Positions 1-64,000 of a stretch of 64,000 nt of DNA are shown one piece after another; position 1 is the first letter of the stretch; every line of letters starts with the position of its first letter. The stretch is from contig MU831912.1 of assembly GCA_029204225.1 (NCBI GenBank), positions 33,113-97,112 on the forward strand, in the 5' to 3' direction. The notes under the pieces were generated by a model. That model searched no databases and was not told the origin of the DNA. It worked only from the letters and a program-made list of their open reading frames with translations. Both the position numbers and the translations under genes were made by a program. The stretch comes from Diphasiastrum complanatum (Eukaryota > Streptophyta > Lycopodiopsida > Lycopodiales > Lycopodiaceae).

Positions 1-135
1 CGGGAGTCCTCATATTTGTGAGTGATCATAGGGCATCTAAAAATAAAGTGCTCCTCAGACTCCACCTTGCCCAAGAGCATAACTGGCAAACCTGCTCCTC
101 TCTTGGAATACCATGGTCTCTAGAAGGTTTCACTA
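1..135 (-). mobile_element. LINE scrap with zf-RVT motif
   Basis: On the minus strand this encodes the C-terminal zinc-binding segment of a non-LTR retrotransposon polyprotein: a CQLCS half-knuckle, then in a shifted frame KVESEEHFIFRCP. The same words occur in the longer LINE copies around 46650-46740 and 48470-48540. About 40 codons remain, the frame is broken between the two halves, and the window edge cuts the element. It probably lies in an upstream LON1 intron or just 5' of the visible part of that gene. Confidence 0.6.
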
Positions 136-347
136 AGGGCATAAATAGGGTATCATTTAGACATTAGTAATTCATTGATTATTCAACCTATTGGTATAGC
201 TTGGGCTCTTCGTGGGAGAACCCTTTGTTATTGCTTTTAGTGTTTTAGCCATTGATTACATCAGAGATGCTCTTGGCCTTTCTTCGTGGGAGATTCTATT
301 ATAGTCATGTATGTCTCATTGATACAATACGCATAGACCGAGTCTAT

Positions 348-348
348 C

Positions 349-411
<63 letters not shown>

Positions 412-436
412 TATGTGTGTGCGCGCGCACGCGCAC
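348..436. repeat. 89-bp alternating purine-pyrimidine tract
   Basis: Every base from 348 to 436 alternates purine and pyrimidine without a single break: about 48 bp of TA dinucleotides, then CA, TA, TG and finally CG dinucleotides ending GCGCAC. Short ORFs on both strands across it (poly Tyr-Ile) are only the translation of the repeat. The CG/CA/TG half is the classic Z-DNA-prone composition and the TA half is easily unwound. Confidence 0.9.
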
Positions 437-828
437 TTGTAACTGTCTTAAAAGAAAAGAAAAGAAACACTAAGGAGATTTTAAGCTGGTTTTCTTACAG
501 TTCTGATGCTGCATGTAAGTTTCATACTCACAAATTGAGTCAAACTGAGCTGATTTATATTGCAGTTGGAATTGATTCAAATTTTGATTGGATGAGTCAA
601 GTCGCACCACTGCAAATCGATTTGAAAAGCTCCTTGTAATATTTTCAACAAAATGTGGGGAAAAAGAAAATTTGGAATTTTCTTTTCTAAAATTTGTAAT
701 GTAAATTGGTTGACTCATTCTCATGATTTGAAGGGTTGGCATTTCAGATGCACAAACAGTTTGACTTGGAAGAGTTTGGCAAGAATCAGTGGTGGATAAT
801 CATGGTAGCTTTTTTGATTTGTTTGCAG
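437..828 (+). other. Presumed LON1 intron
   Basis: No coding stretch is recognisable here. The segment ends in a good 3' splice site (TTTGTTTGCAG, ending at 828) directly before the conserved Lon protease exon, so it reads as intron. A weaker acceptor-like TTTCTTACAG is followed by only a few bases before a GTAAGT and is not a convincing exon. Confidence 0.5.
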
Positions 829-1330
829 GAATCTGTTTTGTCCCCAGAAGAGGTACACAAGTCAAAGATTGTCATTGATGAAACTAATCTTCATGAGTAT
901 GTTGGCAACCCCATTTTTCAGAACGATCGCATTTATGATGAGACCCCTATAGGAGTTGTGATGGGTCTAGCTTGGACTGCTATGGGTGGTTCCACTTTGT
1001 ATATAGAGACAAGTCTTATTGAGCAAGGTGAAGGAAAGGGTGCACTTCAGTTGACGGGACAGCTTGGCGACGTCATGAAGGAAAGTGCCACAATTGCACA
1101 TACACTCGCTCGAGCCATACTTCGTGAGAAGGATCCCAATAATACGTTCTTCTTCAACTCAAGACTACACCTGCATGTTCCTGCAGGTGCTACTCCAAAA
1201 GATGGGCCTAGTGCAGGTTGCACAATGATCACTTCTTTGCTGTCTTTGGCTATGAACAAGCCTGTAAAAAAAGATGTTGCAATGACTGGGGAGGTGACTC
1301 TAACTGGACGTATTCTCCCAATTGGCGGGG
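829..1330 (+). CDS. LON1: LON1 penultimate exon: Lon protease domain with catalytic Ser
   Basis: ATP-dependent Lon (La) protease, serine-lysine peptidase domain. The exon opens in phase 0 after a TTTGCAG acceptor and ends at GG|GTAAAT. It reads [20 protein letters not shown], then a GVVMGLAWT motif, the [10 protein letters not shown] helix, [14 protein letters not shown] with the nucleophilic serine (codon 1210-1212), and [14 protein letters not shown]. These words match plant mitochondrial Lon1 better than peroxisomal Lon2. The AAA+ and N-terminal domains must be encoded upstream of the window. The product degrades damaged matrix proteins in mitochondria and possibly plastids. No disabling change is seen. 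The reading frame runs on past 1330 to 1461, but the splice site and family alignment show that tail is intron. Confidence 0.9.
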
Positions 1331-1470
1331 TAAATTGGTCTGACCCTTCTTTGATAAATGAATTTGTTTACATCATAGAATGTGGGCTGCAGAATAATTG
1401 GGGTTGGATTATCAGTTTTACTATAGATGAATGTGTTGTGATGGCCTTTTTGTGCTGGTAAATTGATCAG

Positions 1471-1683
1471 GTGAAAGAGAAGACAGTTGCTTCAAGGAGA
1501 AGTGGAGTGAAAGTTATCATCTTTCCAATCGCTAACAAGCGTGATTTTGATGAACTTTTACCTCATGTGAAAGAGAACCTTGACGTGCACTTTGTAGAAA
1601 CATATGAGGAGATATTTCAACTCGCTTTTGACCAGCATCAAGGAGCATCAATTGCGAATGATAGTTTGGAATCAAACACTTGA
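1471..1683 (+). CDS. LON1: LON1 last exon: catalytic Lys and C-terminus
   Basis: Follows a 140-bp intron (1331-1470, GTAAAT...GATCAG). It starts VKEKTVASRRSG, whose first lysine (codon 1474-1476) is the catalytic-dyad lysine, continues through VIIFPIANKRDFDELLPHV and HFVETYEEIFQLAFD, the usual Lon C-terminus, and adds a polar tail of about 17 residues ending in TGA at 1681. Joined to 829-1330 it gives about 238 residues in one open frame, so the visible part of the gene looks intact. The first codon is GTG (Val) and is a splice junction, not a start. Confidence 0.9.
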   Translation: MKEKTVASRRSGVKVIIFPIANKRDFDELLPHVKENLDVHFVETYEEIFQLAFDQHQGASIANDSLESNT

Positions 1684-4600
1684 GCCCTTTAATATGAGCG
1701 GCTTTTTTTGTTCTTAAAGCATAATATCTTACTCACTCCAATTCTACCTGGCACTGTTTTACTATGAAAATAGATTTTCAAAAGCAGGCATTCATGAAAT
1801 TCTTGCTTGCCCTAAAACTAGTACAAATACAGGGTCCCAAAGTTCATTCTTTAGCCTTGCATATGCATTCATTCACACCATTGTTGTCATGACGGATTAG
1901 AGTTATTTAGTACCTGAGAGAACAATTTTTTTGGCAACACTGGTGCTGGTAGCTACGCAAGTACCCATGCATTTCAAAAGAAGTCAAGATGTTGCCTTCA
2001 TTCTTTGGCACAGTCATATCATGTTTATGACCCGCTGTATCTCTGATTGCTGGTGTTTGTAAATCTGTATGTAAATCGTTCTGCAGTTCCGAGATACAAT
2101 TTTATTCGTGCCCGTGATCACATATGAAATTCAGTATTGCACTTTAAGGCTTGTGAAACTGGCAGTCATTCAAAAAATCCTTGAATCTTTTATCCAGCAT
2201 GGGATTGGTTATATATTGCATCGGCAGATGCAGGATATTCTTAACAATGTCCACATTTCTTGCTAATGAATTTTTAATTTCAAAAACAGGTTTCTCTTAG
2301 CTCTTAGATTTGAAATGATGCTTCAGACTCTTTAGTTTTTGGCATTAATTTGTTATCATCGTCAGAGCGTATAGCATGGAGGATGAAGATAAATGTTTTA
2401 GAAATGTGAGGGCTGCTGCTCAAATGCAATATTTTCTTCACTTGTTGGGAATCGGGAACTTGAACGTGATGACGAGCAAGAGTGACAGGAGAGGACAATG
2501 GACTTAAGAAGTGTACAAAGTGAGCGAAATAGGAGAATAGGCAGTGGAGACAAATGCATTCAAGATGACAAGATCTCGTATTGGAGGAGAGACTAGATAG
2601 AAAAAGAACCTGAAAATTAATCTAGAAAGAAAGAGGTTGATAATGTAGATGTGAGAGTTGATGGCGTTAAAGCTGATCGAGAGTTGCAGTCTGGTTGCCG
2701 GAGGAGAATCATAGCTCCTACGTGATCCCCTCCTTTTGAAAAAAACATTCAAGCTACGATCTGAAAGCTGGTATAGAGATCTCGTCAATTACCAATGAGT
2801 CGGAAACAAGCCAGCCAATAATGCTTATCTAGATTCCTTTTCTAAACAAATATGTAATTTTTGAAACCTTGAAGCCATCACTGAGCCTGTCATACACGCT
2901 ACTGCCCAGCTACTGAATAACTTCCTGATGGTTGGCAACCTCAGGAAATACGCTCCCGTGACGGGCAACTATGCTTGTAACCTCACAGAATTTTCAGCAT
3001 CATTGCCATGCCTTGAAGCTTGATTGAAACCCATCCAAGAGCATGAATTGCAACCATATGGCCACTCTGCATCAAAGTGTGCCTACATTATCTTACAAAT
3101 TGAAGATCCACTCTGGGACAACACTAAATGCAACTGAGTCCAAACTTGAATCTGAGTGTAAACCAAATAAATGTGCACCCAAATAAAATCAGGTGAAGTG
3201 CCGAATGATGAAGAATCGTGCTGCTACTGCAATGACTAAACTATCATAATCATGAGGAGCATGAACTACCAATGCCATCCAAAACTAATTTGCAGAAGAT
3301 GATATCAAATTTCCAGGCCTCTTCACAGCGTTTGTATTATGTCAAGTTTGCGCTTTAGCTGAACCTGTGGTTGTCATAACTAAACCAAACAGGAACATGG
3401 AGAGGAGCGGATTATTTTGTCCCTCAAATTTCTTGTGTGTCGGTGGTCAAGTTTACTAAATGTACTATGTAGAACCAACATCAAACAAAAGAAGTTTTGA
3501 AAAGTTTTGAAAATCATTCGCATGCATAATGGCAACAACATGATTAGCCCATTGGTGTTGTCCTATTAATTATTCCCTTTTCATATCTTTTTATAGCAAG
3601 AAAAATTACAGCTGGTATATATTCTTTTGCTTGCCAAAACTTGATGATTAGCTCCACCTTGGCACATCCACCTTTCAACAGAGCAGACAAAACAATAAAA
3701 AAGTGTCCCATCCATTTTTACAAAAAAGTACAAAATGGAGATTTGAATTGCATCTAATAATTTGTGTTTGTGAGATTGCTGTTTCTTTTTCAATAATAAT
3801 AAGAATTCATGGAAGAGTCTATGTTCAGAGTATTCACCCTTTTGAATGTTTAAAATTTGCATAATTATACGATATTTTTCAGCAAGAATTTGCAGTTACC
3901 AACAACAATATTCAATTAATACATCTGCATGGTATCTCCTTGTTGATGCCACGAATTGGAGTTACACTTACAACCTTAAGAAGAGGAGAAATGTTGTGCG
4001 AAACACTAAAGAGCCCATATCCATAAGATGTTCATTAACAACCTCTCTTTCAGAGCTCTTTTCACACAATGTTGCACCTTTTCTCACATTTGTTCAATTA
4101 CTCCATTGGAAAGCAGAACACTCATTCTATTCCTTTGTTGGCTCCCAATCTGTACATGAGACTTCTATTTTTTATGCTTGATTATAGCTTTCATATCTAT
4201 AACTAGTCATATTTCTCCTTGTTTGGCATATGATCCATAGTTGATGAGCAAAATTGCTAGCATAAGTGCTAAGACAAGGAGTGAATTTGAGTCCCCCATT
4301 TGTACCTATGAATGCAAGGGGTTGATTACATACAGCATAACCACTTGGTAGTGCTAACATATGAACATCTTCTCAAAGGCAACAATGATCATCCTTGACT
4401 CGAAAGCTATGTTGTCGAAGAAATGATCATATTGTGCACTTTCCAAATATTGCAGTATGTGTTTCCACTTTGTAGGGATTGCCAATATAGAAAACTTCTA
4501 TCTAGAATGCCTACTCGTAAAGTTGAAACCTGACACAAATTTGAATCCAACTAATCCTTTGAATCACCTATTTGTGGCAAGGATGCCTAAGGTAATCTAC

Positions 4601-5968
4601 GATGTCCTTAGACATTCAAACAAGGGTTTGGGTTTAAGCAAAGTGGAAGACAATAAAGAATCTTGCATGTTGATTATCAATAGATTCAAATTCTAGTTGT
4701 TGGAAAGGATCATCGTAAGTGATGGACAGATGGGATGGGAACAAACAAGTGAGATGTGAGAATGAGGTGAATACACTAGTCCAAAATTGAAGTCTAGACC
4801 ATTTCTAATTCAGTCTTTCATAGGGACAACAATGATTGTAACATAATTTTTCCTTTACTATCTATAAAAAAAAGGGTTGTTTTTTCCTTTTGTTGACTTG
4901 TTGCAAAATCACATCAAGATATCAATGGTGGATGTAGTACTTGAGAGCATTTTGCCTTGTGGAAAAAATTGAAGATTTGGACATGAAAATAGGACTATAC
5001 AAAATAAGAGTGTTGAGGAAATCCATGAGATTAATGTGACATGGAAAATCGGCGCCTCACATCTTACATAGCAAGTATAAACAATTTTATAGGTAATTTG
5101 ATGTTGGGGACTAGGAGTGGACTAGGAGTGAACATTAGTTTACCGACAATGTATCAACCTTATAAATTGAAGAACACTGCCATTAAATCTTTTAAAATTG
5201 AATTGGTTGATCTCAACATGGCAAAATTTTGCATGTCAAAATTGTTGGCATTCATTATGGATTTTTTTGAGACACATAGTGGTAGAAAGTTTTTTGTTAT
5301 GTGGACCATTTGCTGGTATAAAAAATGTCTTAGACCCACTCTTAAACAAAAAATCTCCTCCACATACTTTTGTTTCACTTCAAGCTTCAACACATGCAAA
5401 ATTTTATAATAGATTCAATATGAAATCGTATAGGAGATTCTCAAAATCAACTTTGGAGATTATTTGCATATATAAAAATTTCGAGTGCCAAAATTCTTGA
5501 GATAATGATTGGAAATCATTTTCGTAAATTGAAATTTTAGAATGCCAATCTCTTGGTTCAATATCCACATCACCATTTATTTCACTAGATTTGTCATTTT
5601 GTTCATGCGTTGACCTGTTTTTTGAATTCAATGTGCAAAGAAGTAGCTCTTGATTGTTGGATATGAGTTGTGCCTATTTTTTATTTGGCTAATGGCATCA
5701 TTTATAGTCCCCACCTATCTAGAAAATCATTTACCTTCAAGATTTTGTAATGATTGTATTATTTGACTTGCCATTGTCCATGGATTTTACCACCAAAATA
5801 TTTGGATAAATCTTCACAAACTTCTCCCTATTTTACAAGAGTATATTATCACATGCTAGAAACATGCATCTTATACACAACATAACCATAATACATAAAG
5901 TATTTGATAGGAAGTTGCATCATGTATGTTACGATACACTATAGAGATGACATAAGATTATAATGTGA
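1684..5968. other. Intergenic sequence, no gene recognised
   Basis: After the LON1 stop comes an AT-rich stretch without any protein family I can name. The open frames here (for example 2504-2788 and 3581-3862 on the minus strand, 3846-4181 and 5041-5409 on the plus strand) have low-complexity or random-looking composition and no motif. The first few hundred bases should hold the LON1 3' UTR and polyadenylation region. Confidence 0.5.
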
Positions 5969-6450
5969 TTGCATGTTAGAGCTAATACCCCTCAATATAC
6001 AATAAACATAGATCATCAAAATGAGGAGGAAATCTTGTATCTTGGCTATCCAAGAAACAAGACACTATATCACTTTGATCTTGTGAGACCGAGTACAATG
6101 CCCTTACAACTACCACCAAAGAGGTTCTATGGATCAAGAGATTGCTTTTGGGACTCAAGTGCATCAAAGAAGAAGATGTACCTATCATCAAGTCTGATAA
6201 CATCTCGACTCAAGCCCTTGCGAACAATCCTATCTTCCATGCAAGGAGCAAACATATTGAAGTTGCACATCATTTCGTAAGGGAAAAGGTGATTGGAAGA
6301 GAGATCAACTTGGACCATATTGGATTTTCATCATGTATTTCCGATCTCCTCACCAAACCATTGCTCAAGAGTGCCTTCATCAAGTTTAGATCTAATCTTG
6401 GATGATTCCAAGATCTATGTTAAGTTAGATAGATATCTTTTAAGGAGGAG
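5969..6450 (+). mobile_element. Ty1-copia RNase H C-terminal scrap
   Basis: Frame 6142-6405 gives the last part of a copia pol: ISTQALANNPIFHARSKHIE, then VAHHFVREKV, ending DLLTKPLLKSAFIKFRSNLG, the standard ADILTKPL-type end of copia RNase H. Upstream sequence in other frames is too decayed to place the rest of pol. A polypurine tract TTTAAGGAGGAG ends at 6450, immediately before the LTR-like sequence at 6451. The same tract precedes the 3' LTR of the complete element at 20889, so the two belong to related families. Confidence 0.8.
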
Positions 6451-7135
6451 TGTGAAAAATAGTAAAAGTTATCTATCTTGAGTTTGGGGGGGTACTTTGA
6501 CTCTTCTACCCCATGCACACATGTTAGTAGAGGATTAGGCCAATTTTAGCTAATGATGTAGCTCAAGGTAGTGTAGGCTCTTTACACATGGCTTGATGGT
6601 AGAGGGATAGTTACACTTTGTTATGTGTTGCCATGAAGTCATGTGACCAATGAGTAAGATCCACGAAATTGGTCCAATCATATTCAAGGGTCCTTATGTC
6701 ACTAGACCAATCAAATTAGAAGGAGATTTGTAAAAGGTTCAATCAAATTTCATGTGGACTACACCTCTTGTGGCTCGAGCTAGTACTTGAGAGAGATTGA
6801 GAGTGATTCCATACTTAGTTTTTTTTGGAGAGATTTGGAGATTCTACATAGAGATTTTGTGACACTCTCTCTCTACCCAAGGAGCCATACTTGTATTTTC
6901 TCTCTACCCAAGAGAAAGCCATAATTTTACTTAGTTTTTTTCATCTCAAGTTGCCTTCACATGTGTATGATATGTGGTGAATATTTCATGCATGTAATTA
7001 GTGCTCTTGCCTTTGAATTGCCAAGCTAGAATCAATCTACCTTTTTGGTGCTCAATCTATGTGCAATCACTCATACTTTAGGAGATCATTCACATTGTTT
7101 GGGATGTCCCCACACGTGTCAAAAGTACACAGATA
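6451..7135 (+). repeat. Copia LTR remnant A
   Basis: Starts TGTGAAAAATAGT directly after the polypurine tract of the copia scrap, so it is that element's 3' LTR. It shares with the LTRs at 16480 and 20889 the TGTGAA start and a late CCCACACGTGT box, and has weaker similarity in between to remnant B. The right edge is approximate; the expected TTCACA end is not preserved. Confidence 0.55.
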
Positions 7136-7569
7136 CCACCATTTTGGAGAGATGGTGGTGTTATCTCCCATCTACATTAGATGGCTGCTGCACCACCACT
7201 ACATTGCAAAATACACTCATCCCTCATCTTTAGGAGTGCCTTGAGTGAATATTGAAGAGGGCTTCCATGCTTCCATAATTGGTGGGTCAGGTGTCACCCT
7301 AGAGGTCAGATGTCATCCTAGGTCACCCTAGGTTAATCCCTAGGTGCCTTTTAGCTTCGTAGTTCCCCCTATGGCCTCTTTAGAATATTCATTTTTTACA
7401 AATTGAGTTCCACAATCCGGCTGAGGTGACAACCTTGAAACAAAAACTGAGTTTTTCATTTTACAACAAAAATTGAGCACATGGTGTGAAAAAATGGCAA
7501 AATCTAGCTTTGTTATTTTACAATTGTTGTTTATGAGAAAATCTCACACATGTGGAACCTGTTCCCACG
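7136..7569. other. Spacer between LTR remnants
   Basis: No gene. AT-rich sequence with a local CACATGTG box near 7540-7550. It may be a remnant of the internal region between two related LTRs, but no retroelement protein can be read. Confidence 0.4.
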
Positions 7570-8299
7570 TGTGAAAAATAGTCAAAAATAACTTAGTCAT
7601 GTTGAGTTAGGGGTACTTGAGGTTTTAGAGACATCTATCCATGTGTAAGTAGGTGATTTGGCCATTTTTGGCATTAGAGGCAAAATAGGCAAGTACACAT
7701 ATCAAGTGACGATTTGGCCAAAAGTAGAAAGTGATGTACCTCAAGTTAGGCTAGGATACTTACATTTTTCAAGTTCAGATTTGGTTTGTGACTCATCTCC
7801 ATGTGATGGCATGAGAGCTAGTGACCATCACAAAGCTAGAATCTATCAAAATGGTCCAATCAAGATTGAGGGCTCATATGTCACTCAACCAATAGGATTT
7901 AGAGGAAAAGAAGGGGTCCAATCATGTTTCACTCCCCTTTACATTAGATTACTACTTATATGTGGTTTACATCCATTCTATGTAAGTTTTATGGAGTTAT
8001 GAGGTTTCTACACATTTTGAGTCAAAATTGGTTTCTCTCTCTACTCGAGTTCTTGATAGTAGATTCTCTCTCTACCTAGAGGAGGGCATTTTCATACTTA
8101 GTTTTTTCATATTCAAGTCTCCACACGTGTGAGTGTACTTGTATGATTGATTTATGCATGATTTTTAGTGCTCTTGCCTTAGATTGATGGAATAGATCTT
8201 GGTTTTCAATCTATGTATGATCTATGTGCAATAACCACATCTTAGGAGATCACCTCCCCAATCACACTTTTGGGCTGTCCCACACATGTGAAATTCAAG
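7570..8299 (+). repeat. Copia LTR remnant B
   Basis: Begins TGTGAAAAATAGTCAAAAAT, close to the start of remnant A at 6451. It contains parallel blocks such as GGTCCAATCA and TATGTCACT, and ends near a CCCACACATGTGAAA box as the complete element's LTRs do. It is a diverged second LTR of the same family, either from a second insertion or as the partner of remnant A. Confidence 0.55.
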
Positions 8300-8500
8300 T
8301 AATGGCATATAACGACTCCTCAGCCAAAGATCGTCAAAAAAATTTATGGGCCACTTCTAAGGCCTGTTTGCAAATTTGACTCTAGCCCTTTTTTGGGCAG
8401 GCTGAGACCCCTAAATATAGGCATTTTACATCTTTTTTTTTGAAATTTCTTAGCTTTACATGCCATATTTTTGTGATCTCGAAGAATCCAAGCTGAGACA

Positions 8501-8875
8501 TTGGCAAATATAGCAAACATTCATATCTTGAGTATGAATGACAATTTAAAGTCATTGCATGAAATAAATATGAAATTGGAGCAGGAGATAAACGGTTTGA
8601 AAACAGAACTTGCCAAATCTGTCGCAAAAATTGAAGAATTGCAATCTTTAATCAGTATATTTCAGAGGACAATATATGGCTTACAATGAAAGTGTAGAGT
8701 CTCAATGGATCAGCAAGCACAAAATAAAAACACCAAGAGACACAAACTAGAAGCTTTGGCACCAGGTGGTGGTGCCAGTGAAATATGTATGAGGGACACA
8801 AAAGAGTTCTTGCAAAAGATGGTTGGAAAAGATTTTATTGCCGGAAAATATATGATTTTTATTGCAAAAAATTAA
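8501..8875 (+). pseudogene. Broken coiled-coil ORF of unknown origin
   Basis: One reading frame stays open from 8501 to 8875 except for a single TGA at 8687-8689. The first 62 codons form a heptad-rich helix (for example LEQEINGLKTELAKSVAKIE), typical of a coiled coil. The second part (ATG at 8705, 56 codons) has a basic stretch, a Gly-rich APGGGAS turn and an FLQKMVGKDFIAGKY segment. I do not recognise the family. It stands between copia remnants and could be part of a retroelement or a decayed gene fragment. Confidence 0.35.
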
Positions 8876-9100
8876 CTAACATTAAGTGTAAGTGAAGGAG
8901 GTGGACATGCATTCATTTATTTATCTTCCATGTCGTCTAAGTCAACCCATGCATACAATAAACAACACTTGCATATTAAGAGGTGCCACTTTTCACCTAC
9001 AAATAAATCACCAGCAATTCTACCACATTAAAAGGAGGGACATGTCAAGAAGGGTGCCCATTATCTCCACTTCCATTGAAAATAGTAAGATTAGCTTTTA

Positions 9101-10437
9101 TCAAAAAACTAGAAAAGACTTGAGGTAGGACTTCTTATGCCACTCATAGTGTAAATGATTTAAAAACATTCTACAAATACTATAACAGTCCCCCTTGAGG
9201 AAAACCTTTGTCCTTGGGCTTGTGTACACCCTCTTGATCCCATTTGCATCACAAAATGCTTTGAACTTGGTAGAAATGTACTCACCACCATTGTCACTCC
9301 TCAAGCACTTGATCTTTGTAGAAAATTGGACCTCCCTTGCAATCTTGAACTTGACAAAGACATCAAACACCTCATCTTTGGTCTTTAGTAGATATACTCA
9401 ACAAAATCTACCAAAATCATCAATAAAAATCACATACATCTTAGCACCTCCATTGCTAATTGTAGTAACACCATAAATATCCGAATGCACAAGTTGAAAA
9501 TGATTACTTGACCTTGATGTAGATCTCTTGTAAGGTAACCTATGTGACTTTGATAAAGCACATTGCTCAAACACGATTCAAGCTTGTTAAAGAGTTGGGA
9601 GACCAAAAACAACTTGCCTCTTTGCCATCACCTCCAATGACTTGTAGTTGAGATGCCCCAATCTCTTGTGCCATACCTCTTGCATTGACAATTGCTCCTT
9701 TGCCATACATCCAACTTGGTTAGCAACAACACAAGCATCAATTTTGAACAACTTACCTTGCCTCTTTCCTTTTGCAATCAATTCATCATCCTCCTTGATC
9801 AAACAAACATCACCATCAAAATCCACTTTCAATCCGTTGTCAAAAGCATTTGACTCACACTAAGAGGAGTGAAAATGCTCACAATGACTGGTCATATGTT
9901 GAGTATCTCCAGAATCCAAAAACCAAGAATTGTAGAAAAGTGCCTTTTGGTCTTTGACAATAAACACTCATGCGTCCATGTCGAGTTTGGGAGATGTTGT
10001 GACTACATTCACCTGTTGATCTAGTTGTTTGCTGGAATTCTTCGCTTTTAATACCATGCAATCCTAGATCTCATGATTAGTGCATTTGCAGTACTTATAG
10101 AACATCTTCTTCTTCGATTGTAGATTTGATAATTGCTATTGACTTTGCGTCAGCTCCTGATTTGATGTAGACTGCTTAGAGCTTTTCTTCTTCTGTCGCT
10201 TTGAGCCTTTGTTGACATGTAGAGCATGAAATGATGAAGTCTATGACATGTCTTGACTTCTTCGATTGTCTTCTTGCAGCAACATAGTGATAACTCTAGT
10301 AAGAGTTGAATCTGAGTGTGTCGATATGATCACCATCTAGTTCTTGTATGTAGAGGGCAAGCTTGAAAGCAATGTCATGATTGCGTCTTGATCATCGATG
10401 ATCGATCTAACAGTGGCCATTGGTTGCTTCATAACTT
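9101..10437 (-). mobile_element. Ty1-copia element B: gag to integrase, decayed
   Basis: On the minus strand: gag end (MATVRSIIDDQDAIMTLLSS, TLTRVITMLL), a CCHC knuckle remnant (YCKCTNHEI), a protease with altered site DSGDTQHM near 9920, a pre-integrase domain with EVWHKRLGHLNYKSLEVMAK (9587-9832), and an integrase core with CLRSDNGGEYISTKF (9101-9370). Several stops and frame changes break it, RT and RNase H are missing, and no LTR is recognised. Its 5' end is fused to the RT of element A at about 10437. Confidence 0.8.
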
Positions 10438-10945
10438 CATAGATGTATCCTTCAGGTTGTAGCATATAGATGTCTTCTTCAATGACTCCATTCAGATAAC
10501 CTGTCTGTACATCGAGTTTATGTATTTCAAGGTCGGTTGCTACAGCATACGATAGGAGAGCTCAGATTGATGAATGCTTGACTACTGGACTAAAAGTCTT
10601 GTCGTAGTCAATGTTAGGGATCTGAACAAATCCTCGTGCTACTAGTCTTGCCTTCCTTCAATCAATCACTCCATTGGCATTGTATTTGATCTTAAATACC
10701 CATTTGAAATTGATGAGATTGTATCCAACGGGAGCTTCAACTAGTGACCATGTCTGGTTCTTGATCAGAGAGGAATACTCTTTATCCATTGCTTCTCTCC
10801 AGAGATCGGAGTCTGGTTGGCTAAGTGCCTCATCAACTGATGCAGATTCCTGCACTAAAAGACAGGCAAACTCAAGAGTAAACCTTGTGGGTTGTGTGCG
10901 CACTCGGTTTGATCTTCTTGGAGGAAGTATCGGCTGATGATTCAA
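10438..10945 (-). mobile_element. Copia element A: reverse transcriptase N-terminal part
   Basis: Minus-strand frame 10658-10945 gives the start of a copia RT: DSDLWREAMDKEYSSLIKNQ, TWSLVEAPVG, FKWVFKIKYNANG. It continues across stops to ARLVARGFVQIP, DYDKTFSPVVK, and EDIYMLQPEGY near 10440-10475. The remaining RT (including the YVDD site) and RNase H are absent because the sequence switches directly into gag of element B. Confidence 0.85.
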
Positions 10946-11122
10946 TCCTTGGATTTGTCGTTGCTATATAGCAGCAACATTTTTGTCTGACTCGTTGTCG
11001 GGTAGTTGGTCAACTATCTACATGCTAGAGGTAGGTATTGAAGGTCCACTTGGAATTTTGTCCTTGCCTTTGAGGTTGATGAACTGATCCTTGATAAAGA
11101 TTATATCGCTGCTGAACAAAGT

Positions 11123-11770
11123 CTACAAGGTATCAGGGTCATACAGCTTGTAGGTGTTGTCAGATGAAGTGTATCCAATAAAGATTGTCTTGAGATCTTG
11201 GAAGTTAAATTTCTTCCTTGTCTCCTTCCGGATTCGCACGTAGGCGATGCATCCGAATACTCGAAGGTTCTTCAATAAAGGCTTTGAGCCTGTCCACACC
11301 TCATGGGGTATTTTGCCTGAGAGAGTCGTGGTCGAACATTTGTTCTGGATGTAAGCTGCAATGGAGACAGCTTCAGCCCATAAGCTCTTTGGCAAAGATG
11401 AGTGTGCTAGCATACATTTAGCTGACTCGACCAGGGTACGATTCTTCATCTCGGCTAAGCCATTAGACTGAGGCGAATAAGGAGTGATAAACTGTTGTTC
11501 AATGCCTTGGCTCTGAACTTAGTAGAGATGTATTCTCCACCATTATCTGACATCAAGGATTTGATTGTCTTACCAATCTCTTTCTCTGCACGCTCCTTGA
11601 AGATTTTGAAGCAATTGAATGCTTCTGATTTTTTTCTTAATAAAATAAACCATAATCCTTCTGAAAAATTCATCAATAAAAGTTATAAAATACTTTGCAT
11701 CCTTTTGTGAAGGATTCTGCATTGGGCCATAGATATCTATATATACAACATCTAATAATCCTCTAGGCAA
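11123..11770 (-). mobile_element. Copia element A: integrase core and C-terminal part
   Basis: Minus strand. The first catalytic Asp region reads DVVYIDIYGPMQ (around 11740), the second SLMSDNGGEYISTKF (around 11530), and then come TLVESAKCMLAHSSLPKSLW, EVWTGSKPLLKNLRVFGCIA and FIGYTSSDNTYKLYDPDT (11123-11449), the usual linker to RT. Two frame changes separate the pieces. The region around the catalytic Glu is partly lost between the frames. Non-functional. Confidence 0.85.
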
Positions 11771-12440
11771 TATGTTGATGGCTTAATCTAAAAGGTTGCA
11801 TGGTCTGTTTACTGACTAGACAGTCTTGAAAAATAGGTAAATCAACTTTCTTGTCATGATAGTCGAGATCAAGAACAATAGATTGCTTAGACATGTGTTG
11901 TACAGAAGCATGATTCAAATGGCCAAGTCTATAATGCCAAAGTAAACTTTTATTTATCTGAACAGAAGTATTAAGTGCCTGACTAGAGGCAGAAAAGCAA
12001 TGAGTTAATCTATACAAGTATCCATGCCTCTTTCTGAGTTCTAGGATCTTGTTTGTCCTATCGACTACTTTACACTGACCAAATTCAAATTCTACTTTAT
12101 GTCCTAGATCTGTAATCATGCTGACAGAGAGCATATTTGTTGACAGATTTGGTACATGAAGGACATTCAAAAGTAGTTTACATTGATCATTGGCAAAGTT
12201 TAATCTCACTGTACCTTCACCTTTGATAGCTTGAATGTTATTATCACCAAGGTGAACATATTGTTTGGTACTGTAAGGTGTATAGGACTCGATACAGCCG
12301 ATATGGCTGGTCATATGCTGTGTGGCACCGGAATCAAGAAACCAGAAGTTGTCATTGGATCCTTCTTGATGGCTTGTTATGAAGGCGTCATGATCCGATT
12401 CTTGAATAGGCTGTGGAGCTTCTGCAGCTGCATTTGCCAC
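11763..12440 (-). mobile_element. Copia element A: protease and pre-integrase domain
   Basis: An open minus-strand frame of 225 codons. It carries the aspartic protease site WFLDSGATQHMTSH (near residues 33-46), the VLHVPNLSTNMLSVSMI motif typical of copia protease ends, and the pre-integrase WHYRLGHLNHASVQHMSK. The zinc-knuckle remnant (YCKHSNHEIQDYR) lies just upstream at about 12480-12540 in another frame. It follows gag and precedes integrase in the normal copia order. Confidence 0.9.
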
Positions 12441-12697
12441 TTGATTTGACTGCTCTTTGCTGTTATTCTTTGCAGTATACGATAGTCTTGGATCTCATGG
12501 TTGGAATGCTTGCAGTATCTACTAAACAGTTTCTTCTTTGTCGGCTGATTCGACTGTTCTTGACGATGTGTCAGTTTCTGATCTTTCTTTGATGATCTCG
12601 GGCCTTTTTTCTTTTGCTTAGTCCAGCCTTTGTTGGTGTATAAGACGTGAGAGTCAACAGTCGAGGAACTGGAGGCTTCGTTCTTATGAGAGTCTTC

Positions 12698-13240
12698 CTA
12701 CAACACCATTATGATGACTCTTGAAAGAGCCAGTTCTGGATGCGTCGTGATGGTCATCACCCAGCTGTCATATGAGCTTGACAAGCTTGATAGCAGTGTC
12801 ATTACTACGTCTTGATCATTTATGATAGATCCGACAATGGCCATTTGCTTCAATAGGTCCTTGAACTGGTTGATGTGATTCTGAAGGGAATCACCATTTG
12901 CCATCTTGAGGGAGTAAAATTTCTTCCTAAGATGTAGCTTGGAAGCTATATCTCGCACTTCATATAATGTGTTCAAGATGTCCTAGCCTTCCTTGGATGT
13001 CTGAGCTTTGGACACATGGCCGATTTGCATGTCCGAGATGTTGAGAATGATAAGCACAAATGCTTTGCCATCCTTCAGCTTCCATCAGAAGATTGCTGTG
13101 TCGTCGGCTTCGGCTCTTGCCTCTTCACCTGTAACAACGTCATACAATTTCTTAGCCATTAGCACAGTTCTCATCTTAAATTTCCACAGATGGTAATTGG
13201 CTCCATCAAGCTTGTCCATAATAGGACTGGCCTTCCCTTG
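12698..13240 (-). mobile_element. Copia element A: gag
   Basis: Starts on the minus strand near 13220 with MDKLDGANYHLWKFKMRTVL, the standard copia gag opening, and runs through EVRDIASKLHLRKKFYSLKM, HINQFKDLLKQMAIVGSII and MTLLSSLSSSYDSW. In-frame stops interrupt it at about 13085 and 12985. The RNA-binding knuckle lies downstream at about 12500. Confidence 0.85.
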
Positions 13241-13469
13241 GAAATCCACATGGAAGATTAGTCTAGATGATAGTAGTAACTATCAGTGACTTAAGTATGA
13301 GAATCCAGTGTTAAATTACTAAACAAGAAGATAGTTATCCTATCCGCTAGTAGGATTCGGTTCTATGGAAAGCTTATCAGGCTGTAGAAATAGCTCTGAC
13401 TTAAAACTGCTTAAGAAACAGATGAATTTAGACATTAAAGCTCTAAACGATCAAAGAATAGTAACCTAA

Positions 13470-13481
13470 GCTCTGATACCA
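13470..13481 (-). promoter_or_regulatory. Primer binding site (initiator tRNA-Met type)
   Basis: Reverse complement reads TGGTATCAGAGC, the usual plant copia/gypsy primer site complementary to initiator tRNA-Met. It lies about 240 bp before the element A gag start and directly abuts the LTR edge at 13482, so it fixes the minus-strand orientation of that element. Confidence 0.85.
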
Positions 13482-14830
13482 TGCCTGGAAAGAGAGGAAA
13501 TTCTCTTGGTGCGTGCACTATTGGTAACAATAGGCAAACACAATAACAAAGTCAAATTCAGAGCTAGATGCGCGGTGATAGCAAAAGCAAAAGAACAGAC
13601 TATTAGACAAAGCAATCATAAGGTCAGACATAGAGTAGAAAGCATTGCATATACTGATAGAATCTAAACGCAGAACTAGACAACACTTTATTCAGATTAA
13701 TTGTAATGAAATACAAGTCAGTGATGCAGGTGAGCACAAGACAATAGCGAGCAAAACTGCATGCTCACAAAGCTAACTACAAATTGTAAAAGCTATGAGC
13801 TAATACTGACGATCCGTCTGAAGAGGAGAATCAATGCATGAAAGCATCTACTGTGTCTGTCTCGTCGGATTTGATAATCTGAGTTCTTGATCATTTGATC
13901 AATTACATTACTTGCTTAATGCCTACAATGGTATGCACGCTATATACATTTATGTAGATGATTGTACAAGAGATGGCGTGGAGCCGTTGTGCCGTCAGGA
14001 AGAAGATCATGGCTGCTATCATTGTCAAGTTGGTTGCGCAGTACAGAGGATGAGCGTGAGGAGGCCAATAAGTCGGACTTCCCTGATATGTCGACCAAGT
14101 TGGGTCTACCCGATAGTTCGTCCAACTTCGATAAGTCGGCCATCTCCTCTTGCTCGTCTTTAGTAGTTGAGCTACGTGACAATACCAGTAAATATGCAAC
14201 AATGAATGGAACTAGATTAACATGGGATTTAGGAGAGTAGAGGATATAAATCCAACAGTTGTGTTCAACAAAATAGACAAAAACAATAAGAGATTTATCA
14301 GTTACAAACAACTAAAGAGAAGCGTACATTTTGACATGATATTGAACTCAATAAGAAGATAGATTGATTCAATAAGTAGCATGTACAAAATTAGATAATG
14401 AGAGCAAAACAATAGCGTACGAAATCGCGTACTCCAAGTTATCTCTAAGTAGCTGAAAACTCTATCTGATGCACTTCTGCTAATAAGCAGTAAGCGTGAA
14501 TAGCAATACTCTAATAGAGCTTTGAAAAGAAACTTTATAGAGACTAGAACTAGAGCTAAAGAAGTCTTTGATGATCAAATATTTATACTAAAGCAATTAA
14601 CGCGTATCCAGAAGGACAGCTAATTAGGTCGCAGATCGCAATAGCTAGTTGGCCATAATTTGCTACCATCCATCTAGTTAGGACTTCCCAAAAATTTATT
14701 TGCAAAGTAATTAGGGCAAGTCGTCATATCAAGTGGAACACTAACTGTTGTTCTTCGACATGGTAGACTCCTTTGACTTTCGTCGATAGGTCAGATGATG
14801 TCCGATATGTTGGAGCCACCTATTCAACGA
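13482..14830 (-). repeat. 5' LTR and leader side of copia element A
   Basis: The LTR inner edge is set by the primer binding site: plus-strand TGCCTGG at 13482 is the complement of an LTR ending in CCAGGCA. On the minus strand a TATAAATA box lies near 14580-14590. The outer edge is not certain; a TATTCA near 14830 would give a TGAATA start. No second LTR was found left of element A because the copia-copia fusion removed it. The short frames at 13903-14311 lie inside this LTR and have no family. Confidence 0.5.
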
Positions 14831-15786
14831 TTCCTGAGTATTTCTGTAGACTGTGTAGAAACACAAATAAAACTGCAGGACTGGATACTAAAATGGATGA
14901 AGATTAAAGATTGATTATTTGGATAAATCACCCAAAGAGTAGAATAATACAACACTCTCCATCCCTTAACTCATCACTAATCTAGATCTAGCCATTTTCT
15001 ATATGTTAATAACTTGTACAGTTGCACAGTTTGCAAAGGACTGCAACTGTAGAGGACTGCAAATGCAAGAGGATCACTTGCAGTCTCTAGCAGTAATAAG
15101 GTTCAAGGCCCTGCAAGAAGACTGACTACAAAGTTCTCGCAAGAACGTCACTTGCGATTTCTAGCGGACTTCATGCCTACGCAAAAGGAGGAGAACGGCG
15201 CCAGTCTTCACCCCCTTCTTGCCATAATCTACATTAGATGCTGCCTTCTTGTACTTTCATGTGCACTAGTGTAAAATTGTATAAAGATGATGATCACTGT
15301 AATTAATAATATACAACCAGACACACCAAAGGTAGACACATTGTAGATGCTTTTCATGCATCATTTTTTTCACCTTTCTGAATGTCAACAAGAAGCTGAA
15401 TAGACTATCACTCATTCAGTTGATCAAACCAATAGCTCAATAACTTCCTCTTTCTCTCTGTTAAATCAGAGTATTGTTTTAGAAAGAGCACAACTCTGTC
15501 TACATTCAGACTTGTACTTTCTATGATTATTTCTTGATGTTCCAGTAATCTAAATCGTATTGTGTTGTGTCAAATGGGTTTTCATTCTGTTCTAATTGTT
15601 TTATGCTATGCAGATAAAGTTATTTGTAAATTAAAATGTTTTATGATTGTTAATTAGTGTTGATTATAAGATATAGCTCTGAATTTGTTATGCTTTTGCA
15701 AAGCACAAACAGATCGTTTGTGTAGGCCTATGATTACCATCGTGCACACATAGAGAGATTGGTGAAATCATGCCATCTCAGCTCTT
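14831..15786. other. No gene recognised
   Basis: AT-rich sequence between the copia LTR and the gypsy fragment. It contains a cluster of related ACTTGCA/GACTGCAA words near 15050-15170. It may include LTR sequence of the minus-strand gypsy element whose gag-protease starts at 15787, but no LTR edge or primer site is visible. Confidence 0.35.
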
Positions 15787-16474
15787 TCATTTCGTACCAT
15801 CATTCTCCAACACATGGTCACTAATTTTTGAATCAACCATAGAAACTGCCTCATTTGGTGGGTTTTTCCATTTCAGAACCATGTTATAGTGCTGTTTAGC
15901 TTTCTTTTTTGTCATCAACCTTGTAGACTTCTCTTCCTTCCTAATGACTACTTTTGGTGGTTTCATTGGCGGATCATCAAGAATATGTCTGACTCCAAAT
16001 CTTGTAGGAACCATATGGGTTAAGATTTGTTCATCAGTAAGTTTTACATTCTCATCATAAGATAAAGCATGGCTAGCGGGAATAAGTTCATCTTCAATGG
16101 GATCCAAAATTGGTTTGGTCGAGATCCATGCTACATTCATCATATTGACTAGAAATGTGATGAGTGTATCAAGAGTGCGATTTTCCATAGGAATGTCTAA
16201 TTTGTCATCACATCAACACATGTATCCCTCTCTACAATCAACAGTTGCAAGTGCTTGATTCCAGTTAACAATATCAGTTTGAGAATCATAATGGACTCCC
16301 AAAGTTTTTTCCTCTCGATCACGAATATGATATGTTGTGCAAGAGTCATCATCTTCCTTTTGAATTTATGGCTTGATCATCCAAGTCAATGGATCAACTT
16401 TGACTGCTTTCTTGCAATTTTCAAATGTGATTTTGCCTGTACTACATTTATGAATTACTTGCCCAACTGGCGTA
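15787..16474 (-). mobile_element. Ty3-gypsy gag-protease region, distal half
   Basis: The minus-strand reading continues from 21712 across the inserted copia element. It goes on with TPVGQVIHKCSTGKI and the 133-codon frame 15787-16188 (including DEQILTHMVPTRFGVRHILD and YNMVLKWKNPP). I recognise it only by its continuity with the protease-containing half at 21717-23060; the 133-residue part itself has no motif I can name. Confidence 0.5.
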
Positions 16475-16479
16475 ACCAC
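16475..16479. repeat. Target site duplication ACCAC, left copy
   Basis: The five bases ACCAC directly before the 5' LTR (TGTGAAG at 16480) are repeated as ACCAC at 21712-21716 directly after the 3' LTR end (TTTTTCACA, ending at 21711). A 5-bp duplication is the expected signature of Ty1-copia integration. Confidence 0.92.
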
Positions 16480-17341
16480 TGTGAAGAATTGTAAAACATA
16501 TCTATCTTACATATGTTGATTTTGGGGGTTCTACCCATGTAATTTGATTGTACATATTCAAGGTGTGTGAATTGAGCACATATCCTTGTAGAATAGGGCG
16601 AGTTTGAGTTAGGTAGATCAAGTTCCAATGACATGCATAAAGTCTAGTTGCTCTAGTATGACATGCAACAATGTTCACAATGTCTAGATTGACATGCATG
16701 TAGATTTACACATAGAATTGGTCAAATATGGCCTTGTAGGAACTTGAGCCATCATAAATGCATTGTGTCCTAAGTTTCTATTGAGACATGCATAGCATGC
16801 AAATATTCTAATGTATAGATGCAAGTAGAATTGTAGGTTCATAGTTGAGAAATTGACATTTGGATAAAGTAGGTAGAAGTTAGGTGCAATTTCTTCATGC
16901 AAGCTATTAGGTGTCAATATGGTAGTAATTTACACTTGAATAGGTGTAGGGAATGCATTGAATGCTAGTAGTACCACGAATTTATGCTCTCCTATATATG
17001 TTCATATGGTTCTCATTCATTTCCAATGATGAATCAAGCTTTGGTAAGGTCATAATGTCAAAATTGGATCTCATTCTATTTTGCTTGTAATTGTATTCTC
17101 TCTCTAACTTGAGATTGGTGTCTTCTTCATACATTATTTTGCTTGTGTATTTTCCCTATTTGGAGAAATTAGTATTGCTTTGATCTGTAGCATTCTAGAT
17201 TGTGCTCTAGCCTCAAATTTGTTGGTAGATTGTAGTATTACTCTGCAGGTGATCTATGTGCTACCACAAAGCATGGTAAAGATCATTCACACTTTTGTTG
17301 TGGTTCTTCCCCACACATGTGAAGTTGCTGGATTTTTCACA
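16480..17341 (+). repeat. 5' LTR of the 16480-21711 copia element
   Basis: 862 bp, starting TGTGAAGAATTGTAAAACAT and ending GGATTTTTCACA, so the TGTGAA/TTCACA ends are inverted repeats. It differs from the 3' LTR by scattered substitutions and by about 35 bp retained here near 16885-16920 and lost in the other copy, apparently between short TTAGGTG repeats. Near its 3' end is a palindromic CACACATGTG box. Confidence 0.93.
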
Positions 17342-17359
17342 TGGTATTAGAGCCATACC
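17342..17359 (+). promoter_or_regulatory. Primer binding site
   Basis: TGGTATTAGAGCCATACC directly abuts the 5' LTR. It is the initiator tRNA-Met primer site TGGTATCAGAGCC with one C-to-T change. Confidence 0.9.
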
Positions 17360-18082
17360 ATGCTTTGAGTGCTACTAACTGAAGAATTTTGTGACAATTC
17401 AAGCTAGGAAGTTGTTTAGCACTTTTTTGTTATCTATTCTTGAACAGTTTTTGGATGAATGAGGTTAGAACTGATAGTTTCAGGTCTGAATCCAAGTTGT
17501 ATGAAATTTAGACTTTTCACAAGTGTGAAAACCAGAATACATCATTTCATTCTATTTCCTTGATGCTAGGTCCAAAGGTACTGACATTATAGCTTGTTGG
17601 AAAGCTAGAAGAGTCTACTTTCCAATGCAATTGATTTCAATTCATTTTGATGACCCTAGTAGGAGTTATAAGCTCTTAAAGAAGGGTAGGGAGAGACCCA
17701 AAACCCGAGTGGACACTTTTTGAATTGATTATATTGCATGCATCATTCAAAATTCACAATTTTTGTACTCAATCATAAAGAGAATTGGATAAGACAAGTT
17801 TTTGTTGTCATAGTCACATCATTTCACACAAAGAGTTGTGTTTGAGTTGCATGTGTGTTTCTAGAGTGTTTTTCATTCATTCGAAACTCATGGGAAAATT
17901 TGACATCTAACTTGTAAGGGCTTCATTAGGTCATAGAGGCTAGATACAAATTTAAAGTGATTGATTTTCTGTTGTGAGCAAGATCTCACATAGCTGTTGC
18001 AAGATTTTACATAGGATTTGGTAGTACACCCAATTGTTTTGGTTCCTATAGTGAAAGAGAAGCAACACATTCAATTCCATTT

Positions 18083-18817
18083 TTGTTGTCCAATTTGCAG
18101 TCTAGTGAGAGACTAGATTCATCCAACTATTCAATTTGGAAGGATAGGATAGAATATTTGTTGGTTCTTTATGGTGTAATGGACATAGTATTAGGAATTG
18201 AAGTTGAACTTGAAGCTTGTGATGAGGCTCAAAGGTTCAAGAAAAGAGCAAGAATTGCTCTTCATATCATCAAACTGAACATCTTTAGTGAGATGTTGAG
18301 AGAAGTAAGTTCATGTACCTCAGCCAAGCAGACTTGGGAAACCCTTAAGAACTTTTTTGAAGCAAAGATCACATCAAGACTTCTTACTCTTAGAAATTAG
18401 ATCTTTTCTAGTTTTCAAAGAGTTGATGAAAGTGCTTCAAGTTTTGTAATGAGAATTAAAGATCTTCACAGAGAGATAGCATGCATAGGAGATACTCTAG
18501 AGAACAGTCAACTTGTTCAAGTAATCCTTAATGGAATTAGAAAAGAGTTTTCAAATTTTGTGAAAATGTATGCTATCAAGGAGGAGATACTATCTATGAA
18601 AGCTCTACATTTTCTTATTGCTGAAGAATGCAGACAAACGAACAAGCTGATGAAGATCAACACACTTTCAAGGAAGGATGGTGGTTGTGGCAAAGCTCAC
18701 TTTGCCAAGGACAAGTCAAGAGGGAGGAGCAAAAACAAATTTTCTCAAGCCTTCATCAAGGACAAATCAAAGGACGAAGCAAAGGACAAAGACCAAGGAG
18801 GAGTAGAGATGATTTAA
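18083..18817 (+). mobile_element. Copia gag with one nonsense codon
   Basis: Begins near RLDSSNYSIWKDRIEYLL, a normal copia gag start. It stops at TAG 18398-18400 and continues in the same frame through SSFVMRIKDLHREIACIGDT and FLIAEECRQTNKL to 18817. The end is very rich in lysine and aspartate. No intact CCHC zinc knuckle follows. The reading shifts frame near 18800 into the protease frame. Confidence 0.85.
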
Positions 18818-19521
18818 CTCGTTCTTCTATCTTCAAGAAGAAGACTCAAGAAGATCAAGCCAATTTTTTCATAGAAGACTCACATGCAAGTGAAGGAGAA
18901 GCATCTCTCATGATGTCTAGTTTCTCCTCTTTACCTTTTAATGATGTATCTTGGCATATTGATAGTGGAGCCACAAGTCATATGAGTTGCTCCAAGAGTT
19001 CTTTTATTTCTATTGAATCTTATCAAGAACTTCAAGAATCAATCTACACTACTGTTGGTGATGCATGTTCAATTGAAGGATTTGGAATTTGTTCCTTGAA
19101 ACTTGCATCTTCTATGAGTTTATCACTTTCCAATGTACTTTATGTTCCTAATCTCACAAAGAATGTGATTAGTGTTGGAAAGTTATTTGTTGAAGGCTTT
19201 GAAGTGGAATTCAATGTCAATAATTGTTTTCTAGAGAAAGGTGATGAGATCCTAGCAAGTGGATCTAGATATGGAGGCATTTTCAAGTTAGATGTGCATG
19301 AGAATGCAAGTACTTGTGATTTTGAATTGATGACTTGTGTTTCCAAGGAGGAAGTATGGCATAGGAGGTTGCATGTTTCCAATTTTAGATCTATGTCCTC
19401 AATAGTCAAGGAGATCAAGCCAAGAGTGGCTTATTCTATGGCAAAATCACATATGGATCCATGTTTGATATCTTCAACCAAGACAAAACATCCTATGGAG
19501 CTGGAGCACTCAGCTCTCTAA
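18818..19521 (+). mobile_element. Copia protease and partial pre-integrase
   Basis: Frame of 18628-19521. The protease site WHIDSGATSHMSCSKSS is at about 18952-19002, followed by SNVLYVPNLTKNVISVGKLF and, near 19355, EEVWHRRLHVSNFRSMSSIV, the pre-integrase segment in which the usual RLGH has become RLHV. The HHCC zinc finger and the DDE core that should follow are absent. Confidence 0.85.
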
Positions 19522-20881
19522 GCAAGAGAGATACCTCTTGCTTTTCTAATCTTATTGATGATTCCACAAGTAACCAATGGCTATGTCTTGTCTCTTCAAG
19601 TTTTATGGTGCATGTGTATTTTCCATCATGCAAAGCTTTTTGGAGTTATGGAGCTATTGGAAGGATTGCACTATATGGAGTCTTGTTCAACTATAAGCCT
19701 AAGGTTGTGTACCTTAGTGTTCTTGAAGGTTATTGCTTTGCATGTGTTTTCTTGGAAGCAAGGAAGGATGGAGATCCAAGTCTATGGATCATGGTTGGAT
19801 GCTTATCCACCAAGGAAAACTACATAGCCTTTACACTCTCTATCTCAAAGGTGTTTGAGCATGGAGATGTTATTGTTTTTCATGAAGATCTAGTTTCAAT
19901 CTTGGAAGGGGCCGAGAGCACATCATTTTATGATGCATCACAAATCATTTCTATGGTGGGTAATCAAGTTGTGATGGGGTCGAGGTTTGAGGAGAAGTAT
20001 CCTCAACATGCATGTCTAAAGAGACCTTCATCATTGGACAAGGCCGAGACCTTGTTGTTCTTATTTTATGGAAAAAAAAGGATAAGTAAAGGTGGTATTC
20101 ATTCTATTCTACTCACCTATGGTTCTCTTTCTTTGATTGATGATATATCTTGCTTAGTTGAGATTTGCTTATCTCAAAGATCAAGTAAGACTATTCTTGT
20201 TTTGAATGAAGTATTTAATTTGGAATTAATTTTTGTCATTAATGACTTGATTATGTTTCCAAAACATCGAAAGCAAGATATTATGCCATCATTTGTATGC
20301 TCTTAAATTGAGTAAGAGCAAAAATGAGTTTAGTACTCCTAGTTTGAAAAAAAAAAGTTTTTTCATGTCTTGAGACATATTGTGAACTTCTTTTGAGAGT
20401 AAGTGAAACATCCAATGAGGACACTTACATCCTTAAGAAAGTATTAAGCCTCAAAGAGATCAAGTTTGAGTATGCTTTCAAGATTAGATCCATTTTGGAT
20501 AGAGTTCATATTGTTTGGACTAATAAAGCTAGCATGCTTAACCTTGAATATTGCTCATGGTATAATCTTGATCTATATGATCTTTGTGATCATGATGAAG
20601 CTTGGAGGCCTCGGATTTTCATATTCTTATGCAACCATCTTCATGCATGTGGAGTTCTCAAATCCGAGATCAGGGTCAAGCATGGAGGAGGCATATCGAC
20701 ATTGTGGCAGATTGGTGGAATATTTTTCAAAGGCATTTGGAAAAGATTTCTATCAAAGAGATCTTATCGTGGATTTGGTAAGCGTGCTGCTATGATGGAT
20801 TCTTTGGATCTTCACTTCAAACACAAAAGAAAGAATCCATACACGAAGGATCTTCATCAACATCAGATAGATATATTTTAA
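19522..20881 (+). mobile_element. Copia integrase-RT linker and unrecognised 3' ORFs
   Basis: The frame 19461-20306 overlaps the previous one. It contains YKPKVVYLSVLEGYCFACVF, GCLSTKENYIAFTLSISKVF and HGDVIVFHEDL, which match the spacing of the linker between integrase and RT in other copia elements (P-x-V-x-YLRVFG..CF, V-G-Y-S, RDVVFHE) but are strongly diverged. The rest, and the frame 20393-20881, cannot be assigned; they sit where RT and RNase H should be and may be decayed RT or acquired sequence. Confidence 0.5.
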
Positions 20882-20888
20882 GGAGGAG
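20880..20888 (+). promoter_or_regulatory. Polypurine tract
   Basis: AAGGAGGAG immediately precedes the 3' LTR. The copia scrap at 6450 has the same tract in the same position. Confidence 0.85.
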
Positions 20889-21711
20889 TGTGAAGAATTG
20901 TAAAACATATCTATCTTACATATGTTGATTTTGCGGGTTCTACCCATGTGATTTGATTGTACATATTCAAGGTGTGTAAAATGAGCACATATCCTTGTAG
21001 AATAGGGCGAGTTTGAGCTAGGTAGATCAAGTTCCAATGACATGCATAAAGTCTAGTTGGTCTAGTATGACATGCAACAATGTTCACAATGTCTAGATTG
21101 ACATGCATGTAGATTTACACATAGAATTGGTCAAATATGGCGTTGTAGGAACTCGAGCCATCATCAATGCATTGTGTCTTAAATTTCTATTGAGACATGC
21201 ATAGCATGCAAATACTCTAATGGACACATGCAAGTAGAATTGTAGGTTCATAGTTGAGAAATTGACATTTGGATAAAGTAGGTAGCTGTTAGGTGTGGTA
21301 GTAGTTTACACTTGAATAGGTGAAGGGAATGCATTGGATGCTGGTAGTACCATGAATTTATGCTCTCCTATATATGTACATATGGTTCTCATTCATTTCC
21401 AATGATGAATCAAGCTTTGGTAAGGTCATAATGTCAAAATTGGATCTCATTCTATTTCGCTTGTAATTGTATTCTCTCTCTAATTTGAGATTGGTGTCTT
21501 CTTCATACATTATTTTGCTTGTGTATTTTCCCTATTTGTGAAAAATTAGTATTGCTTTGATCTGTAGCATTCTAGATCTCTAGCATCAAATCTGTTGGTA
21601 GATTGTAGTATTACTCTGTAGGTGATCTGTGTGCTACCACAAAGCATGGTAAAGATCATTCACACTTTTGTTGTGGTTCCCCACACGTGTGAAGTTGCTG
21701 GATTTTTCACA
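20889..21711 (+). repeat. 3' LTR of the 16480-21711 copia element
   Basis: 823 bp, same start and end as the 5' LTR. It carries CACACGTGTG where the 5' copy has CACACATGTG, and lacks about 35 bp present in the 5' copy. It ends at 21711, followed by the ACCAC duplication at 21712-21716. Confidence 0.93.
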
Positions 21712-21716
21712 ACCAC

Positions 21717-23060
21717 GGGCATCCCAATAAAATCCGATAAACTAATAGTGCTTCTAGTAAGTCCATTACTACAAAAATAATGATGAATTGAACTGAACAC
21801 CAACAATTTTAACTGCTACATCTTCCACCATGTCTTTAGGTAGATTGATTAGCCAACTCAATTGTAAACGTTGCAGGTTTCATCTTTGTAAGACCCCATT
21901 TGGCATACAATTTTGTAGAAATAAGATTGACTCATGACCCTCCATCTATCATTGCCACCTCTCAATCAAAATGTCTATGTTGAATCGGCAAGGTGATGTT
22001 CCTCTGTTCGCTCTCCCAAGTGGCCTCTACATTAACTACTTCATTTGATTCTTTAAATCTGACACAATATAGTGGTTCTCAGTGGACTTTTGGTTTAGTT
22101 TTGGTCAATCTCTCAGCTAATACTTCTTTGGCTTGAGGCACCAATTTTAAGAATTCTCCCAATGTAATATCCATCTTACTAGACAGAATATTCATGATTA
22201 GCTCTATTTGCAACGCCTCTGATTTTGTCATCTTAAAGGATTTTTTATGATAATGCAATTGGGTATTAACATCAGTACATTGATGTGATCTATGCAAAAG
22301 GATCAGATAATTTCGTTGGTGGCACATGTACAGAATGAACTTCCAATGCAACTCTGACATTTTTCAAGGCTTCTTCCTCTTGTAAGTCTTTGATCCACTG
22401 CCTTATATTGTGATATTTCTTCTTCTCAGAGTTGAGATTGGATAAACCCCAGATGCGATAGGTAAATCACTGATTGGTACAGATTTTGCAGGTGGTGGTT
22501 TAGCAGCAACTTCTTTCCATTTTTGAGCTCTTGTGACAATCATAACTGTGCAGATGGTTCAATGGATTTCCTTGGTATAGGACAAATTGTTGGTCTTTAT
22601 TTGATCATAATCATGTTCAATGGAGCTATTACTGGTGGTGGTTCTGGTCTCGATAGACAATCTTTATAGCAATGTTCTTACCCGCATTCTCGACAAAAAG
22701 GAATTAAATTTGTCTTCATTTGGACATTCTGCAATTTGATGATTTTCTCTGCATCCAAAACAAATAAGTGGTGCTCTAGCCCATTGTCTAGATTGTTGTT
22801 GTTGCGTAGCAACATAGATAGCATATTACTCCGGAGGTCTAGTGTCTTGTTCCGTATTATAATTCCAACGATCCTGTCTACTTGAAGCTTCTGGCTCTAT
22901 CATATTTGCATGAGGAGCTTGTTGTACTTGAGGAGCATGTAAATCTAACGGTTTTGAAAAACCAAGGCCATGGACCTTACCATTTGGTGCTTTTCATCTG
23001 GGACTTTCTTGATAACCATACTTAGAATATCTTTGCTGGATAATCCGAGGACTAAACGAA
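21717..23060 (-). mobile_element. Ty3-gypsy gag-protease region, proximal half
   Basis: On the minus strand: a CCHC zinc knuckle (CFGCRENHQIAECPN, about 22725-22770), a KWKEVAAKPPPAKSVPI linker, the 93-codon frame 22079-22360, then ITLPIQHRHFD, VAMIDGGS and VNLISTKLYAKWGL, the protease region of gypsy elements with the D[ST]G site read as DGGS. Several stops interrupt it. The reading breaks at 21712 at the copia insertion and resumes at 16479. Confidence 0.7.
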
Positions 23061-23069
23061 CAAAAAGCA

Positions 23070-23541
23070 GTCTTGTGTCCAAGGTTCTTCATGTTTTGAA
23101 TCTTACTAAAAATTTGCTCTCAATTAATAGGATCGTGGATCATTGGTCATAGGAAGTCATTGCTATTCTACAAATAGTCAAGCTCTTCATACTTCAACTT
23201 TTGAATTGACTGATATGTTATGGCATGTCAGATTAGGCCATTTGAATATATATAGTATCCAACAAATGTTGACTCTGAATTTGGTACAAGATCTGCATTC
23301 CATTAGCAAATCGACTTCTCACTATGAAAGCTATATTATCAACAAGCATGCTAGAAGTCCATCCCATTCCGATTCTGCTCATTCTTCAAAAGACTTACTA
23401 AATCTTGTACATAGTGACATTTGTGGTCCTATGAAAACCTGTTCCACAGGGGGAGCCATTTACTTTCTAGCTTTTATTGATGATTTTTCTAGAAGAACTG
23501 TCGCTTACTTTCTGAAGAATAAATCTGAAGCATTCAAGTAG
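23070..23541 (+). mobile_element. Ty1-copia protease-integrase scrap
   Basis: Plus strand: KVLHVLNLTKNLLSINRIVD (protease end), then in another frame LTDMLWHVRLGHLNIYSIQQ (pre-integrase), LVHSDICGPMKTCSTGGAIY with the first catalytic Asp, and FLAFIDDFSRRTVAYFLKNK. It ends abruptly at 23541 just before the second catalytic Asp. It abuts the gypsy fragment on its left in opposite orientation. Confidence 0.85.
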
Positions 23542-23581
23542 TTAGCAAGGAAATATAAAAAAAGGAAGAAATAAAACATCG

Positions 23582-23707
23582 TGGCATGTGTATTGTAAGT
23601 CCACATGTGAGTAATTGTTAATAAACTTCTACCATGGCATGTGTATTGTAAGTCCACATGTGAGTAATTGTTAATAAACTTTTACCATGGCATGTGTGTT
23701 ATAAGAG
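23582..23707 (+). repeat. 53-bp tandem repeat
   Basis: Two nearly identical 53-bp units at 23582-23634 and 23635-23687, each beginning TGGCATGTGTATTGTAAGTC, followed by a partial third unit. Units 1 and 2 differ by one base. They lie at the left side of a probable LTR and could be a duplicated regulatory block. Confidence 0.9.
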
Positions 23708-24418
23708 CATGAGTAGAAGCTTAATAAGTTCTAAACTTCTAAAACTTCGGAAACTTAAATTAGAAAACTTAAGCCTGGAAATAAAGTTCTAAGTTTAGAA
23801 ACTCAAGTTTCTAAGTCAGAAGTTGTGAGACTTAGAATAGCAAGTTAGAAGACTAATCCCATAAGTTAGTGGAAAACTTATGGAAGGTCCTCTTGCTAAA
23901 AGAAGAGAGACATTTTTCTTGTAAATAACACATTGAGATTATGCTAATTGCAATCTTGTGATTTGATCTCTCTATTTCCTTGTGTTCCCTTTGGAAGGTG
24001 AATAGCTTGAGGGAAGGTGCTCGGGCCTCCTCTTGCCTCCTTTTCATAGGACTTTTATTGTGACATGTTTATGTATGTTTTATGCTTATTTAGCCGCAAT
24101 TGTTATTATTATCATTTCCCTTTGGCTGTTAGATAGGTTTAGATTAACGAGTTTGCTAGTTGGGTAAGCCTTAGCAAGCTCTAGTTTAGTTAGATAGCTT
24201 GTTGATTGGGAAGCTTACCAAGCCTAATTAGATCGTTCCTAGTTTCGAGCACCAGTTGGGAAGCCTTGGTGCTCTTCTTTTATATTTGTGCTCTTTCCTT
24301 TATTTATAAGTTTTATGTAGATCTTAGAAAGTGGACGGACTGGTCTACCACTATACTACAACCCGGACCATGGATAGATTTAGAATAGCAACCACATCAT
24401 TAGTGTTTACGTCCAACA
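23708..24418 (+). repeat. Probable gypsy LTR
   Basis: Directly followed at about 24419 by TTGGCGTCGTTGCTG, a decayed form of the TGGCGCCGTTGCC primer site used by many plant gypsy elements, and the preceding bases end in CCAACA as an LTR should. The downstream gypsy pol at 25010-26570 is in the matching orientation. The left edge is not defined; it may include the tandem repeat at 23582. Confidence 0.45.
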
Positions 24419-25009
24419 TTGGCGTCGTTGCTGCTTTTTAAGTTTTTTTACATAGCTTACTTTTCTTCTTTTGCCGTTGCTACGTGCTCGTGTGCATGTT
24501 TGCATGTTATCCTTTTCACACTTCTAGAACCCGTCTTCTCTCCAGGTCCTAACAAAACTACTGAGCAACCTATCAAGTCGGGGGGAGAAACAAAGTGCCA
24601 ACTTGGGCATTTTCTTTGAAAGAAGTGATCCAAGTGACATTTTTCTACCGTCAAATAGATATATTAGAATTTGTCGGGCTCTCTGCAACCATAACAGAAC
24701 ATCACCTTTCAGCCTATCACCTCTGCAAATTCTGACCCTACTCAGATTTCCAAAAATCAACCTATGTTACTGACCAATCCCTTTGTTTCTCACCTAAATC
24801 TTTGTCGTAGAATTCACCAGGTGTACTGAGGCTAGATCTACAAAAGATCAATCCTCTGGAAGCTTTGTGAATTCTATCTTAGAGATTTAGTCTGATTTTT
24901 GCAAAACAAACACTTTTTTTTACTATTGCACTTGGCTCCCAGAAAAAATACAGTTTGAGAATTCGTCGACCATACCATGAAATCGCCCACAGTCTAAAAC
25001 TTTGACATA
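24419..25009 (+). other. Gypsy leader or deleted gag region
   Basis: Between the probable primer site and the pol fragment there is only about 600 bp, with no readable gag, zinc knuckle or protease. The first two thirds of the coding region are therefore deleted or decayed beyond recognition. Confidence 0.4.
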
Positions 25010-25780
25010 CACCCTCTGCGGGGACATATCATTTCAAAGAACGGTATCGCAACTGACCCTGAAAAGGTCATGATCATCCAAAATCTGCCAAAACCATGCA
25101 CTATTAGAGAAGTATATTCATTCCTAGGCCACACCAACTATTATCCTAGATTTATTCTCGATTTTGCTAATAAAGCACGATCAATCTATAAGGTAGTGGT
25201 TGTTCCCAAATTGACTGATGAACAAAGAGTCACATTCAATCAGTTGAATGAAGCTCTCATGAATGCACCTATTCTCCGAGCTCCTAATTACTCCAAGGAA
25301 TTCCATGTGCATACCAATGCATCCAATTTTGCCATTGACGGAGCAGTGCTCACCCAACCGGGGGAATTCAAAAAAGATTATCCAATCTAATTTTTCAGTA
25401 GACAATTGATACCCGCTAAAGTCAATTACACCACTACCGAGCGTGAAGCTTTGGCAATGGTTTTTGTTAAAAAATTTCGCCATTATCTGCAGGGAAAACT
25501 TTTTGCTTTCTTCACTAGTCATCAAGCACTTCTCTACCTTATCAACAAAAATTGCACAACCGGTCAAATTACTCGTTGAATCTTGTTATTACAAGAATTT
25601 CAGTTTCAAATTGTTGTTCAAAAAGGTGTTCAACATTTTTTAGCAGATCATTTATCTTGAATTTCTAATCTACCAACTCCTGACCAAGGGGTCAATGATG
25701 ATTTACCCGATGCCATCTTGTTTCAAGTTGACTATACCCGCATTTGGGCAAGGGATATTACTGAATATTTGACTTCAGAG
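25010..25780 (+). mobile_element. Ty3-gypsy RT end and RNase H
   Basis: Reads GHIISKNGIATDPEKV-like sequence, then EVYSFLGHTNYYPRFILDFA (thumb), APILRAPNYSKEFHVHTNAS and FAIDGAVLTQPGEF, FFSRQLIPAKVNYTTTEREA, LAMVFVKKFRHYLQGKLFAF and TSHQALLYLINKN, a standard gypsy RNase H. Asp of the usual TDAS is replaced (TNAS) and two stops interrupt the frame. The RT palm with the catalytic YxDD lies before the preserved part and is missing. Confidence 0.88.
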
Positions 25781-26570
25781 TAGATGGATCCATCCTTATC
25801 TGAACTCGAACAATGTGCGTTGATCCTCAAAACAACACCTTATATGTTGATTGCAGAACAACTTTACAAGCAAGGGTTCGGATGTCCTCTAGAGCTTATA
25901 AGCAATAGGGGTACACATTTTTTTAGCTCTGTCAAAGCCGATATACTTTCAAAATTTCTGGTTGTACATCGCAAAAGTTCCCCGTATTATTCGCGATGTA
26001 ATGGCTAGGCGGAATCCACCAACAAAATCTTGTGTGGTGTTTTAACGAAGACCATCGAGTCTAGCCGTACCGATTGGGAATTAAAACTCCATGTCGCTCT
26101 GTGGGCATATCGTACTACCCTGAAAAGAGCTATAGGTTTAACTCCTTTCTAGTTCGTATATGGCCTGGAAGTAGTCATGCCTATGGAATTCCATGTTCCA
26201 TCTCTACGAATAGCATATAATCTGGAGCTACATAATCGACATATTCTAGCTAATAGATTATTCCATCTAAAACAACTTTGTGAAACACGACGGATCACAG
26301 CATCCATGCTCAACAAGTCTACAAACGTCGACATGATCGATCATTAAAACTCAAGGAATTCTAGATCGGAGATAAGGTCCTCCTATACCAAGCCAAAGCA
26401 TTTACAGGCATATTAAAGTTTTTCGGACAAAGGCCATATGTAATTCTAAAGAGATTTGCCTCTGGATATGTACAACTCCAAACCTTACAAGGCGAACCTT
26501 TAGACACTGTGGTTAATAGAAGCAGACTTAGAAAATATTACGAACTCTGTTTTTATCTTGATATGTACTA
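25781..26570 (+). mobile_element. Ty3-gypsy integrase, C-terminal half
   Basis: Reads CPLELISNRGTHFFSSVKAD (catalytic Asp region, SDRGTHF degraded to SNRGTHF), SPYYSRCNG then AESTNKILCGVLTKTI with the catalytic Glu, DWELKLHVALWAYRTTLKRA, and FVYGLEVVMPMEF. Stops and frame changes are frequent. The zinc finger and first Asp are deleted. It belongs with the preceding RNase H. Confidence 0.85.
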
Positions 26571-27093
26571 AGTTGTTGTTTTTCTATTGTTACTTTTGCT
26601 TACTGCCTGCTTGCCATTTTGAAACTTTTTGTATGTTTATTTGTTGAGAACATCAAGATATCATCAACTTAGTAAATCAATCAGCCTTTTTTATGCAACC
26701 ACAAGATTTCATTCTTTTTTTGAATTTTTGATGAAAAACAATACTAGAGAGAATTCGCCTAGACCAAATGTGTACGATTCATCTGTCACAGTTGCAAAGT
26801 AAGACATTTTGAAAATAGAAAAAAACAATTAATTCTCTTCAGATCCTCGCTTACAGAATTCGCAGACAATTCGTTGAGTCTCAAAACATGATGCACGATT
26901 TCTTTGTCACATCTGCAAATTTTGATCATTTTCATTTTTGTACTATCAGAGAAATCAACCCATTTTTGTACAAAAGTAACTTCCAGGAACTCGCAGGACC
27001 ATTAGAACTCGGGCTCAGAATCCGCAAACCTTACTGAGAAATCGGGACACTGACGATGAGTAGTGGGTGAATTTGCAATTTTCTGTCAAAAAA

Positions 27094-27104
27094 AGTCTAT
27101 ATAT
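27094..27104 (+). promoter_or_regulatory. Candidate TATA box before the 27234 ORF
   Basis: TCTATATATAGGCC lies about 135 bp upstream of the ATG at 27234, followed by a pyrimidine-rich stretch. It matches the plant TATA consensus well and is placed so that a transcript would have a leader of about 100 bases. Confidence 0.45.
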
Positions 27105-27233
27105 AGGCCTCACCCATTCCTCCCACGAGTTCATTTATTTTTCTGCTGAAGAGATTATGCTGAAATTTTTCAAAAATTTCAAAACTTCCTAAAACTCTCA
27201 CCATACTTTTCAACACAGACTCATACTATTATC

Positions 27234-27626
27234 ATGGCCTTTAGAGACTCCTCACTCTCGCTCCATCGCCGTAAGGTCCCAAATTCTTATACGGGCGATA
27301 TTTTCTTGATCAACATAAAGAATTATTCTACAACTCTCACCTTGGCCAAGGACATCCTCACCAACTTTGGCTTCGATCTTACCTATTTCACTGATCAGCA
27401 GAATGAGAGCTTGGTGCATGCGGCATATTCCACTTATTTTGAGGAATTCCACTCTTTCCTGGTAACCTTGAAGGATGGCAGCTATATCGTCATCGACGTT
27501 TCTCTAGGCCGTCTAGAGGGCATTGGCTTCCCTAACACTCGAGAGATGATTCATGGCAAAGGCACAAGCTATGATCCAAATCACTTCAAGAACTTCGTGA
27601 TGGATGATGGCAAGACCATTGCATAG
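27234..27626 (+). CDS. Unrecognised 130-residue ORF downstream of gypsy pol
   Basis: A clean frame from ATG 27234 to TAG 27624-27626, encoding 130 residues with balanced composition: MAFRDSSLSLHRRKVPNSYT at the start, then segments rich in hydrophobic and aromatic residues such as DILTNFGFDLTYFTDQQNES and FHSFLVTLKDGSYIVIDVSL. After the stop the same frame continues with protein-like sequence (DDIAIKLIQDPKLWAAA), so the original product was probably longer. I do not recognise it. It follows a gypsy pol and could be an extra ORF of that element, the gag of another, or a gene fragment. Confidence 0.4.
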   Translation: MAFRDSSLSLHRRKVPNSYTGDIFLINIKNYSTTLTLAKDILTNFGFDLTYFTDQQNESLVHAAYSTYFEEFHSFLVTLKDGSYIVIDVSLGRLEGIGFPNTREMIHGKGTSYDPNHFKNFVMDDGKTIA

Positions 27627-28683
27627 ACAAACGACGACATTGCCATAAAGCTCATCCAGGACCCTAAACTTTGGGCAGCCGCATAAATTATGAATGCCAT
27701 AGTTGAAGTACATATTGCCCAAGTGGATCGCATTTGAGCGATATGGGGCCAGCCCACTATTGTCTCGGAATTCAAATATATAGAGATCGACCCAGCAGAC
27801 AGATTAACATTAATCAACAATGATACTTAAACTATGTGCTGGAGAAATATGGCATGACCAACTGCAAATAGAGTTTCTTTTCACTCGACCCCAAGTCTGA
27901 AACTGTCAAAAGAACAATGCCCAGAAACAGAGGCAGAAAAGGAGGCCATGAAGCAGTATCCATTTCACTTCATAATTGACTCATTGATGCATGTTATGCT
28001 CCGCTCTCAACCTGTGATTTCTTTTGATGGGTGAAAAACTAATTCTGTTGTTCATGAAAGGATCCAGAGTCTAAAATGTTGTCACAAATCCATAGCACGT
28101 GTTTTCACACTGTTGTGGGGGAAAAGTTTACAATGGCTTACATTCAGCGGCCTTGCTTGCACATCACTTGCAGAGGCCTGTTTGGGAGGGATTTTGATTC
28201 ACCAATCAAATCAACGTGATTTTGATGACAAAAACTATAAAAATCATCTCAATCGCACCTTATTGGCACTCTCTAGCATATGGGTATGACTTACAACTTT
28301 GAATCACTTACACATACCAAATTATTCCCTAGACATACCAAAGGAGTGTGCAGCCTTACACAATATAGCCATGGTGGTCACGTATCTCCATAAACTTTTC
28401 ATCTTCCTTGACTTTCATCACAACATTACTCCATTCACTGCTGAGTGTATTAGTGTTGAATTCTATTGCATTTACGTAAAATAGTAACCAGGACAACAAC
28501 ACCTCCCGTCATTAGACCCCCACTCAACCCAGTTCTTCAGTCAATGTCCTAGATACGCGGCCTACCTTTCAACTTCTCAATTAATACCAATGGCCAATCA
28601 CAACAATGATCCAATACCCATGTCAAAAATGCATTTGTATTGCCCAATTCAATTCCTATCCCCATCCTACACTGTGTATCCAG
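27627..28683. other. No gene recognised
   Basis: Decayed continuation of the ORF at 27234, then AT-rich sequence without motif. No WD40-type coding blocks, which would be expected upstream of the first visible IFT140 exon, could be read here. Confidence 0.4.
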
Positions 28684-28890
28684 TTGGATTTGCCCAAGCA
28701 AGATGTTACAATGTATACAGTTAGGATTTGAAAAATCTATGAAGAAGAATGTGAAGCACCTCCATATTGTGCTATGCAATTTAATTTGATTTGCTCAAGC
28801 AAGATCGTACAATGGATCCAATTAGTTTTTTGCAAGAAGCCTGTGAAGATTATGTGGAGGACACTCCCCAAGAAACACTGCAACTATTAT
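28684..28890 (+). repeat. Diverged 103-bp tandem duplication
   Basis: Two adjoining units begin GCCCAAGCAAGATGTTACAA (about 28692) and GCTCAAGCAAGATCGTACAA (about 28795). They stay alignable over about 90 bases, including CTATGAAGAAGAATGTGAAG versus GAAGCCTGTGAAGATTATGT. The second unit contains a small ATG frame, 28812-28934, encoding 40 residues beginning MDPISFLQEACEDYVEDTPQ. Confidence 0.6.
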
Positions 28891-29372
28891 CCATGGCTGA
28901 CGAAATCAATCTGGTCAAGGAGTGGGCTTCATAAGGGCTGGTTCAACCAGGTTTGTTGTCAGTTCTGTAGTTAATGCATTACACGTAGTCAGTCAGGTAT
29001 GTGACTCCAGAGGCATCTGGATTTAAGGAAGGACTGAAAAGTTTGTTTTCTGTGACATGCGGCTCAACGTCCCTCAAAACTTGCTATATTTTTCAGCATC
29101 CTAAATAGCAGGAGCATTTTTTGGTTGATGTTTTTCTGTTTGTGTCCATTTCATCTGGAGATGCTTCATTTGCTATGGATATGATCTGAATCAAGAATTT
29201 TGGTGTGATACCGCCTTGAATCCTTGCACAGAGAGAGGGAAAGCAGCAGGCGCAAATTGAAACTTAATATTACTATTCTGGCAACTTTTTTTTGTTAGCG
29301 CTAACTTTAGCATGTCCATTTTTTACACAGATTCACAATTATTTCAGTCAGCAATAAAAAAGCCCAATAAAG

Positions 29373-29486
29373 ATGGAGGCAGACAATACCATGCTATCTA
29401 CTTCTGACAGCAGTATTTCTTCAACTGAGTGCATTTCCAGAGGAAGTCTAGTCAATGAGCCTACTTTGAAAGACTTCATTGATATG
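29373..29486 (+). CDS. IFT140: IFT140 exon (first visible), 5' limit uncertain
   Basis: Encodes, in phase with the next exon, a Ser/Thr-rich stretch and then NEPTLKDFIDM, which occupies the place of the conserved RDFVGLE motif just before the IFT140 alpha-solenoid. It ends at ATG|GTAGTC, phase 0. The frame has a TAA at 29355-29357, so the exon must start after that; neither acceptor-like CAG at 29345-29351 gives an open joined frame. IFT140 is a core subunit of intraflagellar transport complex A, needed for retrograde transport in cilia. The N-terminal WD40 propellers are not visible upstream. Confidence 0.6.
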
Positions 29487-29674
29487 GTAGTCTTTTGCTT
29501 CGACTCCCTTTGCCATTGTCTTGGAAGAAACCGGATGCAAGCAAAGTTGATTATTTTGAAGGATTCACTTTGGTTGATCATCTATAAGCAAAATTGTTTG
29601 ATTTAGCTATTGAATTCAAACGGTGATGCCTTTGGAACTCAAACACTGATGTCATTAAATCATTGCTGCAGCAG

Positions 29675-29908
29675 GAGACTGCCAATCCAGTGGTTCAAAG
29701 AGCATTGAATGAGTTTACTCATCATCTTGGATCTGAAAATGTACTTGAAGCCTGCAAATCGCTAGATATTATAGAGAGTGCAAGCATTTGGGAGAAATTG
29801 GCATGCTTTTGTGTGAAATCCAGGCTAACTGATGTTGCCTTGCACTGCCTAGCCAAGATGGGGAATGCCGCTGCCGTGGAAGTGGCCCATGTAGCTTCGA
29901 ATGAACCT
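29675..29908 (+). CDS. IFT140: IFT140 exon: start of the TPR-like solenoid
   Basis: 78 codons, phase 0 at both ends, with acceptor GCAGCAG and donor CCT|GTGTGT. It reads PVVQRALNEFTHHLGSENVL, EACKSLDIIESASIWEKLAC and FCVKSRLTDVALHCLAKMGN, which follow family words of the type RDAMLxFSxHLxxGNMDEA, IKSxxVWExMAxMCVKTxRLDVAxVCLGxMGxA. This is one of the best-conserved parts of IFT140 and identifies the gene. The acceptor is a tandem NAGNAG (CAG at 29669-29671 and 29672-29674), so an extra Gln may be included in some transcripts. Confidence 0.9.
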
Positions 29909-30917
29909 GTGTGTATGCCAACTTGGTATTATAGTAGATGATTGCAAAAAGACATTTTGATTTTGACGTAGTGTCATGAATATCTTGAGCTTGTGTGCAG
30001 AAAATCAGATTTGCCACCACGACATCTCGAAACTGTATTTGTTGTCTCTTAGAAACAAGAATCTGAATCCTCCACTTTCTTTGTGCTAATTTTTTTGTAT
30101 TGTGAGAGTCTTCCCTTTATTTAGTTTAGGTATATAGTTCAACATAAGCTACATACTTGATTTACAGCATCTTTGGGTTCCACTTGAAACTATGCAAGCG
30201 TTTTTGAACAAGTCAATCATGTAAACAACATCAACATATTGACTCATTCAAATACGGAATGATCGCCTCTTAATTATGTATATTTTCTGAAATCCTAATA
30301 GAGATGTTTTTCTAGTCACTAAATTAATTTAATCATTCTATTACTTCATAATGGTAACGCTTTCAGGAAAAATATGAAAGAGATTTGAATGAGTTCAAAT
30401 GTGTTTTGTCTTTTGCATATCCATTATTGATATGTGCAAGATGATTAGTCCCAAAATTCATGAAAGTCGGGAGCAGTTATGGACTCGGCTCATTACATTC
30501 GCCTCGTCCATTTACATTTACTTTACTTTATGCATATGCAAGCCTTGGGCCCTTTTTTATTCATTAGTGACACTTAGACTATATGGTTGGCCTTTGGCCT
30601 TATTATTCATTATTATGCCATTTGAACATATTACTGGAGAGTGGGGGCCTTCTTGGAGGGCGCACTATTTTCCCTCCCAGTTGGGCCCTAGCCACCAGAA
30701 GTTTCCTTTTAGGGCTTCCTCTTGGCTATAAGTAGGGAAACTGTGTCATTTGTTATTCAGCTGATGATATTGATCTCTCTCTTTAGCCTCCTTAATCTCT
30801 CTCTTTCCTGCTTTCTAAGGTTAAGTCTTGCTTATGTCCTGCTTTCATAGTTGAAGTCTTGCTTATGTGATGCTTTCATAGCTTAGCTCTAGATCAGTTG
30901 TGGCTCTATTCGTAACT

Positions 30918-30930
30918 TGGTATCAGAGCA
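30918..30930 (+). promoter_or_regulatory. Primer binding site (initiator tRNA-Met type)
   Basis: TGGTATCAGAGCA is an exact copy of the common plant retrotransposon primer site. It sets the plus-strand orientation of the element and marks the LTR end at about 30917. Confidence 0.88.
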
Positions 30931-31588
30931 CTTTCATGATTGCTGAATTTCAGATCTGATTTTCTGCTTGGGTGCCCATTTTCCTTGCTGATTTTTCTCT
31001 CTTTGCTGAGGGCTTTCGTCTCTTTGCTTCAGCAACATTCAGCACAGTTTGGAGGAGGACCAGCTCCTATCAAAGCATTTTCCTTGGCGGAGCTTTAAAT
31101 TTGGCGGCCAGAAATTTTTTTTTTTTTTTTGGGCAGATTATTTCCGGCGCCCAAGTTCCAACCCTCGATCACCCATTTCCAGCTTGTTTGCAGGCTCTCC
31201 AGCGCCCAATTCCCTCATCTCTTTCGTCCGTTCCTCCTTCCATTTTCAGCCCGCTTTTCACTTTTGTTGGCAGGCTGTCCAGCCGCTTCATACCTGTCAC
31301 TTTCGTCCGTTTTTGTCTCCGTTTGCAGCCATTTTTCACACCTTGTTTGCAGGCTGTCCATCGCCCATCCTTAACCAAATTTCACGAAATTCCGACTCCG
31401 TTTGATATTCCAATTTGTCACTTGTCTCCTGGCTGTCCAGCGCATTTTCACAGCCTTCATTTTCACTTTTTTCATTTGCTGATTGCTGTCCTTTCTTAGT
31501 TGTGATAATAGTGGTTTTAATAGACTAATTTGGGGTGACGACAAGAGTCCGCTCTCTCAAGTTTTCGTCTATTCCTTCCACTATCATT

Positions 31589-32519
31589 ATGGCACATTCA
31601 CCTACCCCGAGTGAGACTACTCAGGAAACCTTATCCGATCAGTTTCGTCGCATGGATGAGACCCTTTCTGGCCTCGTTCTTCGCTTCGATACCGTTATGA
31701 CCGGCTTTGCTACTATGCAGTCACAGATTGATTCTTTACAGCCTCATGGTCCTGGTAAAGCTCATGTTTTTCCTTCATTTGGGACTCCTCCATTTGGATT
31801 TCCATCTTCCTCTGCTAGTCAGCCTGGTGGTGGACCGTTCATTCCACCTAACCCATCTCCTGGTTTCTTTTCACGTCTCCCACTTCCTGAGCCACACTTT
31901 GCTCGAGACTTTCGTGATAGGGTACAACTTGCTACCTATTCCGGTTCCTCTGACGGGAACTTATTAGAGAATTGGTTTGCTAAGCTTGACACATATTTTC
32001 AGATCTACCCTAAGACTGATCCTCAGAAGATCCAGTTGGCTGCTTTACATTTAGATGGATCACGTGGTGAGTTTATAGAGCTGATCCTGATCGGGAAGGG
32101 CTCCATTTATGGCATACTTTTCGCCGTGACCTCCGTCATGCTATGATTGACCCTCAGTGGCTCGACCGCCAATGTGATACATTCCGTAGTCTCACTCAGA
32201 CCAGTGATCTTGCTTCTTATACAGATCAGTTTATGGAGCTTTCTTATCTTTTCACAGATCTACAGCCCACTGAGCTTATTTCTCGTTACATTGCTGGGCT
32301 TCGTGGTGCTTTACGTTATGATGTTTCTTCCTTCCATCCTCCCACACTTGTTGAGGCGATGCCTCTTGCCAGTACTTTACAGCATAAGTACTCTGACACT
32401 CTTCCTTCCCGCTTCTCCCGACCCCATCCTTCTGCTTCATCTTTTCCCGCTGCGTCCACCCCTACACCGGCCCCTTCTGTTCCAGCTCTCTCCATTGTCC
32501 CTTCGTCTCCTTCGTCTCC
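31589..32519 (+). mobile_element. Ty3-gypsy type gag, frameshifted
   Basis: ATG at 31589 (MAHSPTPSETTQETLSDQFR). The first frame holds RDRVQLATYSGSSDGNLLEN, WFAKLDTYFQIYPKTDPQKI and QLAALHLDGSRGEF, typical of a retrotransposon gag capsid domain. Near 32080-32110 the reading shifts to a frame with LHLWHTFRRDLRHAMIDPQW, SDLASYTDQFMELSYLF and ISRYIAGLRGALRYDVSSFH. A Pro/Ser-rich tail follows. No zinc knuckle precedes the terminal repeat. Confidence 0.82.
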
Positions 32520-32599
32520 TAGTCCCAAAATTCATGAAAGTCGGGAGCTAAGGAGCTTGCTTGTTCTAAGTCTTCTTATGTTGTCTATGGCCTTATAAC

Positions 32600-33965
32600 C
32601 TCTTATTTGTAAATTTAGGTCCATAGTGATGATTAACATTTCTTGTTTCTTTTCATGTTGTTTGTATTTTCTAGTTCCTAAGCTGTTCTTGCTAGTAAAC
32701 ATTGGGTCTACCCAAGAGAATATGAAATTCAATTTGTATCTAAACAAACTTTGGCTTGCTATAAATTGGTGGAAGTATCGTGAAGAGGGGACATGTACGG
32801 GTTTGGATGCATTATAAATATTGGAATACTTGAAAATAGGTGAACCAATTATACGGTACAACCTAAAAGACAATGCTCTATTGATGAGTCAACTTTGAAT
32901 ACGATAACCTTTTATCACAAGCCTGAATACGTCATGAATATTGAGAAGGTGATGGCAGGATGAACCAAGTATATGGTACATTACAAAGCTCTATGGAAGA
33001 GTCTACGTTGAATAGTAGTAGCTTGGACTCTAGGCTTGCTCGTGGATTAGATAATTTTAAGAATGGACGTTGATTAAAGTATTCTTAGGGGTAGTAGAAA
33101 GATAACATATCTAACATGCCTTACGATTCCAAACACCTATTGGCTTTTGGACTAATACATTTGTTGCAAGTCCAAATCTTGGCTGTCACAATTTTCCCGT
33201 ACTATTATGGTTCCATTGTCGGCGATTTGAGTCTTGGGTTTTCAAGTTTCCAATTATCTTGCAACTTGACTTTGGTGTTGGACCATACCACAATGGGCCA
33301 GTTTATGCACAATAGGTTCTATGCGCGGTAGGTCTACGATGACATGGCAGGTGACATGGCATGCACACACAAGGTGGAGGAAGTGGGAGACAAGTAGTAG
33401 GTGTATGAATAGTTGTGCAATCGTGCACAAAAAGAAAACCCTTGACAACACTTTTAGGGGAATTGCAAATCTAATAATGTCTTGTAATTGAGAAAATAAT
33501 TTTATGAGCAGATGTAGAAGGAAATGCACATCACATAATTGTATAGACAATAAGAGATTAATGAAAGTCTTATCACATCATGTAGAGCATCACATACAAG
33601 ATAGATAGAGGGGCCAAGATTCCCTCCACCTTCTTGATGGATTCCATCTTATTAAGGACTTCCAAGTGTTACACATTAGATTATATCCATCTTATTACTT
33701 ATCATTTGGGCATGGGCATTGTGATTCTATTAATTGGAGTATCTTTTTTGTTGTTGTATTACTAGATATATGTATGCCATGATGGTATGGTGAAATAATG
33801 TGCCATGTAAAATTTTAATTTACATGTAAGTAGCCTATTAGCTCATCGTTGGGTGCTAAGGATTTCCCAATACTGATTGCTTGTGTAGTTACTAGCATTG
33901 ACTACATAGAGTAAGTAAATGATTCTACTGCTTGCTTCATTAACAACTTCTAGGTAGAAGAGTGA
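32600..33965. other. Intron sequence without recognised content
   Basis: AT-rich, no retroelement protein motif on either strand. Open frames here (32532-32873 minus, 33116-33331 plus, 33254-33550 minus) have hydrophobic, random-looking composition. Confidence 0.4.
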
Positions 33966-33969
33966 TAGG

Positions 33970-34922
33970 CTGTACCCATAAAAATTTTAATATTTAAGAT
34001 ACGCATAAGTTCAGTCCAAAACTTAGAAGTAAAATGAGTATCACAGTCTGTAAGAATAGAACCAGTGAGACCATGTAATTGAAAAATGTCAGATAAAAAG
34101 ATACGAGCGTAGTGCAGTAATGGTAGCACGAATAGGAATGAAATGTGCCTGTTTAGAGAAACGAAACATGACGTGGGAAGCCTAAAATAAAATCCATAGA
34201 ACTATCATTCCATTGGCGATGTGGAATCGGCCAATGCTGAAGAAGATCAGAAGGCTTAGTCTGTGAATACTTATTACGAGCACAAAACATACACTACTGT
34301 ATATGAGCTAGTAATTCAAGTTTCATGTGTGGCCAATAAAAGTAAGGTTTCAAACGAGCAAAAGACTTCTGATAACCATAATGACCGCCAACACGAGAAT
34401 AATGAGCATCATGTAATAAACGGGATCGAACATCGGGTAGAGAATAAACATGGTGGTGAATGGACGATGGAGATTGGGCCGTATGATAAATAGAACTAAA
34501 AATGGGACAAGTCTCATATGCAGCTGGAAGTAAGTCAAGCCAATCAGGGAAAATGGTAGTAAGAGTAGTAAGAAGGGTTGGTAACCGAGACAAACCATCG
34601 GCACCAACGTTACTCCTACCAGGGCGATAATGTAACTGATAATGGAAACGCTGTAAAAGCTGCAGCCAACGAAACTGTCGATCACTAAGCTGCTTTTGAG
34701 TGTCAAGACATCGTAAAGACTGACTGATCTGTGTATAAATTAAAAGCTACAGGCTGAAGATAATGGCCCCACTTAGTAAGGGCATGAATGATAGCTAAGA
34801 GTTCCTTTTCATGAGTAGAATAACGCGTCTCATAGGAACGTAAACGACGGGGTTCGTAAGCAATAACATTAGAATCTTGACGTAAAAGGGCCCCAACACC
34901 GACAACACTGGCATCATTTTCA
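33970..34922 (-). mobile_element. Gypsy element 2: RNase H, zinc finger and integrase start
   Basis: On the minus strand after the junction at about 34922: DASVVGVGALLRQDSNVIAY, YSTHEKELLAIIHALTKWGH, HYRPGRSNVGADGLSRLPTL (end of RNase H), then the integrase HHCC finger (HDAHYSRVGGHYGYQKSFAR, CVMFCARNK-like), the first Asp (SSMDFILGFP) and the second (ILTDCDTHFTSKFWTELMRI). Several stops are present. It is a second RNase H in direct continuation of the first element's RNase H. Confidence 0.82.
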
Positions 34923-35775
34923 AATTCATGAAGTATCTTACGACGAAGATCCTTCACATCTGGCACGAAAACTCTTCCATTTCTCAATAACATACCATCC
35001 TTCACGGTGTATGTTAGATATGTACTGGTGTGTGCCTCTACGGAAGCGACAACCTCGACTGTCTCTTCCATTTGGTCGACTACCTTGCGCGCATTAGGCC
35101 ACACACGCTGACAATGCGGGTCCTTTTCTTGAGCCTTCTTAATCTCCTCCATGAGACCACTGTCAACCACAATAAAGCTCATCTGATGCAGTATACGAGA
35201 TAGTGCATCAGCGACCACGTTTTCCTTCCCTCTTCGGAAGCAAATTTCCAAGTGAAATTCCTGCATCAGCTCGGCCCACCGAGCTTGGCGGCCTTTCAAA
35301 TCTGGCTGAGTGCAAAAATACTTCAAAGTATGATGATCTGTGTCTCGGCGCCATATAAATAATGTCTCCACACCTTGAGCGCATGTATAATCGCATACAG
35401 CTCTTGCTCATGTGTAGGATATCTCTGTTGAGCTGGTGTCAACTTCTTACTCTCAAAGGCTACTGGTCTACCCTCTTGGCGCAACACTGCACCTACGGCA
35501 ATGCCACTTGCATCCGTCTCTAGGTCAAAAAGTTTCTGGGTATCCACAATCTTGAGGACTGGAGCCGTGGCCACAGACTCCTTCAAGTTCTCAAAACGTT
35601 GCTGAGCTTCAGCATCCCATCGAACCACAGTGTTGTTTTTTCGTAACTGGTCCGTTTGAGGAGCAGCTATCCAGGAATAATCCCTAACAAACCGCCGGTA
35701 GAACTTACAAAAGCCTAAGAAAGGTTGTAATTGGCGTATATCGGCAGGCCTCGGCCACTTCTTAACCACAGCCAC
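34923..35775 (-). mobile_element. Gypsy element 1: RNase H and start of the zinc finger
   Basis: Two overlapping minus-strand frames. 35323-35775 reads [40 protein letters not shown] and KKLTPAQQRYPTHEQELYAI. The second frame, from 35371, reads TLKYFCTQPDLKGRQARWAE and KENVVADALSRILHQM, followed by a long linker and VFVPDVKDLRRKILHEF, where a zinc finger should begin. There the sequence passes directly into the RNase H of another element. One frameshift near 35350 separates the two frames. Confidence 0.85.
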
Positions 35776-37166
35776 CTTGGCTGGGTCAACCGAAATACCC
35801 TCAGCTGTAACTTGCCCAATAGGATCTTGAGATGAATCTCATGCTCCTCGACCGCTTTACTAAAAACCAATATATCGTCAATAAAATTGACGACAAACTT
35901 ACCCATATAGTCTCGCAAGACATCGTTCATGATCATCAACGTGGCTGGTGCATCAGTTAACCCAAATGGCATAACCAAAAACTCATAATGACCGAAACGG
36001 GTTCGGAAGGCCGTCTTCTGGACGTCTTCATCTCGAATCCGTATTTGATAGTATCCACTTTTGAGATCTATCTTACTGAAAATGGTTGCACCTTGCAACG
36101 CATCCAGTAGAACATCAATCCTGGGCATCGGATACTTGTGCTTTACAGTGATCTTATTCAATCCCCTGTAATCTACACACATATGGAAACTACCATCTTC
36201 TTTCTTAACAAGTAAAATAGGAGAGGCGAAAGGTGAATAACTAGGACGGATGTACCCCAGCTTGAGATACTTCTTCAACATCTTTCTGACTTCCTCTTCC
36301 TCTTTTAGGCTCATCCTATAAGGAGGCCTACATATCGGACTTGCCCCTGGAATGAGCTCAATACGATGATCAACGTTCCGACTAGGCGACAATCCCTCTG
36401 GCATATTACTAATTAGCACGTGTTTAAACTGAGTGCGGATGGACTTCTCCAACTCACTTGCTGGGTCACATCTAGGCTGTAATGAAAATGCATGTGCACT
36501 AGGGGATGCAAAAGTAAATGAAGCTTCTTGTGGTTTATTAGTGAGTGTGCTTATCTGATTATTGTCAACATAAGAATCAAAACTAGAATCAACATTCACA
36601 TAACACAACCACAAATACTGAATCTCCATTTTCTTTATTTGCATACAGGTAATAAGAGGACCCTCAACAGATGGTCTCTTCCCCTTTAAGACATGAGACA
36701 TACCCTCATGCCCAAACTTATACACATGTGACTTAAAGTCTATAGTGGGCTGCTTACTTGCATGCCACCACTTACCAAGTACAATATCAAACTTAGCTAG
36801 TTTAGTAACTTCAAAATCTAACTTCTCGGTATACGTTTGAATAGACAAAGACGCCCGAGAGATTCTTTCATCCCAAACCTCTGTTCCCTTACCATCTGGC
36901 ATCTCAACAGTATACTGGTAATTAGATGGAACAACAGCTAAGCGAAACTTCCTCACCACGCGAGAATTGACAATATTATGCGAGGAACCGGTGTCAAATA
37001 AGACGAGCACGTCATGACCTTCCAGCTTCCCCCTCATGCGTATCAGTTCACTATCTAGAAACTGATAAGCTTCACACGCCTTGATGGACAAAGAACAAAT
37101 TGGTGCCCTCCTCTCTATCCCTCTTCTATAAGAAATGTGTGATGAGAGTCTGACTGGAAACATCAT
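35776..37166 (-). mobile_element. Gypsy element 1: protease and reverse transcriptase
   Basis: A nearly open minus-strand frame of 483 codons (35715-37166). The protease has [20 protein letters not shown] has [78 protein letters not shown] and [13 protein letters not shown] (catalytic Asp pair at about 35872-35881). Family members usually read FxxVYLDDILVYS, so the YLDD is FIDD here. A frameshift near 35800 separates it from RNase H. It is the best-preserved pol in the window. Confidence 0.9.
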
Positions 37167-37179
37167 CTGCCTCCGAAGC

Positions 37180-37830
37180 TAAAAGAGATGCTCGTAACAT
37201 AAACATCTCTCTCAATAGGAGTCCCACACATCTAGAGTCTGAATATGGCCAAGGGAGAGAGGAGTGTCTCTGTAGAGACAATAATAACAGCCTCAGATCT
37301 TATCATAAATAGGGCACCTGAAAATGAAATGTGACTCATCCTCTACCTCCTACATCGAGCATAACTGGCAAATCCGCTGTGGTCTGGGTGTATCAGTATA
37401 ACGACCAATCTCGATACTGATGTGAGGAGACATGAAGCTGCCCAATACGGTATCGAAGACCATATGATAATGTCTGTGAGAGATACAATGTTAGGATAGG
37501 TAGCCCCATATCATCTAATTGCAGGAGGTGAGTGCCGTAAAAATGCATCTTGACTCTCTCTGGATCTAGCTGTGACCATACTGTCTGGATATAGCTGCGA
37601 TAAAGTTGACGTTGAATATATGTATGAGTCCCACTAGGGAGAGTTGATATAGATATCCCCCATCTGCCAAGAAACTCAGAGACATCCCCAAACCATGACG
37701 ACTTAGCCTGTTGACTGGCAATAGACCGAGATGAAGTGTACGCAGCAACCATATATCTGGAAGTGTCCAGATCGACTAGCCTATGTAAGAACATGACAAT
37801 CCTAGTCTTAGAGATATTTACCATTGTTTA
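37180..37830 (-). mobile_element. LINE insertion or patch inside the gypsy element
   Basis: Minus-strand frame 37393-37824 reads VNISKTRIVMF, GRWGISISTLPSGTHTYIQR, MHFYGTHLLQLDDMGLPILT and YRIGQLHVSSHQ, matching the post-RT region of the LINE at 46480-47000 (SGTHQYIRR, FLELDVSGTP, LGQLRVPSHQ). The zf-RVT part follows at 37220-37400 (CQLCS, EDESHFIFRCP). It begins inside the post-RT region and shows no 3' tail, so it has lost both ends. It separates gypsy gag (37854 onward) from protease (37166). Confidence 0.82.
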
Positions 37831-37853
37831 CCTTTGTCGTCCTCCTGCTGCCT

Positions 37854-38420
37854 CTAGAGTTGCAAGTTTTCATTTTGCAGGTCCTCCATTGTCCTTTTGA
37901 ACTTGCCATTTTCCTCATCTAGATAGCTTACCCGTTGCTTCAGCTCGCGTAATTCTTGTTTGAGCCAACTTAGTTCAGAGACAAGAAGACCCTCCATAGC
38001 TTTGGAAGGAGTGTAATCATGGGACATACAAGCCGAGACAGCTGCAGAGAAAGGGGTGGGAAGATCAGCTCCCTGTCCAACGTCGAAGGTCTGCCCGATA
38101 GTCTCTTGTGGGAGTCCACAGCCAGTCCACCAGATCCAGCAGATGGGCCAGCAGGGCATTCAGAAGCATCAGGACTTCTAGCAATGGAGACAGCAGGTGT
38201 AGGGCAGACACCAACAATGGAGACAGCAGGTGCAGGGCCAGCGATGGAGAAAGCAGGTGCAGGGTCAGTGATGGAGGCAGGGACAGGTATGGAGACAACA
38301 GGGACAGGTGCGATGGAGGCACCCCCCACGGTGGAAGCAGCAGGGCGGGAAGGAGAGAGAGAGAGAGATGTCGCTTTCGTTGTTGTAGATCCTGCAAAAA
38401 AATTTCAGCTTATAGAAAAG
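37854..38420 (-). mobile_element. Gypsy gag start with coiled coil and minisatellite
   Basis: Minus strand, directly after the primer site. One frame (37970-38329) gives a repetitive Pro/Ala/Val/Ser region produced by about five imperfect copies of a 27-bp unit (ATGGAGACAGCAGGTGCAGG-like, 38181-38320 on the plus strand). The adjoining frame (37854-38159) ends in a strong coiled coil: SELSWLKQELRELKQRVSYL, DEENGKFKRTMEDLQNENLQ. The capsid domain and knuckle are missing, being replaced by the LINE at 37180-37830. Confidence 0.6.
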
Positions 38421-38433
38421 TGCTCTGATACCA
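38421..38433 (-). promoter_or_regulatory. Primer binding site (initiator tRNA-Met type)
   Basis: Plus-strand TGCTCTGATACCA is the reverse complement of TGGTATCAGAGCA. It touches the LTR edge at 38434 and confirms that this gypsy element is on the minus strand. Confidence 0.9.
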
Positions 38434-38837
38434 TGTTATGAACAAATTCACAGATTTTGGTATCAATGATGCATAAAAGATAGTAAAAAGCATTCACAAA
38501 GCATTCTCCAACTAAGAAACTGTATGAATATCAATGGCCGCTGATAGCTTAGGCAGATCTCCAACTAAGATCTCCAAAATAGTACAACTCCCCTACAAGA
38601 AGCCCAAGACTCAAACTGATCAAAGCTACTAAATGACCAGCCTTAGTGGCTATTTATAGTGGACAAAACCTACGTCCCTTAATATAGAATTGGAGGGAAG
38701 GTGAAATTCAAAAATTAGGGCCAAAATTAGAAAACCATTTAAATGGTGTTTCTAGGCTTGTCTCATGTAATAGAACTGCGTGTCCAAAAATACTGTCAGA
38801 AATAGAGAAGGATGGACTATAATGTATGTCCATAACA
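38434..38837 (-). repeat. 5' LTR of the minus-strand gypsy element
   Basis: 404 bp with perfect 7-bp inverted ends: TGTTATG at 38434 and CATAACA at 38831-38837. The inner end abuts the primer binding site. A TATAAATAG box on the minus strand lies at about 38650-38658. The partner LTR is not found left of 33970, so the element has lost its 3' end. Confidence 0.9.
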
Positions 38838-39807
38838 TTTAGGAATGTGCTTTTGTGCTTGCAACAATGTGAATGGCTCTATGGAGGCCAACAAAGCAAT
38901 AATCAAGAGATTTAGGTGCTTTATTAGCTTTCATCAATAAGGGATCTTAAAGTGATCAAATGATCCATAGTGGGATGTGATTTTCAAAACCCAGTCTACT
39001 CTTTTGCACGTAGCCATTAATTTCCAGCCAACTGCTAAGTGTCTTTTTCCACTATGCTCCCCTAAATTTTGCCAAGAAATGACAAATCGAGATTGTTTGT
39101 GATTAAAATGGCCATTCTTATCACCATTCTTGAATAAAGCAACACTTACACTATGTGACCATATGTCAAAGAAGTCTTTTATCATTGCTTGATTGAACAA
39201 ATACATTATAAAAGGAACAAGAACCACTTTACCCTTTTGGAAGAATGTAGCCTGCAGCCCTTCACTAAATAAGTTTTGCAATTAGAAGAGCTAGTTCACT
39301 TCTGATTTCTTCTTCCATACCCCCCTATGTGTGTGGCTGGTTAGATTATCCCACATCAACACCACTTTAAATGATCCTTTGGCGTAAACAAACCATGAAT
39401 CTGGCTCAATATCATTCTAGCATGCTTTTGCAAAAAGCACTCTTCACATATCTGAAAGCAAGTGTTCTTGGCCATGTATGAAAGCTGATGTTTTTCTTTG
39501 AAAGCACGTGTTTGTAAGCACGAAAGATATCTCCATTGCCACCACATAGCTCTCACTTTCTTTTAAACTCTTCTTTTCAAATCAAGAGTTTTCAGGAAAA
39601 GAGCTCTTTTTCCTATTTGAGTTTCAAACTTGTAGAAACTCCCTTATTTACTAGAGATATTATCTCTCCGATAATTTTGTGCTGGAATGTCTTTCAAATG
39701 AGCTAAATATACCTCCTTATTGTGAGAGGTACAATTCTGAATTTTCTGCTCAATTTTTCAGATTTTGGACTGGAGGTTTGACACGTTACATTTAGCTCCA
39801 AAAGAAC

Positions 39808-39813
<6 letters not shown>
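38838..39813 (-). mobile_element. Possible LINE reverse transcriptase scrap
   Basis: Minus-strand frame 38934-39281 contains VPFIMYLFNQAMIKDFFDIW and SVSVALFKNGDKNGHFNHKQ, resembling the first RT block of LINEs (xLFNxxxxxGxxPxxW...xxPIxKxGDxxxxxNYR). The neighbouring frame 39356-39556 could be the preceding linker. There is no catalytic motif, and the match rests on about 35 residues. Confidence 0.35.

Positions 39814-39897
<84 letters not shown>
39814..39897. repeat. (GA)42 microsatellite
   Basis: 84 bp of uninterrupted GA ending 25 bp before the acceptor of the next IFT140 exon. A short T-rich stretch (GATTTTTTCCGTTTAG) still separates it from the exon. Confidence 0.97.
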
Positions 39898-39901
<4 letters not shown>

Positions 39902-39922
39902 TGTTTGATTTTTTCCGTTTAG

Positions 39923-40033
39923 GAGGAAGATGCGAGTTTGGCAACAATTGCGATTCATTTGGGACTTTTTGAAGATGCGGAAAAGCTATATATCGAGTCT
40001 AGGCGATATGACTTGCTCAATGTTATGTATCAG
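39923..40033 (+). CDS. IFT140: IFT140 exon: TPR-like repeat
   Basis: 37 codons, phase 0 at both ends; acceptor CCGTTTAG, donor CAG|GTATTT. It encodes EEDASLATIAIHLGLFEDAE and KLYIESRRYDLLNVMYQ, matching the family pattern EPExExxVAxLAxxLGMLEDAExLYxxCxRxDLLNxxYQ, with the helix-turn-helix of a TPR-like repeat. Every conserved position is kept and no defect is seen. Confidence 0.92.
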
Positions 40034-40050
40034 GTATTTCAATCATTCTT

Positions 40051-40830
40051 TGTGGTAATCTATTCATACTTTTGTTAATATCCTCTAAATTCCAAGAGAC
40101 AATTCAACATTTTGTTGTTTGTCTCTGTGGTAATCTACTCATACTTTTGTTAATATCCTCTAAATTCAAAGAGACAATTCAACATTTTGATTCTTTTCAA
40201 ATCATTATGTGAAAAAGTACACTTCTCTTCTCTTAGAAGGTTGTACGTCAATTTTTCTTGGACATAAAGATGTTCATGTTCTTAAAGAAAGAAGTGTGGT
40301 GACTTATTTTTAGCATGAGCTAATGGACTCATAGTTTCTTTTGTTTTGTCAACTTTGAAAACATCAAGAATAACTTGGATGAATCCCTTGCTGGTCTTGA
40401 TGGTCACATGATTTTAGGCCTTGGTGTAGTGATCGTGATGATGATGATTGGCATCCAGCATTGAAAGTAATGGAATGCGTCCCATTTTAAAACATGGGCC
40501 CATTTCATTTATTTTTTGGAACACTTTCTGTTTACAAAAATTCTTCATCAATTGTGACATGAAGGTTTTCTTAATATCCTCTAAATTCCAAGAGACAATC
40601 CTTAGAATTTCACTCTTCCTCCGAAAAGTTTGTACTTCAATCTTTTCAATTCTTCTCAAACATAAAGATGTTCACGTTTTTAAAGAAAGAAGTATGGCCA
40701 CTTATTTTTAGCTTGCTTAACGAATTTATAGTTACTTTTGTTTTGTCAACGTTGAAGACATTAAGAATAGCTTGGATGAATGACTTTATGGTCTTGATGG
40801 TCACATATTTTAGGCCTTGTGTAGTGATAA
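40051..40830. repeat. Local duplications in the IFT140 intron
   Basis: Two levels. A 75-bp tandem pair starts at 40051 and 40126 (TGTGGTAATCTA...CAACATTTTG). A longer block of about 280 bp, 40150-40435, recurs at about 40565-40830 with shared words such as ATAAAGATGTTCA, AAAGAAAGAAGT, CTTTTGTTTTGTCAAC and GGTCTTGATGGTCACAT. The copies are clearly diverged. No coding content is recognised. Confidence 0.75.
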
Positions 40831-43066
40831 ATAGGGATGAGTATGGGGAGCCTTTAAATAAAGATGGTGCAATTTTTGATGCTAGGCAGATAACAAACCT
40901 GGGTGGGGGTGTTAATGTAAGCCCCAACAAAAATATTAATACACGATGAACACACTTAGTGAATTACTCATTTAAAGTGATATATATCAATTTCAGTCAC
41001 ATGCCACACAATAAAAAACTTCTAAAAACCATGGGTAAAATGAATAGTTCATAAAATGAAAGAGAGTATAGGGGCTCGTAAAATATAAAGCATTGTGGCT
41101 CAATAGGTTCACTATACAAACAAAACTCGTCTAAAATTTGTTTGAGAGCTCATCATTGATGCAAAAAAGTATCATCAATGCCACAAAAAACTAAGTCCTT
41201 TTTGGTGTTATCAGAAGAGCATTGTAGGCTGCTTTGGATTCCTACCACTGGTAGATGGCCTACCAATTGGGTGGCTTGCCTCTACCTCGTTGTCATCTGA
41301 CATTGATACAAGAACCTCTAGGTCTGCCTCTAGGTCTTCATCCTGAGGTGGATGCTGTTGGGATTTGGGAGAAACCAAGAGCCTTTGCTGCTAGTGCCTC
41401 ATGGCCTCACTCTAGGTGACGATCTAAAAGCTTGGCCTTGCCCTTAGGCATGCCACAAGGATGATGGCTGCTGCTTGTGTCAAAGATGGCCTCGGCCCTC
41501 AGTGCCCATCATGGTGTAGTATAACCTTGCCACATGCAGTTGCTCTGAAACTTCCCATGATTTGAATGGCATATTGGGATTGAATGCCAAAGGAAGCAAA
41601 AAATTGTCCCACTTCATTCTAATAGCTGCAAGAAGTGCCAAATCATGTGCAAAAGTCGCGCCTCGCCAGATGGTTGGATCTGGTGAATGTTTGTATTGTT
41701 GTGCAAATGAGTGTGCACAATGATTTGCTCCATTGGGTGCCACAATGGAGCCATTATCGTGTTCTCCTTGCCCAAATTTGCGATTTTGAGTTTCGCGGCT
41801 TTCTTGTCTTCCATCATCTTGGTAATCAGTTGCCCTAAGTATTGATGTAGGCCTAGGACATACTCAGAATCAAGAGGGATTGATGTTGAAGTGCTAGCTT
41901 GGCCTGATGGATCTGCAGTTATCTATAAACGCAACTTTGGTTCCTCTTCTTTAGAAATATTATCTTCTTCGAAGCCTTATGGAATCGTAGCTTTGTGGTT
42001 CTTTGGCGACATCATGGATTGGCATCTGGATTGTATCATCTCCAGGAGATGATCCTAGTGCCACAAGGATATGTACAGCTTCTTGCTGGTCATAATCTTT
42101 CATCTGGTCAAATCGTTCACTTGGGGATGAGGTGTCAAAGGTGGACGACTCTGTGGCATTTGGAACTGGAGATTGATGTTGAGCAGTTGGGAAGGAGATG
42201 GTGATGGGGGGTGCAATACGATGATGAGAAGTGGGTGAAACTGTTGTGCATCTTTTGTCGACTACGAGAAGATCTGGCTGGTTTTTGACTACTTGAAAGT
42301 GCGACCGTTGTTAGAATTGCTTCACATGAAAGCCTTTGACTTTTTGCTCCAACAGGGTAACGGCCAATGCTGACAATATTGGCCCCACAACTGTCGAGCA
42401 TTAGGCTTGATAGCATCCTTGAGCTCCGCAATTAATGTTCCGTGCCACTTATAGGGCACCATTGTGTTGGCGGCAAACTTCTGTTGGGACTCCAAAATTC
42501 TGTGCAGCAAGAGAGAGGCTATTCGCTCTTTGTGAAATTTGAGGAATTGGTTAAGTAGGTGTGTAGCGTCTTTAATAACAAGTTCTTGCCTTAAATAGCC
42601 GTCATTAGTTTGTAGTCATGCAATGGATGTATCGGCGAAGGGGGGCGATGGCGGAAATGGCATGCCTATGGGAAGGAGATGGCCTATCTCTTGCGTCTAG
42701 GCCTATTGCTATGAGTTCTGTGGCAGAAACATGTACTTTATGCATGGCATTTTCACGATAAAAAATCTGAGTTTGGCTTCATCCCAAGTGTCGGACGCCA
42801 TGAAGACTAAATCTAGACTAATAGCATTTGAGAAAAAAATGGCATGAATGTCCCTGGCTTTCAATAATGGTTCAGTCAATTGGAGCCTTTCAGCCACTTT
42901 CTCTTGGCTAGGGAGCACTAGAATATCATGGTTTTCAGGGACAGCCCTCTGAACAAGTGTTCGTTTAGGATCGAGATACGAGGAATTTGAAGAAGGAACA
43001 GAGGGCTGAGTGCGTTTAGATATGTTGGAGTGTATAGCAGAAGGCTTGGAATAAGCTTAGTTGCCC

Positions 43067-43110
43067 GTTCCAGAACGGAACGCGTTCTGGAACGCGTTCC
43101 GTTCTGGAAC
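43067..43110. repeat. Perfect inverted repeat, two 21-bp arms, 2-bp spacer
   Basis: The left arm 43067-43087 and right arm 43090-43110 are exact reverse complements around a TG spacer. Each contains the 10-bp palindrome GAACGCGTTC (43078-43087 and 43090-43099) and a CGTTCCAGAACG-type block. A further ACGTTCCGTTTT follows at about 43137. A TATA-like CTATATATAATC at about 43164 comes after it. Clustered CCGTTCC-like words are typical of subterminal transposase-binding regions of hAT elements, and a hAT transposase gene follows downstream. Confidence 0.75.
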
Positions 43111-43250
43111 TTCGCCAAATATTTAAAAAAAAAAAACGTTCCGTTTTAACAAAAACTGAAAGCTATATATAATCAAGTGTTTGCAGGAAATCCACCCAGA
43201 TTTGGATTGCCAGGTAGCTAATCTGTGAAGTTGATGGGCAGGATGATTGT

Positions 43251-43511
43251 TTGACTGTCAGAGATGAACGCAATCATTTGCTCAAGAGAAAACCTGCGTG
43301 CGAACTATTTCTCAAAGTCTTAAGTGACAAGTTCTGGAATTCCTGCCCTTCATTACCTGATTTCCCAAAGGAGTTCGTTCCCACTGCGCATAACATGCTG
43401 CGCATTGATGATAGCCCAGACAATAGCATCCTGAACCCAAGAGACAATGCCATTTTCCCAACAGCATATGACTGCATAGGTGGTCCATGCTTAGGACTCT
43501 ATTCTAGGTGA
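43251..43511 (+). CDS. Unrecognised 86-residue ORF upstream of the hAT gene
   Basis: An open frame between the palindrome and the hAT transposase: LLKRKPACELFLKVLSDKFW, then SLPDFPKEFVPTAHNMLR and DDSPDNSILNPRDNAIFPTA. Its composition is protein-like and the preceding TTTGCAG at 43186-43192 could be an acceptor. I do not recognise a family. It may be the N-terminal part of the hAT gene, or sequence carried by the element. Confidence 0.35.
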   Translation: MTVRDERNHLLKRKPACELFLKVLSDKFWNSCPSLPDFPKEFVPTAHNMLRIDDSPDNSILNPRDNAIFPTAYDCIGGPCLGLYSR

Positions 43512-43989
43512 ATCTATGTATAGGGAACTTAGAGCTATGCATGGCTATGTTCCCAGGTTGCTTTTGGCTCTATATATTGAGGCCAGACTCGCCCTACTCC
43601 TCATTGTGATCATGGATTCATTGCCTGAGTTTCACTCTACATTCATGCCTCTTGTTCGTTCCTCAACTCTTGATTCAACTTTGTTCCTGTTTGTTAGAGG
43701 ACTTGTAGATTCTAGCTTACGTGTTCCTGAATATGTTGCTAGGCATCGAATTGGGCAAGCACCATTGGGCAAAGAGTCTCCATTGTAGCTTGTATTCCCG
43801 TTGAGCGGAGCCGGACTTCTCTAGTGTGGACCCCGTTGTATTGTCCGTGGTGCCAGACCTGGTTGCAGAGGTGCCAGCAGTAGCGTCCCTCAGTGTATTA
43901 CAGCGCAATGTTGATACAAAGGTTTCATTAGTTTTCGATTGATTGCAATGTGTTTCCAAGCTGTGCATTAATCGTATCAATTGTTCGCG

Positions 43990-45879
43990 ATAGGTTGTGA
44001 CGGACAATGCGTCCAACTGCCGCGGTATGGGGGAGCTTCTTATGGCAGAGTACCCCTCCATTGTGTGGACTCCATTGCCGCACACTCACTGGACCTCCTC
44101 CTGCATTCCATCGGGCGCCGGCCTTGGGTTAGTGAGATTCTCACGAGGGCACTTGCGGTTGTGGACTTCGTCACACGCAAGCGCCGCACCACCGCCCTTT
44201 TCTGCACATTCAGCAGGTAAGATGCTACTTATTTTTTGGCTCGTTTACAGTTATGTTGCACACACCAATAATTCCAGGGTTCAGGGTTTAGGGATGCGTT
44301 GGGGTTTTCGTGTGTGCCTCTTATTCCGTTTTTCAATCCAGGCTCGACTTGAAGAAGCCCGCTCGCACCCGCTTCGCCTACCAGTTCATCATGCTCGAGC
44401 GGCTACACCGGCTCAAGGGTGATTTGCGGCGCATGGCTACTTCAGCGAAGTTCACGACCATGGACTTGTCTCAGACCCCGGAGGGCTTGGCCTTCCACGA
44501 GATCCTCTTCATGGAGCCCTTCTGGGTTGATATGCAGCAGCTCATGGACGTCATGCGCCCCATCTACTCTGTTCTGAGGCTCGTTGATCGCGAGGGGTGC
44601 ACGATGGGCCTCATATACGAGTTCATGGATCGCATAGGCGAGTCTCTCCAGCGTTCTGAGCTAGACCCTGCCAGGTATAACTTTTTCCGTCTCACGAACT
44701 TTCCTTCCATTCGCACTCTATTTCGTACTGGTGCCGCAGCACGCAATTATGTAATTGTCTCCACATGGTATGTTCCACAGGTTGGAGCCTATTAGGCGGT
44801 TGTGGCGGCGGCGATGGGATAAGTTTCACCGGCCCATTCACAGTGTAGCCCACATACTGCATCCGCTGTTTCAGAGTGAGCGGCAGTGCGACGATGGAGA
44901 GCTGCGTGTGGACTGGTTCTCATACATCCGCCTCCTCAGCAGCGACACTGGTTTCCGCAGCAGGCTCGAGCAGCAGAGGCTGAGTTACAGGTAAACTCTT
45001 GCTCTACCCCCGCTCGCTACCTCAACTTCCTTTCGCTCGCTCAATTCAACTTCCCTTCGCTCGCTCAATTGCACTCATGCACGTCATTGCTCATTTTCAG
45101 GCACTGCCTGAGGCTGTTCGGCGAGGACCTTGCTACTATCCGAGAGAACAGGCTTATGCATGTATCATGGTGGGATAGCTACGGCGCTGGACAAACAGAG
45201 CTGAGGACGCTCGCGTTCTGAGTCCTGTCACAGGTATGTTATCTAATCTCATTCATCTAAACGGTTTCCGCATTGTCTCTATAAGGCTGCAACTCACCCG
45301 ATTGGCTGCCAATTAATGCAAGATTGTTCTGCTTGCATGTGCGAGCGGAACTGGTTAGCGTTCAGCCTTGTTCACACAAACAGGCGGAACCGCCTCACGA
45401 CCGAGCGATGCAATGACTTGGTGTACTGCAACACCAACACCAGGGTGGTTCGACGCATCACGGACAACATGAGAGCAGGAGGCGTACCCGCCCTACTGTT
45501 GCAGGTATATTTCTATGCTCTACTTTGAGATGATGGTTGGACAAAGTTTGCGAGGGAGATAGAGGCTGCCTCCCAGAGACACATCGCTCAGAGACGACTC
45601 AGAGTATCACAGGCAGGCGATTCTTCCCAGAGACCCCCTCGTGGTAGAGGGAGACCCCCAGGCAGGAGTGTACCACAAAGGGTTCCTTCCGGCAGACCCA
45701 GAGGCAGGCCAGCCAAGAGGGGACGCACCGATGATTTTTCTAGTCGTCTCTTGGCAGGCGTTGGCCCAGACTTGGAAGAGTCCCAGATGCCTCCAGACTC
45801 CCAACCAGACTTTGTATCTGACACCCCTGTAGATGCATCTGGCACGCAGAGGGATAATTTTTTTAGCACAAACTTGTAG
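43990..45879 (+). pseudogene. hAT superfamily transposase, multi-exon, lightly damaged
   Basis: Exons read: 43990-44216 (TDNASNCRGMGELLMAEYPS, then shifted to AAHSLDLLLHSIGRRPWVSE); 44342-44674 (KKPARTRFAYQFIMLERLHR, MRPIYSVLRLVDREGC, GLIYEFMDRIGESLQ); 44781-44990 (LWRRRWDKFHRPIHSVAHIL); 45101-45233; 45286-45504 (CSACMCERNWLAFSLVHTNR and RNRLTTERCNDLVYCNTNTR, the C-terminal dimerisation domain); and an ORF 45529-45879. All introns but the last have GT-AG ends. Defects: a frameshift near 44080, a TGA (CGA to TGA) in LAF*VLSQ near 45218, and an unresolved last junction. The C-terminal tail carries AT-hook cores in RPPRGRGRPPGR and GRPRGRPAKRGR. Confidence 0.85.
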
Positions 45880-46032
45880 ATATTGATATACACAGAGCAT
45901 CATGTACATTGGCATCAGATGAGATGTATATATTTTTTTACAGTTTATTCCTGTCATGGCTAATTTATCATGGTTGGTTACAAATGGTTAGCTCTATGAA
46001 TTTTGAATGCTTAGTTAGAAACGGTTTGCTCT
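45880..46032 (+). other. hAT 3' flank
   Basis: After the TAG at 45877-45879 there are about 150 bp ending in GAAACGGTTTGCTCT, where the tail of the LINE at 46033 begins. A matching terminal inverted repeat for the hAT element is not seen; the LINE insertion may have cut it off. Confidence 0.4.
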
Positions 46033-47756
46033 GAGAGAGAGAAAGAAAGAAAGAAAGAAAGCTTTATTAATGTCTTTTCCATGCCAAAAGGCATATAAGA
46101 CTAATGAGGTACATGTCAAGTGTGTAGTAACCATGGGAGCCCATAGAACGTCTCCAAAACTGAAATAAAGAAAACAACTAGTATCAACTAAATAAACAAG
46201 TAATCATCTGCAATCAAGATGTCAAGTCTGTGCTGGTGCTGTAGAAAGATGTAATGCGAGCCACAACATGAGAAAGCGCTGGAGCCCGCTGGTGTCGTCT
46301 ATGAGCATGAGCGTGTGTAGTATGTCTCTGTATATGAGGTATGGCTATCCTGGCAGTATGGGAGGTACATCGTCTCTGATCTCTGTGGGCATGTAAGCGA
46401 CTGTCATCCTCGTCGTCGTAGTAGTCATCATCCTCGGGTACTGAGACACGTGATCTCCGTCTAGTAAAGAATGAAGTGATCAATGACTGAGATGTAATGT
46501 GCTGGGATGTCCCGGGTGTAGATCTCTCCGCAATATGAACATCTCGTGTACCATCAGCGCAACACACCGTGGGTCCTCATAGGCTATGAGAGAACGTAGA
46601 GTGGTAGGTATGTCTCGAAACAAGTAGTGATATCTCCCTCTGATCTCATAATATACCGGGCATCTGAAGATAAAATGCTCCTCAGACTCCACCTCACCGA
46701 GGGAGCACAATTGGCAAATCCGCTCCATTCTGGGAATACCATGGAACCTCCCCGTCTCAATAGCTAGCTGGTGAGAAGGCACCCTGAGCTGTCCCAGTGT
46801 GAATCTGAGGCAATGTGATAGCCCTGAATCCAAGTAGCGTGGCATGACTGGGGTCCCTGATACATCCAGCTCCAAAAAGTAGGTCCGGTAGAAATCTGGC
46901 TTAACTCCTAACTGGCTGCTCCAAGTCCGCTCTAGGTATGCTTGATAGAGAAATCGTCTGATATACTGATGGGTCCCTGAGGGAAGCGCAGTGATGGAGA
47001 TACCAAATGACTCAAGTAGGAGGTGAGATGCCTGAGAGAACCATGATAGTCTATAGCCCTAATCATGAAGGCCCTGTGAGGATGAAATGCAATCTGTATG
47101 TATCGTCTGTCTATCTATGGCAGTGCCTGTATCCTTTGAATATAGGTGATGAGCTGAAGAGCTGCCTCGCCTGTATAGGTGGAACTGCAAACTTGGCCAA
47201 AAGAATCTCATGTGGGACAGAAGTTTTGCTCGAATCAACCGAGCTAGCATGGTGGTCTGTAATTGTGAAAGGCTGGCCCAGTGTGAAAAGGGGAGGCCCG
47301 TGCACCATGCCTCTGCCGCATATAGAGCCGTGGGGGTGACAATGGTATCAAAGAGGCGACACTTACTGCGAGCATCCTGGATGGACTTCCTGAAACAAAA
47401 TCGCTCTAGCTGAACAAGGGAGGCATGCCCCTTCCCCAATCGAGTGGTAGCGGCTTGTCTCATACTAAAAGTAGGACCCGGGAAAAGGATCCCCAGGTAT
47501 GTATAAGAAGGGACCACCTCTAGACCTGTCCATCAAAAGTAAACTCCTGTCGCTCATGAATGCTCGAGAAGTGTTGAAGACCATAACCCTGGTCTTCCCA
47601 ATGTTCACCCCTAGGCCCCATCTGGTGCAAAATGCATGTAAGCAATCCAACTGTCTCTGTAGACCCTCTCTGGTCGGTGAGACCAATACCACGTCATCGG
47701 CATAAAGAAGGATAGCAATCAAGATGTCCCCTAGCCTGCAACCGGTACCACCACAC

Positions 47757-47758
<2 letters not shown>
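46033..47758 (-). mobile_element. LINE copy 2, 5'-truncated, with tail
   Basis: Minus strand. It starts inside RT just before the active site (ILLYADDVVLVSPTREGLQR; YADD at about 47690-47705). It continues GLGVNIGKTRVMVFNTSRAF, YTYLGILFPGPTFSMRQAAT, LYAAEAWCTGLPFSHW, FRFTLGQL-type words and the zf-RVT RICQLCSLGEVESEEHFIFR. The 3' UTR contains a hairpin ATGCC-AAAA-GGCAT (46081-46094, plus strand) and ends in a (CTTT)n(CT)n tail. The 5' end coincides exactly with the tail of LINE copy 3. A few frame changes break the coding region. Confidence 0.9.
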
Positions 47759-47821
<63 letters not shown>

Positions 47822-47839
47822 AAGAAAGAAAGAAAGAAA
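47759..47839 (-). repeat. Tail of LINE copy 3: (CTTT)n(CT)n
   Basis: On the plus strand about 28 GA dinucleotides, GGAGAG, then five AAAG units. On the minus strand this directly follows the 3' UTR of LINE copy 3 and therefore forms its 3' tail. Confidence 0.85.
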
Positions 47840-50137
47840 TTGTATTAATTTTTGTTGGGTGCCCAGGGGCACATAAGACAGAATAAATAAGCACATATCT
47901 TTGTAGGTTCACTGTCCATGTCGGACAACATAAAAATCACTAGTCTAAGTGGAAAAGACAATATAGAACTCTCTCTAGCTAGTTACAGACACATCCAACA
48001 TAGAGCTATAAAAAGCATATAAGAGCAAATATACAAGAGCTTAACCTCCAACTTTGAAGAGGGTACAAGTGCAAGAGCTTAACCCTGCTCTGCTGAGGAA
48101 AATAAAAAGAAAAGTAAAATATCAATCTCGAAAAAACGTCTGATACTCATAGAAGCTGTGATTTGTGGTCAAGGAGCTCTGGTAGCTCTGGAGGCGCGTG
48201 TAGATCTGGCAAGAGGTGGTGGCTGAGCACGCTGGGCCTTTCGCACTCACCAGTATGACTGCCTCATCATCTGATAGGTCATCGCGCTGCGCTTCTGAAA
48301 GAAGCTAGTAATGAGATGCTGGCCAGAATTAGTAATACTCTCCGATGGTAGCAAAGAGGCTCTCAACATAAGCATCTCTCGTAGTAAAAGGCCGACACAT
48401 CTAGGATCCTGATACTCCAAAAAGGTACTGAGGGTAATAGGGGTGTCCTGATATAAACAATGATATCGGCCACGTATCTCATAGTATGTAGGGCATATGA
48501 AGATAAAATGGAACTCATCCTCCACTACACCCAATGTGCATACCTGGCACTACCAACGATGCATAGCCCTTCCGTAACCGGGAAAATGCCGCATATCGCA
48601 TGCTGAAAGTGGGACCAGAAAATACCACGCCTAGGTATGTGTAGGAGTCAACTACCTCAAGTGGATGCTCCTCCCATAGAAGCACCTATCGCATCATGAA
48701 GGATCGGGAGGTGTTAAACACCATAACTTTGGTTTTAGCCTTCTTCACTAATAATCCCCACTGAGTACAAAAAGAGTGAAGCGTATCAAGATGCCGCTGC
48801 AGACCTTCCCTCGTCCTCGAAAGCAAAACCACATCATCAACATATAATAGGATAGCGATAATGAGGTCACCCAATGTGCATCCCTCACCTCCCTCTATCT
48901 GTATAACCTGCTCAAGCTCATCTATATATAAACCAAAGAATGTAGGTGAGAGAGGACATCCCTGCTTAACCCCAATGGTACTCTCTATCTTTGGTGATAC
49001 AACTCCTGATACTCGGATCCGGCCAATAACTCTTCTGTACAATGCCACAACTGCCTGTATGATGTCCTCCTGGAAGCCACGGTCCCGAAGTCTCTGTATC
49101 AGTAAATGTCGAGGCACAGAGTCAAAGGCTTTGCGGAAATCCACAAAGCAGCAATATACACGCTCTCTCTTGGCCTTAGCCTCCTCAATGATGGATCTCA
49201 AGGTGAAAATATGATATGATGTAGTATATCTTGGTCTAAAACCTGCCTGACCTATGGCATGTAGTGCTCTGGTATCCATCTCTGTACTGATCTTTGATTG
49301 AAGAATAGAACCATAAACCTTGGCAAAGAGGTGGCTGATCATGATGGTACGATAGTTGTCGGCTTTCATGGGATCACCGCCTTTATGGATAGGATGAATA
49401 AGATTTGTGGACCAAGGGGAGGGGAAACCAGATGTGATAAGAGGAAAGAGAGGAAGGGTGAGAGGATGTCAGCACCCTGCTTCAAAAGTTCAGCTTCTAG
49501 ATCATCAATATCTTTGGCCTTATGTAGGTTTAGTCGGTCGATAACCTCTTCTACTATGGCCGGGGAGAATATATCAGAAGTACGTGTGTAGGGGTGTTTG
49601 GGAAGTGGAGGAGTGTCAGGTATAGTGTACAACGATGTGGCATAGGTTACCCATGTGCTAAGATCTGTGATCTGGGGTGGAGGTGCTCATGGAAGGAATT
49701 TTTGCCAAAAGATCGCGACGAGGAGCTAAAGAGAAGGTCCATCATCTTCTTCCCCTGGCTGATTTCGTAAGTAATTTTCTTTTTTTCGGGTGGTTCTACG
49801 ATATACACGGGATAAGTCCTTTACCAGATGGGGAAGGTGGCATTGTGCATGAATCAAGTTCAGATGAAGTTGGTTACATTCGTGGTCATACCAGGGATTA
49901 TGTGGTCGACTATGTCGTAAGTGCTTGGGCCGTGGAGATGGAAAAGCAAGGGATGCAGCGGTATGCTAGGTCCGGACAAGAAAAAGAGAGTGGTCCATCA
50001 AAGTATCGGCGTAGGAGAAATGAGTCAGGAGGTCAGATAAGGCTTCCCTGTACATAGGAGTGTTTTGAGGATTATAGCGGTATACGGTGTTTTCGCCAGG
50101 ATTTAATGTACTAGTCCATGGGGTGTGAAGAAGGCCA

Positions 50138-50223
<86 letters not shown>

Positions 50224-50530
50224 GAGTGGTCAGACAAGGTGGTACAGTGAAGAAGTGTAGGGGAGGAGAGACAACAATCCCATGAAATAGTCAACAACAC
50301 TTCTCCGTCTTCTATATGAAAAACAAGTAAAGTCACCTGAATCAGGCCACTGCAGTAAGCCATTATAACTTGCTATTCCATGAGCCTCGCCCAACTGAAG
50401 CATCTGCTCTCCATATGCAGTAACTGGACCCTCCGCATCTGCTGATCGTCGCCGGAGGCCAATATCATCCCAGTCTAAAGCATGTATCCGCTGTGGATCG
50501 TCCTTCGCAGAGACCTCATGTGAACAAGCT
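47840..50530 (-). mobile_element. LINE copy 3: endonuclease, RT and zf-RVT
   Basis: Minus strand. The AP-endonuclease end reads YGEQMLQLGEAHGIASYNGL, QWPDSGDFTCFSY and VVDYFMG, then SDHSYLSLSL (50240-50530). The EN-RT linker follows (NPWYDHECNQLHLNLIHAQC, about 49750-49950). RT 48686-49369 is open for 227 codons with YRTIMISHLFAKVYGSILQS, QAGFRPRYTTSYHIF, FVDFRKAFDSVPRHLLIQRL, GVKQGCPLSPTFFGLYIDEL and LLYVDDVVLL (about 48835-48865). A deletion near 48560 joins FSMRYAAF-type sequence to the zf-RVT (FHFIFICPTYYEIRG, 48247-48534). It is truncated 5' within the endonuclease. Confidence 0.9.
50140..50219. repeat. (GA)40 microsatellite inside the LINE endonuclease
   Basis: 80 bp of GA on the plus strand, CT on the minus strand. 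It follows the endonuclease codons SDHSYLSLSL without a gap, and the EN-RT linker resumes on its other side. It therefore looks like an expansion of the Leu-Ser (CTCTCT) codons rather than a LINE tail. Confidence 0.8.
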
Positions 50531-51620
50531 ATAGCAAGACTTGCAAATAGCTAAAAATTTATTGAAATTTGAAGGTTTTTTGCTTATGATGCCCTTTTTG
50601 GCTGATTTGACCTTCGCACGGCTTCAAAACCGAGCAGGAACCCTCTTAGACCTCTGAGAAAGCCTAATTTGGCATTCTGGAAGAGGGAAAAGGCTAGTTG
50701 ATCAATTATGAGCTCTTTGCTTTTTTTATGAAATTTTTACAAGGATGTTTTTGGCTGTTTTTTGCAAGTTTTTGAAAAATGGCTGGGAACAAATTTTCAC
50801 ACTTCAAACTGGAGCTTCCCTGTGTTAGGGTGGGCCGGCCTGCAAGTCAGCGAGGGTTAATTCAAGAGGCACTAAAAGCTAATGCCTCTGATGGCAATTT
50901 TGGCACTCCATCTTCCAAATCAAAGCTTATTTTTTTTCTCTCTCTCTTTTCGACAATCAGAAAATAGCATAAACATCAAGAGCCAAACAACATGAGAGAG
51001 AAGTAGGAGAAGGAGAAGCAAGGACATCCAATTGCCAAAATGGTAGACTCTCCACTTTCTTTTGATTGAACATGAAAATGAAGTATTATGAACCATATTT
51101 ATAGTGAAATTTAGGTATTTGGCCCTTGTACCTATTGGCCAATTTCTACCTCCCTAAACTTTTAGTATCAAAAATAGGTGGGAAACGCCTTTTACTGGTC
51201 TAACTTGACATTTAGGCCTCTAATTGATTTAATTTCTGAATGGCCTTAGAAGTGCCTTTATTTGTACCTAACAAATGAAATAATGACGTGGTCATTGGGT
51301 TGGACTTACTCATGCAGGGAGCAGCCCTCCACTTATTCTCCTTTCTATTTTGCAATATTTACGTGATGGAGCCAGTAGCGCTCAACAGTTTTACACAAGG
51401 TATTAGTCGGGTAGTGTCATTTTTTCGTATCTGCAAGATATCAATATTGAACAGTTATTAGAAATTGCAGGTTTTGAGTTTCAATCTTCTAATACCCATA
51501 CCTGTATCTACTGGTTTGGAAACTTTTCAGTCCATACTCACCCCCTCACCCAATGTTGATAATAAAGATCAAACTTGAGAAAACTTGCAGGCATGGTCAC
51601 CCTACAGTCACTAGTTGCTG
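50531..51620. other. No gene recognised
   Basis: Intron sequence. A 62-codon plus-strand frame (50779-50967) has unremarkable composition and no motif. Nothing else stands out. Confidence 0.4.
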
Positions 51621-52740
51621 CCAATTTTTTTTTGAGTTTTATTAAGCTAGCAGAGAGAACCAATCAGTTTGTAGAGAGGGTGCCTACAAAGAGAGGGGGT
51701 TCTCCTTTTGAGGGCACATTCTAGCTTTGCAACTCTTGGATAGAGTATAGTTTGTGCTCTTGTGGATTCCTTAGGAGAGCAGGCTTCTCTATAGGAGGGG
51801 GTGATTGTGTTGTCTCTTCGCAGTCTATGGTTGGAAGGTTGTGTTGCAGGCTTCCTTGTTTTTTGTTGATTAATGCACGTTTGATCCTCAAAGTTATTAC
51901 ACTACCCATGACTACCCGTCTCAACATACCTGTTTGGCCCCCAAAGTAGTTCCACCAAGTGTTTGGGCATAGCTTGGTGTCCATCTCCAATGTCCCAATG
52001 ATAAAAGACCCTATCGTTGCTTGAGGAGCGACTTCTTTCTCTTAATGTCATAGAAGTGGCTAGGCCTTGGATCCACTCTCTCCAAGTATTGGTACTGATC
52101 CTGTTGCAACTGAAGGCCTTCCTCTTGGGGGTCAGATATTTAAGCTTGGATAGGCGATGCAACTTGTTCCATCAACACAGCCAAATGTCTCATATCTGTA
52201 CCATGCTATGGTGTTCAAATATAGTTTGAACGACAAACAAGCCATGAACATGAAAAGCCCCATGAATAGTTAACTAATTGTGAGACCCTAAAACCTATGC
52301 CAAATGAACTTAGGGATAACAAATGAGATAAAACTCACCTTTCCTGTGAGAAGATAAGCTATTGAAGGAAGTCCATAATGTGGTCCATAAACTTGTAGAT
52401 GAGGCCCATGGTATTGCTCTGGCTCCTCTCAATCTACCAATCTGAGAACAATCTAGATAGGTTACAATACTTGCACAAGCTCCTCTGCCTGCTGCCAAAA
52501 CTGCATGCTGAATATAATGGACGAGAAGTGTGACCCCCATAACTACCCATTTTGGTCCCAGTGCCCACTCATGAAACTTGGTGTTGACAGCCATCCTTCA
52601 CAACTTCGGACCACAAAGCTGTAGTTGATCCACCAAAGCAAAGCAAGTAGTGGCAAGATTCTCCACCAATCGGCTTTGCATGCGGAACATGGTTGGGTTG
52701 GCACTTCCATGTGACAAACGACAACCATCCTACAACTCAA
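51621..52740 (-). mobile_element. Decayed hAT-like and retroposed debris
   Basis: Minus strand. Near 52380-52440 the frames contain TMGLIYKFMDHIMDFLQ, preceded in another frame by IVLRLVD; this parallels VLRLVDREGC and GLIYEFMDRIGESLQ of the hAT transposase at 44342-44674. The stretch ends at 51625 with nine A residues and an AATAAA just before them, as at the end of a retroposed transcript. The rest (51721-52162 and 52543-52740) cannot be assigned. One decayed hAT copy plus a retroposon end is the simplest reading. Confidence 0.4.
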
Positions 52741-53661
52741 GTAGTCAATCCTTCAACTACTCAGCCATCCTACAAGGTAAACAACATAGTCATCAATCCT
52801 AGATAGTCAATAGTGTTGACTATCGTAAGCTGACTACTTGCACATTCACCCAAATGATGAGCCGGTCAATCATGTGTATAGAATAGAATCATAGATGATA
52901 GGACTATTTGATAGTGCATGCACACACCTTGTAACATGGGGATAATTTTTGACACTTATCAATATGGGCATAGTATTAGGATGTAATATGACTAAAGATT
53001 GAAATCTACTTAGAATGGTGCACTTCAACTAGATGATGTGTCATACATTAACTTACATATACGTCGCACTTGTGCTGCATGAACCTTTGAAAAAACTCTT
53101 GTAAAGATCCTCAAACATTCAAATACTCACAAGTTCTTAGTTGCTATGTGCATGCTAGCAGATGCTTCACATTATTATGATATTTCAATGTTATTTTGTA
53201 TGGTCACAAATTTCTTTGCATTTTATTTGGAAACTAACATTGATAGAATGTTCTATAATAAATGCTTACAATTATTCTGACTGAGGTAAAAATGCTTCGA
53301 GTCCCGGCTAGTTACTTTGGAAAATACCTATGTGTAGAATGAGGTTGATGAGGAATTTTAAATAGAAGATTTATCTCTTAGACATAAGATAAAATGCACC
53401 TTCCCCTTTAAGGGTATCTTGTGTAGGTGCCTTATGATTGTTATTTATAGGGCCCTTGAGCATACGTCTTGTAGTGCAGAGGAAACCTTGCAATATCTTT
53501 TAAAGTTAGAAATGAATCTTGGTTTCTATGAGTTCTCTACAAGTTTTTGGGAAAAACAGCACCCCCCCACCCCCCCCCCTCTTTTTGGTGTTGTCAATTG
53601 TTTTTAAAAATTATGGACAAGCTATATGGAAGTGATGTCTTGTTGAGTAGAAGTTTGTTAG

Positions 53662-53755
53662 GCATGCAATTAGTGGAACAGAATCTTATTGTGTTATTTG
53701 AAGGGTATTCGAATGCATCTAAGAACCACACAAATTCCTGTGCCAAAAAGCATAC
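53662..53755 (+). pseudogene. Dead duplicate of the 53802 IFT140 exon
   Basis: Starts after a TTAG in the same context as the true exon and aligns with it base for base: GTGGAACAGAATCTTATTGT against GTGGGACAAAGCTCTAATTG, and CATCTAAGAACCACACAAAT against CACCTAAAGAACACACATCA. The true exon begins 140 bp further on. The copy has an in-frame TAG after three codons (GCATGCAATTAG) and cannot be used as coding sequence. Confidence 0.8.
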
Positions 53756-53801
53756 TCTAATTTGGCAGTTTACATGGAAGTAATGTTTGAAAGTTTTGTA
53801 G

Positions 53802-53953
53802 GCTTGTGGTCAGTGGGACAAAGCTCTAATTGTTGCATTGAAGAATGATCGAGTGCACCTAAAGAACACACATCATTCCTATGCCAAGTATTTGGAAGCA
53901 ATGGGCCATATAAAGGAAGCTATCAAGCACTACGAGCTTTCCGATACTCACAG
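53802..53953 (+). CDS. IFT140: IFT140 exon: TPR-like repeats
   Basis: 152 bp, phase 0 to phase 2; acceptor TTTTGTAG, donor CACAG|GTAAAA. It encodes ACGQWDKALIVALKNDRVHL, KNTHHSYAKYLEAMGHIKEA and IKHYELSDTHR, matching the family words AxGxWxxALxVAExxDRxHLRSTYxxYAxxLExxGDxxxALxYYEKSDTHR. The final AG joins the first G of the next exon to make the Arg of DTHRFEVPRM. Confidence 0.93.
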
Positions 53954-54166
53954 GTAAAATTTCTTTGGTCACTCTCATACATGTGTCTCTAAGATTGATT
54001 TTAAGTGTGAACAATCGCTTTGACTTTATAAACCCAACACTCTAGATTGATGGAGGCACGTCTCTCAATTTCACAAGTTGCACTACTTAATTTTGAAGGC
54101 TTTTCCTGTATTTATGCGCAACATGTATGAAATCGACATCTTTGACCTTGAATGCTCTCTAGTCAG

Positions 54167-54320
54167 GTTTGAAGTTCCTCGCATGCTATTCTCACTTCAA
54201 CAACTTGATGAGCTTCAAATCTATGTGATTCAAAAGAAGGATCCAGACTTACACAAATGGTGGGCACATTATTGTGAAGCAATTGACTTAGTACCAAAAG
54301 CAATCGACTATTACAAACTT
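54167..54320 (+). CDS. IFT140: IFT140 exon: DTHRFEVPRM region
   Basis: 154 bp, acceptor CTAGTCAG, donor CTT|GTAAGC, leaving phase 0. It encodes FEVPRMLFSLQQLDELQIYV, IQKKDPDLHKWWAHYCEAID and LVPKAIDYYKL. FEVPRML and the xxLWxWWAQYxES...ALxYYxxA pattern are hallmarks of IFT140. The intron before it is 213 bp. Confidence 0.93.
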
Positions 54321-54708
54321 GTAAGCTTTGTTGCATGGTGGTATGAAAGATAGACCCAAGACACGACAATAAGAATGTCCATATTTGCGTAAGATGTTTT
54401 AGATTATTGATTTTTTTGGGTGCAATTGTTTGTTGGCTATAAGTTGCAATTTAACCCCTTCAATTTTTTGAATCTCATAGCTGATACATGAAATGGCTAG
54501 AAGATCTTAGATTTCAAAGTTACGATTTTGGATCACTCTTCCTAAAATTGGAAGCTTTGGAGGTTAAGATTCTATCACTTAACAAATAAGACTATCCTAG
54601 ATTTCTTCTCATGGTAATATTACATCTATTTTTGCATTCTTTTATGATGCAATGTCATGGCATTTGAGGGATGGAGATAATAGTTTTGCAACTGCAAATA
54701 GAATTCAT

Positions 54709-55077
54709 TTAGCAAACTCTGCTCTCCTTTAACCAACCAATACACTCCTGGTTACTGTCCATACCAAAAAGATGAACTCTGGCCTTACGCGCAACAAGGA
54801 TTGAAGTGCATGTACCCACATGAAGGTCCAAGGCAACGCCACCTTCGGGGCAAAAAGCAGAGAGCAAAAACATCATGAAATATTCGCTCTTTTCTACACT
54901 ACCTCTCATAGCCTTGTTATATCTTGTATCTTTGGACCACTCTGAGTGTGGTAGATAGTGCGTCCAGAGATCGTTGTCCACATCCAACAAGCCAATATCA
55001 AAATTTTTTGCACGTTCACGATTGAAAAATGGTATGGACCCTTTTCTCGAAATAAGGTAGACATCCATAAAATTCAT
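54709..55077 (-). pseudogene. DNA methyltransferase-like gene, last exon (SAM-binding motif)
   Basis: 123 codons from the acceptor TTGCATGCAG to TAA at 54711-54709. The end reads SEYFMMFLLSAFCPEGGVAL, DLHVGTCTSILVARKARVHL and FGMDSNQECIGWLKE. This follows the C-terminal pattern of bacterial-type DNA N4/N6 methylases: P-x-E-L-M-x-x-L...PGDxVLDPFxGSGTTxxAAxxxGRxxxGIExxxE. The motif DPFxGSGTT has become DLHVGTCTS, losing the Phe and one Gly, so SAM binding is doubtful. It is transcribed against IFT140 inside its intron. I infer a decayed or divergent methylase. Confidence 0.6.
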
Positions 55078-55191
55078 CTGCATGCAATGACAACACCATA
55101 TCAAATCAACCAATAGCCAAACTGCAACATAATCTCAACATAGTTACTTTATAACAAGAAAACATTCTGAATTGCATAACATGCAAGTCAT

Positions 55192-55311
55192 GACATATAC
55201 AACCATGAATACAATTTGATATATACTCAAAACAGAAAACACAACTTACAAGATACATACAACCATGAATACAATTTGAAACTATACTCAAAACATAAAA
55301 CACAACTTACA
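55192..55311. repeat. 60-bp tandem duplication spanning a splice donor
   Basis: Two units (55192-55250 and 55252-55311) share AACCATGAATACAATTTGA and CACAACTTACA. On the minus strand each carries TGTAAGTTGTG, so the methylase gene's donor at 55310 has a second copy at 55249 inside the intron. Confidence 0.85.
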
Positions 55312-55850
55312 TTCAGGCCGTCTTGTCCTCTGCCAAATTTTCCTATCACCCTCAAAACAACACACCTCATTGTCAAGTTGCGTCGGCCGAACTGAATCTC
55401 AACTTGCAGTCTATGTGTAGGGGGGCTGATTAGGATGACCCAACCACTGTCGTCCTGGACAACCATGCATATGTCTAGGCTGGATTCCAACGTCTCATCG
55501 GACCACTTGTTCCAAGTGGACTCAACACCAACAACACCATCAATTGTATATCCTAAGGGCAAATCAACAATGATGGTGTCGGCATTGTAAGTGGTGCTCT
55601 TACCTTTCCTAATCCTCCTGGAAGAATTGTTGCTTTCCATAAAGCGTTTCATTACTTGATATTCTTGCAGGTTGTCACCTTGAGTAAGACCCTCTCGAAT
55701 ATTATTTGCATCTCCGACAATCATCTCAACTGACGACTTCAACCTCGTCTCTACACTCATCATGTCCACTTTCACATATTCATATTCGTCCCGTCTTCTT
55801 TTAGCAGGTGTGAAAGCCATGGTATCCTTTAGAGTCACAAAAATCACCAA
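55311..55850 (-). pseudogene. DNA methyltransferase-like gene, exon with putative catalytic motif
   Basis: 180 codons from acceptor ACATAG (55853-55851) to donor AAT|GTAAGT at 55310, phase 0 throughout. It starts with a basic DTMAFTPAKRRRDEYEYV segment. Residues 90-104 read ADTIIVDLPLGYTID, in the place of methylase motif IV (DPPY/DPPYG) after a beta strand, followed by WNKWSDETLESSLDICM and DSGWVILISPP, as in the D-PPYG...WD.WSDEEL...GWVII pattern. PPY has become LPL. The order motif IV then motif I is that of beta-class enzymes. The joined frame with the last exon is open. Confidence 0.6.
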
Positions 55851-55931
55851 CTATGTATGGCTTAAAATAATCTTATACAACAAGTAATTGCCTATTTTAA
55901 AAAAATCATAATAGATTTAAAAAAACCTTGA

Positions 55932-56320
55932 ACATCTTAGGATCATCTCTTGCGTTAGTGGAACAAGATTGACTTTTCTTTTGCCCTTCTTCTCCACTAC
56001 CACTTGAGGCTTCTCGGGGGCAAAAGTAAGCTTGGACTTCGTTGTTATCTGAGTGGCTACTGTATCATCTTTATCCTCTACAACAAGGTGACCCTTCTCA
56101 TTCAGATGGTACTGTGCCAGACGGAGGATATTCTCCCTCTTTGAAGTCTATCCACCAAGGACAATACTTGACCTCCCTCTCACTCAAGCCAGCTTTTCTA
56201 CCAATTTGTAGAATACTCACTTCTTTTTTTATGGTGAATTGGTTCCACATATCCATGATCAAAGGCATTTCCTCTATATCATGTTTTGCTTTAAGCTGGA
56301 AGAAATATCTGTTTAAACTC
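55932..56320 (-). pseudogene. DNA methyltransferase-like gene, central exon, frameshifted
   Basis: After an acceptor GTTGCAG it reads SLNRYFFQLKAKHDIEEMPL, DMWNQFTIKKEVSILQIGRK and LSEREVKYCPWWIDFKEG. Near 56115 the reading must shift one base to continue as ILRLAQYHLNEKGHLVVEDK and TTKSKLTFAPEKPQVVVEKK with a basic GKRKVNLVPL end. The donor near 55926 (GTTTTT) is poor. The function of this part is unknown; it lies N-terminal to the methylase core. Confidence 0.5.
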
Positions 56321-56398
56321 CTGCAACATTTTAGACCCAAAATCACAACAAACTAAAGAACATTTATTTTTTGTTTTCTAAGAAACATCAGGTTTTAC

Positions 56399-56505
56399 CT
56401 CCACGTCACTCTCTTCGCTGCTAGCTTTGCCTCTTCCTTTGCCTCGGTGGATATGATTGGTTCCATAATCCGAAGAACAAAAGAAGTGGGATTGACGTGA
56501 CGCAC
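56399..56505 (-). pseudogene. DNA methyltransferase-like gene, exon cut by a copia insertion
   Basis: Reads VRHVNPTSFVLRIMEPIIST and EAKEEAKLAAKRVTW, then AG|GTAAAA. The phase-2 junction AG|G across the 78-bp intron (56398-56321) joins correctly to SLNRYFF. The upstream end is lost where copia sequence begins, at about 56510-56530. Confidence 0.5.
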
Positions 56506-56519
56506 AAGCACATTCGGTC

Positions 56520-58090
56520 ATAGCGCTATCCGTGAAGAGATCAATCCTACCTCACATTCGATCATGCAAGACTTCCAAGAGTGCTTGGGAAGTACTTGCC
56601 AAGATGTTCCAAGTGAAGAATACGGCGAAAGTGCTTTATCTACGTAATCAACTCTCAACATTGAAGATGCAAGAGGGTGATACGCTTTCAAATCACTTAA
56701 TGAAGATCAAGGATCTTCGTGAAGAGCTTCTTAGCATTGACGAAATTGTCGAGAACTCTCAATTTGTTTCAATTACTCTTAATTCACTTCCTCATTCCTA
56801 TCTTCCATTTGTGTCTACTTTAAGCATATCTCTTAGGGGACAACAAATCTCCTTTGAAGAGCTTGTTGGCTTACTTCTCCAAGAAGAGCAAACAAGGATT
56901 AATTTTGGTGAACAAGAAGATCAAGCCTTCTTCACCAAAGGAAAAGGCAAGGGCAAGTGGAAGGGTAAGCCTTCTTCTTCCAAGGATCAAAAATCCAAGG
57001 AAGGCCAAGATCAAGGAGACCCAAAGAGATCACTTTTAATTGTTGCTTCGGGAACATTGCGAGGAGGTTTGTTTCTGTTGGATATTTATGAACCGAAAGC
57101 TTTGACATCCTTTGGTCTCGTTGCTACTTTTTCACATGCATTGGAGTTGGCTAAACTATGGCATGCGAGGTAGGGGCACCTCAATTTTGGAAGTTTGAAT
57201 ATGTTGAAGAAATTCAACATGTTGGAAGGCATTCCAAATATGGAGCATCCCGAAGGACATGTATGCGAAGGATGCATACTTGGTAAGTTTCAACGGAAGC
57301 CTTTTCCTATTAATGGGACTATCAAAGTTGGTGATAAGTTTGCCTTAATTCATAGTGATGTATGTGGTCCAATGAGGACCGAATCCATTGGTAAATGCAA
57401 GTACTTCGTTACTTTTATTGATGATTTTTCAAGGTTTACATGGATCTTTCCTATGAAGGCAAAATCTGAAGTTTTTCAACGCTTCAAAGATTTTCTAGCT
57501 ATGATAGAAAATCAATTCGGGCATACTTTGAAGATACTACGTACCGACCGAGGAGGGGAATACATTAAAAGTACGTTCGGCACGTTTCTTCAAAGCAAAG
57601 GCATTCTACATCAAATGACTACACCTTACACACCGCAACAAAATGGTGTTGTCGAGAGAAAAAATTCACACAATCATGGAGATGGCTCGTTGCATGCTTA
57701 AGGCAAAGGGCGTTCCCCACAAGTTTTGGGCTGAAGCGGTTATTACGGCGGCATACATTAGTAATCGGTGTCCGACTAAAGCCTTGAAGATTTTGACTCC
57801 TTATGAAGTTTGGTATGATTTGGTATCACCATCTAATGTTGAAGAGGAGGGACTGCCATCATCCTCTAATGGACAGCCCACTGGTTCTTCAAGCGAACAG
57901 CCCATAATTCATCAAGAGGAGAGATTTATGAAGAGGAACGACCTGTTGACAACTTTGGACAACATAGTCCAATTTCAGAGCACTTGGACAACAAAGTGTT
58001 GACAGTTCAGATCACTTTGGACAGCAAAGCGTTGATCAAAGTAAGGCTATTGGACAGCCTAAACCAGTCCCTAAATGGCTGTTGCAGACT
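56520..58090 (+). mobile_element. Ty1-copia fragment inside the methylase-like gene
   Basis: Plus strand. Gag reads HIRSCKTSKSAWEVLAKMFQ, YLRNQLSTLKMQEGDTLSNH and LVGLLLQEEQTRI, with a Lys/Gly-rich end. It then jumps, without zinc knuckle or protease, to pre-integrase (RGGLFLLDIYEPKA, LWHAR, GHLNFGSLNMLKK, HVCEGCILGKFQRKPF) and an almost complete integrase core: LIHSDVCGPMRTESIGKCKY, LKILRTDRGGEYIKSTFGTF and PYTPQQNGVVERK (D, D and E). One frameshift follows the Glu. The frame ends in a Ser/Gln-rich linker before RT, which is absent. No LTRs are seen. Confidence 0.87.
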
Positions 58091-58094
58091 TTGC

Positions 58095-58479
58095 AGACTC
58101 CATATAATGAAAGTACAAAGGCACCTTTCTCCTCAAGATAGCCATCTTGCCTGAATGTGGCCCTTAGAACCCTTGTTTATGGACCAACTTGACGGACACT
58201 CTCATGAATGTAAATCCTGCATAAAGGAATAAATGGATGTGGTGTCCGTCTTACCACTCGAAGCCGCTTCATAGTAGATGATAGCATTTCCACATGAAAA
58301 GTTTTTGGAATGCTAGCAATCTCGTCATCTTGAGACCTACCCTTCTTCTTTTTTCCCTCATCCTGAATGTCATCCAAGGGCAAATCTTCCTGCAAGTCTT
58401 CTTGCAATCGACGGAACTCACCGTCCACCTCTTCTTCTTCATGTGTCTCTTCCACGACAATATCTTCGACGAATTCTTT
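58095..58479 (-). pseudogene. DNA methyltransferase-like gene, N-terminal exon
   Basis: Minus strand from acceptor TTCATGTAG (58482-58480): KEFVEDIVVEETHEEEEVDG, then DDIQDEGKKKKGRSQDDE, MKRLRVVRRTPHPFIPLCRI and YIHESVRQVGP, a TAA at 58179-58177, and in the same frame TRVLRATFRQDGYLEEKGAF. The acidic-basic start followed by a compact domain, strand and position suggest it is the 5' part of the gene that resumes at 56505 beyond the copia element. A further frame at 58560-58640 (YLRKWYGRLERDYKIES) may be the preceding exon. Confidence 0.45.
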
Positions 58480-59999
58480 CTACATGAACACGACAACACA
58501 TTTTTGAAATTAAGGAAGAACATCTCGCTACAAATGATTAGAGATAGAGTATAGTAGTCATTCTGTAATATGTCTCTACTTTCGATTTTGTAGTCTCTTT
58601 CAAGTCTGCCATACCACTTTCTCAAATATGGTATCATATTCTAACTGTGAAAATTAACATGAATTTTCTAATTGAGAACAGATTAGCATTGAAAATCTCC
58701 AAAACTAGATTCTCAAAGCACCTCTAGCTTTGTCGTCTATATGAAGCTCAACATTATAATAACTTTTTTTTGGAAACATAGTTAAACTCCTAAGGCACAT
58801 CTAGCTAGAAGCTCTATTAGAAGATCCACATTATAACAGCTTCTTGTTGAGTGGGTCCATGGGATCGACTTTTTTCTTGTGCTCAAACAACACTAGTTAT
58901 ATGTTTCTATTAGGCATGGTTTCATCCCTACCATAAACTTCAGCAAATTCATGTCCCTTAACAAGTCAGAAAAAAGCTTTCCATTTCCATCTGTGCTGCC
59001 ATAGAAAGTCTACCAACAGTCAAACGATCAAGGATCTTTACGGATGTATATTGCAAATGTGCACTCAAATCAAGCGCTAACACCTCTCTGGCTCGACATC
59101 AATCAAGCGAATCTACATCAAGATAACTTCAGCTTTTTTCATCGTTAAGTATTTGCAATTATCATGCTCTTGTGAATGTTGGATGCTTTCCTTTGATAGC
59201 TTGCTAATATTTAGAGTTCTTAAATGCAGAAGATCTGATTTTTAGATCATCTTGAGGTTGATAGAGGGATTGGATCAAGGATATAGACTTCCTCCACATA
59301 ATAACCAAGTTGGCTATTAATTAGGATCTCCTCATAGGTGAGGACACTGGACTCCTTAGGTAGATAGGTTTTCTAGATTTTGATGTAGATCAAGTGAACC
59401 AAAAGAGAAAATTCTCAAAAGATTGAAAAATTTGGCCAAAGATCAATACGAAAGGAAACAAGCTGGAAAAAAGATTTAGATTATTGTTAGACCTTCTTGT
59501 GTGTCTGCTTCTTCAAGAGTTGATTACATAATTGATGATGTGGCATGCAATCACTCTTGGGTGACCTTCCATCATACATTTCCTTTGCTCTTTGGAGTGA
59601 AGCCGTACTAAAATTTATACTCACCCTACTTAGATTATTCTTTTCTAGATCTATGACATTTGGATTAGCATTTAGCTTGCTGGATTTGGAATCTGAGTAA
59701 TGATTTTGGAGCATGTGAAATCTCGTTTCTTTGACATTCTGTGCTACAGTATGATGTAAATAGGCACATAAGCTGCTAAATTTTCACTTTTTACATTTTG
59801 CATGCTACGCTTTGTTATTCTGCTGTTGATTGGAAACAGCGTTCAATTTTGTTGCCAATGATTGCGGCTATTTTGGATATGTTGTAATGAATTTCTGCAC
59901 ATTAAAGGTAATTTTATTTTATAATTTTTTTCCGTGTGTGTGTTCCAGCAAGATAGTTTCATGAAATCATTCATCCATTTTACATGCTCTTGTGAACAG

Positions 60000-60116
60000 G
60001 CTGGCGACGTCAAATCACTTGTTAGAGTCTTTTGTTTTCTAGGTGAAACTGATGCTGCCGCTAAGGTTGTATCTGAATCAAAGGATGCCTCTGCAGCATT
60101 TTTGCTTGCTTGTCAG
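60000..60116 (+). CDS. IFT140: IFT140 exon: TPR-like repeat
   Basis: 39 codons, phase 0 at both ends; acceptor GTGAACAG, donor CAG|GTACAC. It encodes AGDVKSLVRVFCFLGETDAA and AKVVSESKDASAAFLLACQ, matching the family pattern ARDxFSLVRIxCFxGxxxKAAxIxxETxxxAAxYHLARQ. Intact. Confidence 0.92.
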
Positions 60117-60735
60117 GTACACATCACCGCTCTGCATTTTATGTGACAATGTGCTAAGTTGGAGATGAGGGCTAAAGTTGCTTTGCAGTAGGTTGTCAAG
60201 AATTGTGCAATCTTGAGCTTATGTGAAATAGTGGCATGTAGCAGAATTTTTTTGTTATGAAGCCACCTTGCAAATAGAGTTTGCAGTTGTCAAGTTTTTT
60301 GATATATGCTTTTCCCTCACAATATATGAAAGCTAAACTCTACAAAGAAATCGTGCATTGATGCAGGGTTAGGACAAGAACCTAATCTAGGTTTTCACCT
60401 AGAAGTTGTAGCTCAAATATAGCTCTATTCTGCTTGTAGCTCTTCGTATCATTAAGGCATGATAATAAGAGCTTATTTTTCCGCTCCCTCACAACTTTGT
60501 TCCAAACTTACTTTGTAAAACTTTCTTTAGTTCAGAAGGGTTATCATGATGTCAAAATGCGAAGTATTACTGAAGACATATTAATGCCTTTGTATTTTAC
60601 ACATTGATGTAGAAGAAGAAGCATGAAAATATGATAGAATTGGAGCTAAACTCCAAGTGTCCACCAAAACTTTCTATCTTGGTTCATATTTATTCAACTT
60701 TTCCAGGGATCTTTCACTAGCAAGGGTTCTGCCCT

Positions 60736-60793
60736 GGTTAATGTTTTCATTTTCGTTTGTGTAGCTGGAGAAATTTGAAAGTATTGTGAAGCC
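60736..60793 (+). repeat. Decoy copy of the next exon's acceptor
   Basis: 60736-60793 repeats the intron end and exon start found at 60805-60866: both contain TTTTCATT, a TGTAG acceptor and CTGGAGAAAT, and both end in GAAGCCA. Use of the decoy AG (at 60763-60764, 71 bp upstream) would add 71 nucleotides and break the frame. Confidence 0.8.
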
Positions 60794-60835
60794 ACACCTG
60801 TCCACGTTAACGTTTTCATTGTTGGTTGTGTGTAG

Positions 60836-60961
60836 CTGGAGAAATCTGGAAACGTTCCAGAAGCCATTAATTTCTTCACAATGGCAGGAAGATACGACTA
60901 TGCAACTCAAGTTGCCATGAAGTACGGTGTTGACAATGAGCTATTATCCCTATCATTACAG
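60836..60961 (+). CDS. IFT140: IFT140 exon: TPR-like repeat
   Basis: 42 codons, phase 0 at both ends; acceptor TGTGTGTAG, donor CAG|GTGATT. It encodes LEKSGNVPEAINFFTMAGRY and DYATQVAMKYGVDNELLSLS, matching YExxxxVxxAVxFYTxAxxxxxAIRLCKExGLDxxLMxLAL. Intact. A decoy acceptor lies 71 bp upstream. Confidence 0.92.
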
Positions 60962-61787
60962 GTGATTTGCAGTATGTGGTCCAAAGAGTATACTACTCTG
61001 GCTACACCTTAGGAGCTCGTGAAATGATTTTTTAGAACTAGGAAGTCAATTTTTTATGACCAGCTCAGAACTAGTTTCTCTACTACTGCTTATACTTGAA
61101 ATTTTACTGCAAGGATGATCCAGGACAAATCCATGTCCGGATCCCAATTTCCTCTAGTTGAATCTTGACATTTCCACCACCAATTTTGCCTGCTAAGCTT
61201 GTTGTTGAGTGTTATGGATCTCTCTTAATTTCTCATTTTCAACCTTCCCACTTTTCAATCACTGTCATGGCATCAACAATGTTTTCTTTAGCTTGACTCA
61301 TTTAAAATCAAACAATTTTGGCTGTAAGAGCTTCCAACAAATTTTTATTAATTGGTTTTTCCTTTGCTAAATAAAAAAAATGATGATTTTTTCCTTTGTT
61401 GTAGTAGGCAATTGATCAATATAACATCATTTCTCTTTCGACACCAGCCACAGATCACAACTTCTATGGGTATCAGACGTTTTTTCCGAGATTGATATTT
61501 TATTCTGTCTTTTTACTTTCCTCAGCAGAGCAGGTAGTTAAGCTCTAGCACCTGTACCCTCTTCAGAGTTGGAGGTTAAGCTCTTTTATGTTTTTTATGA
61601 TTCTATGTTCGATAGGTCTTCTGACTAGCTAGAGAGCTTTCTATATTGTTCCTTCCACTTAGACTAGCGTTCTTTTATGTTATCCGACATGGACAGTGCT
61701 CGTACGTGATATGTACTTATTTCTTTTGTCTTATGTGCCCTTGGGCACCCAACAGACATTAATATAATTTCTTCTTCTTCTTCTTCT

Positions 61788-61818
<31 letters not shown>

Positions 61819-62930
61819 CTTCAGTGGAAGCAAGCTAATGGATGTAAGCATCTCCCATGCATCTTGAGTTGAGCTACACGATTCTAAATCTTTAAGAAGT
61901 TCATTAGAGACATTAATCTTAATGCAAGTGTAGAGCTATTTGAGCTCTCCTCTTGTATTTAGATTGCTCTTTTGGTTGATGTGGTTCCTCCTCATCTACC
62001 AACATAATATCGATCAAGACCTATAGTCCTCAAGAGACTCTTATATGTTTATTAGGATGCTCTAATAGTGTTCCTTTGTATGTTGTTGACAACATAGTAT
62101 TCTTGGTTGGAGTTGGCTTTCAGCTTATTAGTCTATTGTTTATCTCACTTTTGAATGATGCCTATGCACCCTTGTTCATAATTGCTAAGTGGGGAGAATC
62201 TAGAGAAAAAAAAGTTGGAAAAGATAGATCCACATACTTCATTGAGGAACAATGACTTATAAAAGTGGGAATGAAAGTTCAAATTCAATCTGGACTTTCA
62301 TAGAGGGATTGGTTAGGGATAAATGTTTGGCAATTGGCCATGTTGTGAGACTATATGACAAGCTAACGAAGGAAAGGTTCTAAGATTAATTGTAAATCCA
62401 CTCATCTAATCCACATGGGACTAGCAACAAGTGATAAATTGACCAGATGCTCCAATGAATTTCCACTAGCGTTATTGCTTGTTTCAGCCATGAAACTCTA
62501 GTGTGGGCTTGATGAACTTTTAGGATGAGTTTGTAACTCTATTGCCTCAAAAGGCAAGTAGTTGCTTAAGAGATTGTCTGAATGTGAGGCTCAAATGTTG
62601 TTTCATTAGAAATATGCCTTGGGGACCCCTTACATAATGCCATTAGCTCGCTTCTTCACTACGCATGATGCCTAATTGTGCCATTTTTCTTTGAAGTGTG
62701 TGGCAATCATTATCATTCTATGCAATTGTGATGTGTCTTTTTTGTAAGCACTTACGCGAAAGTTGGGAAGACCTATAAGGTTTTTATGCTCATTTATGCT
62801 ACACCTATCATGTTTTTGAATGGATTGAAGTAATAATATTTCATGAACATTGTGCACAACATAAATAAATTCAATACCATAGTTTTTTTGCTATTGTTTA
62901 CTCTTTGTGTTGCTCTATTTCCTATTGTAG
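60962..62930 (+). other. IFT140 intron with a LINE end
   Basis: GTGATT at 60962 to CTATTGTAG at 62930. Apart from the LINE 3' end at 61440-61818, no coding sequence or structured repeat was recognised. Confidence 0.8.
61440..61818 (+). mobile_element. LINE 3' end, short copy, plus strand
   Basis: A 5'-truncated copy consisting only of 3' UTR. It aligns along its length with the 3' UTR of LINE copy 3 (plus strand 47840-48175, inverted): CTTCTATGGGTATCAGACG, CTAGCTAGAGAG, CCACTTAGACTAG, CCGACATGGACAGTG. It has the hairpin GTGCC-CTTG-GGCAC (61735-61748), the block CATTAATATAATTTC, and a tail of (TTC)n(TC)n. Confidence 0.88.
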
Positions 62931-63016
62931 GAGTTCAAAGGAAGTAATGTTGTTGTCAGCAGACTACTTTGACGCAGAAAGGGATGCAAGAGAAAGCTGT
63001 ACTGCTTTATCAAAAG
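62931..63016 (+). pseudogene. IFT140: IFT140 exon with two frame breaks
   Basis: The acceptor TATTGTAG and donor AAAAG|GTAGTA are good, and the next exon continues in phase, but no single frame reads through. The family-like words are SSKEVMLLSADYF (frame starting 62932) and, one base later, TQKGMQEKAVLLYQK (frame containing 62972). The first matches SSPEDMIEAARYYE and the second the AVxLYHKAG segment. Splicing at 62931 gives a third frame that stops after 13 codons. So there is one surplus base at the acceptor side and one surplus (or two missing) near 62971. This could be sequencing error or a genuine inactivating change. Confidence 0.75.
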
Positions 63017-63190
63017 GTAGTAAAGTCCAGAACCTTTGGTATTATATTTATATTGAGACTCTAGTCTTATTATACTAAGAAGAATATGTGAAGAAAGTTC
63101 TTGGTAAAGTTAGTGAAATTACTACCATTTCTTGTCTGCAAAAGGATAATTCCTACTTTTGATCTATGACTATTTTGTCCTTTAACATAG

Positions 63191-63303
63191 GGTGGGGACC
63201 TTGAAAAAGCAATCCATATTTGCTTTCAAGTCCAACTTTTTGATGCTTTACTAGCTATTGTTGAAAAGATCGATGAAGGTGCAAACTCATCCTTGCTTAC
63301 AAG
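63191..63303 (+). CDS. IFT140: IFT140 exon: TPR-like repeat (last in window)
   Basis: 113 bp, phase 0 to 2; acceptor TTAACATAG, donor ACAAG|GTTGGT. It encodes GGDLEKAIHICFQVQLFDAL and LAIVEKIDEGANSSLLT plus AG for Arg, matching AGxxxKALELAFxxxQFxALxLIAExLxxxxDPxLLxR. The preceding intron is 174 bp. The C-terminal third of IFT140 lies beyond the window. Confidence 0.9.
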
Positions 63304-64000
63304 GTTGGTAATCTTTGAAAAGGCAACTTGTTGATTTTTCAACTAGCATGTAATCTTAAGCATATTCAATCTAAGGGACGATTATATTGGCCATCAACAA
63401 TATTCCAATAAATATATAATTCTTATTAGTCCATTTGATATGGTTATTGTCTCTTTAATTGGAAAATGTTATGGACACATTCTGTAGATTTTAATATCAG
63501 TGAAGCATAGAAGATCATAAATGAGGATATAATGGCATTCCCCTACTAAGAAGGCTGAAGTACCACATAAATGATCTATGGTTATCATACAAGCAATAGC
63601 AACAAGTTTTTTCCCATGAAGAGCTTAAGCAATACCAAATCACTAAGTTGAAGTAAGAATGTCCTTAGGCCATATTTATATCCAATGGGAACCCTATACT
63701 AGAGGCTTCCAGACACTTAACCTCAGCTCATTCATGAATATGTTTTGGGAATTATTGTTTTTTTGTAACCGCCCTAGTGTTTGACTGGCCATGCTTGCAT
63801 GCTATTATAGGGCCATTTTCTATGTATAGTAAACTCTACAAACAATATAGTTATCATGCATGTATGGTGGGCGCACTACTACAAGTGTAGAACTTAGTTT
63901 TATTGCTTAGTACTTCATTATGAGTCTTTACCCAAAATAGATAGTAATAATAGCAATTAGCCTTTTGCCTTCAGCTTTAGCTTTTTGGCTTTTGGCTTTT
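63304..64000 (+). other. IFT140 intron running out of the window
   Basis: AT-rich, no further IFT140 exon (expected words around CxDFFxxxxQYExAVxLL) and no retroelement protein seen up to the window end. Confidence 0.6.

Follow-up and report, generated by a model that had tools for sequence, protein, structure and literature searches.

The antisense, methylase-like feature in the analysed window (64,000 nucleotides of Diphasiastrum complanatum contig MU831912.1) is probably a decayed and interrupted copy of a dispersed gene family. Members of this family combine an N-terminal CWDGNHR domain with a methyltransferase domain whose catalytic DPPY is replaced, and the family would spread as, or inside, a mobile element.

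Results

A broken gene copy in an intron of an IFT140-type gene

The feature is flanked by two forward-strand open frames that match PF24762, the IF140/IFT172 TPR profile. The frame at 54051..54350 covers profile positions 142–195 (4.4e-12), with named IFT140 structures matching at 1.6e-6 and weaker, and the frame at 59925..60143 carries the next TPR exon, covering the consecutive positions 194–235 (5.7e-8). These consecutive ranges bear out the original prediction of an antisense position inside an IFT140 intron. A search with PF23385 for IFT140 returned nothing, and its controls were silent too.

On the reverse strand, the P0001 exon (55311..55850) contains the start of the methylase domain and the altered catalytic motif and lacks a Pfam match of its own. 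The P0002 exon (54712..55077) carries methylase motifs X, I, and II. Removal of the gap at 55310–55078, which has GT-AG borders, keeps the two exons (55850–55311 and 55077–54712) in one reading frame that is open over 302 residues. The intron (55078..55310, reverse strand, GTAAGT..GCAG) has a counterpart of similar length between the two exons in other copies; that of the window copy contains a 63-bp tandem duplication. Structure prediction for the two window exons alone yielded mean pLDDT values of 30 and 37.

Upstream of this join, the predicted spliced gene could not be confirmed. A reverse-strand relic of the first coding exon (58177..58479), comprising the start of the CWDGNHR-type domain and sharing 80% amino acid identity with copy L012, ends at an in-frame TAA (58179–58177), and homology runs on to ~58097. 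DNA of L034/L012 matches window positions 58097–58549 in two pieces, and the translation past the stop, DGYLEEKGAFVLSLYG, is similar to DGYLEEKGVFVLSLQG of a copy in L044. A relic of the start of exon 5 (EEMPLIMDMWNQ..CPWWIDFKEGEYPPS; 56098..56476, reverse strand) is kept in other copies, and the twin copy L002 matches residues 499–566 of the intact relative L031 at this position. The exon continues in another frame at 55917..56147 (reverse strand), a frameshift between 56352–56098 and 56147–55917 that is supported by relatives. Downstream, homology to most compared copies reaches its 3′ limit at 54709..54717 (reverse strand); the last exons are absent, and the 3′ end of this copy lacks the donor (GGTGAGAC) that is present in three young copies.

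Between 56476 and ~58097, the window shares no homology with other copies. This gap is filled by a forward-strand copia retrotransposon fragment (56477..58096; Retrotran_gag_2 5e-30, rve 1e-13) consisting of gag (56496–57173) and integrase (57174–57701) parts; an LTR was not found as a long direct repeat in 56301–58300. Judging from this alignment, the fragment inserted into the methylase-like gene and replaced its middle, i.e., ~360 residues. The window copy is dead, owing to the in-frame stop, the frameshift, the residues replaced by copia, a damaged SAM motif, and the lost 3′ end. A live gene at this locus is thereby ruled out, and the initial proposal of a single gene spanning 58640–54709 found no confirmation.

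The C-terminal half is of methylase descent and carries a replaced catalytic motif

P0002 of the window matched PF01555 with an E-value of 0.0014 and 19 bits, which is below the gathering score of 26.7, and gave no significant match against PDB and NCBIfam. The same-genome relatives L031 and L032 reached 36–40 bits, above this cut-off, which the spliced L031 protein also exceeded (5e-9); the proposed profile check thus succeeded for the relatives and fell short for the window exon alone. The C-terminal half further matched PHROG_67 (1.5e-12) and gave an E-value of 4e-9 in profile–profile comparison, and the X-I-II half scored 67.1 as compared to a maximum of 22.9 among 50 shuffles. A chance match is excluded by the L031 score, PHROG_67, and the shuffle comparison. 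The closest sequence relatives that we found for this half are phage methylases. By these similarities, the C-terminal half descends from a bacterial-type, beta-class N6/N4 amino-methyltransferase, in agreement with the origin and motif order first suggested.

The general form of motif I is D-x-F-x-G-x-G-(S/T)-T. It reads DPFVGCGST in L031/L032, DLHVGVGTS in most copies, and DLHVGTCTS in the window (54802..54828, reverse strand, read in the row of the twin L002), where the second glycine is missing. At motif IV, DLPL (55554..55565, reverse strand) is aligned with DPPY in a profile alignment; taken by itself, this half falls short of significance (E = 0.09, score reached by 2 of 50 shuffles). 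Both active motifs are altered in the window copy, as had been noted from its sequence. The family as a whole has D(L/F)Px at motif IV. PP occurred in none of the 27 readable rows (31 rows, four unreadable there; some rows are near-identical to each other in pairs), and the fourth position is aromatic only in L024. The family thus lacks the (D/N/S)PP(Y/F/W) of active PF01555 enzymes, and the alignment indicates that the altered DPPY is a trait of the whole family and not of the window copy alone.

The CWDGNHR motif of the N-terminal domain was invariant in six of six rows. By eye, this motif resembles those of ParB/sulfiredoxin-like domains. The L031/L032-type protein had no PF02195 match at E-values up to 10, tblastn of the domain in phages and plasmids gave best E-values of 0.7 and 4, respectively, and hhalign against ParB-type profiles gave 0.25–0.38, with lower P-values in 21 of 60 shuffled templates. 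The ParB references N15 and P1 were unhelpful, and N15 itself lacked a PF02195 match.

The family is repeated throughout the genome

The window copy is one of many, as the copy-number check proposed with the original prediction revealed: P0001 has at least 153 matches in the genome (150 of 504 first-look candidates were scored), distributed over each of C1–C23. Methylase-type domains gave at least 150 scored matches each, of 1,605, 2,995, and 1,146 candidates. The first of these numbers refers to PF01555, for which all 150 scored candidates were over the cut-off and whose candidates include a second, larger repeat family. All copy counts are lower bounds from scored candidates, yet inflated by redundant contigs: over 3,540 bases, the window copy shows 99.9% identity to its twin on C5. 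The remark that such methylases are not standard in plant genomes fits, yet this genome holds very many PF01555 matches.

Copies keep their introns, as seen from the gap between P0001 and P0002 matches, and an origin by retrocopying was therefore rejected. Many dispersed copies, as in transposable elements, support a repeated and probably mobile gene. Among the fetched copies, we found no defined element ends, as apparent 5′ and 3′ limits differ between copies, and neither a target-site duplication nor a transposase. A 124-bp palindrome lies near the 5′ side; one common flank extends past the palindrome at 11 of 15 loci and a different one at four, and two alternative 3′ tails exist. On visual inspection, upstream frames in four copies resembled retroelements in part; for two of these copies, the frames had no Pfam match. 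A genome_contigs search for relatives led nowhere.

Selection differs between and within subfamilies

L031 and L032 are two intact seven-exon genes (~960 aa, six introns) with an intact motif I. Their dN/dS of 0.15 (dN 0.10, dS 0.67, 927 codons) shows that they are under purifying selection. Most matched stretches of repeat copies are 27–46% identical to this pair. The window copy compared with seven young copies gave dN/dS values of 0.13–0.20, and other finite between-subfamily values were mostly 0.1–0.3 (sets of 14 and 9 selected copies; in many comparisons between subfamilies, dS was high or had reached saturation). Among the seven young copies, values ranged from 0.23 to 1.53 (21 pairs), and for the P0002 exon of four young copies from 0.71 to 1.41 (6 pairs). 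Constraint is relaxed inside this young subfamily. The low values between subfamilies imply that selection acted in amplifying lineages, beyond L031/L032. Low values from the window copy to the young subfamily and higher values within it match the pattern of mobile elements, whose copies degenerate once they have inserted.

Discussion

We favor a family whose copies would spread at the DNA level, as a mobile element or inside one, and whose protein may aid this spread. Most likely, the protein would bind both SAM and DNA and be a methylase of a non-catalytic or altered type, with binding of element ends or countering of silencing as candidate tasks. A bolder version, that a new kind of mobile element invaded the genome and that its ParB/sulfiredoxin-like, repurposed amino-methyltransferase protein drives or protects propagation, together with the second family perhaps in thousands of copies, is rather unlikely at present.

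L031 and L032 may instead be ordinary host genes and the repeat copies passive duplicates, spread by segmental duplication or by capture within other elements, with a protein that has no role in mobility. The two intact, conserved genes and the lack of a recognised transposase beside fetched copies make this a possible, though unlikely, alternative; selection in amplifying lineages argues against it. Still less probable is endogenised large-virus or phage-like DNA that carried the methylase and was amplified later. The phage affinity of the C-terminal half and the phage enrichment of ParB + N6_N4 methylase fusions, described in passages of a published survey (PMC12704722), point in this direction, whereas the retained spliceosomal introns do not, and viral_contigs scans, which need exact matches to short peptides and detect only close relatives, yielded a single ordinary phage methylase (L087). 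A working methylase at the window locus, e.g., for 4mC in sperm, has next to no probability: open exons with splice sites and the cilium-gene position would suit it, but stop, frameshift, copia replacement, the lost 3′ end and motif I glycine, and the absence of PP from all readable family rows contradict it. The proposed tie to sperm cilia and N4-cytosine methylation is unsupported. With matches on each of C1–C23, the IFT140 insertion would be one event of many without a special connection to cilia, and the interest lies in the genome-wide expansion.

Regarding known systems, the phage ParB_N + N6_N4_Mtase fusions L082 and L084 share the domain order with the present family, including a C-terminal methylase of beta order, and have GGHQR at the place of DGNHR. 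However, they keep DPPY and match PF02195 (L082 over the cut-off, L084 just under), the N-terminal profile comparison was not significant, and the clubmoss proteins are ~960 aa long and encoded with six introns. Among beta-class enzymes, DpnA is similar in the X-I-II half (structure match E = 4e-4) and CcrM matched only at 0.08 (0.079 for P0002); the family differs from both in the replaced DPPY and a long extra N-terminal region. Some eukaryotic mobile elements carry 5mC DNA methyltransferases and thus also amplify a methyltransferase gene; ours is of another methylase class and putatively mobile. Bacterial-type amino-methylases in eukaryotes are known as rare acquisitions, as in Marchantia and bdelloids. 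According to passages of PMC8885841, bdelloid N4CMT keeps SPPY and loses activity when this is changed to APPA, and the Marchantia sperm 4mC enzyme (PMC12344493), likewise of bacterial type, lacks additional domains at either terminus; the clubmoss family is repeated, has an altered motif, and carries an extra domain.

Our literature search found no account of this family, which does not imply that none has been published; the family is also absent from passages about gene transfer in a fern genome paper (PMC9477723). The family raises the testable question of whether its protein binds SAM and element DNA, methylates, or counters silencing. A genome in which amino-methylase domains with conserved SAM-binding halves recur at least hundreds of times would represent a new way for epigenetic enzymes of prokaryotes to gain entry to a eukaryote and multiply there.

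Decay of the window copy and its place in an IFT140-type gene

The methylase-like feature in the window is real, but it is one dead copy within a large family of methylase-derived repeats. The predicted minus-strand frames are present and join in frame across a GT–AG intron. Their antisense placement inside an intron of an IFT140-type gene was confirmed by plus-strand TPR frames on both sides, at 54051–54350 and 59925–60143, which match PF24762 (IF140/IFT172 TPR) at profile positions 142–195 and 194–235, respectively. The top PDB matches of the former are intraflagellar transport proteins, including IFT140 by name (E 1.6e-6), and two further plus-strand frames, next in profile order, lie at 60836–61009 and 63191–63331 (19.1 and 20.5 bits, under the PF24762 cut-off of 26.8).

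The window copy is dead. Its middle is replaced by a plus-strand copia fragment (gag, integrase; 56476 to about 58097), and comparison with L031, one of two intact relatives in the same genome, revealed that ~360 residues are absent (about 137 to 499 on L031). Furthermore, the first exon carries an in-frame stop (58179–58177), the reading frame shifts between 56147 and 56098, and motif I, the SAM-binding loop, has lost its second glycine. Homology ends at 54717 in most comparisons, and the splice donor and downstream sequence that three young copies possess are absent here. The relic intron contains a 63-bp tandem duplication (90%; 55189–55311). Elsewhere, the window includes the sequence for the C-terminal region of a Lon protease (727–1458, plus strand; Lon_C 8e-60) and minus-strand frames resembling, by eye, gypsy, LINE-type, and copia retroelement proteins (34706–37178, 48689–49468, and 11126–12697, respectively).

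Methylase ancestry of the family

Of the two window exons, P0002 (55077–54712; motifs X, I, and II) matched the N6_N4_Mtase profile PF01555, but weakly (E 0.0014, 19 bits, below the cut-off of 26.7), and its PDB and NCBIfam matches lacked significance; P0001 (55850–55311; altered motif IV) matched nothing in Pfam. The intact relatives L031 and L032 are stop-free seven-exon genes (6/6 introns GT–AG; 3′ end of the gene models uncertain) with 79% identity and a dN/dS of 0.10/0.67 across 927 codons. By sequence, their C-terminus is a beta-class amino-methyltransferase domain, with matches to PF01555 (5e-9), PHROG_67 (1.5e-12), and the structures of DpnA (4e-4; only 0.08 for CcrM). Phage methylases were found by tblastn with the 932-residue query (661 records, E ≤ 1) and with exon 6 (1,218 records), and profile–profile comparison with six phage methylases gave an E of 4e-9. 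The motif X–I–II half scored 67.1 (maximum among 50 shuffled templates, 22.9) and is thus significant, whereas the motif-IV half alone scored 17.7 (E 0.09; reached by 2/50 shuffled templates); homology of the catalytic half therefore rests on collinearity with the X–I–II half. Motif IV, the catalytic DPPY position, was aligned in 31 rows: L031, L032, and all but one of the 30 copies taken from the P0001 search (window copy omitted, its twin L002 kept; some near-identical pairs). It was readable in 27 rows, with PP in 0, P in third place in 26, and D in first place in 25.

At the N-terminus, PPP(L/A)(I/V)PLC...CWDGNHR is common to 6/6 rows from four lineages (pairwise dS about 2 or saturated). 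This domain resembles ParB/Srx by eye and by the domain order, which phage ParB–methylase fusions share, a resemblance unconfirmed by Pfam, tblastn, and hhalign. The whole-family profile comparison with these fusions (E 1.7e-5) begins at L031 residue 316 and is therefore irrelevant to the N-terminal domain. L092 (C3) and L093 (C5) form a subfamily with open N-terminal exons and 93% mutual identity; identity is 50–51% to L031 and 57% to L032, compared with 38–40% for the L044 copy.

Dispersal, element ends, and selection

Searches of the genome reported at least 153 matches for P0001 (504 first-look candidates, 150 scored), with listed places on every one of the large contigs C1–C23, at least 152 for P0002 (482 candidates, 150 scored), and at least 151 for the CWDGNHR exon (1,146 candidates, 150 scored), counts that are lower bounds, yet inflated by redundant contigs. 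In the match lists, numerous small contigs parallel large ones. As the window copy and its twin at C5:6924873 are 99.9% identical across 3,540 bases, the window contig C394 may be alternative-haplotype or redundant. Retrocopy origin was rejected, since a gap of intron length separates P0001 and P0002 in copies where both matched.

A 124-bp near-perfect palindrome (L045:5614–5737, −56.3 kcal/mol, z −11) lies upstream of many copies. It is present in the 15 loci extracted by searching with this palindrome plus the sequence 3′ of it, and in the two copies for which the distance was measured it sits ~450 bp ahead of where protein matching begins. Upstream of it, 11/15 loci share one flank and 4/15 another; upstream frames of four copies partly resemble retroelements by eye, and two of these frames gave no Pfam hit. 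Among ten copies compared at the 3′ end, one tail is common to four and a second to five, while the remaining copy is diverged. Neither target duplication nor transposase was found at the fetched copies. At some genomic sites, the query matches through its palindrome alone.

Selection was estimated by the rough Nei–Gojobori method, with several dS values saturated. For the P0001 exon (14 copies of our choosing), dN/dS was 0.13–0.20 between the window copy and L003, L004, L007–L010, and L017 (which contains a frameshifted stretch), 0.23–1.53 among these seven (21 pairs), and 0.56 and 0.46 between the window copy and its nearest relatives L006 and L012. For P0002 (nine copies compared), the six pairs of young L009, L010, L013, and L017 gave 0.71–1.41. 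This pattern of constraint between amplifying lineages and relaxation after insertion is typical of mobile elements but is not proof of mobility.

A second methylase family

Searching the genome with PF01555 gave 1,605 first-look candidates, and 150/150 scored were above the cut-off (38.9–60.8 bits). Four of these, L088–L091, were read in part; all carry DLFSGS(G/D)TT and an N6_N4_Mtase C-terminal half (L088 619–1149, 48 bits to PF01555; L089 715–1101, 50 bits). In the genome, the L088 protein found 2,995 first-look candidates (150/150 scored matched at 73–100% identity), which identifies a second repeated family, commoner by first-look candidate count; among phages, it matched 218 records (E ≤ 0.01). 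The proposed local link to sperm and N4-cytosine methylation is unsupported; the surprising result is the genome-wide expansion of methylase-derived genes.
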